From NCBI RefSeq assembly GCF_026391055.1, contig NZ_JAPLET010000030.1, positions 124,001 to 188,000 of the forward strand: 64,000 nt of DNA, read 5' to 3'. Position numbers and translations under genes: made by a program. Position 1 is the stretch's first letter. Each line of letters opens with the position of its first letter. Source of the stretch: Spirosoma sp. (lineage in GTDB: Bacteria; Bacteroidota; Bacteroidia; Cytophagales; Spirosomataceae). This document shows, piece by piece, positions 1-64,000 of the stretch. The notes below the pieces were generated by a model. It saw only the letters and a program-made list of their open reading frames with translations. It was not told the DNA's origin and made no database searches.

Positions 1-392
1 AGCAGGTTGGTGATCTCATCTTCTCCAACTGGTGCAGCCCGCTTTTGCCACACCCGAATGCGGGCCAGCAACTCCCCGAACTCAAACGGTTTAACGACGT
101 AGTCACAGGCTCCCACGTCGAAGCCTGCCAGCTTATCATCAAGCGACCCCAGAGCCGTCAGCATAATGACAGGAATCTGAGGATAATGGCTACGCATCTC
201 GCGACACAGGGTAAGGCCATCCACATCCGGCAGGCCAATATCGAGCAGCATCAGCGTCACGTCGCCCAGTGCCAGCATCCGCCGGGCAGCAGCTCCATCC
301 AGCGCCACCGAAGCCGCAAAGCCACATTCTTCCAGACCACGCCTGAGGGAAAGGGCCAGCTTAATCTCATCCTCAACAATCAGAATACGCAT
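1..392 (-). CDS. OmpR-family response regulator, N-terminal part (cut by window edge)
   Basis: The reading frame starts at an ATG at 392 and runs off the left edge, giving about 130 residues. They form a complete receiver domain: acidic pocket near E7-D8 (IVEDE), phospho-acceptor Asp51 in LLDIGLPD, Thr79 (MLTA) and Lys101 (VVKPFEF). The PFEFGELLARI ending is typical of OmpR/PhoB regulators, which continue into a winged-helix DNA-binding domain; that part lies outside the window. A histidine kinase partner is expected next to it but cannot be seen. It is divergent from the NrfD gene, with 180 bp between them. Confidence 0.9.
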   Translation of the reverse strand, partial: MRILIVEDEIKLALSLRRGLEECGFAASVALDGAAARRMLALGDVTLMLLDIGLPDVDGLTLCREMRSHYPQIPVIMLTALGSLDDKLAGFDVGACDYVVKPFEFGELLARIRVWQKRAAPVGEDEITNL

Positions 393-572
393 AGTATAGC
401 TACCCTCCCTCGCCCGGCAACGAGTCTGTTTCATCCGGGCAAACGGCTTTAGGATTATTTAATGCATCCCATCAGATGTCTTCATCTACAACATAGGCCT
501 GCACCGTATCATTGCGGTGGTCTCCAATAAAGCGGGGCCTTAACTTAGTTTACTACTTACTCGACCTGCCTT

Positions 573-2030
573 ATGGAAACACAATCTCCTTCCTCGCATG
601 GTTCCATCACTGCTTCGGTAAGAGCGCCGTTGGTGACGGGTGGCAAAACGTACGCCGATGTCACCGAAGACATTTGTCGACAGGTTGAAGCCTGGCCTAC
701 CCGGGAATGGAAAATCGGGTTCGGTATATCCCTCACGGTACTTCTCTACGGCATTGCCTGTGTGTTATGGACCTGGTGGGAAGGCCTGGGGGTGTGGGGG
801 CTGAACAAAACCATTGGCTGGGCCTGGGATATCACCAATTTCGTCTGGTGGGTGGGTATAGGACACGCTGGTACGCTGATTTCGGCAGTGCTGCTGCTGT
901 TTCGTCAGAAATGGCGGACCTCCGTAAACAGATCCGCCGAAGCCATGACGATCTTCGCCGTTATCTGTGCCGCCATGTTTATCATGCTGCATATGGGGCG
1001 GCCCTGGCTAGCCTATTGGGCCTTACCGCTTCCCAATACGTTTGGGTCACTCTGGGTTAACTTCAAGTCGCCTTTAGTCTGGGATGTATTTGCAATCAGT
1101 ACCTATTTCACCGTATCCCTGGTGTTTTGGTACATGGGACTGGTGCCAGATTTGGCCACCATCCGCGATCGGGCTCGAAACCGCATATCACGATACATCT
1201 ACGGTACGCTGGCGTTGGGCTGGAACGGCTCGGCCAAAACCTGGGCGCGGTATGAATATGTGAGTCTAATTCTGGCTGGGGTTGCTACCCCCCTGGTGTT
1301 GTCCGTACATTCAATCGTCAGCATGGACTTTGCCACCTCGCTCATTCCTGGCTGGCATACGACCATCTTCCCTCCGTATTTCGTGGCCGGGGCTATTTTT
1401 TCGGGCTTCGCGATGGTGCAGAATCTGATGCTGGTCACGCGGGTAGTCTTTCACTTGGAAGATTACATCACCGTGGAGCACATCGATTCAATGAACCAGA
1501 TCATTGTACTTACCGGCTCTATTGTGGGCGTAGCTTACATCACTGAATTGTTTATTGCCTGGTATTCGGTCAATGAATTCGAACGGTTCGCATTTCTCAA
1601 CCGGGCCATGGGACCCTACTGGTGGGCCTATGCCACCATGATGACCTGCAATGTCATTACGCCCCAGTTGTTCTGGTCCCGTACGATTCGGCGTAGTGTC
1701 GTTTGGTCATTTGTGCTAGCTGTGGTGGTTAACATCGGCATGTGGTTTGAGCGGTTCGTTATTATCGTTACCTCGCTCCACCGCGACTACCTGCCTTCCA
1801 GCTGGGCTATGTTTCACCCTACCCTATTCGATATCAGCGATTTCCTGTTCACAATGGGGTTATTTTTTACCCTATTCCTCCTATTCGCCAAGTTTCTGCC
1901 CGTCGTCAATATGGCCGAAGTAAAAGCCATTCTGAGATCTTCTTCGGAGAAGGTGCCCCAACCCGTATCCGGGCGTTCGCAGCAGGAAGAGGCCCTTGAC
2001 TCACCGACCAGGGCATCCCCACCAGCGTAA
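573..2030 (+). CDS. NrfD/ActC-like polytopic membrane quinol-interacting protein
   Basis: The 485-residue protein has about ten membrane segments and matches the NrfD/PsrC family, most closely ActC of alternative complex III. Landmarks are a GHAGTLISAVLLLFRQ segment in the first half, HMGRPWLAYW, and late motifs GPYWWAYATMMTCNV, MWFERFVIIVTSLHR and DFLFTMGLFFT. In the family such subunits bind quinol in the membrane and pass electrons or protons to iron-sulfur and haem subunits. Here no ActB, ActD, ActE or haem subunit flanks it: upstream is a divergent regulator and downstream a globin gene 71 bp away. It is therefore either an orphan subunit that joins a complex encoded elsewhere or a separate paralogue. 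The family call is firm; the role is inference. Confidence 0.88.
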   Translation: METQSPSSHGSITASVRAPLVTGGKTYADVTEDICRQVEAWPTREWKIGFGISLTVLLYGIACVLWTWWEGLGVWGLNKTIGWAWDITNFVWWVGIGHAGTLISAVLLLFRQKWRTSVNRSAEAMTIFAVICAAMFIMLHMGRPWLAYWALPLPNTFGSLWVNFKSPLVWDVFAISTYFTVSLVFWYMGLVPDLATIRDRARNRISRYIYGTLALGWNGSAKTWARYEYVSLILAGVATPLVLSVHSIVSMDFATSLIPGWHTTIFPPYFVAGAIFSGFAMVQNLMLVTRVVFHLEDYITVEHIDSMNQIIVLTGSIVGVAYITELFIAWYSVNEFERFAFLNRAMGPYWWAYATMMTCNVITPQLFWSRTIRRSVVWSFVLAVVVNIGMWFERFVIIVTSLHRDYLPSSWAMFHPTLFDISDFLFTMGLFFTLFLLFAKFLPVVNMAEVKAILRSSSEKVPQPVSGRSQQEEALDSPTRASPPA

Positions 2031-2101
2031 ACAGCCAAACGCCCGACGGTGCGTTACTACATGCACCAGTTTAGCTAGTTCAGGCAACAAACTTCTTTCT
2101 T

Positions 2102-2506
2102 ATGGCTGATATCACCAACCGCGCCGACCTCGAACGGCTGATCGACGCCTTTTATAATCGGGTTTTCTTCGATGAAGAAATCGGACTAATCGTTACGTTG
2201 GCGGCTCGGGTGTCGCCGGCTACTCACTTTCAGCAAATTGTGGATCTGTGGGCGCAGTTGCTTTTCAACCCAGTTGCGCTCCCCTCAGAGCTGATTCAAC
2301 GTCACGTTGAGAAAAACCTAACACCCTTGCTGGAATCAACTTACTTCAGGCGGTGGCAAACCTTATTCTGTTCGACAGTCGATGAGTTATTTGCGGGCCC
2401 CGTCTCCGAACGGGCTAAAGCACTTGCCTTACAAATTGAGTTGCGGCCGTCGGTGCCGGGCCCACTTACCCAGACCATAGGGATCAACGGCTATTTTACG
2501 TATTAG
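2102..2506 (+). CDS. Group III truncated hemoglobin
   Basis: A 134-residue globin of the trHb3 type. Visible family features are the B-helix AFYNRVFFDEEIG, the THFQQIVDLWAQLLF E-helix region, His68 as likely proximal haem ligand, and the C-terminal FRRWQTLFCSTVDELFAGP block that is typical of group III. The His-to-Trp spacing is about four residues longer than I expect, so the ligand assignment is less certain than the family. Members handle oxygen, nitric oxide or redox chemistry. It follows the NrfD gene by 71 bp on the same strand and may be co-transcribed, which hints at a respiratory or nitrosative-stress link. Confidence 0.8.
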   Translation: MADITNRADLERLIDAFYNRVFFDEEIGLIVTLAARVSPATHFQQIVDLWAQLLFNPVALPSELIQRHVEKNLTPLLESTYFRRWQTLFCSTVDELFAGPVSERAKALALQIELRPSVPGPLTQTIGINGYFTY

Positions 2507-2664
2507 TACACCCTTACCCAACTTCGCTCAATTAAACCTCGGTACATATTTAGAATAAGACAGCCATCGGTCTGTACAGCTTTCGTTTCAGTAAACCCTA
2601 TTTTGCCAGTTACTATCTTTAGCGCTTGAAACGTTGTCTTAGACTTTTCTTTGTCCGCTGTTTG

Positions 2665-3258
2665 ATGGTTCACTCGCTCATTCACTACATACAGGAACGC
2701 TCCACCATACCACTTTCTGAAACCGATATCAGCCTGATTGAGGAAGCATTTATCCCAAAAAGATTAAGAAAGAGACAATTCCTGCTACAGGAAGGCGAAG
2801 TCTGTAAACACATCGCCTTCATCGTAAAGGGAGCTACGCGGCAATATACGGTCGACGAAAAAGGGTATGAGCACGTGCTTAATTTATGCATCGAAAACTG
2901 GTGGACATCTGACCGGGAGAGCTTTCATAAAGAAACACCGTCTATTTACAATATAGATGCCTGGGAAGAAACCGAGTTGCTCTTATTACCAAAGGCAAAT
3001 GGCTATTACGAACGAGTTAATACCATTCCTGCCTTCAACGAAATGCGGATAAAGCTTGATGATAATCAGCACATGGCTGTTCAAAAACGCCTGAATATGG
3101 CTCAAAACTATACGGCCGATTACCGCTATGAAGAATTGACTAAGCTATACCCTGAATTCTTACAGCGTTTTCCTCAGCATATTATCGCATCCTACTTAGG
3201 TATTACCAAAGAAACACTGAGCCGTATTCGCCATCAATACGTAAAAAAAGCAAGCTGA
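2665..3258 (+). CDS. Crp/Fnr-family transcriptional regulator (cyclic-nucleotide-binding-like fold)
   Basis: The protein has the usual Bacteroidota layout: a jelly-roll sensory domain (RQFLLQEGEVCKHIAFIVKG, a cNMP-binding-like turn) and a compact C-terminal helix-turn-helix (IIASYLGITKETLSRIRHQY). I place the start at ATG 2665 (MVHSLIHYIQE, about 197 residues); the frame is also open from 2626, but the extra 13 residues do not fit the family. The cyclic-nucleotide-contacting Arg/Glu of true Crp is not evident, as in most Bacteroidota homologues, so the ligand is unknown. It lies 158 bp downstream of the globin gene on the same strand and might control it; that is inference. Confidence 0.85.
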   Translation: MVHSLIHYIQERSTIPLSETDISLIEEAFIPKRLRKRQFLLQEGEVCKHIAFIVKGATRQYTVDEKGYEHVLNLCIENWWTSDRESFHKETPSIYNIDAWEETELLLLPKANGYYERVNTIPAFNEMRIKLDDNQHMAVQKRLNMAQNYTADYRYEELTKLYPEFLQRFPQHIIASYLGITKETLSRIRHQYVKKAS

Positions 3259-3335
3259 TTACGTACAAATCAACGTATGCCCGGGTAGGATGAAGACTGG
3301 ATTTGGATATGCTTTATGTGGCAATAAATCTGCCT

Positions 3336-3695
3336 TTATTCGGCATCCATGAACACGAACAGATGGGCTACTTTCTCATCGTCTACCACAAAAAAATCCA
3401 TACCGGTCAGAACATTCGGCTGGGGGCCGGTTCGTATTTCCCAGTATAGTCGAGCCCCATGTTGGGTGCTTTCCATAGGTTTTATTATGGTGAAGTTAAA
3501 GTTGGCATCACCCGCAAACAGCTTGTCAATAAAGTCAGAAACGGCTGCTCTATCGTTCAGAATAAAATCCTTGTCGTACATCTTTATATCGTCGGCATAG
3601 ATGGTTTGCATCAGTGCATCACGCGTTGTACGGTCCTTCTCGTTCCAGATAGCTAGGTGGGTTTGCTGGAGTTTAGTTAATGATTGGTTATCCAT
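3336..3695 (-). CDS. SnoaL/NTF2-like small protein
   Basis: A protein of about 119 residues with the cone-shaped NTF2-like fold signature: an N-terminal helix with AIWNEKDRTTRDALMQTIYADDIKMYD, then strands ending in GMDFFVVDDEKVAHLFVFMD. The family includes small isomerases, dehydratases and many uncharacterised proteins. I chose ATG 3695 (MDNQSLTK). The frame extends upstream to 3791, but that extension is basic, low-complexity and runs through the inverted repeat at 3731-3803, so it is not coding. Function cannot be given beyond the fold. Confidence 0.75.
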   Translation of the reverse strand: MDNQSLTKLQQTHLAIWNEKDRTTRDALMQTIYADDIKMYDKDFILNDRAAVSDFIDKLFAGDANFNFTIIKPMESTQHGARLYWEIRTGPQPNVLTGMDFFVVDDEKVAHLFVFMDAE

Positions 3696-3730
3696 ATGGA
3701 ATCTTGCTCGTAAGTTTCTCAACACCTTAT

Positions 3731-3803
3731 GAAGCTGTTTGAGTAGGCGCTTTAGGTCGAGTAGCCGCGCTTTGCGGCCAGAGCGATTCACTCAAACAGC
3801 TTC
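3731..3803. repeat. Inverted repeat, family B (14-bp arms)
   Basis: The arms gaagctgtttgagt (3731-3744) and actcaaacagcttc (3790-3803) are perfect complements separated by 45 nt. The right side (about 3782-3806) matches the hairpin at 35342-35399 over about 25 nt with two mismatches. This marks a dispersed palindromic element rather than a chance terminator. Confidence 0.75.
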
Positions 3804-3957
3804 TTATGTCTTGCTTCTCAAAAGTAAGCGTTGCCGTTGAAGCGACACGTTGATATATATCAATAATGAGCTTGTATCACGCAGTTTGTTCTCCGTCGAC
3901 GTTCAGCGTATGACTGGTGATGTACTGCGCATTTCTTCATTCCTGTTTTTGAAACGG

Positions 3958-4250
3958 TTAAGCCTCTAGAGCCGCTTTGATCACCGCAGCCGCCTGCAAC
4001 AGGGCCGTTTGCTAGGCTTCGACCTCATCCCGCAATACATCGTTTTCGGCGGTTTGTAGCAGCGCTGGTGGCAAGTCTTTCAGCTCGTCAGTAGTAGCCT
4101 GTAAGGGCGATGCATAAATCTCGTTACGCTTACTGCTGTTGGGCAGGTAGTTACCCCAAAACCACTTCATCATGTTTTTGGTGAGGAGCCGACCTTTCGC
4201 AAACAAATTGTACGCGTTGGGGGTATCCCTGCTGCTTCAACCTACTACCA
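3958..4250 (-). pseudogene. Remnant of an alpha/beta hydrolase (HSL/acetyl-esterase family)
   Basis: Only the C-terminal part of the enzyme is left. The frame begins after a TGA near 4250 and reads DTPNAYNLFAKGRLLTKN, MMKWFWGNYLP, ASPLQATTDELKDLPPALL and QTAENDVLRDEVEA, which is the acid-residue loop of HSL-type esterases. A TAG at about 4009-4011 then stops it, and the same frame continues QTALLQAAAVIKAALEA to a TAA at 3958-3960, which is how the family normally ends. The segment that should carry the catalytic His between these blocks is gone, so an internal deletion removed about 30 residues. The GDSAGG nucleophile region is also absent. It is not a functional esterase. Confidence 0.75.
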
Positions 4251-4419
4251 GCTACTCCTTTTATAGATCCGTCAATGACCCGCTGTTCGAGTATCGTCAT
4301 TCGAACTACAGCATTGGCGTACAAACACAGCTTATCTGGCATTTCTAACGGACTTGTTCGGATCAGGGATGATTCGGACAGGTTTACTGTAACATAAGCT
4401 CTGAAGCTGATTAACCCCG

Positions 4420-5262
4420 TCACCGATCCGTTTTTGGCTGAAGTCGATAACGATTATTGAAGCCGAACTGGTAGGCCAACCCTATATTGATACCTAAGCT
4501 GTTAGCCCCGCCAATGGCTTCAACAGTCCGGACGGCAGGCGGATAGAATGTCTCCTGACTCGCTGTTACACGGACGGTGTTCGTGGGGCTAATGAGCCGC
4601 CTGGCCTCCACACTGGTGCTGAAATGAGCCGAAAACTGGTACTGAACAGAGAGGTTTACCTCAGCCGAAACGAATGATTTCTTTGACTCATACAGGCTTC
4701 TGGTTCTGGCGAGGACGATTCTATTCCCATCAGGGTCGACGGTACTTTCTTCTGAGCTACTCGTGGGTGCCAATTTCAGTTTATCCAGATCAACATTGTA
4801 GGCAACACCGGCTCCAACTCGTAAAGATAACTCCCGGGTTGGCTGCCAGAAACGATACCGAAACAAAAGGGGGATATGGTAAAAATCGGTGCTTATCGTG
4901 CGCGTTGTATGCCCATAGGCATTTGGGCCATCCAGTAAATACCTAAAGCCGACGGCTGGCCTGATGCCCGACAAACCAGTTTCCAGTTCAAACGATTTCC
5001 ACCTGTACCCCAGCCGAATACCAATACCCCGCTTACGGGCTAAGTCGCCTTTGGGCGAACTAAACCCATTACCCACTACCGTAATTAAACTTTGATACTG
5101 CTCAAAAACAGGCTTGATATAAAACGACCGAACCGTTTTGTATATGCCTTTTTGGGCCAGTAGACTATCCGTTATCTCCCGGTCGGAGGTTTGTGCGAAG
5201 CTGTTCGTGTTGCTCAGCACAACAATACCCAGCAACAAGCGCAGTAAACTAGTTTTTATCAT
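4420..5262 (-). CDS. Outer-membrane beta-barrel protein (porin-family-like), unknown function
   Basis: A 280-residue protein with a clear signal peptide (MIKTSLLRLLLGIVVLSNTN, cleavage after SFA). The rest shows alternating-hydrophobicity strands rich in Tyr, Arg and Gly (RGIGIRLGYRWKSFELETGL, FYHIPLLFRYRFW) and ends LGINIGLAYQFGF, typical of eight-stranded OMP-like barrels in Bacteroidota. No substrate can be inferred. It lies 77 bp downstream of the GH3 gene on the same strand. Confidence 0.75.
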   Translation of the reverse strand: MIKTSLLRLLLGIVVLSNTNSFAQTSDREITDSLLAQKGIYKTVRSFYIKPVFEQYQSLITVVGNGFSSPKGDLARKRGIGIRLGYRWKSFELETGLSGIRPAVGFRYLLDGPNAYGHTTRTISTDFYHIPLLFRYRFWQPTRELSLRVGAGVAYNVDLDKLKLAPTSSSEESTVDPDGNRIVLARTRSLYESKKSFVSAEVNLSVQYQFSAHFSTSVEARRLISPTNTVRVTASQETFYPPAVRTVEAIGGANSLGINIGLAYQFGFNNRYRLQPKTDR

Positions 5263-5339
5263 CAGTAATCTGTTTACAAAGACAGACCCGGAAGCTGGTC
5301 AATCAGTTGGTCTACTGCTTCGTTTCTGCGGCTTTGGCG

Positions 5340-6860
5340 CTAGGCAAGGCTTTGTATGTATTGCTCAAACTCCAGGAAATCTTCTTCCTTCATCACGCGG
5401 GGAATCTTAGCCTGGCCGCCCAGTTTTTTGAACTCCTCGCTCCAGCGGTAGAACTTCTCAACCGGTATCACTTCCGCTTCGACGCCCTTCAGCGATTTGC
5501 TCCGGGCCACTTTGTAGTTTTTGTTATTATCGCACAGCTCGCTGTCCAGTGCAGCGGCCATTTCGGCACCGTCGACCTCCTTATTGGCGCCGATGTACCA
5601 TTTGTTGATGTGCTCCCCCTCTTTCCGAATGGCCGACACGACAAACTCCTTGATTTCCATATCAAAGCGTTTCTGCATGGTCTGCATCGCCTTGTTCATC
5701 TGATGCACCGACAACTGTTCGCCCACGACATTCAGAAAATGCTTCGTTCGGCCGGTAATTTTTATCTCGGCTCGCTGCCTGTCGGTAAGCATAACGGTGT
5801 CGCCGATCATGTACCGCCAGGTGCCCGAAACGGTCGATATCAGCAGTACATAATCGACATTTTCCTCCGCCTGTTCCAGCGAAAGAATGGTGGCGCCGGG
5901 CTTTACGCGCCCATCCTCATCCACGTTTTCGTCCACAAACGGGACAAACTCGAAGAAAATGCCATTGTCGACGATCAGCGCCATCGACGAGGTGCCGGGG
6001 CGTTTTTGCGTGGCCAGGTACCCTTCCGAGGTTAGGTAGGTATCGATATAAGTGAGCGGTCGGGCCAGTAACGTTTCGAGGCTTTTGCGATACGGTTCAA
6101 AAGCCACACCACCCGAGGTATAAACGTGCAGATTGGGCCATATGTCGTGAATGGTGCTGAGCCGGTTGTACCGAACCACCTCTTTCAGCATCATTTCAAT
6201 CCAGGACGGAATCCCGCTCAGGCTGCCGATGTCCCAGGTGGGCGCTTCTTTAGCGATCTGGTGTACTTTTTCGTCCCAATCAGTGAGAGAAGCAATCTCG
6301 ATACCCGGTTTATAATAGCCTCTGAACCAGGCCGGGATATTGGCCGCGCTGATACCGCTGATTTCCCCCTCCTCATGGTCGTCTTTTTCGATCAGGTTGA
6401 TGCTGCTGCCCAGCATAAGGATCTGCTTCTGGAAAAAATCAGACGGGAGGTCGAAGTTTTTTAGGCTCATGACCTGCTGAATACCCGATTTACGGATCGC
6501 GTCGATCATGTCGTCCGTTACCGGAATGGCCTTGCTGGTGCTGGTGGTTCCACTGCTGAGTGCAAAATAGCGCTGCCCGCCGGGCCAGGTCACATTCTGG
6601 TGTCCTTCGAGCAGGTAGTGCCACCAGTCGGTATGCAGTTTATCGTAATCATGGACGGGAACCTCCTGCTGAAAAGCGGCAACGATGTCGTCGCTGCGGA
6701 GCAGTTCGGTGAAGTTGTGTTTCTTGCCAAATGCCGTTAGCCGGGCTTTTGTCAACAGGTTTTGCAGTACCTCCCGCTGGGCTTTTGCCGGATCGGGTTC
6801 CGACGTTACAAACCCATATACATCAATCGCTTTTTTGATCAATTCCCCAATAACTGCCAT
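5340..6860 (-). CDS. GH3 auxin-responsive-promoter-family acyl-acid adenylating enzyme
   Basis: A 506-residue member of the GH3 family, close to the usual length for bacterial homologues. ATP-binding motifs are visible in order: SSGTTSTSKAIPVT, YTSGGVAFEPY, DTYLTSEGYLA, and GTWRYMIGDTVMLT followed by ITGRTKHFLNVVGEQLS. Plant GH3 proteins join amino acids to acyl acids such as auxin or jasmonate by an acyl-adenylate. The bacterial substrates are not known to me. No signal peptide is present, so it is cytoplasmic. It is the first gene of a possible pair with the beta-barrel protein downstream, and divergent from a small HTH gene. Confidence 0.9.
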   Translation of the reverse strand: MAVIGELIKKAIDVYGFVTSEPDPAKAQREVLQNLLTKARLTAFGKKHNFTELLRSDDIVAAFQQEVPVHDYDKLHTDWWHYLLEGHQNVTWPGGQRYFALSSGTTSTSKAIPVTDDMIDAIRKSGIQQVMSLKNFDLPSDFFQKQILMLGSSINLIEKDDHEEGEISGISAANIPAWFRGYYKPGIEIASLTDWDEKVHQIAKEAPTWDIGSLSGIPSWIEMMLKEVVRYNRLSTIHDIWPNLHVYTSGGVAFEPYRKSLETLLARPLTYIDTYLTSEGYLATQKRPGTSSMALIVDNGIFFEFVPFVDENVDEDGRVKPGATILSLEQAEENVDYVLLISTVSGTWRYMIGDTVMLTDRQRAEIKITGRTKHFLNVVGEQLSVHQMNKAMQTMQKRFDMEIKEFVVSAIRKEGEHINKWYIGANKEVDGAEMAAALDSELCDNNKNYKVARSKSLKGVEAEVIPVEKFYRWSEEFKKLGGQAKIPRVMKEEDFLEFEQYIQSLA

Positions 6861-7005
6861 ATGTACCCTTTATCGAATAGTCTCTGTTCTTACTAAACCT
6901 GTTCGAATGGGCTTTGTTGGTACAGAAAGAACATTCTTCTTCAACAACATCTTGACTGATTACCTGTCTATACCGGCAGGGTGGAATAATCAATTTCGTT
7001 GAGTT

Positions 7006-7188
7006 ATGCCTAAATCAATCGAAGGGACATTATTTTATACAATTCGGGAAGCGGCTCAGGAGCTGCACATTACGGTTGGGCGCTTGAAAAGTTATATCGA
7101 TCAAAGCCGATTAACCAGCGAACGGATTGGCCGAACGGAGGTAATCCGGGAACATATCCTGCGTGCGTATCAGGCCCGGCGACAATAA
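7006..7188 (+). CDS. Small excisionase/MerR-like helix-turn-helix protein
   Basis: A 60-residue protein that is almost entirely one winged-helix DNA-binding domain: FYTIREAAQELHITVGRLKSY is the helix-turn-helix and ERIGRTEVIREHILRAY the wing and following helix, as in the HTH_17/excisionase family. No integrase is nearby, so it is more likely a small regulator than a phage excisionase. It is divergent from the GH3 gene (145 bp apart), which is a natural candidate target; that is inference. Confidence 0.7.
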   Translation: MPKSIEGTLFYTIREAAQELHITVGRLKSYIDQSRLTSERIGRTEVIREHILRAYQARRQ

Positions 7189-7223
7189 GGCCGTGCTTTT
7201 GGGAGGAGAGTAAGGTTCTCTCT

Positions 7224-7253
7224 GTGGTGTCGGGTTCTCAAACTTGACACCAC
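7224..7253. repeat. Short inverted repeat, family A (gtggtgtcggg element)
   Basis: Arms gtggtgtc (7224-7231) and gacaccac (7246-7253) are perfectly complementary. The left half shares the 11-mer gtggtgtcggg with the hairpin at 18696-18735. The element lies just after the small HTH gene and may end its transcript. Confidence 0.6.
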
Positions 7254-7265
7254 GATTTGAAGCCA

Positions 7266-7325
7266 AGAATCCCGTTTTAGGTGAAGTCTGGTTTAAGAAC
7301 CAGACTTCACCTAAAACGGGATTCT
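7266..7325. terminator. 28-bp perfect hairpin between convergent genes
   Basis: The arms at 7266-7293 and 7298-7325 are perfectly complementary over 28 bp with a TAAG loop. It separates the plus-strand HTH gene from the minus-strand TonB-dependent receptor, so it probably acts as a bidirectional terminator. No long T-tract follows on either side, so termination is inferred from the position. Confidence 0.65.
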
Positions 7326-7357
7326 CATATAGTTAGCATTCGGGATGACTCCCGTTG

Positions 7358-9814
7358 TCAAAACTCTTTTTCGCCGAAATCATTTCCCGGCAGTTTTGCC
7401 CGTTTACTGAGTTGCCGGAATGAATAGCTTAAGTTAATCAGGAAAATGTCTTTCTCCTGAATGTAATTCGTCGTGGTGTAGAAGTCCTTCCCGTAGGTGG
7501 TAATCCGCTGCTCGTTGGTGGGCAGGAAGCCCAGACCGATGTTTTGCCATTGCGCCATAATGGTCAGGCGATTGCCCATCAAACTCTTCTTCAGCGACAT
7601 ATTGGGTATCAGAAACCGGGAATCTTCGCCTTGGGCGGTGATGCGCCGGGAGAGGTAGTTGATGTTGGCCTGCCAGACCAGCGTCGGATTGAGCTGCACC
7701 GTCGAATTGGCATTGACCGAATATACCCAAGCCGCCCGGTCAAATATAACTTCATTCTGGAAAAGCTGCCCCTGTTGCGTGAATCGGTAGACTGTTCCGC
7801 CCACGTAGAGCTTCCAGCTTTTGGTCAGCTTCAGGTCGGTGGCTAACTCGACACCCAGACGCTGGGTCAAGCCCGCATTGGTAAAAATGCGACTTAGGAT
7901 GGTATCGGCAAACACCCGGTTGACCCGGTTGATGGTGTTCTATACGCCCTGATAATAGACCGTCGCCAGCAGCGTACTCCGGCCAACATCTTTGCTTACG
8001 CCCAATTCAGCCAAATTAACAAACTCGGGCAACAGATTCGGGTCGCCCTGTTCGAGGGTTTCGGAGTGTTCGCGTTCGGGCAGGGGATTGAGGGCAAAAT
8101 TGCTGTTGCGTTGCACCCGCCGACTGAATCCGGCACGCAGGGCCAGTCCTCCTTTGGGTTTGTAGAGCATGTTGAACGACGGGAACAGGTTGTTCAACGT
8201 CAGTGTATACGTCTGATTTGCGGGCATCGACAGCACCTCCCGAACGGCGTATTCATAGCGCAGACCCAGCGTATATTCCAGTTTTTTTGCCACCGCACCA
8301 TATTGTGTATACCAGCTGTGGATGCGGTTGGTAATGGCGGTACGGCCGGTAAAGGTCGGAACCACTAGCAACGGCAACCCATTTCCATCCTGCTGCCGAT
8401 ACCGGTAATCGCCCGTGTCTTCCTGGTAGCGGTATTGATAACCGCCTTCCAGCTTTCCGCCTAAAAAGGGTATGCTGCCATCGACGTTGGCCCGGAAGTT
8501 TTGAATAGGCCGGTTGGTAGTCGAGTACGAATACTGGAGCGTATCGCGGTAATTGTTTCGGTTGACGTTGCGGTTACTGGTGAAGCCGTCGATCAGGTCA
8601 TACTCGTAGAGGGCACCCACACTCAGCGCGGCTTTACTGGCAAAGGTGTGTGCATAATCAAGGTTGCCGGTGTAGAACCGCCCCCCCTTGCGCACCAGAT
8701 TACTATTGAAATAAGCACGCTGGTTGTAGGCTAGGCCCGTTAGTAAATTGGTCGTGCTGTTGGTATAGGCAATATCGGCCAGCCGATCTTCGGTACGCTG
8801 GCTCTGGTATAGTCCCAGCGTCAAGGTCGTGTTTTTAGTGGGGACAAAAGCAACAGCGATGCGATTGGTAAAGGTATAGCGGTCGAAACTCCGCTCGCCG
8901 GTGGAAGGGAAGCGGGTAAAGCGATTACCGATGGTGGTGTTCACATCGCCCTCGCGTCGTCCGGCAATGTCGTTGCGGATATAGGCCGAACTCAACGTCA
9001 CATCCCAACGCGCCGAGCGGTAGTTGAGCGTCATATCCGGGCTATAGCGAACGGGGTTGTAGGTATTCCCGAACGCGTTCGTGCTGGGCAGACCAATCAG
9101 GACGTTCACCTGCGCCGACCAGCCGGTATCGACACCTTTCTTGGTCACAATGGCAATAATACCCGCTTTGCCATCGGGGTCATAGCGGGCATTGGGTGTG
9201 GTAATGACTTCTATCGACTCGATGCTGTTAGCAGGCATCTGGTTGAGCAACGTACCCAGATTGGCCTGAACGGGCTTGCCATTCAGCAGCACCAGAAAGC
9301 CATTGGCACCCCGCAGACTCACATCGCCTTCTGCGTTGATGCTAAGGCCAGGCAGATTGCGCAGAATATCGGTAGCCGTGCCGCCGGCAGCGGATTGAAA
9401 CTGAGCCGCCCGGTAGGTCTGGCGGTCGGCCTGCATGGCTACATCGGTTCGCTGTCCGGCAATGCGGACTTCATTGAGTAACCGGGAATCGCCTTCCAGC
9501 AGCAACGTGCCCAGATCGAGGGGCTTATTTCGGACAACCGTGATCGGCACCGAAACCGGTTTATAGCCAACAAAAAAAGTACGCAGTGTATAGACTCCGG
9601 CTTTCGCTTCCGCAATCCGAAACTGGCCGGAGGAATCGGTTATGGCACCACCAACAGCCACCGAATCGGGCTGGCGATAGAGCGCCACACTTACAAACGG
9701 AACCGGCTGACTGGTGACTTTATCCAGAATTCGCCCGCTCACGAGGGTTTGCGCGTTCACGGATACCAGACAGATCAGGGTCACCGTCAGAAGCAGTAAA
9801 GTTTTTCGTAACAT
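7358..9814 (-). pseudogene. TonB-dependent outer-membrane receptor interrupted by one in-frame TAG
   Basis: Read through, this is one receptor of about 818 residues. It has a signal peptide, a CarboxypepD_reg-like domain (VSGRILDKVTSQPVPFVSVAL), a plug (GGTATDILRNLPGLSINAEG, VLLNGKPVQ) and a long barrel of the OMP_b-brl_3 type. At 7940-7942 the minus strand reads TAG between VYYQGV and NTINRVNRVF. The downstream part to 7358 stays in the same frame with family-like sequence (LSRIFTNAGLTQRLG, INLSYSFRQLSKRAKLPG). A single substitution from a sense codon explains it; no shift is needed. I chose ATG 9814 (MLRKTLLLL); the frame opens at 9829. Without readthrough the last barrel strands (about 190 residues) are lost, so it is probably inactive. 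Confidence 0.85.
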
Positions 9815-10044
9815 GTAGCTTTCCAGCATTTCCGTCGTACTGTTCGACAGGATACAACTCTATCAAGAGGACGTTTTACAGGATGGTATACTGTGTAAGC
9901 GGCCAAAAAGTTGGAAGTAATGTTTCTGAGGGTCAAATTTAGCCTATTCCGGAAAAGTGGCACAGCTGATTACCGTTCACACATACCCTCAAGATTACAG
10001 GGTTGTCGGTTGTCCGTATGGTAAATGCCAACCCGGCACACTCC

Positions 10045-10926
10045 TTATATCTTCCCGATCATCCGGTCGAAAACCGCTCGTTGGGCTTTCATCTGCGCCA
10101 CTTTATCGGCCGGATTGGTGTGGCATTCGAGGAGTACCCAGCCTTTATAGTCCATAGCCACCAGGTTATTAAGCAAATCCTGATAGGGGTAATCGATCCG
10201 GTCGAGTTCGCGGACGTGGCAGGTTGCACCGAAGCGATCTTTTACCAGGTCGAAGTTGGCCTGAAAACCCTTGCCGTTCAAATCCTGCGGGTTACAGTTC
10301 CAGCATATAGTGGCGTTGGGATGGGTGGCCACGTCCATAATTCGTTTGGTCATGGGCAATTCCTGCGTTTCGTCGCCGTGAACTTCCAGCCGGATCTGCT
10401 GCCCGAAGTCGGCTGCGTACCGGGCGAGTTCGTTGAGGGATTCGCCAATCTGGTTCACCGTTTTGTCGACGGGCACTTCTTTGTGCAGGGCATTAGGCTT
10501 CACTTTTACGCCTGTTCCGCCCACGTCGGCACTGAGCCGGACGAACTCCTTGGCCCGCTCGATGGAGGTTTTCAGTTTATCGGGATCGACAAAATCGAAT
10601 TGCTGATTGGTGCCCAGCCCAACGAGCTTCACCGGACTGTCGGCGAATCGTTTTTTCACGTCCCGGCGTTGTGCCGAGTTAAGTTCAGGCATGACGTTGT
10701 GTGCATGTTCGACGCGTAGTTCAACGCCCAGAATATTGGTATCCGCACAGTTTTTAATCAGTGTTGGCAAATCCCAGTCTTTACCCCACAAGTAGGTAAC
10801 GAAGCCCAGCTTAACCGCCGATTTGGCCCGCACCGGTTCGACGGCAAAAGCCGGACCTGTCAGCAGAGAAGCGCCCGCCAGCAAAGAAACTTGGTTGAGA
10901 AACGTTTTTCTGTCGATTGTAGCCAT
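10045..10926 (-). CDS. Secreted xylose-isomerase-like TIM-barrel protein (sugar phosphate isomerase/epimerase family)
   Basis: A 293-residue protein with a signal sequence (RKTFLNQVSLLAGASLLTG, resembling a weak Tat or Sec leader) and then an AP-endonuclease-2-type TIM barrel. Putative metal-ligand positions are Glu and His in VELRVEHAH, Glu in IRLEVHGD, Asn/His in ICWNCNP and Glu in WVLLECH. The family contains isomerases and epimerases of carbohydrates, and many exported members of unknown substrate are common in Bacteroidota. It stands alone on the minus strand, between the hairpins at 11 kb and the TonB-dependent receptor gene. Confidence 0.82.
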   Translation of the reverse strand: MATIDRKTFLNQVSLLAGASLLTGPAFAVEPVRAKSAVKLGFVTYLWGKDWDLPTLIKNCADTNILGVELRVEHAHNVMPELNSAQRRDVKKRFADSPVKLVGLGTNQQFDFVDPDKLKTSIERAKEFVRLSADVGGTGVKVKPNALHKEVPVDKTVNQIGESLNELARYAADFGQQIRLEVHGDETQELPMTKRIMDVATHPNATICWNCNPQDLNGKGFQANFDLVKDRFGATCHVRELDRIDYPYQDLLNNLVAMDYKGWVLLECHTNPADKVAQMKAQRAVFDRMIGKI

Positions 10927-11040
10927 GACTTGAGGAGCGGTTTATTCACCTTTCAGGTAAAGTTTATTCGACTCCATTGCTACTTGTTGGTGTGTTGAAC
11001 CGGATAGTGTCCTTTAGATTTATTCATACTCACACTGACA

Positions 11041-11067
11041 TTGGGCATAGTCTGTGACTATGCCCAA
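11041..11067. terminator. 12-bp hairpin with TGT loop
   Basis: ttgggcatagtc (11041-11052) and gactatgcccaa (11056-11067) pair perfectly around a 3-nt loop. It lies between the isomerase gene and the fasciclin gene, both on the minus strand. It may be a terminator of the fasciclin gene or a regulatory hairpin ahead of the isomerase gene. Confidence 0.5.
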
Positions 11068-11097
11068 CACCTACACAACACTTACCGTGGGCTGTTA

Positions 11098-11167
11098 AAC
11101 CACAGAGGCACAAAGCACACAGAGTTCGCTAAATGAAGCTCTCTGTGTACTTTGTGCCTCTGTGGTT
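11098..11167. repeat. Long imperfect hairpin, 18 + 8 bp stem (accacagaggcac element)
   Basis: Left arm 11098-11124 and right arm 11141-11167 pair over 18 bp, then one mismatch, then 8 bp, around a 16-nt loop. The arm core (accacagaggcacaaag) resembles intergenic repeats I know from other bacterial genomes, but I cannot check copies here. It lies 56 bp downstream of the fasciclin gene's stop and probably ends its transcript. Confidence 0.65.
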
Positions 11168-11223
11168 AACCTTATTTGAACTTGTCAAAGCTGACTAGTC
11201 CACTTCTTCACGTCTCCACAAAC

Positions 11224-12237
11224 CTACGGTAACAATACCCGGTCAATTTTGTGAATAACGCCGTTGGTTGCGGTGATATCCCGATTTTGAACACCCGTCG
11301 TATTCTGCAATACGGTAGATACCTGACCACCATTACCCGGACTCAGTAACGTCAAGGCGTTACCGCTTCCCACGGTAGCCGTTACACTGCCGGTACCGAA
11401 GGTAGTGATAGGTCCGCTTACAATTGTGGGCGAGAACGCACGACCGGGGTTAACAACCACGTGATTCGTCAAAATAGCTGTCAGGGCAGCCACCGGAGCT
11501 GCATTAATGGCAGCAACCGTATTGTATGGCGTTGCACGGAAAGCCGCATTGGTTGGCGCGAAAACGGTCAATGGCGTTGCACCCGACAGAGCCGTCACCA
11601 CAGCGGCACCGCCACGGGCTACGGCTGCACCAAGCAAACTCAGAGATGTATCGGCCTGAGCTACCTGAAGCACGTTACCGGTTGGGGGCATAAGCACCCG
11701 GTCGATAGCATGAACAACACCGTTGGTTGCCTGTACATCGGCCGTAATGACCCGCGCACCATTTACAGAAACACCCGTTCCGCTGGTAGAAGTCGCCTTA
11801 CTGACATACGTTGTACCGTTTACACTCAACGACGTAGGCAAAGCCGTTTGCCCAGCGGGAATAGCCGACGCCGGGTAAGAACCACCCACAACGTGGTACA
11901 ACAAGATCCGGCGTAATGTGGTGTCCGGTGCCGCACTCACGGCCGCAGCATCGGCAAAACCGGCCGCCCGGAACGCATCATCCGTTGGGGCAAAAACGGT
12001 GAAGGGACCTGTCCCCGATAAGGTAGTGGTCAGACCAGCCTTCACAACAGCCGCTTCGAGAAATGTAAACTGGTCACTGGCAACGACCAGATCGGTGATG
12101 GTCGATGAACCGGGGGTGGGTGTTGTATTTGGGTTATCATCGTCATTACAAGATGTAAGTGTCAATGAAAAACCAACCAGAAGAGAGGCTAAGATACCAG
12201 ACGTTTTACGGCTGAACTGAATTGATTTGAGATTCAT
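11224..12237 (-). CDS. Lipoprotein with two fasciclin (FAS1) domains
   Basis: A 337-residue exported lipoprotein. The leader ends in the lipobox LTSC with Cys30, followed by NDDDNP, an acidic stretch seen on surface-exposed Bacteroidota lipoproteins. A Thr/Pro-rich linker leads to two FAS1 domains (about 45-185 and 190-337). Each has the H1/H2 signatures: GPFTVFAPTDDAFRA and NGVVHAIDRVLMP in the first, TPLTVFAPTNAAFRA and NGVIHKIDRVLLP in the second. FAS1 domains mediate adhesion. It is a single-gene unit flanked by hairpins on both sides. Confidence 0.92.
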   Translation of the reverse strand: MNLKSIQFSRKTSGILASLLVGFSLTLTSCNDDDNPNTTPTPGSSTITDLVVASDQFTFLEAAVVKAGLTTTLSGTGPFTVFAPTDDAFRAAGFADAAAVSAAPDTTLRRILLYHVVGGSYPASAIPAGQTALPTSLSVNGTTYVSKATSTSGTGVSVNGARVITADVQATNGVVHAIDRVLMPPTGNVLQVAQADTSLSLLGAAVARGGAAVVTALSGATPLTVFAPTNAAFRATPYNTVAAINAAPVAALTAILTNHVVVNPGRAFSPTIVSGPITTFGTGSVTATVGSGNALTLLSPGNGGQVSTVLQNTTGVQNRDITATNGVIHKIDRVLLP

Positions 12238-12386
12238 AAATAGTCGAGTTTTAAGAAATAATTGGTTTATCGTTAGAGATTAAAAACACGTTAAAAACAA
12301 GACTTTGTCTAATTTTATTGTTTTTAAAAAGCGTAAAAAATACCAACCTTATTGTAAGGGACGGCTCCAGTCACTAGTTAGCGGGA

Positions 12387-12454
12387 TCAGGCAGGGTTAT
12401 TAACCGTGGTGTCGAATCTGAGGACTATATCCTATACTCAACAACCCTGCCTGA
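12387..12454. terminator. 12-bp inverted repeat at the end of the molybdenum hydroxylase operon
   Basis: tcaggcagggtt (12387-12398) pairs with aaccctgcctga (12443-12454). The 44-nt loop holds a small inner hairpin (agga/tcct) and a partial family A element (gtggtgtcg at 12406). It sits 62 bp after the stop of the molybdenum hydroxylase operon and upstream of the fasciclin gene. Confidence 0.5.
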
Positions 12455-12515
12455 CGGATAAAGTGCACTATCTTACTCATTTACAGAGACATAACAGCGG
12501 ACAGAAGGAGCTGTT

Positions 12516-14765
12516 TTATGCCACGCGCTTTATCACTTTATCGGGTGTGATGGGGAGATCACGGATGCGCTGGCCGGTGGCGTTGTAAACGGCATTGGCT
12601 ACGGCCGCAGCAAAGCCGATCAGGGCAATCTCACCCATGCCTTTGGCTCCCATCGGGTTAATGTATGGGTCGGGTTTGTCGATAAAAATCGTGTCGATGT
12701 GGGGCACATCGGCGCTCACGGGTACGTGGTAGTCGGCCAGGTTATTATTAACCAGGCGGCCGAATCGATGATCCAGTACGGCTTCTTCGGTCAGGGCCAT
12801 ACCAATACCGCCCGTAACCCCGCCAATCATTTGACTGGCCGCCGTTTTCGGGCTGACAATCCGCCCCGAATCAGCTACACTAACGGCGTTACTCACCCGC
12901 ACCACACCCGTAACCGGATTGACGCGTACTTCGGCAAAGTGAACCGAAAACGAATACATTGAATAGGTCTCCTGCTCGGGTCCTCCCTTCGAATCCAGCG
13001 CTCTGTCCAGTGTTGGCAGATTATTGGCTTTCAGCACGTCGCCAACAGGCAGCTTCTTTTTGCGATCGCCTTTGAGTTGAATCATACCGTCTTCAAACAC
13101 AAGGTCCTCCGCTTTACTTCCCATAAACGGCGAGTTGCCTTGTGCAATAGCCAGCGCAGCCAATGACGTTTTCAGCGCAGTGCAGGTGTCATACACGGCC
13201 GAACCCACCGTGGAGGTGATGGTTGAACCACCCTGTGTGGGGGCTTTAGGCAGGGTTGTATCCCCCATTTCGAATTTGATCCGGCCGACCGGAATCCCAA
13301 GCACGTCGTGGGCGATGGAAACCATGGCCGTCCCCGTCCCCGGCCCAATGTCTGTGACGGCACTCTGTATCACCAGCGACCCATCCTGATTCAGAATGAC
13401 TTTGGCCGAAGCTTGCCCCCGACTGGCATTGAACGTACCGGAACTCATGCCGTAACCAATCAGCCATTCGCCGTCGCGAAGAGCACCCGGCTCATTTTTT
13501 CGTTTCGACCAGCCAATTTTATCTGCTCCCAACTGGTAAGCTTCTTTGAGGTGTTTGCTCGAAAAAGGCCGGTTTTTCTCCGGGTCCGTTTCAGCATAAT
13601 TACGCAGCCGAAACTCAATAGGGTCGAGGTTCAGTTTAGCGGCCATTTCGTCCATGGCCGATTCCAGCGCAAATGCACCCGTAGCCTCACCGGGACCCCG
13701 CATCCAGATGGGCACACCGCGGTCGAGCGGTACAATCCGGTAGGTGGTACTGACGTTCGGGCAGTCGTAGATGAACTTTGTCATGCCCACCGTCGATTCC
13801 GTAAAGTCCTCGTAACTGGCCGTTTCGGCGGTGGCTTCATGCACGATACCAACCAGCTTACCCGCTTTGTCCGCGCCCATGGAAATGGTTTGCGTCGTAT
13901 ACGGCCGGTGGCCCACCATCGTAAACATTTGATCGCGGGAAACGACCAGTTTTACAGGTTTGCGCAGTTTTTTGGCGGCTGCCACCACGGCAATTTCCTG
14001 CGGCCAGGTTTTAAGACCCATGCCAAAGCCGCCCCCCATAAATTCGGTGTGTACATGCACGTTCTTTTCATCCAGCTTAAATGCCTTAGCCACCGCTTTC
14101 TGGGTCATTTGTACCCCTTGCGTTTTAGCGTAGATCATCACCTGATCGTCGGCGGTCCAGTTTACCAGGATACCGTGCAGTTCCATGGGGTTGTGCACTT
14201 CAATGGGCAGCGTGTAGCTGGCTTCCAGCACCACCGGGGCCGTTTTGTACGTATCTGGATTGCCCCGCTTGTAATCGGCATTTCGTTCGCCCTGGGGCAT
14301 TACCCCTTTAGCCTTATGTTTCTCCAGATCGGTCTGGTGCGGCTGTTTGCTATAAGTTGTTTTAACCAGCGTAGCGGCATACTGCGCCCGTTCCAGCGTA
14401 TCGGCAATGACCATCGCGATGGGCTGACCAGCAAACAGGATCTTTTTATCAGTCAGCATCTGGTACGTTTCGCCACCCGACGGTTTCTTGGCATTATTGC
14501 CCTCGGGCGTGTTCAATCCCGGAATTTTGGGCAGGTTCAGGTTCGTAAATACCGCCAGCACACCGGGGGCACCTTCCGCCTTTTTGGTCTCCATGCTGGC
14601 AATGCTCCCTCTGGCAATGGTACTGGTGACCAGTACGCAGTAGGTTGTTCCCGGAATCTCGAACTCAGCGAAGTACTTCGCCCCACCCGTCACTTTCAAT
14701 CGGCCATCAACCCGGTTAATGGCCGGACTTTTTTCGTCGTTCTTCATCAGTTTGGGGTCAGGCAT
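12516..14765 (-). CDS. Xanthine dehydrogenase-family molybdopterin-binding subunit (PaoC/YagR-like)
   Basis: The 749-residue catalytic subunit of a molybdenum hydroxylase. It has the aldehyde-oxidase hammerhead domain at the N terminus (RVDGRLKVTGGAKYFAEF), molybdenum cofactor-binding motifs (EFMGGGFGMGLKTWPQE, WMRGPGEATGAFALES) and the catalytic glutamate at about E712 in GMGEIALIG. In the E. coli relative PaoC the cofactor is molybdopterin cytosine dinucleotide and the substrates are aromatic aldehydes; the substrate here is not known. It overlaps the FAD subunit gene by 8 nt (ATGCCTGA), so the two are translationally coupled. No XdhC-like maturation factor is in the window. Confidence 0.93.
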   Translation of the reverse strand: MPDPKLMKNDEKSPAINRVDGRLKVTGGAKYFAEFEIPGTTYCVLVTSTIARGSIASMETKKAEGAPGVLAVFTNLNLPKIPGLNTPEGNNAKKPSGGETYQMLTDKKILFAGQPIAMVIADTLERAQYAATLVKTTYSKQPHQTDLEKHKAKGVMPQGERNADYKRGNPDTYKTAPVVLEASYTLPIEVHNPMELHGILVNWTADDQVMIYAKTQGVQMTQKAVAKAFKLDEKNVHVHTEFMGGGFGMGLKTWPQEIAVVAAAKKLRKPVKLVVSRDQMFTMVGHRPYTTQTISMGADKAGKLVGIVHEATAETASYEDFTESTVGMTKFIYDCPNVSTTYRIVPLDRGVPIWMRGPGEATGAFALESAMDEMAAKLNLDPIEFRLRNYAETDPEKNRPFSSKHLKEAYQLGADKIGWSKRKNEPGALRDGEWLIGYGMSSGTFNASRGQASAKVILNQDGSLVIQSAVTDIGPGTGTAMVSIAHDVLGIPVGRIKFEMGDTTLPKAPTQGGSTITSTVGSAVYDTCTALKTSLAALAIAQGNSPFMGSKAEDLVFEDGMIQLKGDRKKKLPVGDVLKANNLPTLDRALDSKGGPEQETYSMYSFSVHFAEVRVNPVTGVVRVSNAVSVADSGRIVSPKTAASQMIGGVTGGIGMALTEEAVLDHRFGRLVNNNLADYHVPVSADVPHIDTIFIDKPDPYINPMGAKGMGEIALIGFAAAVANAVYNATGQRIRDLPITPDKVIKRVA

Positions 14766-15756
14766 TTTTAGCAGCCGTCTTTAGGGCGTCGATTAGTGTA
14801 TTGGGAGCCATCGTCAGTTTGAAATCATTCTCACCGTAGCCTTTGGCCCCTTTCATGGCAACGTCTGCCGCCTGGCGGAACGTAGCCTCCGTAGCGGGTT
14901 TACCTCTCAGAAACTGCTCTACCTCGGTCAGCCGCCAGGGTTTGTGCGAGACGCCCCCCATTGCCAGCCGGGCCTCCTGGATCGTATTTCCTTTCAGGTT
15001 TAGAGCCGCCCCGACCGATACCAGCGCGAAGGCGTACGACGCCCGGTCACGCACTTTCAGGTAATGTGAATGATCGGCAAACGGGTTGTTCGGTAAATCG
15101 ACAGCCATGATCAGTTCGCCTTTCTGAAGTGTATTGTCTTTTTCGGGTGCATCGCCGGGAAGCCGGTGAAAGTCGATAAACGGAATCCGACGTTCGCCTT
15201 TCGAACCCGACACCAGCACCGTAGCGTCCAGGGCTACGAGCGCAATGCACATGTCGCTGGGGTGTACGGCAATGCACTTCGACGAACGGTCTGATGATTC
15301 TGTTCCAAAAATGGCATGCATCCGATTGTAACCGCCGATAGCTCCGCAGCCGCTGCCCGGTTCGCGTTTGTTGCAGGGCATGGCCGTATCGTAAAAGTAG
15401 CCGCAGCGGGTGCGCTGCATCATGTTGCCACCCACGGTTGCCATGTTGCGCAACTGGGGCGAGGCCCCGGCGTTCAGCGCCATCGATAGCAGTGGGAAAC
15501 TTTTCCTGACCAACTCGTGCTCCGCAACGGCAGTGTTCTTCGCCAGCGCACCAATGCGAAGACCGGTGGCGGTTTTCTCGATGGTGTTGAGGGGCAGTTT
15601 GTTGATGTCGACCAGTTTCTCGGGCGACATCACGTTTCGTTTCATCAAGTCGATGAGGTTGGTGCCTCCCGCCAGAAACAGGCTGTTGTTTTCTTTCGTC
15701 ACAGCCGCTACGGCCGCTTTGGGGGTCGTGACCCGTACGTACTGAAACTGGTTCAT
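14758..15756 (-). CDS. FAD-binding subunit of molybdenum hydroxylase, with predicted extra [4Fe-4S] site (PaoB/YagS-like)
   Basis: A 332-residue CO-dehydrogenase-flavoprotein-type subunit: FAD-pyrophosphate loop LFLAGGTNLIDLMK at about 27-39, second loop ATVGGNMMQRTRC, and a C-terminal CO_deh_flav_C domain. Cys118, Cys128, Cys137 and Cys161 sit in an insert (RCGYFYDTAMPCNKR, GSGCGAI, SKCIAVHPSD) that matches the extra [4Fe-4S] segment of E. coli PaoB. That marks the periplasmic PaoABC-type enzymes rather than ordinary xanthine dehydrogenase. It overlaps the 2Fe-2S gene by 4 nt and the large subunit gene by 8 nt. Confidence 0.92.
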   Translation of the reverse strand: MNQFQYVRVTTPKAAVAAVTKENNSLFLAGGTNLIDLMKRNVMSPEKLVDINKLPLNTIEKTATGLRIGALAKNTAVAEHELVRKSFPLLSMALNAGASPQLRNMATVGGNMMQRTRCGYFYDTAMPCNKREPGSGCGAIGGYNRMHAIFGTESSDRSSKCIAVHPSDMCIALVALDATVLVSGSKGERRIPFIDFHRLPGDAPEKDNTLQKGELIMAVDLPNNPFADHSHYLKVRDRASYAFALVSVGAALNLKGNTIQEARLAMGGVSHKPWRLTEVEQFLRGKPATEATFRQAADVAMKGAKGYGENDFKLTMAPNTLIDALKTAAKNA

Positions 15757-16397
15757 ACTTTCTGGCCTCCCTTTTTTACGTCCATAATGGCATCGACGAT
15801 ATTCGAGTATGCACCACAGCGGCAGATGTTACCGCTCATATATTCCCGAATCTCATCGGGGTTATCGGCATGTCCTTCGCGAATACAGGCCACCGCCGAC
15901 ATAATCTGGCCGGGTGTACAATAGCCGCACTGAAAGCCGTCGTGTTTTATAAACGCTTCCTGCATGGGGTGCAACGGCCCATCGGGTCCGGCCGGAGCCA
16001 GCCCTTCAATAGTGGTCACCTTGCAGCCTTCGGTGGTCATGGCCAGCGTCAGGCAGGCATTGACCCGCTGGCCGTCTACGTGTACGGTACAGGCTCCACA
16101 CTGACCGAGGTCACAGCCTTTTTTGGTTCCGGTAAGGTTGAGTTGCTCGCGCAGCAAGTCGAGAAGCGTTACACGGGGTTCTATTTTAAGCCGTTGCAGC
16201 GTTCCATTAATTTCAACCTGGAGGGGCATCTGCTCGAAGGCAGTTGCAATCTTTTCGTGCAGGCCTGTATCCACCGCCTTCATAGCGGAGGGGGGCGTCA
16301 TCGCAAAAGCGCCCAGCGCAGCGGATTGCTTTAGAAATCCCCGGCGCGATGACCCTGAGTTTTCTGCCTGCTCCTCGTTGTTATCCTGATTCGTCAT
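15753..16397 (-). CDS. [2Fe-2S] subunit of molybdenum hydroxylase with Tat signal (PaoA/YagT-like)
   Basis: The 214-residue iron-sulfur subunit. A twin-arginine motif (SSRRGFLKQSA, residues 16-26) predicts Tat export, so the whole heterotrimer is probably periplasmic. The plant-type [2Fe-2S] cluster is held by Cys95, Cys100, Cys103 and Cys115 (CDLGQCGAC). The second cluster is held by Cys157, Cys160, Cys192 and Cys194 (FQCGYCTPGQ, NICRCGAY). It is the first of three overlapping genes and follows an aldo/keto reductase gene by 46 bp on the same strand. Confidence 0.94.
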   Translation of the reverse strand: MTNQDNNEEQAENSGSSRRGFLKQSAALGAFAMTPPSAMKAVDTGLHEKIATAFEQMPLQVEINGTLQRLKIEPRVTLLDLLREQLNLTGTKKGCDLGQCGACTVHVDGQRVNACLTLAMTTEGCKVTTIEGLAPAGPDGPLHPMQEAFIKHDGFQCGYCTPGQIMSAVACIREGHADNPDEIREYMSGNICRCGAYSNIVDAIMDVKKGGQKV

Positions 16398-16443
16398 CGT
16401 ATGCGTTGAGTTGTTTGTCGAGTCGTGTGTTGAGTGTATTCGC

Positions 16444-17421
16444 TTAAATTCCGGCCACCGGATGGGGCTGGTACGCTTCTTCCAACTGCCGGATTTCGTC
16501 GTCCGACAGCGTCACGGTAAGGGCGCCAACGGCATCTTCCAGATGTCCGGGTTTGCTGGCTCCAATAATGGGGGCCGTAATAACCGGTTTGGAAAACAAC
16601 CAGGCCAATGCAATCTGGGTGGCTGGGATACCCCTCTCGTCACCCATCCTCGTTACCAGATCAGCAATGGCGAAGTCGTCGTCGCGGGTGTACAACGATT
16701 TGCCGAACGCATCTGTTTTGGCGCGTTCTGTCTCATTGCGTTCTTTCGTCCGTTTGCCTGTCAGCAGTCCCCGCGCCAGTGGCGACCAGGGAATGACGGC
16801 AATGTTCTGATTCCGGCAAAAGGGTAGCATCTCGCGCTCTTCTTCGCGATAAACCAGATTGTATTGCGGCTGCATAGATACAAAGCGGGTCCAGCCGTTG
16901 AGGTCGGCTGTGTATTGCGCCTGGGCAAACTGCCAGGCATACATGGACGAAGCCCCAATGTAGCGGGCTTTCCCGGCTTTCACCACATCGTGCAGGGCTT
17001 CCATCGTTTCTTCGATGGGCGTGTTTTCGTCCCAGCGGTGAATCTGGTAGAGATCGACGTAGTCTGTACCGAGTCGTTTAAGACTGGCGTCGATAGCGCT
17101 CATGATGTGTTTCCGCGAAAGCCCTCTGTCGTTGGGACCGGGGCCCATCGGGTTGAACACCTTCGTAGCTAATACCACCTCATCGCGGGAAGCAAAATCG
17201 CGCAGGGCACGACCCACTACCTCCTCGCTGGCACCGGTGGAGTAAACGTCGGCTGTATCGAAGAAATTGATACCCAGGTCGAGGGCTTTCTGAATAAAGG
17301 GGCGGCTCTTTTCTTCGTCAAGTGCCCAGGGCCAGCGGTCTGTTGGCCGACCATAGGTCATGCATCCCAAGCAAAGTTTAGAGACCATAAGGCCGGTGTT
17401 TCCAAATCGAACGTATTCCAT
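16444..17421 (-). CDS. Aldo/keto reductase
   Basis: A 325-residue NADPH-dependent oxidoreductase with an intact TIM-barrel active site: Asp and Tyr in INFFDTADVYSTG, Lys in VVLATKVF, and His in DLYQIHRWD. The C-terminal PIIGASKPGHLEDAVGA is the NADP-binding segment. It resembles the YajO/Tas-like group of reductases for aldehydes and ketones. Being first in line with the periplasmic aldehyde-oxidising enzyme genes (46 bp gap) suggests a shared theme of aldehyde handling, although the reductase has no export signal and must act in the cytoplasm. Confidence 0.92.
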   Translation of the reverse strand: MEYVRFGNTGLMVSKLCLGCMTYGRPTDRWPWALDEEKSRPFIQKALDLGINFFDTADVYSTGASEEVVGRALRDFASRDEVVLATKVFNPMGPGPNDRGLSRKHIMSAIDASLKRLGTDYVDLYQIHRWDENTPIEETMEALHDVVKAGKARYIGASSMYAWQFAQAQYTADLNGWTRFVSMQPQYNLVYREEEREMLPFCRNQNIAVIPWSPLARGLLTGKRTKERNETERAKTDAFGKSLYTRDDDFAIADLVTRMGDERGIPATQIALAWLFSKPVITAPIIGASKPGHLEDAVGALTVTLSDDEIRQLEEAYQPHPVAGI

Positions 17422-17560
17422 ACTTATTTAGTAGACTGTATCCAAAAAGGTAACCGGCTAGGGCAGGCATAGTTTATTCTTTAGCCGGATTCGTGACGCT
17501 TTTTTATACCCGTCTATTTTGTTAACCTTGCGGCTTATCAAGCCCAATCCCTACTTGTTC

Positions 17561-18694
17561 ATGGAAATGTCCACAAACACAAATCAATCCTCGCCTTCAC
17601 AGGTCTATTCATCCATAACTGATGCCGAGACATTACAAAAAGGGACTGAAATACTGGGGGGCCTGGAAGGCGTTCAGGGCATTGAGCCAAAAGGCGAACT
17701 ACCCGGTCAGAAAATTCCCTATTTTATTCGCAGTGGTGATGGCGAACGATATCTGGTGGGTAGCCTGGTCGTGAACCTGACGGCACGCGGTGTCGACACC
17801 GGCGATTTGTACGAATGGACCGTTATAACGGGCGGCAAAGGTGCAGCTATGCCTTCTCATGTCCATCAGACTACGCATGAAGCCCTTTTCGTCATCGACG
17901 GGGAAGTTGAGTTGTGGCTGGATGGACAGACTTATCGCTTGGGGAAAGGTGATTTTGCCAGCATTCCGCCATCCGTCTCCCATGCTTTTCGGACAAACTC
18001 CCACCGTACGCAACTAATTTCGATCAGCAGCGGCCCTCAACTGAGCGCGATGTACAAAGCGATTGGAACGCCCTACGCAGGCTATGTTCAGCCCGGCGAT
18101 GCCATCACTGAACCGGATACCGAACGTTTAAAAGCGGCTGAGCAGGTGGCTGATGTGCTTTTTGACGGCAAATCACTCAACGGGCAGACGTTCGAGCCAG
18201 TTACGAATACCATTGTCCCAACTACCGCGGTGCCCTATGTGCTGGCCGCTGGCGAAGGCGACCGCTACACCCTGGGCGATCAGTTATTCAGTATCATGAG
18301 TGATAACGCCAGCACCAACGGCAAGCTGCTGGTTGTCATGACCGAAGGCCCCGCCGGGGATATGATCGGCAAACACTACCATCGGGAGCATACCGAAATG
18401 TTCTGCTGCGTCGATGGTATGATGAGCATGTGGCTAAACAAATCCCTGCTCGATATTTATCCGGGCGATTACGTGGCTGTTCCTGCCGGGGCTATCCACG
18501 CGTATCAGCTCCGGCGCAACTACACCCGTTTCGTGGGTATGCTGACACCGGGCATCTTCGAGGATTTTTTCCGGTCGGCGCATCCCTATCAGGACCACGT
18601 CTATCCACAGATACCATCCGGCGGACCCAATTTCGCCAAAGTCAGCCAGCTCGATCTGGTGCTGCTCGAACGCCCCGGCCCACCGAAGCACTGA
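17561..18694 (+). CDS. Bicupin dioxygenase-like protein (quercetin 2,3-dioxygenase family)
   Basis: About 377 residues with two cupin domains. Each keeps the metal-binding set. The first has MPSHVHQTTHEALFVIDG with a later His in SVSHAF. The second has GKHYHREHTEMFCCVDG with a later His in GAIHAYQL. This fits quercetinase-like bicupins that open aromatic rings using Fe, Mn, Co or Ni; the substrate here cannot be told. I start it at ATG 17561 (a second ATG is at 17567); an upstream TTG at 17519 would add an unlikely leader. No signal peptide is evident. It is transcribed away from the aldo/keto reductase. Confidence 0.88.
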   Translation: MEMSTNTNQSSPSQVYSSITDAETLQKGTEILGGLEGVQGIEPKGELPGQKIPYFIRSGDGERYLVGSLVVNLTARGVDTGDLYEWTVITGGKGAAMPSHVHQTTHEALFVIDGEVELWLDGQTYRLGKGDFASIPPSVSHAFRTNSHRTQLISISSGPQLSAMYKAIGTPYAGYVQPGDAITEPDTERLKAAEQVADVLFDGKSLNGQTFEPVTNTIVPTTAVPYVLAAGEGDRYTLGDQLFSIMSDNASTNGKLLVVMTEGPAGDMIGKHYHREHTEMFCCVDGMMSMWLNKSLLDIYPGDYVAVPAGAIHAYQLRRNYTRFVGMLTPGIFEDFFRSAHPYQDHVYPQIPSGGPNFAKVSQLDLVLLERPGPPKH

Positions 18695-18695
18695 G

Positions 18696-18735
18696 TTTAT
18701 GTGGTGTCGGGTCTGAGAACCCGACACCACATAAA
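18696..18735. terminator. 17-bp perfect hairpin between convergent genes (family A)
   Basis: tttatgtggtgtcgggt (18696-18712) and its complement (18719-18735) pair around a ctgaga loop. It begins one base after the bicupin stop and ends 8 bp before the stop of the convergent FAD enzyme, so it serves both transcripts. It shares gtggtgtcggg with the repeat at 7224. Confidence 0.75.
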
Positions 18736-18743
18736 TTAATTAA

Positions 18744-20750
18744 TCAATTCGGCACAAACAGGACCGCATCAGCCACGACAATTCCGTCGGCATCTTTTGT
18801 CGATACCTCAACAAAGCTTTTCTTTCCCGGCAACAGATTATATGACCCGAGCGATACCCACTCGCCCGATGTCTGCCCCTCCACCCGAATGTCGCCCTCC
18901 CGAATGGTGATGGGCTTTGTCTGATTGCCATCCGACACCAGCAAGTTCGTTTTACTGGAAGCACCGGTCAGTTTAGGGATGTATATGTACGCGTGGTAGA
19001 TACCCGCTTTGGTCACCGCCGGGCTGAACCGTACCGTCTTCACCGCCGACCCGCTGCCCGACGTGGTAAAATAGCTGGGGCCATACGCACCTTTCGGGTT
19101 GTCATCCCGCGTCCACTCGCCGGTGCGGGCTGTTTGAATCGGGTCGTCGTTGTCAACCAAAATTTCGGGCGTACTGCCATCGGCTAACGGGTTGGCTTTT
19201 AGCTGGCGCTGTAGTTTCTTCACATCAATTCCCTGTACCGATGTTTTTCCATCTATAGCCATGCTCGCGGCCACCGCCGACGATTGCGCCAGCACCATAA
19301 AGACCGGTTCCATACGGATAGAGCCATAGGCGATGTGGCTCGCCGACAGGCAAACCGGCACCAGCAGGTTCGTGCATTCGGCAGCTTTGGGCGTCAGGCA
19401 GCGGTACGAAATCGGGTAAGGCGGAAAACCACCCACTTGTACGTCGCCTTCGTTCTTGACCATTTTTACACCATTTTTCTCAACCACTAGCCGTTGGCAG
19501 TTGTGCGAATCCATCGTATAAGCAGCCATGCCCACGCCATCCGGCACCACCTCGCGACCCTGACAATTAGCCTGGGTCATGACGTGCGCCCCCACCATGC
19601 GCCGGGCTTCGCGAACGTACATCTGCGTCGACCAGTTGCCCGAGTCGGTGTATTCATCTTTCGGATAACCAAATTTGAGCATCTCGGTCTGGATGTCTTT
19701 GCGCATCCGTGGGTCATGTCCGATAAAATACAGCAGCCCTTTATTGTACAGCTCATGCTCGCGCTGAATAGCCGCCCGACGGGCATAACCGGCTTCGGGA
19801 AAGTCGTAGTTCAGGCCAATCATATCAGTCGAAAACGGGCCGTTGTTGTTTATATCCGTTTTCTGATTCGGCATCCGGTCGGGTTTGAGGATGGTGCTGA
19901 ACGCCAGTTTGGGATTTTTTTCAATGGCTCGCAACAGTAGCTCGTAGCGGGTTGAATCGTAGCCTTCGGGCCGGGTGATGGGAATGCTGTTGGCCGGATC
20001 GCTGCTCAGGCAAATGCGGAAGTTATAGGCCTGTACATCTTTATTACCCGTTCCCGCAGGCAGTACTTTCGCCGTACTGATACCCCACAGCAAACCGCTC
20101 TCCGGCTTACCGGGTATTTTATACGGGTCCACGCCATCGACAAACTGGTGCTTGTCCAGCAGTTGAAAACCGTTGTAGGTTTCGCCATAGGTCTTGTTAT
20201 CTTCGCGACCCACGGTGTAGCTGACACCCGCTTTGGCCAGCAAATCGCCTTCGTAGGTACAATCCAGAAAGACTTTGGCGTTAACGGTTCGGGTGGCAGT
20301 CCCCGCCAATGAAGACTCCAGGGTAATGCTCTGGATGGCGTTGCCCTGCTTCTTTACGGACTGAAGCCGATGTTCGTAAAGGACGCTGACATCTCCTCGT
20401 TTGATATATGATTTAAATAGGTCTTCTGCCACATGAGGTTCAAAAATCCATTGCTCGAACGTCCCGTAATGCTTGCCAATCTGTCGATAGTAATCGCGGG
20501 CAATGCCGGAAATGGCGTACTTGTTGCCGATGTCGGTGTAGCCCAACCCGCCGGTCGTGAGTCCGCCCAGGTGACGCCCCGGCTCGATCAGGATAACGGA
20601 TTTCCCCTGTTGACGGGCGGTATAAGCCGCGATTACCCCCGCCGACGAGCCGCCATACACGCAGATATCGACCGTAACAGGCGCGGTCTGTGCGACTAGC
20701 TTACCTGCCAGGAAACACACTAAAAAAAGTAAACGAACTGAATTAGGCAT
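18744..20750 (-). CDS. Exported FAD-dependent oxidoreductase with golvesin-like C-terminal domain
   Basis: A 668-residue protein. A signal peptide (MPNSVRLLFLVCFLAGKLVA) is followed by a Rossmann FAD site (CVYGGSSAGVIAAYTARQQG, then LIEPGRHLGGLTTGG) of the FAD_oxidored family. The last ~130 residues (from VDNDDPIQTARTGEWTRD) match the golvesin/xly C-terminal beta-sandwich seen on carbohydrate-active and surface proteins. Such proteins are common next to SusC/D pairs in Bacteroidota, but the substrate is unknown to me. It starts 24 bp after the SusD gene and is the last gene of that operon. Confidence 0.88.
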   Translation of the reverse strand: MPNSVRLLFLVCFLAGKLVAQTAPVTVDICVYGGSSAGVIAAYTARQQGKSVILIEPGRHLGGLTTGGLGYTDIGNKYAISGIARDYYRQIGKHYGTFEQWIFEPHVAEDLFKSYIKRGDVSVLYEHRLQSVKKQGNAIQSITLESSLAGTATRTVNAKVFLDCTYEGDLLAKAGVSYTVGREDNKTYGETYNGFQLLDKHQFVDGVDPYKIPGKPESGLLWGISTAKVLPAGTGNKDVQAYNFRICLSSDPANSIPITRPEGYDSTRYELLLRAIEKNPKLAFSTILKPDRMPNQKTDINNNGPFSTDMIGLNYDFPEAGYARRAAIQREHELYNKGLLYFIGHDPRMRKDIQTEMLKFGYPKDEYTDSGNWSTQMYVREARRMVGAHVMTQANCQGREVVPDGVGMAAYTMDSHNCQRLVVEKNGVKMVKNEGDVQVGGFPPYPISYRCLTPKAAECTNLLVPVCLSASHIAYGSIRMEPVFMVLAQSSAVAASMAIDGKTSVQGIDVKKLQRQLKANPLADGSTPEILVDNDDPIQTARTGEWTRDDNPKGAYGPSYFTTSGSGSAVKTVRFSPAVTKAGIYHAYIYIPKLTGASSKTNLLVSDGNQTKPITIREGDIRVEGQTSGEWVSLGSYNLLPGKKSFVEVSTKDADGIVVADAVLFVPN

Positions 20751-20774
20751 AAGTAATTAGCAGGTTATAGCTTG

Positions 20775-22205
20775 TTAGTACCCCGGATTCTGGTCCAGTT
20801 TGGGGTTTACATCGCGCTCGGTCTGGGGAATCGGGAACAGGTAATGGTATTCGGCCACGGGAATGGTTGGGTTTTGTGCTTTCAGGGCGCTCACCAGCCG
20901 TTTGGTACGAACGAGGTCATACCACCGATGGCCTTCAAACGCCAGTTCCAGCCGACGTTCCAGCAGCACACTATCCCGAAACTGCGCCTGACTCAGGTTA
21001 GCGGTCAGGTTGGGCAGCCCCGCCCGGCTGCGAATCCGGTTTACCGTGGCGTAGGCATCGGCATTATTGGCGGTCTGCTCATTGAGGGCTTCGGCATACA
21101 TAAGCAGCACATCGGCATAGCGCACAATGGGGTAATTATTACCGCCATCGCCATTGCCGGTAGCCGTTGGGTCCAGGTATTTGTAAACGTAGCAGGGGAA
21201 CAGCACACTGGCCGGTGCCGCCGGGCTGCTGGTAGCACTGTAGAGCCTCAGCGTCACGTTCCGGCGTTTGTCGTCGGCGCGGTAAGCCCGGTACAGATTT
21301 TCGGTGGCGGGGTCATCGCCAAATCCGGCCACGCCGTTTACGCGGTCGAAGTTGGGGCGCATATATCCTTGCATCCAGCTTCCTTCGCCGAAACCACCAC
21401 TCAAGGCCTGCATCTCAAAAACCCCTTCTTTCCCGTTCTTATTGGCAATCAGAAACGCATCGGCGAAGTTGGCCCAAAGGTCATAAACGCCCAGGTCAAT
21501 AACTTCTTTGGCTTTTGCCGCTGCCTTCGGCCAGTCCTGCCGGGTCAGGTACACTTTCGCCAGAAAGGCTTTGGCAGCACCTTTGGTGGCCCGGCCACGA
21601 TCCGCGACCGAGTAGGTTGCAGGCAGCACGGCTTCGGCATCGGTGAAGTCCTGAACGACGAGCTTATATACGTCGTCGGCCGATGCCCGCGCCACGGTCA
21701 GGTCATTGAGCGAAGTTGTTTCAACGGTAATGATCGGCACCCCGCCAAACAGTCTCACAAGGGTAAAGTAATAAAAGCCCCGCATGAATTTGGCTTCGGC
21801 AATGTAGCGGGCTTTCAGGTCATTGTCCATCGGAATACCGGGCACCCGGGCAATTACGGCGTTGGCTCGGTTGATGGCTGAATACACCGTCGACCAGATG
21901 GCCTGAAAGGTATTGGTAGCGGGCGTAAACGTGTATTTATCGAGGTCGTTCTTGGGCTGGTTGGCGGTCGAGCGGCCATTGCCCCACTCGGCATCGTCGG
22001 TAGCCTGATCCTGCAAGATCCACATCACCTGCGCATACAGGTTGGTGCTGTTTAACGGATCGTAAACTGCGCTGACAGCCGCTTTGGCATCGTCGGCATT
22101 TTTGTAAAAATTGGCCGGGGTAAAACTGGATTCGGGCTTCTGATCCAGCACATCGCAGGACGTTAACACCCCAATCAGGCAAAGAATGAATATGTTTTTT
22201 TTCAT
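20775..22205 (-). CDS. SusD/RagB-family nutrient-binding lipoprotein
   Basis: A 476-residue surface lipoprotein with lipobox LTSC (Cys17). The N-terminal SusD-like region with TPR helices starts at FTPANFYKNADDAKAAVSAVYD. The RagB/SusD C-terminal domain ends AFEGHRWYDLVRTKR and FPIPQTERDVNPKLDQNPGY, a classic family ending. It caps the SusC channel and binds the glycan or other ligand. It follows the SusC gene by 35 bp. Confidence 0.95.
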   Translation of the reverse strand: MKKNIFILCLIGVLTSCDVLDQKPESSFTPANFYKNADDAKAAVSAVYDPLNSTNLYAQVMWILQDQATDDAEWGNGRSTANQPKNDLDKYTFTPATNTFQAIWSTVYSAINRANAVIARVPGIPMDNDLKARYIAEAKFMRGFYYFTLVRLFGGVPIITVETTSLNDLTVARASADDVYKLVVQDFTDAEAVLPATYSVADRGRATKGAAKAFLAKVYLTRQDWPKAAAKAKEVIDLGVYDLWANFADAFLIANKNGKEGVFEMQALSGGFGEGSWMQGYMRPNFDRVNGVAGFGDDPATENLYRAYRADDKRRNVTLRLYSATSSPAAPASVLFPCYVYKYLDPTATGNGDGGNNYPIVRYADVLLMYAEALNEQTANNADAYATVNRIRSRAGLPNLTANLSQAQFRDSVLLERRLELAFEGHRWYDLVRTKRLVSALKAQNPTIPVAEYHYLFPIPQTERDVNPKLDQNPGY

Positions 22206-22240
22206 GGCTCAAAGATTATTAGGAGATGTAGGCTACATCA

Positions 22241-25200
22241 TTAAAATCCTACGTTAAGGCCGAACAGGATAGTTTTAGCCGATGGATAGCTGGCATAATC
22301 GAAGCCCTGGCTGCGGCTGTCCTGCCCAAACCGGTTTACCTCCGGGTCGTAGCCCGAGTAGCTGGTCCAGGTCAGGTAGTTCTGCGCCGTCACGTACACC
22401 CGCAGCGACTGGATTTTCAGCGTTTTGAGCGCCGACGCAGGCAGGTTATAAGCCAGTTGAATATTCTTCAGCCGGAGATAAGACCCATCCTCAATCTGTC
22501 GGGTAGACACGCGGTTGGCCGGACGGGTGGTTGAGGCCCGCGGTATGTCGGTATTGGTGTTGGTGGGTGTCCAACGGTTCAGCATGTCGCGGTCCTGGTT
22601 GGTCGTGGCGTTGAGGTATTCGAGTTCATACCGATTGGCATTCAGGATATTATTTCCGTATACCCCTTGCAGAAAAGCCGTCAGTTCAATGCCTTTGTAG
22701 GAAAAAGTGTTACTCAGCCCGCCCAGGAACTTGGGTTGCGCCCGACCGATAATGGTGCGGTCGTTATCGTCAATTTTCTTATCGCCGTTGATGTCGAGGT
22801 ACTTGCGGTCGCCGGGTTTGCGGGCCTGCGGGTCGGTGAGGGCGGCCAGTTCATCGGTGCTTTGGTAAAGGCCGTTCGTGACATAGCCGAAGAATGACCC
22901 CAGCGGCTCCCCTACCCGGATAATCCCCGAATTCAGTCCCTGTCCGATGTTAGCAACGCTACCGGCAAAAATCTGCGGAGCCCCGCCGATATCGAGCACC
23001 TTGTTCCGATTGAGGGCGAAGTTCAGATCGGTGCTCCACTTGAAAGCCCCGTCTAGGTTACGTGAAGAAATGCTGAGTTCAAACCCTTTGTTCTCCACTT
23101 TGCCAAGGTTTTTAAAGGCGCTTGAGAAGCCGGATGTACTGGGCACCGTCACGTTGAGCAGCAGGTCTTTGGTTCGTTTCAGGTACAGATCGGCCGTCAG
23201 GGTGATGCGGTTGTTGAGCAAACCGACGTCGACGCCCATATCGGCCTGGGTTGTCGTTTCCCACGACAGGTCGGGGTTGGCAATCTGATTGGGGCCTAAG
23301 CCCGTCGACACAGTGTTGCCGAACACGTAGTTTTGGGTGCCCAGCAGTGAGTAGGCCGGGTAATTGCCTACCCCATCCTGGTTACCCGTTGCGCCGTACG
23401 TAACCCGGAATTTAAGGTCGTTGATCACCCGATTATTTTTCAGGAATGCTTCTTCCGATACCCGCCAGGCCAAAGCTGCCGAGGGAAAATAACCGTACTG
23501 TTTGTTGGCCCCGAACCGCGACGAACCATCGCTCCGGAATGAGGCCGTGAGCAGGTATTTGTCTTTATAGCCGTAGTTGATCCGGGCCAGATAGGACTGT
23601 AATCCCCAGGTGCCAATGCTCGACGAGGGCGTGAGCGGCACCGAACCGGAACCCAGGTTGCTCGACCCGAGGTTATCGTTCACGAAGTTACGGGCCTGAG
23701 CCTGCGTATTTTCCGTACGATTTGCCTGTTGGGTATAGCCAAGCAATGCCGTTACGTTATGCACCGTATTGAACGTACGGGTGTAGGTCAGCAGGTTTTC
23801 GTTGAGCCAGGTCACTGACTGCCCGTTGAAGATCGAAGCGGCTCCCCCCTGCGCCAGCCCGCTGGACACCGAGCGGGGCAGGTACGAATCCTGCTTCTGC
23901 AATACCCCGTCTATACCCAGCAACACGCGTAGACTGAGTCCGTCAATAATCTGGTAGTCGCCGAATACATTGCCGAAGATGCGATACGCCGTGTTCCGGT
24001 TTTTATTGTCGCGGGCCAGTGCTACGGGGTTATCGGCGGTGAAGGCCAGCGCCGGGCTGGTCAGCAGATACGAGCCATCAGGATTGGTGACAGGCAGAAT
24101 GGGCGGAAATTGCAGGGCCGCAATGGTCACTAAACCCGCGCTGCCCAAGTCCCCATCCGTACGCGCCTGATTGGTGACCGTACGATTGATCGTCAGGCTA
24201 TTGCCGATCTTTATTTTGTTGGTCAGCTTGCGGTCCAGATTGATGCGAAAGGAATACCGGTCGAAATCGGAGTTGACGATGATGCCGCCCTGTTTAAAAT
24301 ACCCCCCGGCAATGGCGTACTGCGTTTTCTCGTCGCCACCGCTCATCGACAGCTGGTAGTTGGCAATGGGAGCCTGCCGGAAAATCTCGTCCTGCCAGTC
24401 GGTTCCTTCGCCAAAAGCGTTGACCTGCTCCTGGGTATACACCGCCGGCCGACCTTCGTTGGTGTTGGCATCGTTCACCAGTTGGGCATACTCCCGGCCA
24501 TTGAGAACGGGGTATTTCCGGCGAACCGTCTGGATGCCGTAATAGGTATCCAGATTGATGGTCGATTTGCCGGCCTTCCCCCGTTTGGTTGTGATGATCA
24601 CCACGCCATTCGAGCCGCGCGATCCATAAATAGCCGTCGACGAGGCATCTTTCAGGACCGAGATCGACTCGATATCGCTAGGGTTTAGCGTACTCAGCAC
24701 GTTAAAACTCGACCCGCTGCTGGCCCCGTCGTTCTTGAAGGGAATCCCGTCGATGACGTACAGCGGCTCGTTATCGCCCTGGATGGAGTTGCCACCCCGA
24801 ATCCGGATACTTGTCGTGCCACCCGGTGCGCCCGAGTTCTGAGTGATCTGCACCCCGGCGGCCCGGCCCTGCAAAGCCTGATCGAGGGAGGTAACAGCCA
24901 CCTTCCGGATTTCGTCGACGGGTACGGTCGATACGGCGCCCGTCAGGTCGCTTTTCTTTACCTGCCCGTAGCCCACGACTACCACTTCGTTGAGTGCTTT
25001 GGTATCGGGCAGCAACTGCACATTAATAATTGTCTGGTTCCGAACAGCCCGCTCCTGGCTGACGTAGCCGACAAAGCTGAACACCAGCGTAACGGCCGAT
25101 GCATCTGTTGGGATGCTTAGCTGGTAGCGCCCCTGGGCATCGGTCGTTGTGCCGCGCGAAGACCCTTTCACAACCACACTTACGCCCGGCAGGTCCTCTC

Positions 25201-25726
25201 CGGTTTCGCCCGTTACGCGCCCGGTTATCCGGACATCGGTCTGCAGTGCTTCCATCGGCTGCACCGTCGCCAGATTGGCAAGACCGGCCAGTGAAACAGA
25301 ACCTGTTCCGGCGGTCGTCATAGGAATTGGCGCAGGCAGGTTAATAATTGCGCGGCTGCTGTTTTTAGGCGGCAAAATCAGATACGCCCCCGACCGCAGT
25401 TTCTTGAACCTAAGTCCGTATGGTTTCAGAAGCAAATCGAGGTTTGTTTCGAGCCGGGCATTGAAGTTGAGCGGTTCGAGCGGGCTCAGGTGCCGCGAGA
25501 TAACCGATTCTTCGAACAGAATATCGACTCCATAATGCTCTTTTAGCTGCAATAGCGTTTGCTTAAGCGGCTGGCTGGTACCGATACCAGTGGTGTTCTT
25601 ACCGGGTTGTTTACTATCGGTATGCTGCGGAGGGCGGGCAAACGCCAGAGTTTGAGCGACAGTATGCCCATAGCCCACGCTAATCAACCAGCCGGTTGTC
25701 AGGAGGAGCGGTAACGATTTCTTCAT
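22241..25726 (-). CDS. SusC/RagA-type TonB-dependent transporter with N-terminal STN signalling domain
   Basis: A 1161-residue outer-membrane importer. The order is signal peptide, STN (secretin/TonB short N-terminal) domain at about 50-120 (LKQTLLQLKEHYGVDILFEE), CarboxypepD_reg-like domain at about 165-250 (RVTGETGEDLPGVSVVVKG), plug (LNEVVVVGYGQVKKSDLTGA, the SusC signature), and a 22-strand barrel ending AKTILFGLNVGF. The STN domain means it can signal to the FecR protein whose gene overlaps it by 4 nt. The ligand is not known. Confidence 0.96.
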   Translation of the reverse strand: MKKSLPLLLTTGWLISVGYGHTVAQTLAFARPPQHTDSKQPGKNTTGIGTSQPLKQTLLQLKEHYGVDILFEESVISRHLSPLEPLNFNARLETNLDLLLKPYGLRFKKLRSGAYLILPPKNSSRAIINLPAPIPMTTAGTGSVSLAGLANLATVQPMEALQTDVRITGRVTGETGEDLPGVSVVVKGSSRGTTTDAQGRYQLSIPTDASAVTLVFSFVGYVSQERAVRNQTIINVQLLPDTKALNEVVVVGYGQVKKSDLTGAVSTVPVDEIRKVAVTSLDQALQGRAAGVQITQNSGAPGGTTSIRIRGGNSIQGDNEPLYVIDGIPFKNDGASSGSSFNVLSTLNPSDIESISVLKDASSTAIYGSRGSNGVVIITTKRGKAGKSTINLDTYYGIQTVRRKYPVLNGREYAQLVNDANTNEGRPAVYTQEQVNAFGEGTDWQDEIFRQAPIANYQLSMSGGDEKTQYAIAGGYFKQGGIIVNSDFDRYSFRINLDRKLTNKIKIGNSLTINRTVTNQARTDGDLGSAGLVTIAALQFPPILPVTNPDGSYLLTSPALAFTADNPVALARDNKNRNTAYRIFGNVFGDYQIIDGLSLRVLLGIDGVLQKQDSYLPRSVSSGLAQGGAASIFNGQSVTWLNENLLTYTRTFNTVHNVTALLGYTQQANRTENTQAQARNFVNDNLGSSNLGSGSVPLTPSSSIGTWGLQSYLARINYGYKDKYLLTASFRSDGSSRFGANKQYGYFPSAALAWRVSEEAFLKNNRVINDLKFRVTYGATGNQDGVGNYPAYSLLGTQNYVFGNTVSTGLGPNQIANPDLSWETTTQADMGVDVGLLNNRITLTADLYLKRTKDLLLNVTVPSTSGFSSAFKNLGKVENKGFELSISSRNLDGAFKWSTDLNFALNRNKVLDIGGAPQIFAGSVANIGQGLNSGIIRVGEPLGSFFGYVTNGLYQSTDELAALTDPQARKPGDRKYLDINGDKKIDDNDRTIIGRAQPKFLGGLSNTFSYKGIELTAFLQGVYGNNILNANRYELEYLNATTNQDRDMLNRWTPTNTNTDIPRASTTRPANRVSTRQIEDGSYLRLKNIQLAYNLPASALKTLKIQSLRVYVTAQNYLTWTSYSGYDPEVNRFGQDSRSQGFDYASYPSAKTILFGLNVGF

Positions 25727-26742
25727 TGATTGAGCTGGGTTTCAAAAGGAGTTGAAAAAATGATAGACTGATCGCGGTGGCTAACCCGCAGGTTAAGCAG
25801 TTCGGCCAGGGCGTCGGCCAGTTCGTCCGACGAACCGGCGCGGATGGTACCCGTCAGGGTTCGTCGGGCGAGTGCGGGGTCTGAAAGCTGCACCGTTACG
25901 CCAAATACGGTCTGCATTTGAGAAGCCACTTCCCGTAGCGGAGTATCGTTAAAGCTAAACAGGCGGTATCGCCAGTGGGCAAACCGGGTGGTGTCGGCGC
26001 GGGCCTGTAACTGCAATGCTCCTTTATCGTCGAGCGTTACCCGGTCGCCGGGCTTCATCAGCAGATTCTGGGGTGGCTGATTGGCGGTAGCGTAGTGCAG
26101 GTTGACCTTACCCCGTTTCAGGACCACCTCAGCCAGGGTGGCCCGGCTGCGCACGGAGAATTCGGTCCCGAGCACTTCCACCGCCAGCCCGTTGGCGGCC
26201 TGCACCACAAAGGGCTGGTTGTTGGCCAGGTGCCGAATGTTGAAGACGGCATCGCCCGTTAGCACGACATCGCGGGAAAGCCAGCCATAGCCAACACGCG
26301 GCACCCGCAGCGATGAGTTGCTGTTAAGGGCAACCGTTGAGCCATCGGGCAAACTCACCGAACGGAGCTGGTGCGCTCCCGTCGTGATGGTGTTATACAG
26401 TATAGGCTCTCCGGCGAACCAGCCCCCAGCCAGCAGCAACAACGAAACCGAAGCAGCAACCAGCCAGCTACCCTGTTGCCAGAGCGTTCGTGGCTCAGCC
26501 GGTAGCTGACGCAACCGGAATGTCTGCTGCGGTACGGGCGAATCGAGTCGCTGGCGGAACTGGTCGAGATGATAGGGTACATCGGGGGCATATTGCGGGA
26601 AACTTCGCTCCCATTCGTCGAGCCACTGGAAATACGTTTCCCGGTTCCCGGCATCGGCCAGCCATTCACCAATTACTTTCTGCTGAACAGACGTGGCCTG
26701 CCCGGCAAAGTAGGTAAATAACAGTTCTTTAGTTGGTTTCAT
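25723..26742 (-). CDS. FecR-family anti-sigma/signal-transfer protein
   Basis: A 339-residue inner-membrane regulator: cytoplasmic N-terminal region, one membrane segment at about 92-110 (SWLVAASVSLLLLAGGWFA), a periplasmic FecR domain (VSLPDGSTVALNSNSSLRVP, LTGDAVFNIRHLANNQPFVVQ) and a DUF4974-type C-terminal domain (FSFNDTPLREVASQMQTVFG) that contacts the STN domain of the receptor. It overlaps the SusC start by 4 nt (ATGA) and follows the sigma gene by 24 bp, the standard trans-envelope arrangement. Confidence 0.95.
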   Translation of the reverse strand: MKPTKELLFTYFAGQATSVQQKVIGEWLADAGNRETYFQWLDEWERSFPQYAPDVPYHLDQFRQRLDSPVPQQTFRLRQLPAEPRTLWQQGSWLVAASVSLLLLAGGWFAGEPILYNTITTGAHQLRSVSLPDGSTVALNSNSSLRVPRVGYGWLSRDVVLTGDAVFNIRHLANNQPFVVQAANGLAVEVLGTEFSVRSRATLAEVVLKRGKVNLHYATANQPPQNLLMKPGDRVTLDDKGALQLQARADTTRFAHWRYRLFSFNDTPLREVASQMQTVFGVTVQLSDPALARRTLTGTIRAGSSDELADALAELLNLRVSHRDQSIIFSTPFETQLNQ

Positions 26743-26766
26743 GATGAGGTCGTCTATCGTTGAGCG

Positions 26767-27447
26767 TTAGGAGAAAATCGTCAGCAGAAGCAGCCCCCAG
26801 CTAATCAGCTTCTGTTGCCGGAGAAACTGCCGAACGGTGGAAATGGCCCGCAGCAGGTGATTTTCAACGGTTTTGGGCGACAGGCTCATCTCGGCGGCAA
26901 TTTCTTTGTAGGATTTCCCCTCGAATCGGCTCAACAGAAAAACCCGCTGCCGTTGGGGCGATAGCTGCTGAACGGCCTGCTCCAGCGCCCGGTACAGTTC
27001 ATCCTGCTGCAACAGACGGTCGGGCTGGGTAGCATCGAGATCGGCCGGGTCCAGGTCCTCGGGCAGTGTCTCCTGCCGGTTCAGCTCCCAGCGCAGGCAA
27101 TTGTAGGCCCGGTTTCGTACGGCCTGGTAGAGATAGGCCCGGTACGATCCCCTAACCTGCTTGTAAAGTTCTTTCTGGTAGAAGGTATAGAAGAGATCGG
27201 CTACTACGTCTTCGGCGGCTTGCCGGTCGTACATGAACCGAATAGCATGGCTGCAAAGGGGCGCAAAATATTGCCGGAAGAGCAGTTCACAACCTAGTTT
27301 AGGGTCATCGGCAAAGGCGTTGCGAATGAACAACTCGCTGTCAGCCGTCAGAGCGGGTGAAGCTTCGGTATCGCTCCGCAGCAAAGGCAATGACCCGGAC
27401 GGTGCCGGGCCCGGTACATGCCGGAATGGAAACGCGTTAGCTGACAT
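26767..27447 (-). CDS. ECF RNA polymerase sigma factor
   Basis: A 226-residue sigma-70 factor of the Bacteroidota FecI-like type. Region 2 is seen in LFRQYFAPLCSHAIRFMYDRQAAEDVVADLF, region 4 in LSPQRQRVFLLSRFEGKSYKEIAAEMSLSPKTVENHL. The N-terminal ~45 residues are extra and low-complexity, and the C-terminal tail (LISWGLLLLTIFS) is hydrophobic. It heads the operon sigma, FecR, SusC, SusD, FAD enzyme and probably drives it when the receptor signals. Confidence 0.94.
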   Translation of the reverse strand: MSANAFPFRHVPGPAPSGSLPLLRSDTEASPALTADSELFIRNAFADDPKLGCELLFRQYFAPLCSHAIRFMYDRQAAEDVVADLFYTFYQKELYKQVRGSYRAYLYQAVRNRAYNCLRWELNRQETLPEDLDPADLDATQPDRLLQQDELYRALEQAVQQLSPQRQRVFLLSRFEGKSYKEIAAEMSLSPKTVENHLLRAISTVRQFLRQQKLISWGLLLLTIFS

Positions 27448-27547
27448 TAAATCGAAGGGTCTAGTAGACAGAAGACAAGCTCACGCCAAAAATCCCCCAA
27501 TCGATTGTCATTTTTTATTTAGAAAATGCAAAATATGAGCTTATCCT

Positions 27548-27643
27548 CGGCAGCATCCTGCTGCCGGGTCGTCCGATTAGCTTAAGCCAACTAATTATTG
27601 CGGGTCTTTTCTTAGCCTAATAGCTCGACAGCAGGATGCTGTC
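27548..27643. repeat. Two related hairpins between the photoreceptor and sigma operons
   Basis: Hairpin one is cggcagca-tcc-tgctgccg (27548-27566); hairpin two is gacagca-gga-tgctgtc (27627-27643). Their cores are inverted copies of each other (cagcatcctgctg versus cagcaggatgctg), so the two can also pair together. They lie upstream of the sigma gene and just downstream of the PYP ligase stop, and may end the photosensory operon. Confidence 0.55.
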
Positions 27644-27672
27644 TGATACAATACCTCTGGCCGACTTCGACT

Positions 27673-28776
27673 CTAGTAGATGTACAGATTCTGCGGAATT
27701 TCGGGGGCACTCAGGTGCTGCCGAACCCAATGCAGGAACGCGTCGCGGTTCGCTTCCGTCAGCGTCCGAAGCTGAACCGCTCCGTAAAGCTTTTGAACGC
27801 CCACATCCGCTTTAGCATATATGTCGCAGTTGGCTACCAGCGGGCATTCGCTGATCACCTGCCTGATGGCGGCTGGGTATACATTGACTCCGGCTATCGA
27901 TACACTGTCATCTAACCGGCCCAGCACCCGTATCTCGGTAGCCGACACCCACTCCAGCCAGTCGGGGACGGGAAAGGATGCACCCGTATCGGTCCGGCAC
28001 ATTCTGACGGGCTCCTCCGGCAACCGGGTTACATAGGGAAACAACGTAAATGGCGCTTCGGACCGGTGCCGGTACCCAAGTCCACCGGTTTCGGATGAGC
28101 CGTAGATTTCCGTTAGGGACACGCTGGCGCTGATGAGCTGGTCGAACAGGCCCGGCGACATGGGCGCGGCTGATGATACCCCCCGACACGGCTGCGATTT
28201 TCCGGCCAGCAGAGACTGGTAGGCAAACTCCCAGGTAAAGGGGGTGCCTACCAACAGCGTATTGGCCGTTATGGCTGTTGCCGGGACATCCGCCAGCAAA
28301 CACAAAGGAACGTCCCAGAGCGCCGGAAGCAGGACGGTGTAGATAAACCCGTAAATATGATTGGCCGGTACCAGGCTGATCACCCTGTCGGGGCGCGGTA
28401 ACAACGTTGTCAGAAAGCGGGCTTCGTGCAGTAGCGACGCCATCGAATGCCGGACGGTCCGGGCGGCTCCGCTGGTACCTGACGTTCGAAACGTCAGGTA
28501 ATCGTCTACTTGTGAGCGGGCTCGCAGAATACAGTTCACCCAGTGGTCGAGGGTGGTTCCAGCCAGCAGGTAGTTCTCAACGGAAGTGTCAAAAACGCCG
28601 AAGAACTCGTTGAGGTAAGCAGCCAGCTCCATGCGGCTGATGGAGTCGAGCCCTACATCCCGATACAGGTCCAGCTCTGCCGAAACAGCCGATGGCAAAC
28701 CGGCATGGGGGTTTTGCAAAATCCGGCCCGCCGTATCGAGAATGATTCGCCGGACGTTAGCGGATGTCCAGATCAT
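27673..28776 (-). CDS. Acyl-carrier domain fused to an AMP-forming ligase; likely p-coumarate activation for photoactive yellow protein
   Basis: A 367-residue protein. Residues 1-85 are an acyl-carrier domain, with the phosphopantetheine serine in GLDSISRMEL (Ser45). Residues 90-367 are a short adenylate-forming domain: ATP loop TFRTSGTSG (95-103), YGSSETG (225-231), and hinge motif GRLDDSVSIAGVNVYP (286-301). The usual C-terminal catalytic lysine (GKI/LxR motif) is not seen, and the protein ends soon after. The ATGA overlap with the PYP gene and the length near 380 fit the known p-coumarate:CoA ligase family for PYP. The carrier domain suggests the coumaroyl group could ride on its own arm rather than on free CoA; that is inference. 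Confidence 0.85.
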   Translation of the reverse strand: MIWTSANVRRIILDTAGRILQNPHAGLPSAVSAELDLYRDVGLDSISRMELAAYLNEFFGVFDTSVENYLLAGTTLDHWVNCILRARSQVDDYLTFRTSGTSGAARTVRHSMASLLHEARFLTTLLPRPDRVISLVPANHIYGFIYTVLLPALWDVPLCLLADVPATAITANTLLVGTPFTWEFAYQSLLAGKSQPCRGVSSAAPMSPGLFDQLISASVSLTEIYGSSETGGLGYRHRSEAPFTLFPYVTRLPEEPVRMCRTDTGASFPVPDWLEWVSATEIRVLGRLDDSVSIAGVNVYPAAIRQVISECPLVANCDIYAKADVGVQKLYGAVQLRTLTEANRDAFLHWVRQHLSAPEIPQNLYIY

Positions 28777-29144
28777 GCCTTACGATTAACCAGAAAATAC
28801 TGATAACGGCTCTCCGGCGACTTGAGCAGCCTCAGACGGACCTTAGTTGGTGCCGTTACGTAGGATAGAATATAGTCCAGCTCTTCGTCGAGCGTTGGCT
28901 GGCCATATTTGGCGGCAACCATCTGATTGTTGGCGCAGGGGGCAATCTGAGTAAAATAGTACTTGCCCACAGCGTACTCTTTTGAGATACCTGTAATGTG
29001 GGATTCCGATTTACAGTACGCAACGACTAGCCCATCACGGCTCATACGAACCACCCCAAAAGGAGCGTCTTCAAGCTGCTCATCAGTCTGCTTTTCCAGC
29101 CAGTCGATGAGGTTTAAATCGGAAAAATGTACTGTCTGATTCAT
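28773..29144 (-). CDS. pyp: Photoactive yellow protein (PYP), blue-light PAS photoreceptor
   Basis: A 123-residue protein that aligns along its length with Halorhodospira halophila PYP. Chromophore-pocket residues are present with a +1 offset: Tyr43 (Tyr42), Glu47 (Glu46), Thr51 (Thr50) and Cys70 (Cys69, the p-coumaric acid attachment site) in IAPC. The end shows APTKVRLRLL and SRYQYFLVNRK. Arg52, which covers the chromophore in the model protein, is Ile53 here, and about four residues are missing between Cys70 and the APTKV strand. The gene follows a PAS histidine kinase by 37 bp and overlaps the ligase gene by 4 nt. Its likely job is a soluble blue-light sensor feeding the neighbouring kinase; that partner is inferred. 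Confidence 0.93.
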   Translation of the reverse strand: MNQTVHFSDLNLIDWLEKQTDEQLEDAPFGVVRMSRDGLVVAYCKSESHITGISKEYAVGKYYFTQIAPCANNQMVAAKYGQPTLDEELDYILSYVTAPTKVRLRLLKSPESRYQYFLVNRKA

Positions 29145-29181
29145 GGGTTGGCTATAAATTCAACTAATACCTGGTTAATCT

Positions 29182-32079
29182 TCAGCGAGATGAGTGATTT
29201 TGGAGCACAGGCAGGTAAACCGTGAAGGTAGCCCCTTCTCCGGGGCGGCTGGTAGCTGTCAGGGTGCCCTGATGATTTTCGACTACCTTCTGACAGATTG
29301 CCAGGCCGATTCCGGTACCTTCATACACCCCCCTACCATGCAATCGCTGAAAGACCTCAAAAATGCGGTCCAGGTACTTTTCGTCGAACCCAATACCATT
29401 GTCGTTTATATCGATCCGGTAATACTGCGGGCCATTCCCGTTCTTTTCGCCAACGATCCTTGTCAGCCTGAGCGTGGCGGGTAAATCCCTTCTTTTCACC
29501 GGCTGACCAGTAATCTGCACCTTTGGCGAGCTACCGGGCAACCGGTACTTAATGGCATTTGATAGCAGGTTCTGGAACAGCTGACGCAGTTGCCCTTTAT
29601 CGCCATGAACTACCGGCAACTCGTCCAGTTCGATGGCCGCGTTCGATTCCTGTATAGGTATGGTCAGGTCATCGAGGATTTGGGTCACTAAATCGGTCAG
29701 TGGCACAGGGCCGGTCTCAACCAGTTGGGTTGACAGCCGTGAATACGTCAGCAAATGCCGAATTAGTTCAGACATCCGCTGGGCCGATCCCTGCATTCGG
29801 TTAATCATATCCAGCCCAGTCAAATCAAGCACATGTCCATAACTGCTGGTCAGTACATCGCCAAAAGACCGAATTTTCCGCAACGGTTCCTGCAGGTCGT
29901 GGCTGGCAACATAAGCAAATTTCTGGAGGTTCTCATTACTCCGGCGCAGTTCATAGTTCGTTAGTTCCAGCGCCTGCTGCTGCTGTTTAAGGTCGGTAAC
30001 ATCCAGGAAAGTAAACAGTACCTGATTACCGTGACGAATCAGGGATGACTGAAACCAGCCCTGGATAACATCGCTAAAATAAGGTAACAGCCATTCTTTA
30101 CGCTGCCCGGTCTCGGCCACTTCTACCAATTCGGCAAACAGTTCATTAGCCGATTCGCTGGAAAAGAGCGACTTCACCCGATGACCGATCAGTTCCGCAT
30201 TCGAACGGCCGGTAAGTTGTCTTTGCTTTTCATTAACCAGTACAAGCGTAAAATCGATGATCTTTCCCGGCTTCCCATCCGTTGTCTCTTCCCGTATGGG
30301 TTCATACAGAACAATGCCCGTTGGTTGAGCGTCGATAACGAGTTTCATCAGGTCGGCCTGCTGTCGTTGAACGAGCTGCGCCTGATGGGCTTCCGTTACA
30401 TCCATGTACGTCATCAGCACCTTATCCGTCGAACGACCATCGCCTATGCGTATAAACTGCGCGTCGAACCATCCGCCGGCAGTCTCCCGGTAATAGGTAA
30501 AAACCATACGCTGTGTGCGGCCCGTTTCAATGGTTTCGCGAAGGGCCATCTCCAGTTCTGTACCTCGAAAACGGGGAAATAGCGTTAGCAAATCCTGTCC
30601 GATCAGGGCTTCGGCCGGGTAGCCTGTTACGTAGGTGTTCATGAGGTTTGTCATGCGGTATCGAAAATCGATCACCTTACGTTCGGGCGTATTGTCGCGA
30701 ACGGCTTCCCAGAGAACCAAACCCGCCGGGGTATTATCGCTGATTGACTTCAGCAGTTGCGCCTGATCCTGAAGCTGCTGTTCGGCCCGTTTCTGGAGGC
30801 TTTTATCCTGAATGGTCAGGATAACACCATCTTCGCGTTTCACGGCCGATATATCGCACCAGTCAGTCCTTTTCCCGTAATTAAACTCAGTTTCTGTGCG
30901 AAACGGCTGGCCGGTGATAACGACTTCAGCATAGTGATCGAGCAGATGCCGGAATTGGGGGAACAGTTCCAGCATCGTGCGGCCAAGCAGTTGATTGTCG
31001 GCACGACCAATTCTCTTCCGATGGGTGTCATTCTGCAATACGTACCGAAAGTCAACAATTCGACCGGTTGGATCACGTATAGCCTCCAGGACAATAATTG
31101 AATTCTGCGAACCGTTGAGCACCGAGTTGAGTAACTCAGCCTGGCGGTGATGCCCCAGTTGTGCCCGTTTCATGCCAGTAACTTCGGTCATCGCCAGAAT
31201 CAGCTGTTCGTCCTGAGGGGCCATCGACACCCGGTACCAGCCAGCATGTCTGCCCAGCGTAAACGGTAGCTCAAACTCCTGAACGATGCCTCCTTCAACG
31301 CCCGTTATACAGCGGCTAAGCAAACCCGACGCATTGGCGTCCAGGAAAACATCTGTCAGTTTTTTCCCAACTACCTTTATCGCCGACTGTCCCAGAATTT
31401 CCTCCAGCAGGGAATTAATCAGGCTAATCCGAAAATCGGGCGGGCGGTTATCCGGATCTTCTTCGGAGCGGATAACATCCAGTACGGCAATTCCCACCGG
31501 CACACCTTCCAGCACCCGCTTCAACAACTGAGCCTGTTGCCGGATTGCCTCTTTAGGTTTTCTTATATCAGTACTGTCAACATACGTAACCATAACCCCC
31601 TTGGGTACGCGAACGATTTTTACGTCCCGCCAGAGATCGTATTCGGGATAGTAATTCTCTTTCTCAACGGGTAGCCCGGTTTTGTAGACTTTTACGTAAT
31701 CGTTAAAAAGACCATTGATTTTCGTAGCCGGGTAGATCTCCCACAAAGTATGCCCCAGGAGTTCTTCGCGTTTGTACCCTCCCAGGCGTACACCCGCATC
31801 GTTGATCACGGCAAACTGGAAATCGACAACTTCACCCTGTTCGTCGTGTATAGCCTCGAAGACCGTAATACCGTTTACAGATGCATTGAAGGCCTGTTGC
31901 AGCACGCTGCTCAATCGGCTGGCTTCTGCATCGGCTTTGCTTTGCGTAATGTCATGGTAGGACACCACAACACTGTTCTCTTCCAGCCGCACGGCCGATA
32001 TATCGTACCAGACAGGTAATGACTCCCCTGGCTGTTCAAACTTAAATTCAAAACGAGACGGTTGCCCTGTCTCGATCAC
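29182..32079 (-). CDS. Multi-PAS sensor histidine kinase, main body (5' end frameshifted)
   Basis: This frame of 965 residues lacks the first part of the gene. It contains the end of PAS 1 and five further PAS units, each opening with a similar motif (LLKRVLEGVPVGIAVLD, LLNSVLNGSQNSIIVLEA, LLKSISDNTPAGLVLWEA, LMKLVIDAQPTGIVLYE). It closes with HisKA (FAYVASHDLQEPLRKIRS) and HATPase_c (DNGIGFDEKYLDRIFEVF, GTGIGLAICQKVVE). There is no membrane segment and no receiver domain, so it is a cytoplasmic kinase that must use a separate regulator. The GTG at 32079 overlaps the TGA of the 5' fragment (GTGA), so it could restart there, but the family sequence continues upstream in this frame (LHPQWAETNLEHQYRQ), showing that the start has been lost. 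Confidence 0.85.
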   Translation of the reverse strand: MIETGQPSRFEFKFEQPGESLPVWYDISAVRLEENSVVVSYHDITQSKADAEASRLSSVLQQAFNASVNGITVFEAIHDEQGEVVDFQFAVINDAGVRLGGYKREELLGHTLWEIYPATKINGLFNDYVKVYKTGLPVEKENYYPEYDLWRDVKIVRVPKGVMVTYVDSTDIRKPKEAIRQQAQLLKRVLEGVPVGIAVLDVIRSEEDPDNRPPDFRISLINSLLEEILGQSAIKVVGKKLTDVFLDANASGLLSRCITGVEGGIVQEFELPFTLGRHAGWYRVSMAPQDEQLILAMTEVTGMKRAQLGHHRQAELLNSVLNGSQNSIIVLEAIRDPTGRIVDFRYVLQNDTHRKRIGRADNQLLGRTMLELFPQFRHLLDHYAEVVITGQPFRTETEFNYGKRTDWCDISAVKREDGVILTIQDKSLQKRAEQQLQDQAQLLKSISDNTPAGLVLWEAVRDNTPERKVIDFRYRMTNLMNTYVTGYPAEALIGQDLLTLFPRFRGTELEMALRETIETGRTQRMVFTYYRETAGGWFDAQFIRIGDGRSTDKVLMTYMDVTEAHQAQLVQRQQADLMKLVIDAQPTGIVLYEPIREETTDGKPGKIIDFTLVLVNEKQRQLTGRSNAELIGHRVKSLFSSESANELFAELVEVAETGQRKEWLLPYFSDVIQGWFQSSLIRHGNQVLFTFLDVTDLKQQQQALELTNYELRRSNENLQKFAYVASHDLQEPLRKIRSFGDVLTSSYGHVLDLTGLDMINRMQGSAQRMSELIRHLLTYSRLSTQLVETGPVPLTDLVTQILDDLTIPIQESNAAIELDELPVVHGDKGQLRQLFQNLLSNAIKYRLPGSSPKVQITGQPVKRRDLPATLRLTRIVGEKNGNGPQYYRIDINDNGIGFDEKYLDRIFEVFQRLHGRGVYEGTGIGLAICQKVVENHQGTLTATSRPGEGATFTVYLPVLQNHSSR

Positions 32080-32315
32080 CTGCCGGTATTGATGCTCCAG
32101 ATTCGTTTCTGCCCACTGCGGATGCAGGTGGTACCAATTGCGTCTGCATACGGGCGGTTCAGGTTAGATTCGGCAACTGCGTTCGACAACATCAACTGCA
32201 AGCCTGTCAGCCTTCCGGCATCATCACGAACGCCTTTGTAGACCAGAACACCATTCTGTGATGCCTGCAAAACGCTTTGCACCAAAGCCGGGGAAGAGTG
32301 GTTTGTGACCGACAT
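32076..32315 (-). pseudogene. 5' fragment of the multi-PAS kinase, separated by a one-base frameshift
   Basis: This frame encodes the first 79 residues (MSVTNHSSPALVQSVLQASQNGVLVYKG), the beginning of PAS 1. It goes out of frame near 32125-32135, where GGTACCACC is followed by TGCATCC. Adding one C would restore IGTT-LHPQWAETNLEHQY and join it to the main body as a protein of about 1044 residues. So one base is missing, either truly in the genome or by sequencing error in a CC/CCC run. There is no slippery heptamer to suggest programmed frameshifting. The ATG at 32315 is 68 bp after the response regulator gene. Confidence 0.8.
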
Positions 32316-32383
32316 AACTTTTCAGACTAGCTGTTATAAATGTTGGATAGACTATCGATAGATATATCCATCTATCAGGCCGG

Positions 32384-32809
32384 TTAAGGTATATACTGAC
32401 TCTGGGTTAACCAGAAGTCGATTGCCCGGCGCATCATTTCGCTCACCTGATGATAGCTCTCGGGCTTTATTAAATAAGCATTGGCTCCCAGGTCGTATGC
32501 CCGACGCATATCTTTAGGGTTATCGGAGGTGCTGTACACGACTAACGGCAGGTAACAGGTGCGGCTGGTAGCCCGAACCTGCTGAATAACCTCAAAGCCA
32601 TTATGCCCCGGCAATTTAAGGTCTATCAGTACTAAATGAGGCAAAGGCGTACTTTGCCCCTGATAATTTCCCTGCTGAAGTAAGTAATCAATCGCTTCAC
32701 TACCACTGCTTAAGATTAAAAAACCAGGCGGGTGCTCCATGCGGCTGATAAGTCGCCTGAAGATATCAGCTTCGTCGGGGTTGTCTTCAATGTAAAGAAT
32801 ATCAAGCAT
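32384..32809 (-). CDS. Single-domain CheY/Rcp1-like response regulator
   Basis: A 141-residue stand-alone receiver: acidic pair in YIEDNPDE, phospho-acceptor Asp63 in LVLIDLKLPG, Ser/Thr near 93-95 (VVYSTSDN) and Lys115 in YLIKPESYH. The PHLVLIDLKLPGHNG and KDMRRAYDLGANAY motifs are those of Rcp1-type regulators that work with phytochrome kinases. It has no output domain, so it passes phosphate on or binds partners. It starts 5 bp after the phytochrome stop codon and precedes the PAS kinase, so both kinases may use it. Confidence 0.94.
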   Translation of the reverse strand: MLDILYIEDNPDEADIFRRLISRMEHPPGFLILSSGSEAIDYLLQQGNYQGQSTPLPHLVLIDLKLPGHNGFEVIQQVRATSRTCYLPLVVYSTSDNPKDMRRAYDLGANAYLIKPESYHQVSEMMRRAIDFWLTQSQYIP

Positions 32810-32814
32810 AAAAG

Positions 32815-35055
32815 TCAGGAAATGCGTCTGGGAAAAGATACATAAAAGGTTGTTGTCTGGTAAGGAACACTCTCAAACCAGACCTTGCCCTGGTGACGGC
32901 TCAGGATACGTTTAACGATGGCCAGTCCTACGCCATAGCCTTCGTAGCTTGCCGCCGAGTCGAGTCGCTGAAAAAGTTCAAATACTTTGCCCGCCTGTTT
33001 CATGTCAATGCCAATCCCATTATCCGTTACGGCGTAAATGACTTCCTGGTTGCTTTGCATACCTCTCACCGATATACGGGCCTCGGGCACCGGGCGGGTG
33101 TATTTGATGGCGTTGGAAAGGAGGTTACTGAACACCTGATTCACCATGGTCTGGTCGCCCTCCAGATCGGGTGTTTCGCCGATCTGGAGGGTAATGGTAC
33201 GAGCGGTTTCGCCCATCAGCAGCTCTTCGCGCAGTTGTTGGAGCATCTCGCTTATCGGCAACAATCGCCGGGTCAATCCCGAGCTGCCTACCTGCGAATA
33301 CTGCAGAATGTTGCGAATGAGCATACTCATCCGGTCACTGGCTTTCGTAATCCTGTCGAAGATGCCTCTGGCGGTCTCATCCATCTGATGGCCGTAATCT
33401 TCCTGGTAAATCTCAGTGTATCGCTTGATCGACGACAGGGGTGACCGCAAATCATGCGAAACCGTGTAGCTGAAGGCTTCCAGTTCTTCATTGGCCAGCC
33501 GCAACTGTTCGTTCAGCGAACGAATCTGGTTGGCTTTACCCGCTACGATCTGCAAAAGATCTTCGCGGAGTTTCAGGGCCAGCGCTACCTCCACCTGTTG
33601 CCAGGGCAGGGATTTATTCCGGACGGTCTGGGTCCATTTATCAAAGCTTTTACGCGGACTAAGTCGCACATCACCGGTGTTCGTTCGCTCGACCGGCTTA
33701 TCGGGATTCCCCCCCCAGGAAACCTGCTGTATCTGCTCGGGCTTAAACCAAAGCAGGTACTCATTCATCTGCCGCGACAGAACGACCATTAAAACCCCGG
33801 CGGCTTTGTCACGAAACCCTTCTGCCGGTGCATATAGATTAGGCAGTTGGTTGGTCTGGAATACACTTTCGGAGGTTGTATTCTTGAGCCAGTCGATCAG
33901 GGTTAGTATGTCGTCCGGTGCCGGGGTATCGCCCAGCAGATGCAGTTCTTCTTCGAATAGCAGAGCCGCGCCGGTGGCTTCATTCAGATCCAGGGCGGTA
34001 ATGGGATGTTTGGTTAGCCCCTGTACAACATCCCAATCGGCCGTCATCTGTTGATGGAGAGCCTGTTCATTGTCGTGCAGCCGTCCCGAAACCTCAGCGT
34101 CTTCATCGTCTTTACGGATTTCCAGTACCGTCGATAGTAGTTGGCTCACGAGTTTAATTGACTGCCGGGCGGGGTAGTCGATGAACCGGGGACCACTGTA
34201 ATGGTGACAGGCAATAAGGCCCCATAACTCAGAACGGTAGAGTAAGGAAATGCTCATACTCGCTCCAACGCCCATATTCGACAGATACTCGATGTGTACT
34301 GGTGAAACGGCGCGTAAGTTCGCATGTGTCAGGTCGAGCGGACGGTCATACTGCGCAACATTGACCGGCAAGATGGGTACCCGGGGCTCGTTAACATCGG
34401 CAACACCCCGAACCAGGTTAATTTTATAAAGCTCCCGCGCCTGCCGGGGAATGTCGGAAGCCGGATAGTGCAGCCCCAGAAACGGCACAAGATGTTCCTC
34501 GCGCGCTTCAGCAACTACCTCACCGTGCCAGTCCTCGCCGAATCGATAGATCATTACCCGGTCAAAACCCGTAATCTGTTTTATCTGCTGAGCCGTCTTT
34601 TCCAGCAGTTGAGCGAGGGTCTTACTCCGCTGGATATCGCTCATAGCCTGCGCAAGCAGCGTGTGCAGGGGTTTCGACAAGCCGCCATAAAGCTGGCTCG
34701 TCGGCTCCAGTTCTACAATCAGGGCTCCGTCGTGGCGGTGAACGATAGCCAGCCAATCGCGTCCGTGAAGTTTGAGGGGGTACGGATTAAAGGCCTCCGG
34801 TGTCCCGCTGCGCATAGCGATTACGAGCATGTCGTGAAGCAGACTGCCCGACAGATCGCCTAGCTGAAGGTTCACTAAAGGCTGACCAATAAGACTGTTT
34901 ACAGGTTGCCCAGCCAGTCCTTCTATGTTTTCGCTAACCTGCCAAATGGTGAACGCAACTGGATCAATGGCTATCAAAAAACCATATGACTGAATAAAGC
35001 CAGGCCATTGGATAGGCTCCTTTTCACAGTTGGTCAGATCAGGTGTTACTTTCAT
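32815..35055 (-). CDS. bphP: Bacteriophytochrome sensor histidine kinase
   Basis: A 746-residue red/far-red photoreceptor with PAS-GAF-PHY-HisKA-HATPase layout. The biliverdin-attachment Cys10 is in LTNCEKEPIQWPG. GAF contacts are Asp201 in PASDIPRQARELY, His254 in SPVHIEYLSNMGVGASMSIS, and His284/285 in ACHHYSGPR. The PHY tongue motif PRKSFDKW is at 467-474, the phospho-acceptor His534 in SYTVSHDLRSPLS, and ATP-lid motifs are VTDNGIGIDM and GYGVGLAIVKR. The usual PHG near the start is SYG (His to Tyr). It is first in the proposed light-sensing operon. No heme oxygenase gene is in the window. Confidence 0.96.
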   Translation of the reverse strand: MKVTPDLTNCEKEPIQWPGFIQSYGFLIAIDPVAFTIWQVSENIEGLAGQPVNSLIGQPLVNLQLGDLSGSLLHDMLVIAMRSGTPEAFNPYPLKLHGRDWLAIVHRHDGALIVELEPTSQLYGGLSKPLHTLLAQAMSDIQRSKTLAQLLEKTAQQIKQITGFDRVMIYRFGEDWHGEVVAEAREEHLVPFLGLHYPASDIPRQARELYKINLVRGVADVNEPRVPILPVNVAQYDRPLDLTHANLRAVSPVHIEYLSNMGVGASMSISLLYRSELWGLIACHHYSGPRFIDYPARQSIKLVSQLLSTVLEIRKDDEDAEVSGRLHDNEQALHQQMTADWDVVQGLTKHPITALDLNEATGAALLFEEELHLLGDTPAPDDILTLIDWLKNTTSESVFQTNQLPNLYAPAEGFRDKAAGVLMVVLSRQMNEYLLWFKPEQIQQVSWGGNPDKPVERTNTGDVRLSPRKSFDKWTQTVRNKSLPWQQVEVALALKLREDLLQIVAGKANQIRSLNEQLRLANEELEAFSYTVSHDLRSPLSSIKRYTEIYQEDYGHQMDETARGIFDRITKASDRMSMLIRNILQYSQVGSSGLTRRLLPISEMLQQLREELLMGETARTITLQIGETPDLEGDQTMVNQVFSNLLSNAIKYTRPVPEARISVRGMQSNQEVIYAVTDNGIGIDMKQAGKVFELFQRLDSAASYEGYGVGLAIVKRILSRHQGKVWFESVPYQTTTFYVSFPRRIS

Positions 35056-35341
35056 AGTATACAGTTTGGGCGCTAGCGCTACAGGTCGGCATAGACGTTT
35101 CCAGTAATACCGGTGGTTAGTGCTAACAAACGTTTATTTAGCTCACACCTCAGTAATTACCTAAACAACACCACGCAAAATTACTCATATCAAAGCAGAT
35201 TATTAAATGTATATACCTAAGTTCATAAACTTCTTACAGAGAACTGTAAATGATTATATCTTTTTGTCAACAACAAATTACCCAAACATACAGAACGTAT
35301 AATCTTTGATTAGGAATATGAAGCGGCACAGCCCTGGACCC
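35056..35341. other. AT-rich upstream region of the photosensory operon, no gene
   Basis: I see no coding sequence here. Read on the minus strand, two copies of the -7-type box TAnnTTTG occur at 35283-35290 and 35176-35183 (both complementary strand), but neither has a TTTG box at the right distance, so a promoter is possible but not assigned. Confidence 0.4.
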
Positions 35342-35399
35342 AGGAAGTTGTTTGAGTGAATCGCTTTGGCCACAAAGCGATTCACTCAAACAACTTCCT
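35342..35399. terminator. 27-bp perfect hairpin overlapping the recombinase stop codon (family B)
   Basis: Arms 35342-35368 and 35373-35399 pair perfectly around a GCCA loop. The right arm covers two of the three bases of the recombinase stop codon (35398-35400), so the hairpin starts within the gene. Its outer sequence matches the repeat at 3731-3803. It lies between two minus-strand units and most likely ends the recombinase transcript. Confidence 0.75.
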
Positions 35400-36303
35400 A
35401 TTTTTTCGCCTTTGGATGGGCCTGATCGTATGTTTTCTTTAGCTGGTCGAGGCTGGTGTGGGTATAAATCTGAGTAGCCGCCAGGCTGCTGTGTCCGAGC
35501 AGATCTTTAATGGCGTTCAGATCGGCCCCCCGGTTGAGCAGATGGGTAGCAAAGGTATGCCGTAGCACGTGCGGGCTCTTGGTGCCAAGGGTAGTGACCA
35601 GTGTTAAATGGCGTTTTACGATGCGCTGGATGAGTACCGGATACGCAGCCACACCCTTGTCGCTGACGATTAAGTGAACAGCATCGGCCTGGCCCGAGAA
35701 CTCTTTTTCTTTGAGGAGACTGTATTGCTGAATCAGCTCGAACAGCGGCTGGTTTAAGGGTACAATACGGTGTTTGTTCCGCTTGCCGAGTACGATAATG
35801 GTTTTCTCGTAAAGATTAACATCGGTGGTTTTCAGGCCAGTCAGTTCGCTCAGACGAATGCCGGTTCCGTAGAGGAGTTCCAGCACCAGTTTATCCCGGA
35901 TCCCCTCAAAAGTGTCTGGGAACTCGATGTCGTCGAGCAGCATTTCCATCGGCTTTTCTTCGACATATTGCGGCAGTCGCTTGCTGGCTTTCAAGGCCTG
36001 AATCTTCGACATGGGGTCGAAGTCAATCACTTTGCGACGCAGTAGAAACCCAAAGAAATTCCGGAGCGTTGCTATTTTCCGGTTTACGGACGATTTATCC
36101 ATGCCGCTCTCCACCAAACTCACAATCCAGGAGCGCACATGCCGGAAGTCGGCCCGTTCGGGTTGGTCGACGTTGCACTCGGTAAGCAGAAAGGTGCAGA
36201 ATTGCTCCAGGTCATTGGCGTAGGCCGTCAGGGTATGATGGCTCAGCCGTTTTTCGTAGCGTATGTGAGCGAGGAAATCTTGACCAGGATTTATTTGATT
36301 CAT
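35398..36303 (-). CDS. XerC/XerD-family tyrosine recombinase
   Basis: About 301 residues from ATG 36303; a TTG at 36330 could add nine. The N-terminal SAM-like domain (FLAHIRYEKRLSHHTLTAYANDL) and the catalytic set are complete. Counted from the TTG at 36330, the latter are Arg159 (GTGIRLSEL), Lys183 (GKRNKHR), His254 and Arg257 (HVLRHTFATHLL), His280 (LGHSSLAATQ) and Tyr289 (IYTHTS). Length and sequence are those of chromosome-dimer-resolution recombinases rather than phage integrases. It is not next to a recognisable attachment site or mobile element, so it is probably the host XerC or XerD. Confidence 0.9.
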   Translation of the reverse strand: MNQINPGQDFLAHIRYEKRLSHHTLTAYANDLEQFCTFLLTECNVDQPERADFRHVRSWIVSLVESGMDKSSVNRKIATLRNFFGFLLRRKVIDFDPMSKIQALKASKRLPQYVEEKPMEMLLDDIEFPDTFEGIRDKLVLELLYGTGIRLSELTGLKTTDVNLYEKTIIVLGKRNKHRIVPLNQPLFELIQQYSLLKEKEFSGQADAVHLIVSDKGVAAYPVLIQRIVKRHLTLVTTLGTKSPHVLRHTFATHLLNRGADLNAIKDLLGHSSLAATQIYTHTSLDQLKKTYDQAHPKAKK

Positions 36304-36510
36304 TTGATTCCAATGATTTTGGCTTACCAAATTTAATCATCTTACGTTAGAACCTGGCTTTATTTACTTTGCCTGATGCTCCCGACGTTGCTGCCAAAGC
36401 AAGCCACGACAATCGACTGAATCCTGCAAACACAAGCTCTACACCTAAATCGACAGCACGAATAAGATAAATCAGGCAGATCAAAAAAATCTAGGTTAAG
36501 AATCCTGGTC
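36304..36510. other. Intergenic region with no gene found
   Basis: It holds no reading frame I would support. A sequence cacgaataaga (about 36457-36467) is complementary to tcttattcgtg just past the terminator at 36511-36543, so the region may fold into a larger stem enclosing that terminator. Confidence 0.4.
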
Positions 36511-36543
36511 AAAAAAAAGCAGCAAACATCTCTGTCTGCTGCT
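36511..36543 (-). terminator. Rho-independent terminator of rpsU
   Basis: On the minus strand the stem AGCAGCA...TGCTGCT (36518-36524 and 36537-36543) is followed at once by a run of eight T (36511-36518). It lies about 100 bp downstream of the bS21 gene. It is the clearest classic terminator in the window. Confidence 0.8.
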
Positions 36544-36646
36544 CTTATTCGTGTTTTATCTGGTGATTCGGCATCGTTGACTGCGCAATCAACGATTCAT
36601 CCACGACCAACTTCACACCACCAGCGTAGCTGATGACCGAACAATT

Positions 36647-36844
36647 CTATTGCTCGGTATGGTTGCCGTACATCCGCTCTTTGTAAGCGGCTTTGATGAT
36701 TTCTGTGCGACGCTTTACCGACGGTTTCTGGAAAGCCGTCCGCGACCGCAACTGCCGCAACACGCCCGTCTTCTCGAATTTCTTCTTGAAGCGTTTCAGG
36801 GCCTTGTCAATCGACTCGTTGTCTTTTACGTTAATGATAAGCAT
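36647..36844 (-). CDS. rpsU: 30S ribosomal protein bS21
   Basis: A 65-residue basic protein with the bS21 signature: MLIINVKDNESIDKALKRFK at the start and KPSVKRRTEIIKAAYKERM in the middle. It binds late to the small ribosomal subunit near the anti-Shine-Dalgarno region. In Bacteroidota bS21 takes part in hiding that region, fitting the weak ribosome-binding sites seen here. It is a single gene with its own promoter and terminator, divergent from the Ppx/GppA gene. Confidence 0.97.
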   Translation of the reverse strand: MLIINVKDNESIDKALKRFKKKFEKTGVLRQLRSRTAFQKPSVKRRTEIIKAAYKERMYGNHTEQ

Positions 36845-36879
36845 GTTCTAATTTTTCTGTTTTAGCTAAAACCGGACGG

Positions 36880-36911
36880 CAAAGGTAATAGTTTTGCATC
36901 TATGAAGCAAG
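36880..36911. promoter_or_regulatory. Back-to-back -7 boxes of divergent promoters (rpsU and ppx)
   Basis: On the minus strand TACCTTTG (36880-36887) fits the Bacteroidota -7 box TAnnTTTG, with CTTG 20 bp upstream (36908-36911) as a near -33 box. On the plus strand TAGTTTTG (36889-36896) fits the same box only 5 nt before the Ppx ATG at 36902, which suggests a leaderless or very short 5' UTR. No plus-strand -33 box is seen. Confidence 0.45.
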
Positions 36912-37822
36912 CCATTATCGACTTAGGTACCAATACATTTCATCTTCTCATTGCCGAAAAAACCGATACCGGCTATACAACGCTGTTTCGCGAAAGTCGG
37001 CCCGCCAAGATTGGGCAGGCCGGTATCAATCAGGGCATCATCACCGAGGAAGGTATCGAACGGGCCCTGGGCGTACTCACGTATTTCCGGCAGGTGCTCG
37101 ATTACCATGCTGTAGCGTTCGACCAGATCATAGCCACGGGTACCAGCGCCATTCGGGTGGCTAGAAATCAGCAGAACTTCATCGATCGGGTTCGGGACGC
37201 AACGGGCATCCCGATTCAGGTGATCTCCGGTGAGCAGGAGGCCGAATACATTTATAAAGGCGTTCGGGCCGCCGGGGCGCTGGACGAAGCCACCTCGCTG
37301 GTGATGGACATTGGCGGGGGCAGCGTCGAATTTATCCTGGGCAATCAATCGCGTATCTTCTGGAAACAGAGCTTCGAGATTGGCGGACAGCGGCTCCGCG
37401 AACGGTTTATGTCTACCGACCCTATCAACCCGGGCAGCATCCGGCGGCTTCACGATTATTTTCAGGAACAGTTAGTACCACTGGCCAATGCCATTCACCA
37501 GTACGAGCCAACGGTGCTGGTTGGCTCATCGGGGTCCTTCGACACACTGGTCGATATGTGGTGCATGCACGAACAGGGGCACCTGCCCGACCCGCAGCAG
37601 GCCGCGTTCACACTGCCCGTTGGCGAATTTTACCGGGCTTACGAGTTACTGATTACCCGTAATCACGCCGAGCGCATGAAGATTCCCGGCATGATCGAGC
37701 TGCGCGTCGACATGATCGTGGTGGCCGTCTGCCTGATCGACTTTGTCCTCAAAACCTACGGTATTTCGCAAATCCGCACATCGACCTATTCACTCAAAGA
37801 AGGGGTGCTTGCATCTCTGTAG
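36902..37822 (+). CDS. Ppx/GppA-family exopolyphosphatase
   Basis: A 306-residue member of the ASKHA fold. Visible motifs are IDLGTNTFHLLIAE (phosphate 1), GTSAIRVARN, ISGEQEAEYIYKGV, VMDIGGGSVEFIL (phosphate 2) and VLVGSSGSFD. Proteins of this short single-module type hydrolyse inorganic polyphosphate or pppGpp; which one cannot be said. Divergent from rpsU. The tail includes RVDMIVVAVCLIDFVL, usual for Bacteroidota members. Confidence 0.92.
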   Translation: MKQAIIDLGTNTFHLLIAEKTDTGYTTLFRESRPAKIGQAGINQGIITEEGIERALGVLTYFRQVLDYHAVAFDQIIATGTSAIRVARNQQNFIDRVRDATGIPIQVISGEQEAEYIYKGVRAAGALDEATSLVMDIGGGSVEFILGNQSRIFWKQSFEIGGQRLRERFMSTDPINPGSIRRLHDYFQEQLVPLANAIHQYEPTVLVGSSGSFDTLVDMWCMHEQGHLPDPQQAAFTLPVGEFYRAYELLITRNHAERMKIPGMIELRVDMIVVAVCLIDFVLKTYGISQIRTSTYSLKEGVLASL

Positions 37823-37835
37823 TACCGAGCCAGTG

Positions 37836-37870
37836 TAATATCGAGCGACCGTCCCGGTCGCTCGATATTA
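37836..37870. terminator. 16-bp hairpin between convergent genes
   Basis: taatatcgagcgaccg (37836-37851) pairs perfectly with 37855-37870 around a TCC loop. It sits between the stops of the Ppx gene (plus) and the SusD gene (minus), so it probably ends both transcripts. Confidence 0.75.
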
Positions 37871-37880
37871 GAGAATACGA

Positions 37881-39302
37881 CTATCGTTTATCCCACCAGA
37901 GCGGTTCCGAGAGCGCTACTTCTGTGGGTACATTGATCCCATTCTTTGTTGTTTCGCCGTTCGGGTAGGCTACCCGGCGGATGTACGTTGGCAGAGCAGC
38001 ATTGACCGGCAGTTTGAAGCCTTTGTATTGGTAATCGTACCGACGGGCATCATTCCAGGCTTCGGGATTCAGGTACATGGCCACGTATTTTTCCTTGAAG
38101 ATGAGGTCGCGGGTGAGGGCGTCGGCACCCACGCTGACCACTGGATTTGCGACGTACGCATCCCGGGCCGCAGTGGCTACGCCGAACTTGTCCATATTGG
38201 CCCGGATACCGGCCAGATAAGCGGCATAGGCGCGGGCCTTGTCACCAACTGCCAAAGCTGCTTCAGCTTCCACGAACTTCATTTCCGCGAAGGTTACAAT
38301 CAACACCGGCGACGCATCGCCGGTGAGGGGCGAATTGAGCGAGATGTACGACTCGTCTTTTGTCGTGTTGTTGCCGCCTACATTACCCTGGCCGTTTATG
38401 GTTCCTTTATAATCGTTGTTAACGGTTTTATCCGTGATCTTCTCAATTCGCGGGTCGAAAACCCCGTATGTCGTGCCGTTCAGCTGATTCACCAGCTGCG
38501 TCGACAGCCAGCCGTCGAGTACCAAAGCGGCATTATTTCGGGCCACCTGCGCCCAGGGATTCCGCAGCAGGAACGACGACATCTGGGCATCATCGGCGTT
38601 GGCCGTGTACGATTTCGCTGTCGCGTCGAGCACATCGGCAGGCTTGTAAGCACTTGTTTTAGAGACTTTGTTCAGCATCCTCGCCTTGAGGGCGTAGGCC
38701 GTTTTTGTCCAGGCAGCCGTGCTTCCTTTGTGGATCAGGTCGTTGGCAGCACTAAGTTTTACCTTCGAATCGGTTTTGGCCAGTTCCGTAATGGCTTCGT
38801 TCAGCAGATTCAGCGCCGTGGTATACAGCGTTTCGGCGGTGTCGTATTTCGGCGTCAGGGTCGTTCCGGTGAAGGCATCGGAAAAAGGCGCGCTGCCAAA
38901 CGTGTCGGCGATCAGCGTGAGGTGATACGACAGCATAACATCGGCCGCCCCAACGTATTCCGACGCACCCTGTTCCTGCGCTTTCCGCTTCATGTCGTAC
39001 AGATCAGCCATACCAAAATAAACGGGGTCCCAGGTTCCGGTATAGTCTGTAATCTGGTACGTATCCGTCGATCCACCAGCGCCCGGACTCGCCAGATACT
39101 GCACAAAATACGACGTAATGTTACCGACCCGCTGCGAGTTAAGGGCCGTTTTCTGGGTGGTTGTCGAGAGAAACGCACTCAGTGGCGGATTGTCGATCAG
39201 CGTCGGATTCTGATTCAATTCAAAATAATCCTTGCACCCGCCGAGGCTCCAGATAAGAAGCAGAGCCAGCAGCGAACGCATATAGTTCGGAGAGAATTTC
39301 AT
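37881..39302 (-). CDS. SusD-family lipoprotein (SusD-like_2 type)
   Basis: A 473-residue lipoprotein with lipobox LGGC (Cys23) and KDYFELNQNPTLIDNPPLSA, which is the opening of the SusD-like_2 subfamily. Later segments (TFAEMKFVEAEAALAVGDKARAYAAY, LIFKEKYVAMYLNPEAWNDARR) are typical TPR and C-terminal regions. It is 24 bp downstream of its SusC partner. Unlike the pair at 20-26 kb, no sigma factor, anti-sigma factor or enzyme is attached, so its substrate is open. Confidence 0.95.
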   Translation of the reverse strand: MKFSPNYMRSLLALLLIWSLGGCKDYFELNQNPTLIDNPPLSAFLSTTTQKTALNSQRVGNITSYFVQYLASPGAGGSTDTYQITDYTGTWDPVYFGMADLYDMKRKAQEQGASEYVGAADVMLSYHLTLIADTFGSAPFSDAFTGTTLTPKYDTAETLYTTALNLLNEAITELAKTDSKVKLSAANDLIHKGSTAAWTKTAYALKARMLNKVSKTSAYKPADVLDATAKSYTANADDAQMSSFLLRNPWAQVARNNAALVLDGWLSTQLVNQLNGTTYGVFDPRIEKITDKTVNNDYKGTINGQGNVGGNNTTKDESYISLNSPLTGDASPVLIVTFAEMKFVEAEAALAVGDKARAYAAYLAGIRANMDKFGVATAARDAYVANPVVSVGADALTRDLIFKEKYVAMYLNPEAWNDARRYDYQYKGFKLPVNAALPTYIRRVAYPNGETTKNGINVPTEVALSEPLWWDKR

Positions 39303-39326
39303 AGTAGCTTGAAAAGAAAGTGATAC

Positions 39327-42300
39327 TTAAAAACCAACGTTGAGAGTAAACAGGAAGCTTCGCACGGCGGGATAAGTGAAGCCAGTGAAGCCATCTACGT
39401 TACTGCCGCTGTTGGTCGAGCTGGTTTCAGGATCATAGCCCGTGTATTTAGTCCACAGCCACAGGTTGTTGCCCGTTACCCCCAGGCGGGCATTTTTCAC
39501 GAACGATTTCTTCAGCAGCGTGGTGGGCAGACTGTACGAAAACCCAACCGAGCGAAGCCGAACCCAGGAGGCATCTTCGATAAAGTTTTCCGATACGCCC
39601 CGGTGAATGTTCCGGTAAAAACCATTGCCATAATCGACGCCATCCGGTCCCTTACCCTGACCCAGCCAAACAGCTTTGGTGTTGGGCGTGCCATCGGCCA
39701 GCACACCCTCAAAGACCTTCGTATCGTTGCGGTCTTCGGTGTATTTGGCAATGCCGAAGGCCGAGAAGAAGTTGCTCAACTGGTTGTAACGATACTGTCC
39801 AACGCGGGCATCAAACAAAGCAGTCAGGGAGAAATCACCGTACCGGAGAGTGTTGGTGATCCCGCCAATCCATTTGGGCTGCGAGTTGCCCAGCAGTTTC
39901 TGCGCCGTGTTGATAACCGGAAACCCATTGGCTCCAATCACAACAGGACGGCTCCGGTCGAGTTCGACGGTTTCCTCTGTCGGGTTGGCGTAATACCGTT
40001 TGTAGCTCCGTCCGTAGAGGTTTCCATAAGCATAGCCCGGCACCAATTTCATCGTGACCGTCGAGCTGGAATAGCCGAACTGTGAGGCATAGTTGATTTC
40101 GGTAAGCCCCTCTCGAATGCTCAGGATTTTATTGCGGTTGGCCGAGAAATTGAGATTTACATCCCAGTTGAATTTGCCCGTCCGGATGGGCGTAGCGCGC
40201 AGAATCAGTTCAATACCCCGGTTACGCATGGAGCCGGAGTTGATGGCAGCATTTACGTAGCCCGTGGACGAGGTCACGTCGACGCGAATGATCTGGTCTT
40301 TACTGATGGAGTTGTAATACGTAAAGTCCAGCCCGAAGCGGTTGTTGAGAAAGTTCATTTCAAGACCACCTTCAAAAGTATCGGTGAATTCCGGGCGCAG
40401 GCTTGGGTCGCCAAGCAGTGCCCCCCGCGTGAATCCCGTTGTGCCGGAGGGCAGTTGGGTGTAGGACGAATAGCCCGTAACGGTCGAGTACGGAGCGGCA
40501 TCTTTACCGATCTTGGCGTACGATGCCCGCAGCTTGCCCAGACTGATGAATTGAGGAAGTTGAAACTGCTGCGAGAACAGATAGCCAAGGCTTACCGAGG
40601 GGTAAAAGAACGAATTATTGGGGGCCATGAGCGAGGAGGTAATGTCATTCCGGCCCGTCAGCGTCAGGAACAGGTAGTCCTTATAATCCATGGTCAGCTC
40701 CCCGAAAATACCCATCAGGCGGTAGTCTTCGGCACTTTGTGTAGGAACTATCGTTTTGGCATTTCTGAGGTCGAAGTAGTTGTAGACGGTCAACTCCGTC
40801 CCCTCGGCCCCGAAACCACGAATCCGGCGGTCGTATAAATCGTGCCCCACGCGTAGGGTCGCGTTTATATCGGAACCAAACTTGGTGTTGGCGCTGGCCG
40901 CAAACGTGGAGGTAATGGCGCGAAAGTTCGTGTTATACTGGTACACAAAGCCGAGGCCATTGTCTTCATAAATTCGTTCGTTGGCAATGCCCGATGGACC
41001 GGGGGCTGTCCGTTTACGATCTTCGGAATAGGTATCCAGCCCAGCGCGGTAGTTCAGCGTCAGCCACGACAGGGGGGTGTAGGTGAAGTTTAACCCGCCT
41101 ACCAGACGATTCACATTATCCCGCAGTTTGTTGGTCATGGCACCGTAGATAGGGTTACCATTTCCGTATGTCTTGTACGAACCGTCGGCATTGAGGTAAT
41201 CCCGAACGTCGTAACGGGGCGACCAGTAGCTGAGGCTTTCGTTGTAGCGATCGGCGTTGTAGCGGTCGCCACCCGAGTTAATGAAATTCAGGTTGGCGCT
41301 GGTGCTGAACTTGTCGCTGAACTTCACGTTGGTGTTCAGGCGAACCGACAGTTTGTTGTAGTTGGTGAACGGAATAACGCCATCCTGCGTCACATGCCCG
41401 ATGGACGACAGATAAGTAATCTTGTCGCTCCCACCCGAAAAAGACAGGTTGTTCTGGAACTGTTTGCCGGTATAAAACGCATCCCGAAAGTGATTGTACA
41501 GCTTCTGCGGGTGCGTCGGGTCGATCTTGATGGCCTCCGCTACAGTTGGCCCCCAGGAAGGAAAAAAGTCCTGCGGGTTATACACGCCCGAATAGCCGAT
41601 GGTGTATTTATCCTGCACCTCGGGGTATTTGTTCACATTCTCGAACCCATATGTACCGCTGTAATTAGCCCGTAACGCACCTGCTCTACCGGACTTGGTG
41701 GTGATAACGACCACACCATTGGCACCCCGTAACCCATACAAAGCCGTAGCCGCCCCGCCCTTCAGGATGTTAATGGTTTCCACATCGTCGGGGTTAATAT
41801 CAGCAGCCCGGTTCGACGCCCCCCGAAACTCGGCCCCTGAATTGGTGGTTCCGGTCGATGTGCTGTTGTCGAATAGCACACCGTCGACAACGAACAGCGG
41901 CTGGTTGTCGCGGCTGGCGTCGATGGAGTTGATACCCCGGATCAGAATCCGTGCCCCCTGCCCTGGTGCCCCGCCAGTGCTGGAAATCGTTACCCCGGCC
42001 ACTTTGCCCTGTAGGGCGTTGACCAGATTGGTCTGTCGGTTCTGAACGATTTGCTCGGCATTAACACTCTGTGTAGCATATCCCAAGGCTTTTTTATCGC
42101 GGCTGATACCCAAGGCCGTCACCACCACCTCGTTAAGCATTTTATTGTCCGTCTTCAATGCCAGACTGATGCTGGTGCGGCTCCCTACGGCTACCTCCTG
42201 GCTTTCGTACCCAATGTAGCTGAATACCAGAACTGAACTTCCGGGAGTGGCCCGGATAGTATACTGTCCGTTTTCGTTGGTCAGCGTACCAACCGTTGTG

Positions 42301-42446
42301 CCCTTTACGGACACGTTTACGCCCGGCAGTGCGGTGCCATCTCCATCGGTGGTAACGATACCGCTTATTTCGATCTGCTGCGCTATCACAAGCGACGAGC
42401 AAAACAAAAGGAACATCACTAAACACATTCGTATCAGTTTTTCCAT
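39327..42446 (-). CDS. SusC/RagA-family TonB-dependent transporter (no STN domain)
   Basis: A 1039-residue outer-membrane importer: signal peptide (MEKLIRMCLVMFLLFCSSLVIA), CarboxypepD_reg-like domain (ISGIVTTDGDGTALPGVNVSV), SusC plug signature (LNEVVVTALGISRDKKALGYA) and a long barrel ending VRSFLFTLNVGF. It goes straight from the leader to the carboxypeptidase-like domain without an STN domain, so it should not signal through a FecR. It heads a two-gene operon with a clear promoter. Confidence 0.96.
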   Translation of the reverse strand: MEKLIRMCLVMFLLFCSSLVIAQQIEISGIVTTDGDGTALPGVNVSVKGTTVGTLTNENGQYTIRATPGSSVLVFSYIGYESQEVAVGSRTSISLALKTDNKMLNEVVVTALGISRDKKALGYATQSVNAEQIVQNRQTNLVNALQGKVAGVTISSTGGAPGQGARILIRGINSIDASRDNQPLFVVDGVLFDNSTSTGTTNSGAEFRGASNRAADINPDDVETINILKGGAATALYGLRGANGVVVITTKSGRAGALRANYSGTYGFENVNKYPEVQDKYTIGYSGVYNPQDFFPSWGPTVAEAIKIDPTHPQKLYNHFRDAFYTGKQFQNNLSFSGGSDKITYLSSIGHVTQDGVIPFTNYNKLSVRLNTNVKFSDKFSTSANLNFINSGGDRYNADRYNESLSYWSPRYDVRDYLNADGSYKTYGNGNPIYGAMTNKLRDNVNRLVGGLNFTYTPLSWLTLNYRAGLDTYSEDRKRTAPGPSGIANERIYEDNGLGFVYQYNTNFRAITSTFAASANTKFGSDINATLRVGHDLYDRRIRGFGAEGTELTVYNYFDLRNAKTIVPTQSAEDYRLMGIFGELTMDYKDYLFLTLTGRNDITSSLMAPNNSFFYPSVSLGYLFSQQFQLPQFISLGKLRASYAKIGKDAAPYSTVTGYSSYTQLPSGTTGFTRGALLGDPSLRPEFTDTFEGGLEMNFLNNRFGLDFTYYNSISKDQIIRVDVTSSTGYVNAAINSGSMRNRGIELILRATPIRTGKFNWDVNLNFSANRNKILSIREGLTEINYASQFGYSSSTVTMKLVPGYAYGNLYGRSYKRYYANPTEETVELDRSRPVVIGANGFPVINTAQKLLGNSQPKWIGGITNTLRYGDFSLTALFDARVGQYRYNQLSNFFSAFGIAKYTEDRNDTKVFEGVLADGTPNTKAVWLGQGKGPDGVDYGNGFYRNIHRGVSENFIEDASWVRLRSVGFSYSLPTTLLKKSFVKNARLGVTGNNLWLWTKYTGYDPETSSTNSGSNVDGFTGFTYPAVRSFLFTLNVGF

Positions 42447-42489
42447 AGTTGAGTAAGTATTAAGATCATGTTAAAAAAGAGATAAAGGA

Positions 42490-42520
42490 CAAAGTTATCA
42501 TTTAGTTAAAATTTTGCAAA
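42490..42520 (-). promoter_or_regulatory. Perfect Bacteroidota -33/-7 promoter for the second SusC/SusD operon
   Basis: On the minus strand the boxes read TTTG (42517-42520), a 19-bp spacer, and TAACTTTG (42490-42497), matching the Bacteroidota vegetative consensus TTTG-N19-TAnnTTTG. The SusC ATG is at 42446, so the transcript would have a 5' leader of about 35-40 nt. Confidence 0.75.
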
Positions 42521-42738
42521 CGCCATGTTAAAGCAAATTTTATTTGCCTAACATACAATTAAGTTACTTACAAGAATAGCGTCTCAGGATCAGAGAGTAT
42601 AGCTGTCCACTTAGGGAAAGTGGTATCAGGTAGGTTTCGTGTACAAGCAACAGGCATGGGTAAGTTTAGCCGGGCGGTTGCTTTTTACCTCTACACCTGT
42701 TCTTTGCATCATCCTCCGTCTTACGCCTTTTTTAGAAA

Positions 42739-43743
42739 ATGAAAGCTGAAACCAATGACCGCTCGTCATACAGCAATTTGATTTATACGGCCCTGATCAT
42801 TGTGGCGGTAACTACAGCACTTATTTTTCCGGGACCCTTCACCAGCATCGGCGACTTCCCTCTGAAAAAACTGATTGTTCCCCTCCTGCAAATCATCATG
42901 CTGGGCATGGGCACCACCATGTCGATCAAGGATTTTGAAGGCGTCATCAAGCAACCCAAAGCTGTTTTCATTGGCGTCACCTGCCATTTTATGATCATGC
43001 CCCTGCTGGGTTATACGCTGGCCAACGTGTTCAAATTTCCGCCCGAAATAGCGGCCGGTGTGGTACTGATCGGTTGTTCGCCGAGTGGACTTGCCTCCAA
43101 CGTCATGTGCTTCATCGCTAAAGCCAATGTGCCGCTGTCCATCACGGTAACGACCCTGTCGACGCTGCTGGCCCCCTTCCTGATGCCCGCGCTGATGACG
43201 CTGCTGGCGGGTCAGTTCATTGAAATATCCTTCTGGAAAATGATGGTTGAGATTATGGAGATCGTCATTTTACCCGTGCTGGTTGGGCTGGCGCTGAACC
43301 GGATTTTCCATAAGTCGGCCGTGATGCTCAACCGCGTTATGCCGCTTATTTCCATGGGTGGTATCGTTCTGATCGTGGCCATCATCACAGCCGCCGGACG
43401 CGATAGCCTGCTGACGGTGGGCTGGACACTGGCGCTGTGCGTGCTGATTCACAACCTGACGGGCTTTACGTTGGGCTACTGGAGTGCCCGGCTGTTCGGT
43501 CTGGACGAACAGAGTGCCCGCACCGTAGCCATTGAAGTAGGCTTACAGAATGGCGGGTTAGCCTCTGGCATTGCCGTTCAGATGGGCAAAGTGGCCACGG
43601 TGGGCCTCGCTCCTGCCCTCTTCGGCCCCATCATGAACACGACCGGTTCACTGCTGGCCACCTACTGGAGCCAGAACCCACCCAAAGATGTGGCGCTCAG
43701 CGAAACATCACCCATTCAGTCGGTGTCGTCGCAGGACGTTTAA
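42739..43743 (+). CDS. Bile acid:sodium symporter-family transporter (BASS)
   Basis: A 334-residue inner-membrane protein with about nine or ten membrane helices. The BASS signatures are GCSPSGLASNVMCFIAKANVPLS (discontinuous helix) and EVGLQNGGLASGIA (the second sodium-site helix). Family members import organic anions such as bile acids, pyruvate or pantothenate with sodium. The substrate here is unknown. It is monocistronic and ends in a strong hairpin. Confidence 0.93.
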   Translation: MKAETNDRSSYSNLIYTALIIVAVTTALIFPGPFTSIGDFPLKKLIVPLLQIIMLGMGTTMSIKDFEGVIKQPKAVFIGVTCHFMIMPLLGYTLANVFKFPPEIAAGVVLIGCSPSGLASNVMCFIAKANVPLSITVTTLSTLLAPFLMPALMTLLAGQFIEISFWKMMVEIMEIVILPVLVGLALNRIFHKSAVMLNRVMPLISMGGIVLIVAIITAAGRDSLLTVGWTLALCVLIHNLTGFTLGYWSARLFGLDEQSARTVAIEVGLQNGGLASGIAVQMGKVATVGLAPALFGPIMNTTGSLLATYWSQNPPKDVALSETSPIQSVSSQDV

Positions 43744-43753
43744 TGCATATCCC

Positions 43754-43794
43754 TAAAAATTAAGTCCGCAGGATGTATGCGGACTTAATTTTTA
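43754..43794 (+). terminator. 17-bp hairpin after the BASS gene
   Basis: taaaaattaagtccgca (43754-43770) pairs perfectly with 43778-43794 around a 7-nt loop; the right arm ends in an AT-rich run (aattttta). It lies 10 bp after the transporter stop codon. Confidence 0.75.
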
Positions 43795-43801
43795 ACACCT
43801 T

Positions 43802-43834
43802 AAGTTGTATATGCAACTTCATCTTCTATATTTA
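43802..43834 (+). promoter_or_regulatory. Palindrome and -7 box before the MarR gene
   Basis: aagttgtatatgcaactt (43802-43819) is symmetrical at 16 of 18 positions, the form of a MarR dimer site. A near -7 box TATATTTA (43827-43834) follows, and the palindrome covers where the -33 box should be, so binding would block the promoter. Autoregulation is inferred. Confidence 0.5.
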
Positions 43835-43838
43835 CCCC

Positions 43839-44282
43839 ATGAACCCACAACAAGCTCCTGAACCGGCTAAATCCACTGATAATTACTGCATTGCAGGGCG
43901 GTTGCGGATGCTGGCGCGGGTGGTTACGGGACATTACAACGAGGCTTTCGCGGCCGAAGGGGTCACGTTTGCCCAGGCGGGGCTGCTGATGCACATGTTC
44001 GCTCAACCGGGTATTCGGCAGGCGGAATTATCAAAACGACTACAGATCGAGAAATCGGCCATGAGCCGCGATGTTCAGCTTCTGCAAAAGAAAGGCTGGC
44101 TCACGGATAACCTGCGAAACGGCCTTTTCCTGACCGAAGATGGCAGGCTACTTGCCAAGCGATGCCATAAAATCTGGAGAGTACTCAACGAACAGGTCTA
44201 TAACGAGTTGGGAACCGATGCCATCGACGGCCTGAGCGTGTTTTCTAACCACGTACTACTAAAATTTTTACCAAATCAATAA
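43839..44282 (+). CDS. MarR-family transcriptional regulator
   Basis: About 147 residues from ATG 43839 (MNPQQAPEPAKSTDN); the frame opens at 43773 but that part runs through a terminator and the palindrome. The winged helix is clear: FAQAGLLMHMFAQPGIRQAELSKRLQIEKSAMSRDVQLLQKKGWL, then NGLFLTEDGRLLAKRC. MarR proteins are dimers that usually repress nearby genes and respond to small molecules. The DinB, DUF4442 and esterase genes downstream are candidate targets. Confidence 0.9.
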   Translation: MNPQQAPEPAKSTDNYCIAGRLRMLARVVTGHYNEAFAAEGVTFAQAGLLMHMFAQPGIRQAELSKRLQIEKSAMSRDVQLLQKKGWLTDNLRNGLFLTEDGRLLAKRCHKIWRVLNEQVYNELGTDAIDGLSVFSNHVLLKFLPNQ

Positions 44283-44348
44283 CTGTACTACCGCATCGGC
44301 GGCCCTTTACGTACTTCACCCACTACACTATTTACAATTACTACACCC

Positions 44349-44813
44349 ATGACAACACAACTCCTTACCCAGCTTTGGCAATTCAATCAGGCATCAGCTT
44401 CCGGCCCGGTTCGTAAACTAACACCCGACAACTACCGCCACCGACTAACTCCCGAAACGGCTTCGGCCGGGTTCATGGCCCTGCATACCGCCGAGGTCAT
44501 GCACCGATTTGCCTACATGCTCTTTGGTCGGGAGGTAACAATTCCGCTGCAAGCCGTGGGCGGTGTTTCGGACGACGGACGAGTGCTTGACCTGGCCGTG
44601 GTTCAGCAATTTTATGACGATAGCTTCGCGATGATTGCCGACCAGATTCAACAAATGAGCGATGAGCAATGGGCCGACATTGTGCCATCGCCCTTTGGCG
44701 AGGTGTCGAAGATGCAACTGCTTACCTTTCTCATGCACCACAATTCCTACCATGCCGGGCAAATAGCTCAGGCAACCAAAAAAGGGCAGATTTTTCCCAT
44801 AACAGGCTACTAA
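44349..44813 (+). CDS. DinB-family four-helix-bundle protein
   Basis: A 154-residue protein of the DinB/YfiT-like fold. Three histidines likely to bind metal are seen: in ALHTAEVMHRF and in MHHNSYHAGQIAQ, the latter being the classic HxxxH end motif. Members include thiol-dependent transferases and stress-induced proteins of unknown activity. It follows the MarR gene by 66 bp on the same strand and precedes the DUF4442 gene by 32 bp. Confidence 0.88.
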   Translation: MTTQLLTQLWQFNQASASGPVRKLTPDNYRHRLTPETASAGFMALHTAEVMHRFAYMLFGREVTIPLQAVGGVSDDGRVLDLAVVQQFYDDSFAMIADQIQQMSDEQWADIVPSPFGEVSKMQLLTFLMHHNSYHAGQIAQATKKGQIFPITGY

Positions 44814-44845
44814 TCTGGCAACAAACCGTATAGTCAGTACCTTCC

Positions 44846-45376
44846 ATGAAACCTGCTTCTCTGCAAACTAACCGGACCGAGTCGTTTAAAACCTGGCGCT
44901 TTCGTCAGTTTATGAACTGGTACCCGATGTATTTCGGCACGGGCGGCAAAATTCTGTTCTGGTCGGGCGATTCGCGGGAGGTTCATCTGCGGCTACGCCG
45001 AAACCTGTGGACGTACAACTACGTAGGCACTATCTTCGGCGGCAGTATGTTCGCTGCCGCCGATCCCTTTTACATGCTCATGCTGTTACGCATTTTAGGA
45101 AAGTCGTATGTGGTCTGGGACAAAACGGGTAGCATCCGGTTTCGGAAACCCGGCCGCCAGACACTCTACGCCCGCTTTAACATCACCGACGAACAACTCG
45201 ACACGATCAGGCGGGCGGTAGCGGAAAACGGGCAAACCGAGCAGACATTTACGCTGGACTGGGTAGACGCCGAAGGCGTTGTTCACGCCCAGATCGAGCG
45301 ACTTTGCTACATTGCCGATAAGCAGCATTACGAGCAGCGGAAAAACGACCGCCAGAAATCACGATTTCACCGATAA
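44846..45376 (+). CDS. DUF4442 domain protein (hotdog-fold, thioesterase-like)
   Basis: A 176-residue protein matching DUF4442, a hotdog-fold family related to PaaI-type acyl-CoA thioesterases. Typical features are FMNWYPMYFGTGGKILFWS, LRRNLWTYNYVGTIFGGSMFAAADPFYMLML and KTGSIRFRKPGRQTLYARF. No enzyme activity has been assigned to the family that I know of. It lies 6 bp upstream of an esterase gene and is probably co-transcribed with it. Confidence 0.88.
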   Translation: MKPASLQTNRTESFKTWRFRQFMNWYPMYFGTGGKILFWSGDSREVHLRLRRNLWTYNYVGTIFGGSMFAAADPFYMLMLLRILGKSYVVWDKTGSIRFRKPGRQTLYARFNITDEQLDTIRRAVAENGQTEQTFTLDWVDAEGVVHAQIERLCYIADKQHYEQRKNDRQKSRFHR

Positions 45377-45382
45377 GCCATT

Positions 45383-46045
45383 ATGCTTCAGGAACACCAC
45401 CTGCCCGTCCGGCGAACCGCCCGGTATTATACAGTAGGAAAGCTCACGGAGCAGACTAAACGCATCTGGTTCTGTTTGCACGGCTTCGGGCAGTTGGCAC
45501 AGTATTTCGGTCGGAAATTCAGCGACCTGGACGACGGGCAAACATTGATTGTAGTGCCGGAAGGCCTATCCCGTATGTATCTGGATACCAGCTACCAGCG
45601 AATTGGCGCTTCGTGGATGAGCCGCGAAGACCGCGACCACGAAATCAGCGATTATGTAAGCTACCTGAACGACCTCTACGACCTCATCCTGAATGGTCAT
45701 GAATCTGGCAAAGCTGGTTTACACATTACTTTTTTTGGTTTTTCGCAGGGTGCCGCTACTGCCTGCCGATGGCTGAACAACGGGCACGCTCACGCCGACC
45801 GGCTCATTCTGTGGGCAGGCTACTTCCCGCAGGGTTTAGCCGATATGATCGATTCGGCAAAATTCAGCCATACCGACATGCACTACGTATACGGGCGGCA
45901 GGACGAATACATTCGGGAACTAGCCGATGTAAATGGATACATCAACCGGCTCAAAGCCGATGCTCCCACGCTTCAGATCACGGCTTTTGACGGTACGCAC
46001 CGGGTGGAACCGGCCGTGTTGATGGCGCTTGTCTTGCCCGAATAG
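45383..46045 (+). CDS. Alpha/beta hydrolase (phospholipase/carboxylesterase-like)
   Basis: A 220-residue serine hydrolase of the small carboxylesterase/lysophospholipase type. The oxyanion region is FCLHGFGQLAQYF, the nucleophile is in FFGFSQGAATA, the acid in YGRQDEYI and the His in DGTHRVEPAV. It follows the DUF4442 gene by 6 bp. A pair of hotdog thioesterase-like and esterase genes suggests acyl-ester or acyl-thioester clean-up; that is inference. Confidence 0.88.
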   Translation: MLQEHHLPVRRTARYYTVGKLTEQTKRIWFCLHGFGQLAQYFGRKFSDLDDGQTLIVVPEGLSRMYLDTSYQRIGASWMSREDRDHEISDYVSYLNDLYDLILNGHESGKAGLHITFFGFSQGAATACRWLNNGHAHADRLILWAGYFPQGLADMIDSAKFSHTDMHYVYGRQDEYIRELADVNGYINRLKADAPTLQITAFDGTHRVEPAVLMALVLPE

Positions 46046-46074
46046 GTGACGCCTACACCAAGCCAACTAACATC

Positions 46075-46260
46075 TTACCAACTGTCAAGGCCATATACAT
46101 TTTCCGATGGATACTCAGCCGTTTCTATAAGGTAATCCCGAATGAAGGTTTGCTGAGCAGGATCAATTACCCGATGCAGAAAATTGTCGATGGCGATAAA
46201 GTCTATTCGTTCAGAGGATTGGCTAATTATACGGTGGCATGTGTAAGACTCCCCCTAAAC
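46075..46260 (-). pseudogene. Possible remnant or unannotated small coding segment
   Basis: On the minus strand a frame of about 60 residues, ending TAA at 46075-46077, reads SSERIDFIAIDNFLHRVID, then PAQQTFIRDYLIETAEYPSE and NVYGLDSW. The composition is protein-like and unlike the neighbouring non-coding DNA, but there is no ATG, and upstream it runs into a terminator. I do not recognise it. It may be the 3' end of a decayed gene. Confidence 0.35.
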
Positions 46261-46264
46261 AACC

Positions 46265-46313
46265 AAATCCGGGAAGCAAAGTCAGCTGCTGCTTGACTCT
46301 CCTCCCCGGATTT
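46265..46313. terminator. Hairpin terminator downstream of the SDR gene
   Basis: aaatccggg (46265-46273) pairs with cccggattt (46305-46313), with further pairing inside (gtca/tgac). It is 18 bp after the stop codon of the minus-strand SDR gene and likely ends its transcript. Confidence 0.6.
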
Positions 46314-46331
46314 TCATAAACGGCTGACGGT

Positions 46332-47150
46332 TTACTCGCTCAGGCCAAACCGCTGGTTGATCATCGCAAAGAAATCTTCATTGCTCATGCTCTTCCAGGC
46401 CCCGTACGTGGCCTGTGCATCCTGCCCGGCTACGTAGCGAATCTGGTCGGTATTGTCGGTAGCGGCCTGGTAGATCACCTCGGCGATCTGTTCAGCGGTT
46501 GAGTAATTGGACGAGTTCTTACCAAATGCCGCGAATACCTTCTCCAGACTGGCGTCGTACACACTGGGCCCATCTACGGTCCGTTTCAGCGAACGGGTGG
46601 CAAAATCAGTAATGACTCCGCCCGGTGCCACAATCTTGACCCGAATGCCAAACGGACGCAGTTCATAATTCAGCGATTCGGACAGACCATCCAAACCGAA
46701 CTTGGTGGCGTGGTAGATGGAGTTGAACGGCAGGCCAACCAGTCCGCCAATTGAGGTCACGTTGATAATGGTACCACCGCCCGCTTCCCGGAAATTGGGC
46801 AGCAGCGCCTTGATCGTCCGCATCACCCCGAATACATTGGTGTTGAACTGGTCCATGATCTTCTCTTCAGAAGCCGTTTCCAATGGGCCAGCCAGACCAT
46901 AGCCCGCATTATTCAACAATACGTCGATCTGCTGCCAGTCGGCGAGTGCCTGCTCCACCGCCTGGCTAACGCTCTCGGGCCGGGTAACATCCAGCGCATA
47001 GACTTTAATGGACGGATGCTGCACCAGTTCGGTTTCCTGTTGCGGGTTACGCATGGTGGCGGCAACGTTCCAGCCGTGGTTGGCAAACAGAATAGCCGTA
47101 GCCCGCCCAATTCCTGACGATGCGCCTGTGATAAAGATAGTCTTAGCCAT
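46332..47150 (-). CDS. Short-chain dehydrogenase/reductase (classical SDR)
   Basis: A 272-residue NAD(P)-dependent oxidoreductase. The cofactor motif TGASSGIGRA is at about 9-18, LLNNAGYG in the middle, the catalytic Ser in VTSIGG and the YHATKFG Tyr/Lys pair after it. The C terminus (QRFGLSE) and length are usual for DltE-like SDRs. The substrate cannot be predicted. Another SDR gene ends 59 bp upstream on the same strand. Confidence 0.94.
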   Translation of the reverse strand: MAKTIFITGASSGIGRATAILFANHGWNVAATMRNPQQETELVQHPSIKVYALDVTRPESVSQAVEQALADWQQIDVLLNNAGYGLAGPLETASEEKIMDQFNTNVFGVMRTIKALLPNFREAGGGTIINVTSIGGLVGLPFNSIYHATKFGLDGLSESLNYELRPFGIRVKIVAPGGVITDFATRSLKRTVDGPSVYDASLEKVFAAFGKNSSNYSTAEQIAEVIYQAATDNTDQIRYVAGQDAQATYGAWKSMSNEDFFAMINQRFGLSE

Positions 47151-47209
47151 GTAGTTGAATGTTTTTAAGCCTATAAGATCTTTATGACCCTATAGGTTTA
47201 AAGAAACTA

Positions 47210-47962
47210 TTACTTCCGATGAATCGTCGTAGCAGCGGCTTGCGCCGAAGCCAGGATAGTCATATCGGCAATGGTGACGTTGGCCGGAGCCGTTACAGCG
47301 TACACAATCGTATCAGCAATATCGTCGGCGGTGAGGGGCGAAAACCCTTCGTATACTTTAGCCGCCCGTTCGGAATCGCCTTTAAAGCGCACCACCGAGA
47401 ACTCCGTTTCAACGGCACCGGGCGCAATGTTCGTCACTTTAATACCATGCTGGGTGAGGTCCAGCCGCATACCCGTGCTGATGGCCTCCACGGCGGCTTT
47501 GCTGGCGCAGTACACAGCCCCATTGGCATAAGTTTGCTTGCCCGCTATTGAACTCAGGTTGACAATGTGGCCCCGCTGGCGTTCTACCATTCCCGGCGTT
47601 ACGGCCTTCGACACATACAGTAACCCCTGCACATTTCCGTCGATCATCAGATCCCAGTCGGCAACATCGCCATCCTGAATGGGCGACATCCCAAAGGCGT
47701 TTCCGGCATTGTTCACCAGAATATCAATGGCCTTCCACTCATCTGGCAGGCTGCTGATGGCGTCACTGACTTCGGTCCAGTCGCGCACATCGAAACTGAG
47801 GGTAGTCACAGCCGTCTGTGCACCAAGCTGTTCTTCCAGTTCGGCCAGACGTTCCTGCCGACGACCGCAAAGGATGAGACGATATTCCAGATCGGCAAAT
47901 GCTTTAGCCGTAGCACGGCCAATGCCAGAGGTTGCGCCGGTAATGAGAGCAATACGAGACAT
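47210..47962 (-). CDS. Short-chain dehydrogenase/reductase (YdfG/serine-dehydrogenase-like SDR)
   Basis: About 250 residues from ATG 47962 (MSRIALITGATSGIG); the frame opens at 48031 but the added segment does not fit the family. It has TGATSGIGRA, LVNNAGNAFG, catalytic Ser in NLSSIAGKQ and Tyr/Lys in YCASKAAVE. The sequence resembles YdfG-type reductases that act on 3-hydroxy acids or malonic semialdehyde; that specificity is only a suggestion. It is divergent from the ebo genes. Confidence 0.93.
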   Translation of the reverse strand: MSRIALITGATSGIGRATAKAFADLEYRLILCGRRQERLAELEEQLGAQTAVTTLSFDVRDWTEVSDAISSLPDEWKAIDILVNNAGNAFGMSPIQDGDVADWDLMIDGNVQGLLYVSKAVTPGMVERQRGHIVNLSSIAGKQTYANGAVYCASKAAVEAISTGMRLDLTQHGIKVTNIAPGAVETEFSVVRFKGDSERAAKVYEGFSPLTADDIADTIVYAVTAPANVTIADMTILASAQAAATTIHRK

Positions 47963-48153
47963 ATGAAAGCTGTAAAAAGATGATTCCGCAAAGATAAACG
48001 GGTACGGATGGTTTACGGCCACAGCAGGCAATTCTGTAACCGTAAAAAGGTCAATAATTTACCAAATCAACCGAATTAACCAAACTCATGAAATCTCCTG
48101 ATAAATGAATGTAAAGTGCGGGACTTTTTTAGGCAATGCTGGTGTTTTTTGGG

Positions 48154-48161
48154 TAATTTTG
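48154..48161 (+). promoter_or_regulatory. -7 box before eboD
   Basis: TAATTTTG matches the Bacteroidota -7 box TAnnTTTG and ends 20 nt before the chosen ATG at 48182. The -33 region is T-rich but lacks a clean TTTG at 19-21 bp, so the call rests on one box. Confidence 0.4.
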
Positions 48162-48181
48162 AGTTTTTACATCATAATGAG

Positions 48182-49345
48182 ATGAGTCATTTGCAGCAGT
48201 CTTTCACGGTTAAATTCGTCTACAACGTCTTCTTTACCGGAAAACTTTTTGATAGTACCAATCCATTACTCGCCGATTTTTTTACTCAACAGGCCACCGG
48301 TGATTTAAAGAAAAAACTCTTGTTCGTCGTTGATTCAGGCGTCATCGACTCACATCCTGATTTGTCCGCAAAGATAAAATCTTATTTTTCTCACCATACC
48401 AACCTTGTCGAGCTTGTCCCTGATTTTCTGCTTATTCCGGGGGGCGAAGCAGCCAAGAATGACCCTGACCTGGTCGAAAAAATTGTAGCCGCTGTTGATA
48501 CATATGGTATTGACCGCCACTCGTATGTAGCCGCTATCGGGGGCGGCTCCGTTCTCGATTTGGTGGGCTATGCAGCCGCCATCTCGCACCGGGGTATTCG
48601 CCATATCCGTATTCCAACCACCGTTCTTTCGCAGAACGATTCGGGCGTGGGGGTGAAAAATGGCGTTAACTACAAGGCCAAAAAGAATTTCCTCGGCACG
48701 TTTGTTCCACCCGTAGCGGTCTTCAACGACAGCGAATTTCTTCAAACGCTCGACGACCGCGACTGGCGGGCGGGCATTTCGGAAGCCATCAAAGTTGCGC
48801 TCATCAAAGACAGGGCATTCTTCGAGTGGATCGAGACGAACGCCGAAGCCCTGGCGGCCCGCGATATGACGGTTATGAGTTACCTCATTCACCGCTGCGC
48901 CGACATGCACCTTCAGCACATTGCCGGGGGCGACCCGTTTGAGATGGGTTCGTCTAGACCGCTGGACTTTGGTCACTGGAGCGCGCACAAGCTGGAGCAG
49001 CTTACTAACTTCGAGCTACGCCATGGCGAAGCCGTTGCCATTGGCATTGCCCTCGACAGCCTGTATTCGCAGCAACTCGGCTGGCTCACCGAAGTCGACA
49101 CCAACCGTATTCTGGCTACGCTCCGTACCCTGGGCTTCTCCCTCTATCAGCCCATGCTCGATGCCGATAACAGCGCGGGCGTCCTGAAAGGGCTGTCGGA
49201 GTTCCGGGAGCACCTGGGGGGACAACTGACCATCATGCTGCTAAAAGGTCTCGGTTATGGCGTTGAAGTGCATGAGATGGATGCCGACCGAATTCGGCAG
49301 GCGATTGCCACCCTGCGCGAGCACGAATTATCAACCACAGTTTAG
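48182..49345 (+). CDS. eboD: EboD: 3-dehydroquinate synthase-like enzyme of the ebo cluster
   Basis: About 387 residues from ATG 48182 (MSHLQQSFTVKF); an upstream frame to 48116 is not family-like. The sugar-phosphate-cyclase fold is clear: NAD-binding AIGGGSVLDLVGYAAAISHRG, IPTTVLSQNDSGVGVKNGVN, and metal ligands Glu in GISEAIKVA, His in PLDFGHWSAHKLE and His in ELRHGEAVAIG. Together with the EboE and EboF genes directly downstream, it is the EboD type rather than housekeeping AroB. The ebo genes help export or localise natural-product precursors, such as scytonemin in cyanobacteria, though the reaction of EboD is not known to me. Confidence 0.88.
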   Translation: MSHLQQSFTVKFVYNVFFTGKLFDSTNPLLADFFTQQATGDLKKKLLFVVDSGVIDSHPDLSAKIKSYFSHHTNLVELVPDFLLIPGGEAAKNDPDLVEKIVAAVDTYGIDRHSYVAAIGGGSVLDLVGYAAAISHRGIRHIRIPTTVLSQNDSGVGVKNGVNYKAKKNFLGTFVPPVAVFNDSEFLQTLDDRDWRAGISEAIKVALIKDRAFFEWIETNAEALAARDMTVMSYLIHRCADMHLQHIAGGDPFEMGSSRPLDFGHWSAHKLEQLTNFELRHGEAVAIGIALDSLYSQQLGWLTEVDTNRILATLRTLGFSLYQPMLDADNSAGVLKGLSEFREHLGGQLTIMLLKGLGYGVEVHEMDADRIRQAIATLREHELSTTV

Positions 49346-49406
49346 TCTTATCGTTAACCGGGGCGGCCTGTTCTAAAAACGGGCCGCTTTCTGTTACTAC
49401 TGTTTT

Positions 49407-50642
49407 ATGAAAACGCTTCTCGGACACCTGGGTTACTGTACCAATATTCATGCGGGCGAAACCTGGACAGACCACTTTGCTGCCCTGCAACAAGCCATAC
49501 CGGCGCTGAAACAGCGGCTTTCGCCCGATGCGCCCTTTGGCATTGGATTACGGCTGTCTAACGCAGCCAGTGAAGAGCTGGAAATTCCCGAAAATCTAAT
49601 CGCCTTTCAGCACTGGCTGGCCGAAAACGAGTGTTACGTTTTCACCATGAACGGCTTCCCCTTCGGTGGCTTTCACGATACCGCCGTTAAAGATCAGGTG
49701 CATACGCCCGACTGGACTACCGAAGCAAGGGTCGAGTACACCAAACGGCTGTTCCGGATTTTATCGGTGCTGCTGCCGGTCGATGAGCTGGGCAACGGCA
49801 TACAGGGGGGCGTATCTACCTCACCCCTCTCCTACCGGCACTGGTTTGAATGGGATCAACCGGCGGCCCGTGATTATATCTACTCTCAGACGACTCAGAA
49901 TGTCCTCGAAGTAGTAGCAGACCTGATTCGGTTACGCCGACAGACCGACCGGCTCATGCACCTCGACCTGGAGCCCGAACCGGACGGCGTTATCGAAACA
50001 TCCGACGAGTTTATCAGCTGGTTTACGGATTATCTGCTCCCCATGGGCATCGACCAGTTCAGCACCGAATTTGGACTGACCGACGAAGAAGCCGAAGCCA
50101 CCATTTGCGAACACGTTCGGTTATGCTACGACGTGTGCCATTTTGCAGTAGGCTACGAACGGGCCGCTGATGTGCTGGACAAACTCAGAAGTTATGGTCT
50201 GCGCGTCGGTAAAATTCAGATCAGTGCCGCTTTAAAAGCTGAATTTCCGGCTGATCCGGCGGGACGGCAAGCGGTTCGGCAGGCGTTTGAGCAATTTAAT
50301 GAACCTACGTACCTGCATCAGGTGGTAGCCCGAACAACATCCGGCACCTTGCTCCGCTACCCGGACTTACCCGAAGCGCTGGCCGCGCTGGACGACACTC
50401 ATGCCGAATGGCGGGCACATTTCCACGTTCCGCTGTTCGTATCGGACTATGGCGTGTTGCAGTCTACGCAGGATGACATTCGGGAGGTACTTCAGTTACA
50501 GGCCGAACGACGCTTTACCAACCAGATGGAAGTAGAAACCTACACCTGGGGGGTGCTGCCGGACGAATTGAAAAAAGAGCTGATTGATTCGATTGAACGA
50601 GAAATGAAGTGGGTGTCTAAATCAATGGATAATGAAGAATGA
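49407..50642 (+). CDS. eboE: EboE: TIM-barrel metabolite traffic protein
   Basis: A 411-residue protein matching the family named metabolite traffic protein EboE. It begins MKTLLGHLGYCTNIHAGETW, with GIGLRLSNAASEEL and FTMNGFPFGGFHDTAVKDQVHTPDW, and has LHLDLEPEPDGVIETSDE and GISTS-like (GVSTSPLSY) segments; the fold is a sugar-phosphate-isomerase-like TIM barrel. It follows eboD by 61 bp and precedes eboF by 56 bp. Its biochemical activity is not established to my knowledge. Confidence 0.92.
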   Translation: MKTLLGHLGYCTNIHAGETWTDHFAALQQAIPALKQRLSPDAPFGIGLRLSNAASEELEIPENLIAFQHWLAENECYVFTMNGFPFGGFHDTAVKDQVHTPDWTTEARVEYTKRLFRILSVLLPVDELGNGIQGGVSTSPLSYRHWFEWDQPAARDYIYSQTTQNVLEVVADLIRLRRQTDRLMHLDLEPEPDGVIETSDEFISWFTDYLLPMGIDQFSTEFGLTDEEAEATICEHVRLCYDVCHFAVGYERAADVLDKLRSYGLRVGKIQISAALKAEFPADPAGRQAVRQAFEQFNEPTYLHQVVARTTSGTLLRYPDLPEALAALDDTHAEWRAHFHVPLFVSDYGVLQSTQDDIREVLQLQAERRFTNQMEVETYTWGVLPDELKKELIDSIEREMKWVSKSMDNEE

Positions 50643-50679
50643 TGAGCTAGTAGTACCATTATCCACTCTTCATTATCCA
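50627..50679. repeat. AT-rich inverted and direct repeats between eboE and eboF
   Basis: tggataatgaaga (50627-50639, covering the last codons of eboE) pairs with tcttcattatcca (50667-50679). The right side also contains a direct repeat of cattatccact. It may be an attenuator or a remnant of local duplication. Confidence 0.5.
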
Positions 50680-50698
50680 CTATTCATTATTCATCATT

Positions 50699-52087
50699 AT
50701 GAAAAAGACCGTAGTACTCGACGTTGTTGGCCTGTCGTATTCGCTCATTGGCGAGCACACGCCTTTTCTGAAACAGTGGTTTGCCGGTAAACACCAGGCC
50801 ACTATAGATCCCATGCTGCCCGCCCTAACGACGTCGGCGCAGTCAACCTACGTTACCGGCAAATGGCCCAGCGAAACGGGTATTGTTGGCAATGGCTGGT
50901 ACGACCGTACCGATTCGGAAGTAAAATTCTGGAAACAGTCCAACAAGCTCGTGGCGGGCGAAAAGATTTGGGAGCGGGCCAAGAAAATTGACCCCAGCTT
51001 TACTGTCTCCAAAATGTTCTGGTGGTACAACATGTACTCCTCCGCCGACTACTCGGCTACGCCCCGGCCGCAGTATCCGTCAGACGGCATGAAGCTTCCT
51101 GACTGCTATACCCATCCCGGTGACCTCCGCGACCGGCTCCAGCAAGAACTCGGTACTTTTCCGCTGTTTCAGTTCTGGGGACCGGCCACTACCATCAAAA
51201 GCAGCCGCTGGATTGCCGATGCGTCCATGCTGGTGGACAAATGGCACAACCCAACCCTGACGCTGATTTACCTGCCTCACCTGGATTACTGCCTTCAGAA
51301 GTTTGGACAGGATTTCTCGAAAATAGGCAACGACCTCCGCGAAATCGACGATGTTTGCCGCGACCTGATTCAGTATTACGAAAAGCAGGGTGCCGAGATC
51401 ATCGTGCTGTCGGAATACGGTATTACGAACGTAAGCAAGCCCATTCACATCAACCGGATTCTGCGCGAAGCCGGTATGATTCGTTACCGCGAAGAGCGTG
51501 GACTGGAGATGTTCGACGCCGGAGCATCTCCCGCCTTTGCCACCCCCGATCACCAGATTGCCCACGTGTACATCAACGACCCGAGCGTCTTTGAGCAAGT
51601 GCGGACACTGCTGGAGCAAACGCCGGGCATTGAGCTGGTTTTGGACAAAGACCAACAGAAAGATTACCACATTGACCACGAACGCTCCGGCGATCTCGTC
51701 GTCGTGGCCGATGCCGATAGCTGGTTTACCTACTATTACTGGCTCGACGATGCCCGCGCCCCGGACTATGCCCGCCTAGTGGCTATTCACCAGAAACCCG
51801 GTTACGACCCCGCGGAGATGTTTATGGACCAGACTAATCCGCTTATTAAACTCAAGGCTGGGTATAAGCTGGGCCGTAAACTGCTTGGCTTCCGATACCT
51901 GATGAACGTTATTTCGCTGGATGCTACCCTCGTGAAAGGATCGCACGGACGGATCGATACCCCCCGCGAATACCACCCGGTTTACGTAAGTAGCCAGAAC
52001 GTGGGCGAATCCATGACCGCCACGGACGTTTACGACCGGATATGGGACACGATAGCCACCGAAATCACCGAAAAACAGACACGGTAA
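50699..52087 (+). CDS. eboF: EboF: alkaline-phosphatase-superfamily protein of the ebo cluster
   Basis: A 462-residue type I phosphodiesterase/nucleotide pyrophosphatase-like protein. Metal sites appear as Asp in VVLDVVGLSYSLIG, the nucleophile Thr in MLPALTTSAQSTYVTGKWP, Asp/His in YLPHLDYCLQKFG, SEYGITNVSKP, and His in KGSHGRIDTP with REYHPV. There is no signal peptide, so it is cytoplasmic or exported by other means. In ebo operons this protein follows EboE, as here, and is thought to act on a phosphorylated precursor; that role is not proven. Confidence 0.88.
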   Translation: MKKTVVLDVVGLSYSLIGEHTPFLKQWFAGKHQATIDPMLPALTTSAQSTYVTGKWPSETGIVGNGWYDRTDSEVKFWKQSNKLVAGEKIWERAKKIDPSFTVSKMFWWYNMYSSADYSATPRPQYPSDGMKLPDCYTHPGDLRDRLQQELGTFPLFQFWGPATTIKSSRWIADASMLVDKWHNPTLTLIYLPHLDYCLQKFGQDFSKIGNDLREIDDVCRDLIQYYEKQGAEIIVLSEYGITNVSKPIHINRILREAGMIRYREERGLEMFDAGASPAFATPDHQIAHVYINDPSVFEQVRTLLEQTPGIELVLDKDQQKDYHIDHERSGDLVVVADADSWFTYYYWLDDARAPDYARLVAIHQKPGYDPAEMFMDQTNPLIKLKAGYKLGRKLLGFRYLMNVISLDATLVKGSHGRIDTPREYHPVYVSSQNVGESMTATDVYDRIWDTIATEITEKQTR

Positions 52088-52126
52088 GTTATTGGTTATT
52101 TGGACGAAAGGACGTAAATTAACTCT

Positions 52127-52681
52127 ATGAAAGCCCTCGTCGCCCTCCTTCTGTTAGCGTCAGCCTGCACCAGCCATCGGCCGGCCGCCATCAATGCGCC
52201 AGCCGATGGCGCGGAGTACTACCAGCCTAACCAACCGGTATCGGTGAGTACGCCCCGGCTTTACCCCGACCCGCAGGGTGGGCTTGGTCACTCACAGGAC
52301 CCGGATATCAGGGTAACAGACATCCGGCTGACGGCCAGCTATACGGTCCTGTACATGACCTTTGGTAAAGACCCCAACGACCGCAATAATAATTACTACG
52401 GCACCAGCAGCATCTCCTTCAATCCAAAGGCCGTTCTGGCATCGGCCGATGGCAAGAAAACGTACGCCCTGGTTAAAACGGAAGGTATACCTATGTCGCC
52501 GGAAACCCGCGACATCAAGAATGACGAAAAAATACCATTCGTACTGTATTTCGAGCGGTTAGACAAGGGGGTTGAATCCTTCGATCTTTTCGAATGCAAG
52601 AGCGATAACCTAAACTCCTGTTTTAACGTAGCGGGAATGACCATTCAGAATCCGGCAAGTCCGGAAGCCAAGCAGAATTAG
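52127..52681 (+). CDS. Hypothetical lipoprotein
   Basis: A 184-residue protein with a short lipoprotein leader (MKALVALLLLASAC, Cys14). The rest is beta-rich with VTDIRLTASYTVLYMTFGK and FVLYFERLDKGVESFDLFEC, like a C2-ish sandwich, but I do not recognise a family. Two later cysteines (in LFECKSDNLNSCF) might form a disulfide. It begins 39 bp after eboF on the same strand and might be read as a late gene of that operon. Confidence 0.7.
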   Translation: MKALVALLLLASACTSHRPAAINAPADGAEYYQPNQPVSVSTPRLYPDPQGGLGHSQDPDIRVTDIRLTASYTVLYMTFGKDPNDRNNNYYGTSSISFNPKAVLASADGKKTYALVKTEGIPMSPETRDIKNDEKIPFVLYFERLDKGVESFDLFECKSDNLNSCFNVAGMTIQNPASPEAKQN

Positions 52682-52839
52682 ACGGTGTAAAGGTCTATTT
52701 CGTGCCTAAATCGATCTGAAACATACCTTCACTAAAATTATTTGCATTTTCTGCCAGCGTTTTCTACCAATTAGTCGTCCAGGCTAGTAGTGGGTTTTCT
52801 CACGTTACCCTTCTTAAACCTGACAACTTTTCTGGCTGC

Positions 52840-53925
52840 ATGAAAACGATTCTTTCTGTCCTGTATGCCCTGCTGGGCTCTATACTCATTGGCTGGTTTA
52901 CGGGTGGTTGTACCCGCCAGGAACAGACGCCTACCGCTCAGGGCACTTGCCGAATTCAGCAGTACAGGGCAACAACAACATCTACAAGCCTTAACTCAAC
53001 CAGGCAAACCAATTACCAATATGATCCGCAGGGTAATTTAACAAACGTAGTTACCACACTCGATCAGCGACCCGCCACCGGAACCGCTGGCACGCAAACC
53101 GGCACAACGACGGTTGCGTATAGCTACGATGCAGCCGGTTATTTAACAGCCTCAACTTCGCAGCAGAAGACAACAGATATTCTTTCCGGTAATAAAACGA
53201 ACATAGCAACCGTGTCAATAGCCTCTAGTTATTCGTATACGAACGGGCGCTTGGCAACCGCTGTCACCAAAAATATTGGTGCTTATGGCGTAACTACAAA
53301 CACGACAGAATCTTATGAATATGATGCATCCGGCGGGTTAACCAAAAAAACGTCGCTCAGCACCTATACCTATGACCCGGCAATCACGAAAGAAATTCCA
53401 GCAAACCCAACCGGCCCTCTATGTATCTGGACGTACACAAAGAACAGGCTGGTCGACTATGTTGAGCGATCCGGAACAGCCGAGTATCGGCCACTTACCA
53501 TCGTAAATGGTCTCGTGACAGGTTATAGCACCGCGGGCAACTACAAAACGGTCTGGGAATATGACAGCCAGAACCGCCAGACAAAAGCAGCAGATTATGT
53601 GGGCGATACACTCACGGTTATGACGACCCAAACCTGGAGCGACGCCAAACCATCCATTGCTTCTCTGCCCGTATTCAAGGGTTTTCCGGTAACGGTTCCT
53701 GCGTCTGAATTTGGCCAGACAGGCGTATTATCGACCTCTACTAATTCGTACTGGAATAGCGTCAGCAAAACGATAGAAACGTTCGTTACCCGAAGCTCGG
53801 TTAGTCAGACCAACAGCCAGGGGTTAGTAACAACTACAGTTATTACAGCCAAACACCCGAACCCGGCTGCGGTTTCACAGGATTACACGACCGCCGAAAC
53901 CTATACCTATTCAAATTGCCAGTAA
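52840..53925 (+). CDS. Lipoprotein with YD (RHS-like) repeats
   Basis: A 361-residue Thr/Ser-rich lipoprotein with lipobox TGGC (Cys24). It carries at least four RHS-type YD motifs: YQYDPQGNLTNV, YSYDAAGYLTAS, YEYDASGGLTKK and WEYDSQNRQTKA, with weaker ones between. Such repeats form beta-strand scaffolds on cell-surface proteins, but full RHS toxins are far longer and this one has no toxin domain, so it is likely a surface or cell-wall protein. The 24 bp to the sigma gene suggest co-transcription. Confidence 0.75.
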   Translation: MKTILSVLYALLGSILIGWFTGGCTRQEQTPTAQGTCRIQQYRATTTSTSLNSTRQTNYQYDPQGNLTNVVTTLDQRPATGTAGTQTGTTTVAYSYDAAGYLTASTSQQKTTDILSGNKTNIATVSIASSYSYTNGRLATAVTKNIGAYGVTTNTTESYEYDASGGLTKKTSLSTYTYDPAITKEIPANPTGPLCIWTYTKNRLVDYVERSGTAEYRPLTIVNGLVTGYSTAGNYKTVWEYDSQNRQTKAADYVGDTLTVMTTQTWSDAKPSIASLPVFKGFPVTVPASEFGQTGVLSTSTNSYWNSVSKTIETFVTRSSVSQTNSQGLVTTTVITAKHPNPAAVSQDYTTAETYTYSNCQ

Positions 53926-53949
53926 TTCATACTCAACTGCTCTCTTTTC

Positions 53950-54525
53950 TTGGCTGACACTTCATTAGCCGATATTCTTAAGGGTTGCCGACGGGGTCGG
54001 GAGGTAGCCATGCAGGCGTTTTATGAACGTTTTTATAGCTATGCCCTCTCGGTTGCACTGGCCTATGCCAGCGACCGGGAAGACGCTCTTGAACTGGTCA
54101 ACGACAGCTTCCTGAAAGCCTTTGGAAGCATAGACACCCTAAAAAATGAAGAATCCGTACTCCCCTGGTTGCGAAAAATTGTGGTTAACACCGCCATTGA
54201 CTATTACCGTAAGCGCCGAAAGCGGGCGTTCGATGTGTCAACTGACGTTGTTGAACATAGCCTGGAGGAACCGTATCTGAACGACGACGCTATTTTTGCG
54301 CAGTTGTCGGCGGAACACATCATCACCGTGCTCCACCAACTACCCACCCCTTACCGGCTGGTCTTCAGTCTATACGTGCTGGATGGATTCGTCCACCAGG
54401 AAATTGCGGAACAACTGGGCATAGCAGAAAGTACCTCGCGGGCACACTTAACCGAAGCTAACCGTCGATTACGCCGGGCACTGGCCTCTCAAACCACCAT
54501 CAACCATGAACGAACCGGACGATAA
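53950..54525 (+). CDS. ECF RNA polymerase sigma factor
   Basis: A 191-residue sigma-70 factor. Region 2 is FYERFYSYALSVALAYASDREDALELVNDSFLKAF, region 4 is LPTPYRLVFSLYVLDGFVHQEIAEQLGIAESTSRAHL. A TTG at 53950 gives the family-like start (MADTSLADILKGCRRG); no upstream ATG is available. Its end overlaps the next gene by 20 bp, so the two are translationally coupled and the second protein is its likely anti-sigma partner. Confidence 0.9.
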   Translation: MADTSLADILKGCRRGREVAMQAFYERFYSYALSVALAYASDREDALELVNDSFLKAFGSIDTLKNEESVLPWLRKIVVNTAIDYYRKRRKRAFDVSTDVVEHSLEEPYLNDDAIFAQLSAEHIITVLHQLPTPYRLVFSLYVLDGFVHQEIAEQLGIAESTSRAHLTEANRRLRRALASQTTINHERTGR

Positions 54526-55717
54526 ACAGCTGCACGACTGGGTACGCCGGTCGCTTGATGCCTACCGCCCCGATGAGAAACCAGCGGGCTGGGCGCAGGT
54601 ACAGCGTGGTATCCGGCGTCGACGCTGGTGGCGTCGAGGTATTGTCATTGGCTGTGCAGGACTAGTGGTGTGCTTTTTGAGTTGGGTGGTTTACCGGACG
54701 GCAATGCTGCCATTCAACCGGACCATAACCGTTAGCAGACCTGCCGCGTCCGTTACGACGGAGCCATCCAATCATCGGGAACGACCCGTTTCCCTATTGT
54801 CGAGGGATGAACCAGATAAACGTAAGCAAAGAAGTAACAGCGTCCATTCTGCCAACCGCCCGGTTTTTCAAGGGCCGCGTTGGTTACAAGCACCGGCTCA
54901 ATTAATGTCTATAAAGGCGTTTGGCCCACTGCCTGTCGGGCTAAACAATTCAATTCATCACCGGCGGGTTGCGCTAAGTCCCGAGGAAACAGCGATTACC
55001 CGGCAAGTGCTAACGGGAAAATTTGGCTTTGATTCAACGTCTTACCGAACCCTCGACCGCAATGTCCGTAACTGGCCGGATGCCGTGATCGTGTGCGATC
55101 TTACTACGAGCATGTACCCGTATACGACCCAGCTGATCGCCTGGTTTACTAAAAACGAAAGCCATCCCGCTCTAAAGGGAATGCTGTTTTTTACCGACTG
55201 CGACAGCCTCGGTCGGCAAACCTATCCAGGCGGCCCCGCCGGACAGATGTACATTGGCCGTGAGACCGCAACAGCTCGTGTATTGCCAATTATGCTGGAG
55301 GCTGCCCGCAACACGGTGTACAACACCGATGATGCAGAAAACACGATCGAAGCACTTCTGGCGGCTCAGAAAGAGTTCCCCGAAGCCCGGCACCTGATTC
55401 TGATAGCCGATAATTTGAGTGGCGTTAAAGATATGAATTTACTGAAGTCCGTTAAAAAACCTGTACATGTTATCCTGTGCGGCACCACCGGTGGCGATAC
55501 GACTCAGGCGTTTCAACCAGCCTATTATACCATTGCCAACCAGACAAACGGAAGTTTGCATACCTTGGAGGACGACCTCGACCCATCCCTTCTTTCTAAT
55601 GCCACAACCCTCCGGGTAGGAACGCATTACTATCGGTACCGATTGCGCAGAAACCAGTTCAAACTTACCCCCTATCATCACAGGCCCAGACGTTTCCTAG
55701 GATTTTTGTGGTTATAA
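54506..55717 (+). CDS. Membrane-anchored von Willebrand A-like protein, probable anti-sigma partner
   Basis: A 403-residue protein. The N-terminal ~40 residues (DDKQLHDWVRRSLDAYRPDEKPAGW) resemble an anti-sigma-type cytoplasmic region. One membrane segment is at about 45-63, followed by a Ser/Thr-rich periplasmic linker, then a vWA-like domain from about 190 with MIDAS-type DLTTS (Asp198, Thr200, Ser202), FFTDCDS and HLILIADNLSG. The sigma-overlapping position and topology suggest an anti-sigma factor whose sensor is a vWA domain, but no anti-sigma family match is certain. Confidence 0.7.
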   Translation: MNEPDDKQLHDWVRRSLDAYRPDEKPAGWAQVQRGIRRRRWWRRGIVIGCAGLVVCFLSWVVYRTAMLPFNRTITVSRPAASVTTEPSNHRERPVSLLSRDEPDKRKQRSNSVHSANRPVFQGPRWLQAPAQLMSIKAFGPLPVGLNNSIHHRRVALSPEETAITRQVLTGKFGFDSTSYRTLDRNVRNWPDAVIVCDLTTSMYPYTTQLIAWFTKNESHPALKGMLFFTDCDSLGRQTYPGGPAGQMYIGRETATARVLPIMLEAARNTVYNTDDAENTIEALLAAQKEFPEARHLILIADNLSGVKDMNLLKSVKKPVHVILCGTTGGDTTQAFQPAYYTIANQTNGSLHTLEDDLDPSLLSNATTLRVGTHYYRYRLRRNQFKLTPYHHRPRRFLGFLWL

Positions 55718-55836
55718 TCTGACAGATTCTGTGGGATGAATAAAGTAAGCAGCGATCATTTTTTTGTTCTCCTGTACACAGAATAAGGAAAACAGACGTT
55801 ACCAAAGAAGTGTCATTACTTTGTTTTTGTCTGAAT

Positions 55837-56352
55837 ATGTTTTCTTCCTCTTCGTTTAATCATTGTTTCCGCGTTCTTTTGTTTTTCATTGCCAGCTTAT
55901 CTTTAAGTTTCTTCGCGCTGGCTCAAACCAATCTCAAATACCGATTACTCACCGGTTATCTACTAAACAGCAACGCCACCCTTACTAAAGGGAAACCCAC
56001 TCTTTTCGTCTTCGAGCAGGACGATACGTTCAAGCAGGTGTTTCAGCAAGCAGCACCTACAGGCAAACGCAAAGCCGACGCCCCCAATTTTGATCGGGAA
56101 ATGGCCATTGGAATCGCCCTGGCTCCTACAAAAACACCCCCGAAACTTTCGATTAGCCGCGTATTTGTACAAGACTCAACGCTTACCGTGCGGTACATTC
56201 GTATGGTAGATACCACCGTTACCAAATCTCCCTTACAATCGCCTGCTCAGCCTCTGCTGTTGCTTAGCATCCCGAAGCAAACCGTGCTGAAAACCCGGCT
56301 CGTTGAAAACGGTAAAGTTATTCAAACCATAAAGAAGCGCGATACAAACTAG
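55837..56352 (+). CDS. Hypothetical secreted protein
   Basis: About 171 residues from ATG 55837 (MFSSSSFNHC); the frame opens at 55810 without a good start. A signal peptide (FRVLLFFIASLSLSFFALAQ) precedes a small beta-rich protein with YRLLTGYLLNSNATLTKGKP and VFVQDSTLTVRYIRMVDTTV. I do not recognise a family. It is a single gene ending before a long hairpin. Confidence 0.65.
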   Translation: MFSSSSFNHCFRVLLFFIASLSLSFFALAQTNLKYRLLTGYLLNSNATLTKGKPTLFVFEQDDTFKQVFQQAAPTGKRKADAPNFDREMAIGIALAPTKTPPKLSISRVFVQDSTLTVRYIRMVDTTVTKSPLQSPAQPLLLLSIPKQTVLKTRLVENGKVIQTIKKRDTN

Positions 56353-56404
56353 ACACACTTACCTTCGTACAAGTATCCAATTAATAAATATCCTGTTTTT
56401 GCGC

Positions 56405-56463
56405 GGGTAAAAGCCAGACTATTTATAGACGTTAGACGTCTATAAATAGTCTGGCTTTTACCC
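56405..56463. terminator. 28-bp perfect hairpin with TAG loop
   Basis: Arms 56405-56432 and 56436-56463 pair perfectly over 28 bp with a 3-nt loop, ending in an AT-rich run. It sits 53 bp after the secreted protein gene and is the longest perfect stem in the window, along with that at 7266. Confidence 0.75.
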
Positions 56464-56882
56464 TATTCAATTACTTGAGTAAACGGCATTACCTATTGAT
56501 TGGTAGCGTACTGCCTTTACCTAAATAACGCTAACTAACTGCCTCTCAAGTTATAAGAACACCCGATAAGTAACTTTATAACTATTTATTAACATATATA
56601 AAGTTATTGATTAATTAAAAAATAGCTTTAATTTTGACATGTCAATGCGCATGAGCCGCGACAATATCTATCCACATCTGTTTTTTTCACCTTCCCTCTT
56701 TTTAATCATACTACGCCTACCCGGCAGCTGTTTCCCAGACGGGTTGGCGGCTAACCCTATTACGGGGTTAGTTTGTGCGCATCCAGCACCAGCTTAGTTA
56801 TCAACTCGCAGGAACCGCTGCGGGTCAACGCCCCGGTTAAAAATTAATTAAAGCAAGACAAAGGTATTCTTATCCTGTTTTA
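56464..56882. other. Non-coding region between the secreted protein and the iron-permease-like gene
   Basis: I find no gene. The first part is AT-rich; the second contains a small hairpin ctaaccc/ggggttag around 56752-56772. No tRNA-like clover leaf could be folded by eye. Confidence 0.4.
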
Positions 56883-56901
56883 TACAGTACAATTCACTGT
56901 A
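56883..56901. promoter_or_regulatory. Inverted repeat TACAGT-N7-ACTGTA upstream of the iron-permease-like gene
   Basis: TACAGT (56883-56888) and ACTGTA (56896-56901) are perfect complements 20 bp before the ATG at 56921. The position fits a repressor operator, possibly iron-responsive, but no known consensus is matched. Confidence 0.35.
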
Positions 56902-56920
56902 CACGAACAGATACCTTTTT

Positions 56921-57403
56921 ATGGAAACCCAATCCTCAACACCTGCCAGCAAAGGCCTTTTAGAGCGTTTTTCTTCAGCTGTCGCGCGAGCCACGGGCAG
57001 CTCGGCAGCTTTCCTGCTGGCCCTAGCCACAGTCATCATCTGGGCTTTGAGCGGGCCTATTTTCGGTTATTCAGAAGACTGGCAATTGGTTATCAACACC
57101 GGCACAACCATTATTACCTTTTTGATGGTGTTTCTAATTCAGAAAGCGCAAAATAAGGAGTCGATGTCGGTTCAATTGAAACTCAATGAACTCATAGCTG
57201 CGACCAAAGGAGCCAGTAACCGGCTGGTGTCGGTCGAGAACCTGACTGAGGAAGAGTTGGCCGTCTTGCAGCAGCACTACCAGACGATGGCCGAAATCAC
57301 CAAAAAAGCGTCGGACCTTCGCCAGTCTCATTCGGTTGAAGAAGCCATTAAAGATGCGTCTGAAAAGCTGGAGGATGAGTCAGGCACGGGCCATACCTTG
57401 TAA
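56921..57403 (+). CDS. Low-affinity iron permease family protein
   Basis: A 160-residue membrane protein matching the Fet4-like low-affinity iron permease family. It has two or three helices (SAAFLLALATVIIWALSGPIFG, WQLVINTGTTIITFLMVFLIQ) and the family segment QKAQNKESMSVQLKLNELIAATKGASNRLVSVENL. The bacterial members are shorter than yeast Fet4 and have not, to my knowledge, been shown to move iron. It is a single gene with a possible operator upstream. Confidence 0.88.
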   Translation: METQSSTPASKGLLERFSSAVARATGSSAAFLLALATVIIWALSGPIFGYSEDWQLVINTGTTIITFLMVFLIQKAQNKESMSVQLKLNELIAATKGASNRLVSVENLTEEELAVLQQHYQTMAEITKKASDLRQSHSVEEAIKDASEKLEDESGTGHTL

Positions 57404-57596
57404 ACCAAACGCGGCTTTGTCCGTTTCGTGGAGGCAACTTAACAATTTCTTAACATTGCCTCTGTCATGAACACGATGCTATGGATACTGGCCAATGTCA
57501 CTAGTTCCCTTTCTGACTGGCTTGGCGATTTGGGCCATGAAGATAAAAGTCTAACTCAGTCACATCCCGTACGCTTACGGACTGGCTACCCGGTAA

Positions 57597-58322
57597 TTAC
57601 CCGACTAATTGCTGTAGAGCCAGGGCATTTCGTACGGCGTTGCCTCCACCATCGTTGTTGAAATAAACGAACACATCTTTTCCCATCCCCGCCCACTCCC
57701 TAATTCGGCTGGCCCACCAATGCAGATCGGTATCGGAATAGGAGCCGCCGTACAAATACTCGGTATCGGGGCCATGCATACGCACGTATACAAACGGGGC
57801 CGTAACGCGCAGGATACAGGGCAACCTGGCACCGCTCATAATGCAATACGCAACCTGATGCTGTTCAAGGAGAGAAAAAACGACTTCGTTGTTCCAGCTT
57901 GGATGCCGAAACTCCACGGTGGTATGTAGCCAGGGCGGTATCTGATCCAGAAAATACGCTAACCGGTCGTAGTCATACGCCTGCTGAGGAGCCAGTTGCA
58001 CCAGCAGAACGGCCCGCTTCTGCTTTAGCTCATGCCAGCAGGTTTTGATGCGCTCCATCCAAACTTCAGGCTGATACAGCTTTTTGGCGTGGGTCAGTCC
58101 TCGGGGTGCTTTTACCGTCAGCAGAAAGCCGTCGGGCAAGCGCTGCTCCCAACCAGTGAACGTCGTTTGTTTGGGCCAGCGGTAAAAACTGCTGTTGAGT
58201 TCAACCGTCTGGAATTTTTGCACGTAATAATCCAGCCGTTTGGCCACGGGGGTTGGGTTCGGGTACAATACGCCCTGCCAATGGTCATAACTCCAGCCCG
58301 ATGTACCAATATAGACGCCCAT
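57597..58322 (-). CDS. DUF72 domain protein (TIM-barrel)
   Basis: A 241-residue protein of the DUF72 family: GVYIGTSGWSYDHWQGVLYP at the start, FQTVELNSSFYRWP, VKAPRGLTHAKKL, VEFRHPSWNNEVV and KDVFVYFNNDGGGNAVRNAL. Structure predictions place it among TIM barrels; biochemical function is unknown. It starts 2 bp after the stop of the YihY gene, so the two form an operon. Confidence 0.93.
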   Translation of the reverse strand: MGVYIGTSGWSYDHWQGVLYPNPTPVAKRLDYYVQKFQTVELNSSFYRWPKQTTFTGWEQRLPDGFLLTVKAPRGLTHAKKLYQPEVWMERIKTCWHELKQKRAVLLVQLAPQQAYDYDRLAYFLDQIPPWLHTTVEFRHPSWNNEVVFSLLEQHQVAYCIMSGARLPCILRVTAPFVYVRMHGPDTEYLYGGSYSDTDLHWWASRIREWAGMGKDVFVYFNNDGGGNAVRNALALQQLVG

Positions 58323-58324
58323 AA

Positions 58325-59248
58325 CTACTCTTTTTTATTATCCGACGACGCTACTTCTGTAATGGTATACGCGATGGCACTCTTTGTTGGCGTTGCACCC
58401 AAATGGGACCACTCGCTATACTGACGGGTGAAAGCGGCCCCATAATAGAACATTAGGGCGCCATAAAACACGAAGAGCAATACCAGAATAATTGCCCCCG
58501 ACCGTCCGTACATAGGCCCTACCGAACTCGTTATCAGCAGCTTATCAAGGACCCACTCCCCAAACTTGAACAACAGGCTTGTAAAGAACGCCCCCGGCCA
58601 GACAACCCGCCAGGGTATGTTCACATCGGGCAGAAATTTGAACAGTATGGCGAACCAGACCATCCGGATCAGAATAGAAACAAATTGGTGGCCCAGGGTC
58701 ATTATTTCCCGATAGTACACCAGCGAGGAAAGCGACAGACTGCTGCTCACCTGACTCATCAACTGCTCCAGTGCCAGCGATATACTGAACAGTAGGCCAG
58801 AACCCAGAATGATTGCCAGGGCAATCAGCTTATCGCCGAGGACCCGATACGCCTGACGCCCGGTTTTGCGCTTTACGTTCCAGAGCTGATTGAGTGAGTT
58901 TTTGACGATGGTGAATAAGGTGGTCGACGCGACCAGCAGCAGCAAAAGACTAAGGGCCGTCAGGGCTATATCAGGCTTGGGCAGTTGCAGCCGTTCCGAA
59001 ATATCTTCCAGTTGATTGGCACTTCTGGACCCGAAAAGGTCGGCCAGTTCATCGAATAACTGTCCGCTGATGCGCTGGTAATGGTCGTTGAACAGACCGC
59101 TCAAAACCCGGCTAAGAATAATGACGATAGGCGGCAACCCGAAGAAGGAAAAGAAAGCCGTGGCCCCTGCCATACGAATGGGGTCATTTGTCTGTAGGTT
59201 GATGAACGCTTGCCTGAGAAGCCGGAAAACAGGCGCTACCTTTTTCAA
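58325..59248 (-). CDS. YihY/virulence factor BrkB family membrane protein
   Basis: A 307-residue inner-membrane protein with about six helices. Family landmarks are AGATAFFSFFGLPPIVIILS, LNQLWNVKRKTGRQA, ALAIILGSGLLFSISLALEQL, and PWRVVWPGAFFTSLLFKFGEWVL near the end with GAAFTRQYSEW. Once thought to be RNase BN, the family's role is unclear; it may shape envelope transport. It is 2 bp from the DUF72 gene. Confidence 0.93.
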   Translation of the reverse strand: MKKVAPVFRLLRQAFINLQTNDPIRMAGATAFFSFFGLPPIVIILSRVLSGLFNDHYQRISGQLFDELADLFGSRSANQLEDISERLQLPKPDIALTALSLLLLLVASTTLFTIVKNSLNQLWNVKRKTGRQAYRVLGDKLIALAIILGSGLLFSISLALEQLMSQVSSSLSLSSLVYYREIMTLGHQFVSILIRMVWFAILFKFLPDVNIPWRVVWPGAFFTSLLFKFGEWVLDKLLITSSVGPMYGRSGAIILVLLFVFYGALMFYYGAAFTRQYSEWSHLGATPTKSAIAYTITEVASSDNKKE

Positions 59249-59304
59249 TGGCGTAACGGTTGGGTGCAGGAAGATAACCGTCCGGGTAGCAATAGAGTTA
59301 TAAA

Positions 59305-59326
59305 GGCGCGGGCATTCGCCCGCGCC
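59305..59326 (-). terminator. GC-rich 9-bp hairpin after the SMP-30 gene
   Basis: ggcgcgggc (59305-59313) pairs with gcccgcgcc (59318-59326) around ATTC. It is 12 bp past the SMP-30 stop, and on the minus strand it runs into an AT-rich stretch (tttataactc), typical of a terminator. Confidence 0.65.
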
Positions 59327-59338
59327 AGCCCCGTATGC

Positions 59339-60262
59339 TTACTTGGCTCCCTTTACCTTCATCTGTAGGGTATAAATCGATTCCGATGCGGTAATAAAAA
59401 GCATATCGTGGTTTTTACCGCCAAAGCAGACATTACCAACCCAGCCTGATGGCACCGGAATGTTCGTGATTTTTACCCGGTCCGGCCCGTAGATCGTTAC
59501 GCCTTTCCCCGTTATATACAGGTTTCCTTTGTTGTCCAGCGTCATGCCATCAGACCCCTGACTTACGTATAACTCACGGTTTATCAGCGCTCCGTCCGCC
59601 TGTATATCGTATCGATACGTTTTGTTGTCCCGGATATCGGCAACGAACAGATGCTTGCCATCGGGCGTACCAATAATACCGTTTGGCTGTTTTAAATCGC
59701 CGTCAACGACCCTTGCTTCCTTCATGCCCTTGGGTAAGTAATATACTTTCTGCCCGTCGATTTCCGGCTTTTTACGCTCCCAGTAATCGCGCTGGTAGTA
59801 GGGGTCCGTGAAATAGATACCGCCTTTTGAATCGAGCCACAGATCATTAGGGCCATTGAGTTTATGCCCCTGAAAATCAGTGAACAGGACGGTAACTTTC
59901 TTATCGGGGCTTATGGACCATATCTCGTTTTTTTCGTCGGCACAGGTAATCAGATTACCCTTTTTATCGAAGTACATGCCATTTGAACGCCCCGTCTTGT
60001 CCATAAACAGCGACAACTGCCCGTCAACATCGTATTTCCAGATTTTGTCATTGGGCTGGTCCGTAAAATAGACCGCGCCTTTTTTATCGGCGGCAGGTCC
60101 TTCGGTAAACTTAAACTGACTGGATATCTTTTGAAGCGTTGCGTTTGGCGCAATAAGCGTTTCAGAATCGGTCTGTGTCATGGTACTGGATTGGCTAAAC
60201 AGATTCCCCGACATAGCCAGAGAAAGTCCCATTATAAAGCCGGACCGGATGTAATTGTTCAT
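59339..60262 (-). CDS. SMP-30/gluconolactonase-family six-bladed propeller protein
   Basis: A 307-residue exported protein: signal peptide (IRSGFIMGLSLAMSGNLFSQ) then the propeller. Metal-ligand motifs seen are FTEGPAADKKGAVYFTDQP (Glu), GHKLNGPNDLWLDSKGGIYFTDP (Asn/Asp), LKQPNGIIGTPDGKHLFVAD (Asn) and VSQGSDGMTLDNKGNLYIT (Asp). Members hydrolyse sugar lactones or other esters. It is a single-gene unit. Confidence 0.93.
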   Translation of the reverse strand: MNNYIRSGFIMGLSLAMSGNLFSQSSTMTQTDSETLIAPNATLQKISSQFKFTEGPAADKKGAVYFTDQPNDKIWKYDVDGQLSLFMDKTGRSNGMYFDKKGNLITCADEKNEIWSISPDKKVTVLFTDFQGHKLNGPNDLWLDSKGGIYFTDPYYQRDYWERKKPEIDGQKVYYLPKGMKEARVVDGDLKQPNGIIGTPDGKHLFVADIRDNKTYRYDIQADGALINRELYVSQGSDGMTLDNKGNLYITGKGVTIYGPDRVKITNIPVPSGWVGNVCFGGKNHDMLFITASESIYTLQMKVKGAK

Positions 60263-60441
60263 GTGAGAGCGTAACTGCTAGGTAAATGTCCTTTTTATAA
60301 TCAGTAAGTGGATACAGGCCGAAAACTAACCCTGAGCCCCGCTTATTTAACGTGAATTCGCGCTCATTCGGATTAGTCAGGGCCGGATTTGGCCAGGCTC
60401 CCCGGTTGGTACTACAACTGTTTTAGGCTACTTACCACCGA

Positions 60442-61050
60442 TCAGGCTTGCTCCAGTGCCTGCAGGTTTGTTTCCAGCTTCCTGATCAGGGCCGCGCATT
60501 GCCGATTCGTACTAAATTTCTGAAGCCTTCCGCTGAATAGCGCGATCAGGATAGTCGAACCGATAATGATGGTGAGCGCGACGGGGTTATGAACAAGATC
60601 CGAAACGGTACGCCCTTTATAAATCAGTATGCCCAACAGGCTCCCCAGAAAAACGAACGGGGCGAACAGAGCCACAAAATTAGCCTCGAACCGATTGATC
60701 GACTGAACCAGTGCGAGCGACGCCCGAATGGCATCGGGCGTTTGCATGGATAAATCCGGCAGTCTGAACCGTGCGAATTTTACCTGCAAAAATCCGGTCA
60801 GTATCAGGCAGTAGGCCCAGATCAGGCCAATGGATAGCAGATACGCCGGATCATTGGGCTTCAGCAAGCCAAACAGGGGTGTTACAACAGTAAACACCAG
60901 CATGAGCCCGTACGACCGTCGATAAGAGTTCAGCAGACGGGTAATGTCGCTTTTCGATTGTCTTTTGAGTTCGGCCAGCAGATCGGCTTTCGCATACGAA
61001 AACTCCGACGCTTGCCAGTCCATGGCATTCCAGCGGTCTGTCAGATCCAT
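60442..61050 (-). CDS. Four-helix membrane protein, possible anti-sigma partner
   Basis: A 202-residue protein with a charged N terminus (MDLTDRWNAMDWQASEFSYA, KADLLAELKRQSKSDITRLL) and four membrane helices (YGLMLVFTVVTPLFG, LLSIGLIWAYCLILTGFL, FVALFAPFVFLGSLLGIL, VALTIIIGSTILIALFSG). It overlaps the sigma gene end by 10 bp. I do not recognise a named family; the coupling suggests that it controls the sigma factor. Confidence 0.7.
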   Translation of the reverse strand: MDLTDRWNAMDWQASEFSYAKADLLAELKRQSKSDITRLLNSYRRSYGLMLVFTVVTPLFGLLKPNDPAYLLSIGLIWAYCLILTGFLQVKFARFRLPDLSMQTPDAIRASLALVQSINRFEANFVALFAPFVFLGSLLGILIYKGRTVSDLVHNPVALTIIIGSTILIALFSGRLQKFSTNRQCAALIRKLETNLQALEQA

Positions 61051-61505
61051 AGCTTGTTAATTTTCTGTCGGATTCGATGCAGTTTGATTCGCACATTACC
61101 GGAGCTTATGCCCATTGTTTCCGCAATTTCGTCGTTTGTGTAGCCGTCCATACTCATGACCAACAGCGTTCTGTCCAGCGTGTTGAACTGCTGGAGCATG
61201 TACCGAAGTTGGTCGTCGGACTCAAACGTAGTCGGGCTACCTTCAAAGGTCTCGTCTAGTTCGACCGACGACTGTCTTTGCCGGTTGTTGAGCCGGGTCA
61301 GAGAGACATTCAAGCCAACTCGGTAGAGCCAGGTCGAAAACTTGGCCTCTCCCCGAAAAGCCGGGTACGACCGCCACGCCTGAAGTAAAATTTCCTGGTG
61401 CAGGTCGTGCCGGTCTTCGGTCTGATCAGCATATAGAAACACCAGTTTATTGAGTAACGCCTGGTGTTTCTGTATCTGTTCGATAAATTCGTCCTGGAGC
61501 GTCAA
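61041..61505 (-). CDS. ECF RNA polymerase sigma factor
   Basis: A 154-residue sigma-70 factor. Region 2 is FIEQIQKHQALLNKLVFLYADQTEDRHDLHQEILLQAWRSYPAF; region 4 is FNTLDRTLLVMSMDGYTNDEIAETMGISSGNVRIKLHRIRQ. The start is a TTG at 61505 sharing bases with the TGA of the upstream gene (TTGA). The gene therefore sits between two membrane-protein genes with overlaps on both sides. Confidence 0.92.
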   Translation of the reverse strand: MTLQDEFIEQIQKHQALLNKLVFLYADQTEDRHDLHQEILLQAWRSYPAFRGEAKFSTWLYRVGLNVSLTRLNNRQRQSSVELDETFEGSPTTFESDDQLRYMLQQFNTLDRTLLVMSMDGYTNDEIAETMGISSGNVRIKLHRIRQKINKLWI

Positions 61506-61780
61506 CGCAGATTTCGTTTGCGCAATTGGTTGGCAATGGCTTTTCTTTTTTTCTCGTAGTCGTCGAGTGCGGGAATCATACCGGCCGAAGTAGCCATCAG
61601 AAAGTACTGCTCTACTACGAACGCCATCATCACAACCAGCAGCATCAGGCAGATAACGACGACCAGCATCTGCCGGGTTTTGCTTCGCCGAATATAGAGT
61701 TGCTCATCGGTCAGCGCTTCGATAGGCAATTGGGCATATGGGCAGAAAGCCCTTGACGATTTATTCAGCAACGTTTGCAT
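61502..61780 (-). CDS. Small membrane protein upstream of the sigma gene
   Basis: A 92-residue protein: N-terminal part with ALTDEQLYIRRSKTRQ, one long membrane segment (MLVVVICLMLLVVMMAFVVEQYFLM) and a basic C terminus (DYEKKRKAIANQLRKRNLR). No family is recognised. Overlap with the sigma gene by 4 nt shows that they are made together. Confidence 0.7.
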   Translation of the reverse strand: MQTLLNKSSRAFCPYAQLPIEALTDEQLYIRRSKTRQMLVVVICLMLLVVMMAFVVEQYFLMATSAGMIPALDDYEKKRKAIANQLRKRNLR

Positions 61781-61897
61781 AATCCATCTGTTTTTTGTCC
61801 ATTAGTACGGCAAACAGTCCGTTTGTTACAAGGGCGCAAAAAAAAAGATGGATCGGCATCCGGATGTTGCCAACAGGCCTTAAAGCTAAGAAACTGC

Positions 61898-62857
61898 TTA
61901 TAAATCTGTTTTTTCCGGGAGTTCGCCCAGCATCCGCAACAGGTGTAGAATGGTCAGATCGCGTTGCCGGATCACGTTGGCAGCATCCCGTACCTGCCAG
62001 TCGTAGAACCCCTGTCCGACGGTCATACCCGTTTGGCCAGCCGCCAGTCGGTTTCGCAGCGAATCGGCCGGTATGGCGTTCGCGGCCAGATCGGGCAGTA
62101 GATAGGTCTGCACCCGGTTCACCAGATCAAGTCCAACCAGATCCATGTTTTCCATTGGGCCGAGTGCGGGTAGCCGTAGCGCGAAGGTATACTTGACAAT
62201 GGCGTCAATGTCGGCGGGCGAACAGGCTCCGGCGTCGACCAGCGCAAGGGCTTCCCGCCAAAGGGCGTGCATAAGCCTATTGCCGATGAAACCGGGAATG
62301 TCCGGGCAGCGAACGGGCCGTTTGCCCAAAACGTCGAGCCAGGCGCAGGCTTGTTCTACCTTTTGCGCGGGCGTGTTTTCTCCGGCAATAACTTCCACAA
62401 TCGGAATAAGGTAAGGCGGGTTCCAGAAGTGTGCCCCAACCAGCACCTTTTCCAGCCCGCTTCGACGGGCCATTTCGGTAATGGATAACCCACTCGTGGC
62501 CGACAGTACCAGCTTATCCTGATCAACGCAGGCAGTCAGGCGGCTCAGCAAGGCCACCTTTTCGTCCATATCTTCAATAATACACTCCAGCAGTACATCA
62601 CTTTCGGTCTCTACCCGGCTCAGGTCGGTAACGATCTGAACAGAGCCAGCAGGCTGCGTTGGTTTGCCCATGTGCTCCTCGCAGAAGGCCGACAGTTTAT
62701 CCAGTTCGGCCACTATTGTGGCCTGTTTATGGGCAGAGCGTGTCCAGAGCAGCACCTGATGCCCCGCCCGGGCCGCTAACACTGCGGATGCCGCTCCAAT
62801 TTGCCCACTGCCCAGAATGCCGGTTGTAAGACGCGGTGATGTAGTAGAATCGATCAT
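61898..62857 (-). CDS. 3-hydroxyacyl-CoA dehydrogenase family protein
   Basis: A 319-residue NAD-dependent dehydrogenase: Rossmann motif GILGSGQIGAASAVLAARAGHQ, catalytic His in LVGAHFWNPPYLIPIVEVI, and RPVRCPDIPGFIGNRLMHALWREALALVDAG leading into the C-terminal helical domain. It resembles FadN/PaaH- or lambda-crystallin-like enzymes that oxidise 3-hydroxyacyl groups. It lies 12 bp after the ThuA gene, suggesting one transcript. Confidence 0.9.
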   Translation of the reverse strand: MIDSTTSPRLTTGILGSGQIGAASAVLAARAGHQVLLWTRSAHKQATIVAELDKLSAFCEEHMGKPTQPAGSVQIVTDLSRVETESDVLLECIIEDMDEKVALLSRLTACVDQDKLVLSATSGLSITEMARRSGLEKVLVGAHFWNPPYLIPIVEVIAGENTPAQKVEQACAWLDVLGKRPVRCPDIPGFIGNRLMHALWREALALVDAGACSPADIDAIVKYTFALRLPALGPMENMDLVGLDLVNRVQTYLLPDLAANAIPADSLRNRLAAGQTGMTVGQGFYDWQVRDAANVIRQRDLTILHLLRMLGELPEKTDL

Positions 62858-62869
62858 ACTTGTGTAGGG

Positions 62870-63703
62870 TTACCGGATCGGCGTATCTCTGGAATCGGCG
62901 TAGGCTTTACTGTAGTCGAGTTTGGTTACCTGACCGGCCACGTAGCGAATACCCTGGAAGATGTGTTTGATAAACGTTTCATCACTTAGGTAATCGGTTT
63001 TGGCGTGGCCGAGGGTAGTACACCAGGTGTAGCCCCCGTCGAAATTGTAGTACCAGGCCGACGGGTACAACTGTGTGTAAGTACCCCCGAACATTTTCAC
63101 CTTTTCGGGTTCGTCATTGTTCAGCGTGGTCAGATCGTTCGCCATGATCACGGTTGGTCCCGGCGACATCTCTTTGGTAAAATAGAACTCATCCTCCCGC
63201 TGCCACTGTTTCGGCAAACCCTGCATGGATGGATTTTTCGTATCGATTACTTCCACGGTAAACTTCTGGAACTTGGGGTGCCAGGCGAAGCTGCCGCCAA
63301 TCATGCGTTTGAACCAGGCCCAGTTACGCTCAGTACCCATCACGGAATGGATACCCACAAAACCGCCCCCCGCTTCGATGTACCGCCGGAACGCCAATCG
63401 CTGGTCGTCGGTGTCGAACACGTCGTTGTTGGTACTGGGGAACAGCAGCAGGGTGTACTTTCTCAGGTTGTCTTCGGTAAAGACGGCTGGCTGGTCGGAC
63501 ACATCCACCGAGAAGCCATGCTGCTGGCCCAGCTTCTGGATGCAGGCAACGGCGTTCGGAATATTGTCGTGGACGTAGCCTTTGCCGTTTTTGGTGTAGA
63601 CCAGTACCTTCACTTTTTTCCAGTTAACAGATTGGCTGTGGCTGGTAGTGGCGAAAAATACCAGCAAAAAGCAGAACGATAGAATTGTACTGATTCGATT
63701 CAT
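62870..63703 (-). CDS. ThuA-like secreted protein (glutamine amidotransferase-like fold)
   Basis: A 277-residue protein with a signal peptide (STILSFCFLLVFFATTSHSQ) and the ThuA domain: VLVYTKNGKGYVHDNIPNAVA, LLLFPSTNNDVFDTDDQR, GGGFVGIHSVMGTERNW and PSAWYYNFDGGYTWCTTLGH. ThuA is linked to trehalose metabolism in rhizobia, and Bacteroidota use such proteins in glycan loci; the activity is unknown. It is cotranscribed with the dehydrogenase gene. Confidence 0.93.
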   Translation of the reverse strand: MNRISTILSFCFLLVFFATTSHSQSVNWKKVKVLVYTKNGKGYVHDNIPNAVACIQKLGQQHGFSVDVSDQPAVFTEDNLRKYTLLLFPSTNNDVFDTDDQRLAFRRYIEAGGGFVGIHSVMGTERNWAWFKRMIGGSFAWHPKFQKFTVEVIDTKNPSMQGLPKQWQREDEFYFTKEMSPGPTVIMANDLTTLNNDEPEKVKMFGGTYTQLYPSAWYYNFDGGYTWCTTLGHAKTDYLSDETFIKHIFQGIRYVAGQVTKLDYSKAYADSRDTPIR

Positions 63704-63744
63704 CTGAGAGCTTAGTTGATAAATCTATAAGCACTCTCCCCGCT

Positions 63745-64000
63745 TTATCTACGCGTATTCACCAGCTCCTGACTGACAGGAAGCCGAAAATAGAAAGCAG
63801 CTCCGTCCGTTACGGTGGTATCAAGTCCAATCTGGCCGTTCATGCTCTGAATAAATTCGCTCGATATGGCCAGACCAAGACCGGTACCACCGGTTGTTTT
63901 TTCCTCTGTTCCCGATCCCTTAGGCTGAAGTCCCGGCGCTTTGAAGTAGCGGTCGAACACCCGGCTCTGGTGCTCGGGCCGGATACCGGCCCCGTAGTTG
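63745..64000 (-). CDS. Sensor histidine kinase, C-terminal end (cut by window edge)
   Basis: The reading frame comes in from beyond 64000 and ends at 63745. The visible ~84 residues are the end of a HATPase_c domain: the NYGAGI nucleotide motif, RVFDRYFKAPG, and the ATP-lid GGTGLGLAISSEF, then MNGQIGLDTTVTDGAAFYFRLP. No start or sensor part is visible. The kinase gene is 41 bp upstream of the ThuA gene. Confidence 0.9.
   Translation of the reverse strand, partial: NYGAGIRPEHQSRVFDRYFKAPGLQPKGSGTEEKTTGGTGLGLAISSEFIQSMNGQIGLDTTVTDGAAFYFRLPVSQELVNTRR

Follow-up and report, generated by a model that had tools for sequence, protein, structure and literature searches.

The window, a stretch of 64,000 nucleotides of a Spirosoma-type genome, raises the question of whether a red/far-red receptor and a blue-light receptor encoded in one block of genes serve a single sensory system. 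On the minus strand lie, in order, bphP, a gene for a stand-alone receiver (rec), a multi-PAS kinase gene, the photoactive yellow protein (PYP) gene pyp and a gene for a PYP-type coumarate ligase:

32815..35055, minus strand: bphP, bacteriophytochrome histidine kinase, 746 aa, PAS_2-GAF-PHY-HisKA-HATPase_c
32384..32809, minus strand: rec, stand-alone receiver (Response_reg) with no output domain, 141 aa
32076..32315, minus strand: kinase gene, 5′ piece of 79 codons starting at ATG 32315, with the first PAS, truncated by a 10-bp deletion relative to locus L037
29182..32079, minus strand: multi-PAS histidine kinase, 965-aa open frame, with several PAS, HisKA and HATPase_c
28773..29144, minus strand: pyp, PYP homolog, 123 aa, with Tyr43/Glu47/Thr51/Cys70
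27673..28776, minus strand: PYP-type coumarate ligase, a short ANL enzyme of 367 aa (AMP-binding and PP-binding) with an N-terminal carrier domain and without an A10 lysine loop
28504..28776, minus strand: ligase residues 1-91, an acyl-carrier-like domain in which Ser45 of GLDSI lies where helix II starts
35347..35394, no strand: inverted repeat of 20 pairs in the xer-bphP gap, terminator-like on the plus strand only, in a scan that overall was at shuffle level

Of the spacing given in the earlier note, the 5 bp between bphP and rec, the 37 bp between kinase and pyp and the 4-nt pyp/ligase overlap were exact, whereas the 68-bp gap between rec and kinase did not hold. An intact kinase starting at ATG 32315, which that gap implied, was ruled out, as the frame closes after 79 codons. 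Compared with its closest relative (genome G191, locus L037), the block kinase lacks 10 bp within the first PAS domain, and there is one extra base just 5′ of ATG 32315; because of the deletion, the kinase is left with an open frame at 29182-32079 that starts with a GTG and spans 965 aa. The TGA that ends the 79-codon piece shares bases with the GTG at 32079 (GTGA), which could permit coupled translation of the two pieces. The kinase frame of L051 is likewise broken near its 5′ end, and bphP is broken in L041. Against L037, dN/dS was 0.06-0.11 across the five genes (3′ part only for the kinase), similar to the neighbouring ppx (0.09), in a comparison that is blind to a recent gene break. Scans of the block for sigma-70 promoters and terminators gave signal no better than shuffled sequence and were given no weight; the inverted repeat at 35347..35394 is a possible boundary of the light-sensor block.

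In BphP, the phytochrome residues Cys10, Asp201, His254, Arg468 and Ser470 were all found, and the protein was classified as a bacteriophytochrome histidine kinase from its PAS-GAF-PHY-HisKA-HATPase order, N-terminal Cys and PASDIP, His and PRxSF residues. It scored 310 bits against the NCBIfam equivalog NF041576, below the 1040-bit cut-off of a model that is probably narrower than the bacteriophytochrome family. With EPIQWPG it belongs to the “type 2” phytochromes and differs from the second phytochrome of the genome, which lies on contig C11 beside a heme oxygenase gene and is accompanied by a separate, diverged rec (49% identity). A heme oxygenase gene is absent from the block, though present in the 20 other phytochrome loci read. 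The block rec carries the phospho-acceptor Asp63 and also Lys115. At all 26 phytochrome loci read (21 phytochromes from PYP-bearing genomes and five picked from 104 other genomes), rec follows bphP, which is broken in L066. Four phytochrome loci that lack PYP have the order bphP, rec, heme oxygenase, kinase, in which rec has bphP on one side and, past the heme oxygenase, a PAS kinase of the same strand on the other; in 13 of 16 type-1 phytochrome loci, a PAS kinase on the opposite strand lies past rec and heme oxygenase. PAS kinases thus accompany phytochrome and receiver even without PYP.

The pocket set Tyr43, Glu47, Thr51 and Cys70 previously read from the PYP was confirmed in the protein. 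Cys70, Tyr43 and Glu47, the equivalents of Cys69 (thioester), Tyr42 and Glu46, are invariant among 16 chosen PYPs, and the sites of Arg52 and Met100 of Halorhodospira halophila PYP hold Ile and Thr. There was no Pfam match at E 0.001; TIGR02373 matched over nearly the whole model with 68.3 bits, under its equivalog cut-off of 143 bits, and the 33 PDB sequences matched, with E 1.5e-13 at best, all come from PYPs, from the PYP domain of Ppr or from tags derived from PYP. The protein was therefore filed as a divergent PYP homolog and not as that equivalog.

A chromophore ligase had also been proposed; a PYP-type ligase gene is present, but its product, with a carrier domain and no A10 lysine loop, is not a plain CoA ligase. 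It scored 208.1 bits against TIGR02372 (equivalog cut-off 334.7; next-best match in the genome 42 bits), a model that also gives sub-cut-off matches in 12 of 14 control genomes. TSGTSG, YGSSETGG and GRLDD were found, the P-loop, YGSSE and GRxDD motifs of ANL enzymes; in place of the lysine with which many such enzymes close the P-loop the block ligase has Arg, and relatives vary at this position. None of the 16 aligned Spirosomaceae-type ligases has the C-terminal A10 lysine loop, whereas 6/6 proteobacterial ones do and L017 is unclear; since this loss is common to all 16, it is old. The alignment left out the L047 ligase (frame-broken, ending at a contig edge), and from 17 plasmid records with a ligase match, seven were fetched and six aligned, leaving out L085 (Niveispirillum, no annotation). 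The N-terminus has the features of a carrier protein, a helical bundle in which the serine of a GxDSL-type motif (GLDSI) begins helix II, and the attachment serine is found in 23/23 aligned PYP ligases; carrier-domain fold matches were weak by E-value (5e-3 at best), and phosphopantetheinylation itself is putative. A PF00221 search of the genome for an aromatic amino acid lyase (TAL family) gave no match.

On one rather unlikely reading of these enzymes, PYP would receive its chromophore not from free coumaroyl-CoA but from a coumaroyl group bound as a thioester to the phosphopantetheine arm of the ligase itself, with p-coumarate or an activated form of it coming only from outside. This reading includes a Spirosomaceae ligase that gave up the adenylation lysine and a cell that makes no p-coumarate of its own and draws it from, for example, plant matter. 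If it is true, a blue-light sensor with an environmental chromophore is joined in one operon with a phytochrome that uses a home-made one. If the carrier domain of PYP ligases is functional, the current view of how the chromophore is loaded would have to change, and with p-coumarate supplied from outside, blue-light sensing would depend on the habitat.

Conservation of the neighbourhood in relatives, also expected by the earlier note, was borne out: bphP-rec-kinase-pyp was found at six of 18 pyp loci among 222 family genomes, with the ligase included in five of the six, and PYP and phytochrome are separate genes within this one recurrent block, in line with the non-fused arrangement first proposed. 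In L048, the order is bphP, rec, heme oxygenase, kinase, pyp, ligase, with both chromophore enzymes in one block. At the other 12 loci, bphP and any close rec relative are missing beside pyp (L052 has two other receivers nearby, ~31% identical to rec); PYP and kinase can thus do without both, and rec, which follows bphP throughout, belongs first to bphP. Six pyp-bphP pairs within 4 kb were seen against ~0.03 expected by chance, though five fall in one phytochrome clade and the pairs are therefore not independent. Among 119 phytochrome-bearing family genomes, six have two or more phytochromes, and five of these six carry one in the block (Fisher p 6e-6, kinship ignored). Phytochromes occur in 15/16 PYP genomes and 104/206 others (p 5e-4), to which little weight was given because phytochromes are common in the genus anyway. 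In the phytochrome tree, which L041 and L066 each entered as one in-frame piece only, the six operon phytochromes lie on one side of a branch (support 42/56); five form a firm clade and L048 is placed without support, a topology that fits bphP having joined pyp either once or twice.

The tie between PYP and the PAS kinase was supported: a same-strand kinase lies directly upstream of pyp at 15/18 family loci, a convergent one at two, and at one another PAS kinase lies directly downstream. In the kinase tree, which left out the L053 kinases, 15 of the 18 PYP-linked kinases form a clade (96/94) separate from five kinases of PYP-less phytochrome loci; outside it are L040, L042 and L048, the last among the six bphP blocks. 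Two PYP loci without bphP (L049 and L050) group firmly with the kinases of the remaining five bphP blocks, a placement that fits both bphP loss there and gain elsewhere.

The best explanation, with about an even chance of being right, is a two-colour light-sensing operon with unfused photoreceptors. The genes would be co-transcribed. BphP would load biliverdin from the heme oxygenase encoded beside the second phytochrome, sense red/far-red light and phosphorylate or dephosphorylate the adjoining receiver. The carrier-fused ligase would arm PYP with p-coumarate, and PYP would sense blue light, dock on the multi-PAS kinase encoded just upstream and alter its activity; modulation of this kinase by PYP is the best reading. 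The kinase probably acts on the same receiver as BphP, where blue and red inputs would probably meet. Rcp1/CheY-type receivers act by protein contact, and the phosphorylated receiver, having no output domain, would do likewise. That both kinases share it, as first proposed, is plausible: rec lies between bphP and a PAS kinase at the four PYP-less loci, whereas its constant place after bphP and its absence from 12 pyp loci weaken the proposal. The two-colour operon is favoured by this arrangement at the four loci, the recurrent block, the multi-phytochrome genomes carrying it, the PYP-kinase clade and the L048 block, and by published PYP-kinase operons and PYP-phytochrome-kinase fusions as described in a recent survey (PMC12826048). 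Counted against it were the 12 pyp loci without bphP and a close rec relative, the three kinases outside the clade, the broken frames (block kinase, L051, L041 bphP) and the shuffle-level promoter and terminator scans and, for holo-PYP formation, the missing PF00221 lyase together with the ligase's missing A10 loop.

The same constancy of rec beside bphP, its absence from those 12 pyp loci and the second phytochrome's own diverged receiver would also fit two insulated channels on a shared transcript, with BphP signalling to its own receiver only and PYP and the PAS kinase to an unlinked receiver elsewhere; this is possible and somewhat doubtful, as PAS kinases also lie beyond rec and heme oxygenase at PYP-less loci, on the same strand at four and on the opposite strand at 13 of the 16 type-1 loci. 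A light system that this strain is losing, with PYP mostly apo, is improbable: the 10-bp kinase deletion, a PAS adaptor gene not found at the block locus in the Spirosoma stretch and the genome's lack of a PF00221 gene agree with it, while the A10 loss is too widely shared to be recent, the long kinase frame is open over 965 codons and dN/dS is as low as for ppx, within that measure's blindness to recent breaks. That two unrelated light systems adjoin by chance was already very unlikely; the origin of five of six blocks in one phytochrome clade leaves few independent events, yet the pairs far exceed expectation, the block is kept at 65-96% bphP identity, and xer, ppx and the sigma factor that flank it here were not found next to it in L041, L048 and L051.

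Among known systems, Cph1/Rcp1-type phytochrome-receiver pairs likewise place a stand-alone receiver immediately after a phytochrome kinase, whereas the two-colour block continues with a PAS kinase and PYP and has no heme oxygenase. In Ppr of Rhodospirillum centenum and in further fusions of PYP, phytochrome and histidine kinase, the three likewise feed one two-component output; here, PYP is a separate 123-aa protein, and the block also encodes two kinases, a receiver and a ligase. In the survey by Dohmen et al. 2025 (PMC12826048), PYP-phytochrome-kinase fusions are known, and 17 of 113 pyp operons have a HisKA/HATPase kinase, preferentially upstream of pyp; these share with the block a single-domain PYP and an upstream kinase, with pCL usually downstream, and the block adds a phytochrome and its receiver. 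The H. halophila pyp-pCL-TAL operon, as given there (PMC12826048), also has pyp followed by the chromophore ligase, but the block has no TAL, the genome has no PF00221 match and the A10 lysine loop is missing from the ligase. A phytochrome homolog was seen in none of the pyp operons of that survey, which names PYP signal transmission as an important gap (PMC12826048); the Spirosoma block is such a phytochrome-containing case. With PYP, kinase, phytochrome and receiver as separate proteins, the block lends itself to stepwise reconstitution in vitro, to learn if the blue and red signals reinforce or counteract each other at a single receiver.

That PYPs of this kind are widespread across the order was not borne out: a profile search matched 29 of 390 drawn genomes, but in 21 of them the matches were partial, PAS-like and no stronger than E 7.7e-7, almost all lying in longer proteins, and the only eight with E <1e-56 were all from Spirosomaceae.

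The light-sensor block is real and recurrent. The five minus-strand genes that the earlier note had read as a photosensory operon are all present in the window, their claimed domains were recovered by domain and profile scans, and the stated gaps (5 bp, 37 bp) and 4-nt overlap are exact.

32815–35055, minus strand, bacteriophytochrome (bphP)
32384–32809, minus strand, stand-alone receiver (rec)
29182–32079, minus strand, open frame of the multi-PAS kinase, 965 aa
28773–29144, minus strand, photoactive yellow protein (pyp)
27673–28776, minus strand, PYP-type coumarate ligase
22241–27447, minus strand, after the block: ECF sigma factor, FecR-type anti-sigma factor and 1161-aa receptor

The genome (7.98 Mb, 31 contigs, completeness 99.96%) has Spirosoma fluviale as its nearest named relative by PYP (88%, in a search that may omit very near genomes). 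The ECF sigma, FecR and receptor genes, the last presumably SusC-like, are retained in the closest relative (locus L037, genome G191) and were not found adjoining the block in L038. A 48-bp inverted repeat of 20 pairs (35347–35394) lies directly past the stop of a xer recombinase gene, ahead of bphP.

The claimed 68-bp gap between receiver and kinase did not hold up: it leads to an ATG at 32315 whose frame closes after 79 codons. The L037 kinase, 94% identical, is a single open frame of 1060 aa, and alignment to it shows 10 bp missing from the first PAS domain of the window kinase. The stop of the 79-codon piece overlaps the GTG of the 965-aa frame, an overlap that may allow coupled translation. 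The deletion itself could be an assembly error.

PYP was searched for in 222 genomes of the family and found in 16 (20 genes at 18 loci), and neighbourhoods were read at all 18 loci. The multi-PAS kinase is on the same strand directly upstream of pyp at 15 of these and convergent with it at two (L040, L042); at L053 a different PAS-kinase is directly downstream. Ligase genes accompany pyp at 16 of the 18 loci, the L047 copy being broken and running off the end of its contig, and were not found at L051 and L052. The proposed gene order recurs in relatives, with bphP-rec heading six of the 18 loci: the window, L037 (G191), L038 (G188), L041 (G213), L051 (G197) and L048 (G159). At L051 no ligase was found and the kinase frame is broken; at L041 it is the bphP frame that is broken; at L048 the kinase, at 530 aa, is short. 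Outside the family set, a locus in a record named Flavobacterium sp. SUN052 (L015) holds kinase and pyp together with a small PAS gene and a ligase gene, and no bphP. Kinases adjoining clade A PYPs are described by Xing et al. 2022 (PMC9664959). Tandem pyp pairs occur in two genomes (L043 in G111, L045 in G113); G197 has three separate pyp loci (L039, L051, L052), with two other receivers near the L052 pyp.

Phytochrome matches were found in 119 of the 222 genomes, as a single copy in 113 and as more than one in six (G000, the window genome, and G188, G191, G197, G213, G083). The pyp block holds one phytochrome in all of these except G083 (Fisher p 6e-6, uncorrected for kinship). In G213 the second phytochrome (L066) is broken as well as the operon copy (L041), and both breaks could stem from sequencing errors in the draft assembly. 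A tree of 26 sequences, comprising all 21 phytochromes from PYP-bearing genomes and five picked from other genomes, showed two lineages. Type-1 copies (n = 16) are followed by rec and a heme oxygenase gene, with an opposite-strand PAS kinase next in 13 of the 16 stretches. Type 2 comprises all six operon phytochromes and four others (G197, G112, G114, G110), whose loci read bphP-rec-heme oxygenase-PAS kinase on one strand without PYP. There are thus phytochrome-receiver-PAS kinase units lacking PYP and kinase-pyp-ligase units lacking phytochrome; the window unites the two. Heme oxygenase is retained within the pyp block at L048; the single one in the window genome (PF01126 search) adjoins the second phytochrome.

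The earlier note had proposed a two-colour response in which both kinases share the CheY-like receiver. As a hypothesis on a real, recurrent block this remains a good one: signalling from BphP to the receiver is very likely and contact between PYP and the PAS kinase likely, and for action of the PAS kinase on the receiver of BphP the odds are roughly even. Foremost among the rival readings is a pair of insulated channels that share a transcript. Decay of the system is less likely in the light of low dN/dS, a measure blind to a recent gene break: 0.06–0.11 in the comparison with L037, where the control ppx gives 0.09, and 0.04–0.09 for four genes in the comparison with L038 (controls 0.03 and 0.06).

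The PYP pocket residues form the complete set that had been claimed. Alignment to H. halophila PYP shows Arg52 replaced by Ile and Met100 by Thr. Met100 variants of PYP recover slowly in the dark, and slow dark recovery is predicted by analogy for the window protein. Dohmen et al. 2025 (PMC12826048) list six PYPs with Thr at site 50, and these absorb at ~445 nm. Their survey saw no pyp operon that includes a phytochrome homologue. The word 'Spirosoma' is absent from the main texts of PMC12826048 and PMC9664959.

The window genome gave no match to PF00221 (TAL, PAL, HAL), nor did 13 of the 15 other PYP genomes. The two matches are at L056, where the lyase gene adjoins a hutI-looking gene and is on that basis presumably HAL-like, and at L055, which we take to resemble flexirubin-type TALs. 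FlxA, a proven TAL of this type, has a HAL-like motif 1 (PMC3992019). The plain reading is that p-coumarate comes from outside; its uptake is named as a possibility by Dohmen et al. (PMC12826048).

All 16 aligned Spirosomaceae-type ligases terminate with Tyr at one column and lack the C-terminal lysine loop (A10), which is present in 6/6 proteobacterial PYP ligases aligned; the L017 ligase has a terminal tail with lysine and was assigned to neither type. In ANL enzymes the C-terminal lysine serves adenylation. The window ligase match to TIGR02372 stops at model position 373; among eight other matching stretches in the genome, used as an internal control, six (in six genes) reach position 385 and two cover the P-loop part only. 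Pfam AMP-binding_C was detected in 7 of 19 PYP ligases scanned, the window ligase not among them. Its dN/dS of 0.09 against L037 and L038 indicates a protein in use. Lys322, invariant in 13 Spirosomaceae-type ligases aligned and not among the invariants of a 19-row alignment including proteobacterial ligases, might substitute for the lost A10 lysine.

The N-terminal part of the window ligase matches Pfam PP-binding barely over the cut-off (22.3 vs 20.8 bits), and 13 of the 19 ligases match at E ≤0.05. Against solved structures its profile places carrier proteins at the top (best E 6e-4); 17 of the 18 matches at E ≤0.01 are acyl carrier proteins or what we take to be complex I carrier subunits, the remaining one being PigH. 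The predicted model (pLDDT 88) gave 268 PDB matches, none at E <0.001; each of the best 50 is an acyl carrier protein or a chain from a complex that, we assume in part, contains one (TM 0.50–0.72 on the query, with weak E values of 5e-3 to 5e-2). All 23 PYP ligases aligned (16 Spirosomaceae-type, L017 and six proteobacterial) have the attachment Ser, with the preceding Asp replaced by Asn in five, so the putative carrier domain may be a general trait of the family. Among the titles and abstracts found on PYP or Spirosoma phytochromes, in a coverage with few subscription journals, none reports the block or this domain.

A gene for a PAS-like protein of 135–139 aa follows pyp at ten examined loci, nine in the family (L039, L041–L046, L049, L052; e.g. 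L046:9404–9823) and L015. Its overlap is 1 or 4 nt with pyp and 4 nt with the ligase gene, where one is present. Of three of these proteins scanned against Pfam, two gave a weak match to PAS_8, below cut-off. All ten share homology with the N-terminal domain of the L053 kinase that follows pyp (best E 3e-25), and eight show weaker BLAST homology to the N-terminus of the L017 kinase (best E 2e-13). Remnants persist at L050, L051 and L040, and the gene was not found at the window, L037, L038, L047 and L048 loci. We read it as a putative PYP-kinase adaptor, lost in the lineage of the window. In a Bacteroidia MAG (L017:8977–14810), pyp, a PAS-kinase, a receiver-kinase, ligase and an aromatic amino acid lyase stand in a row, an arrangement that may be the older form.
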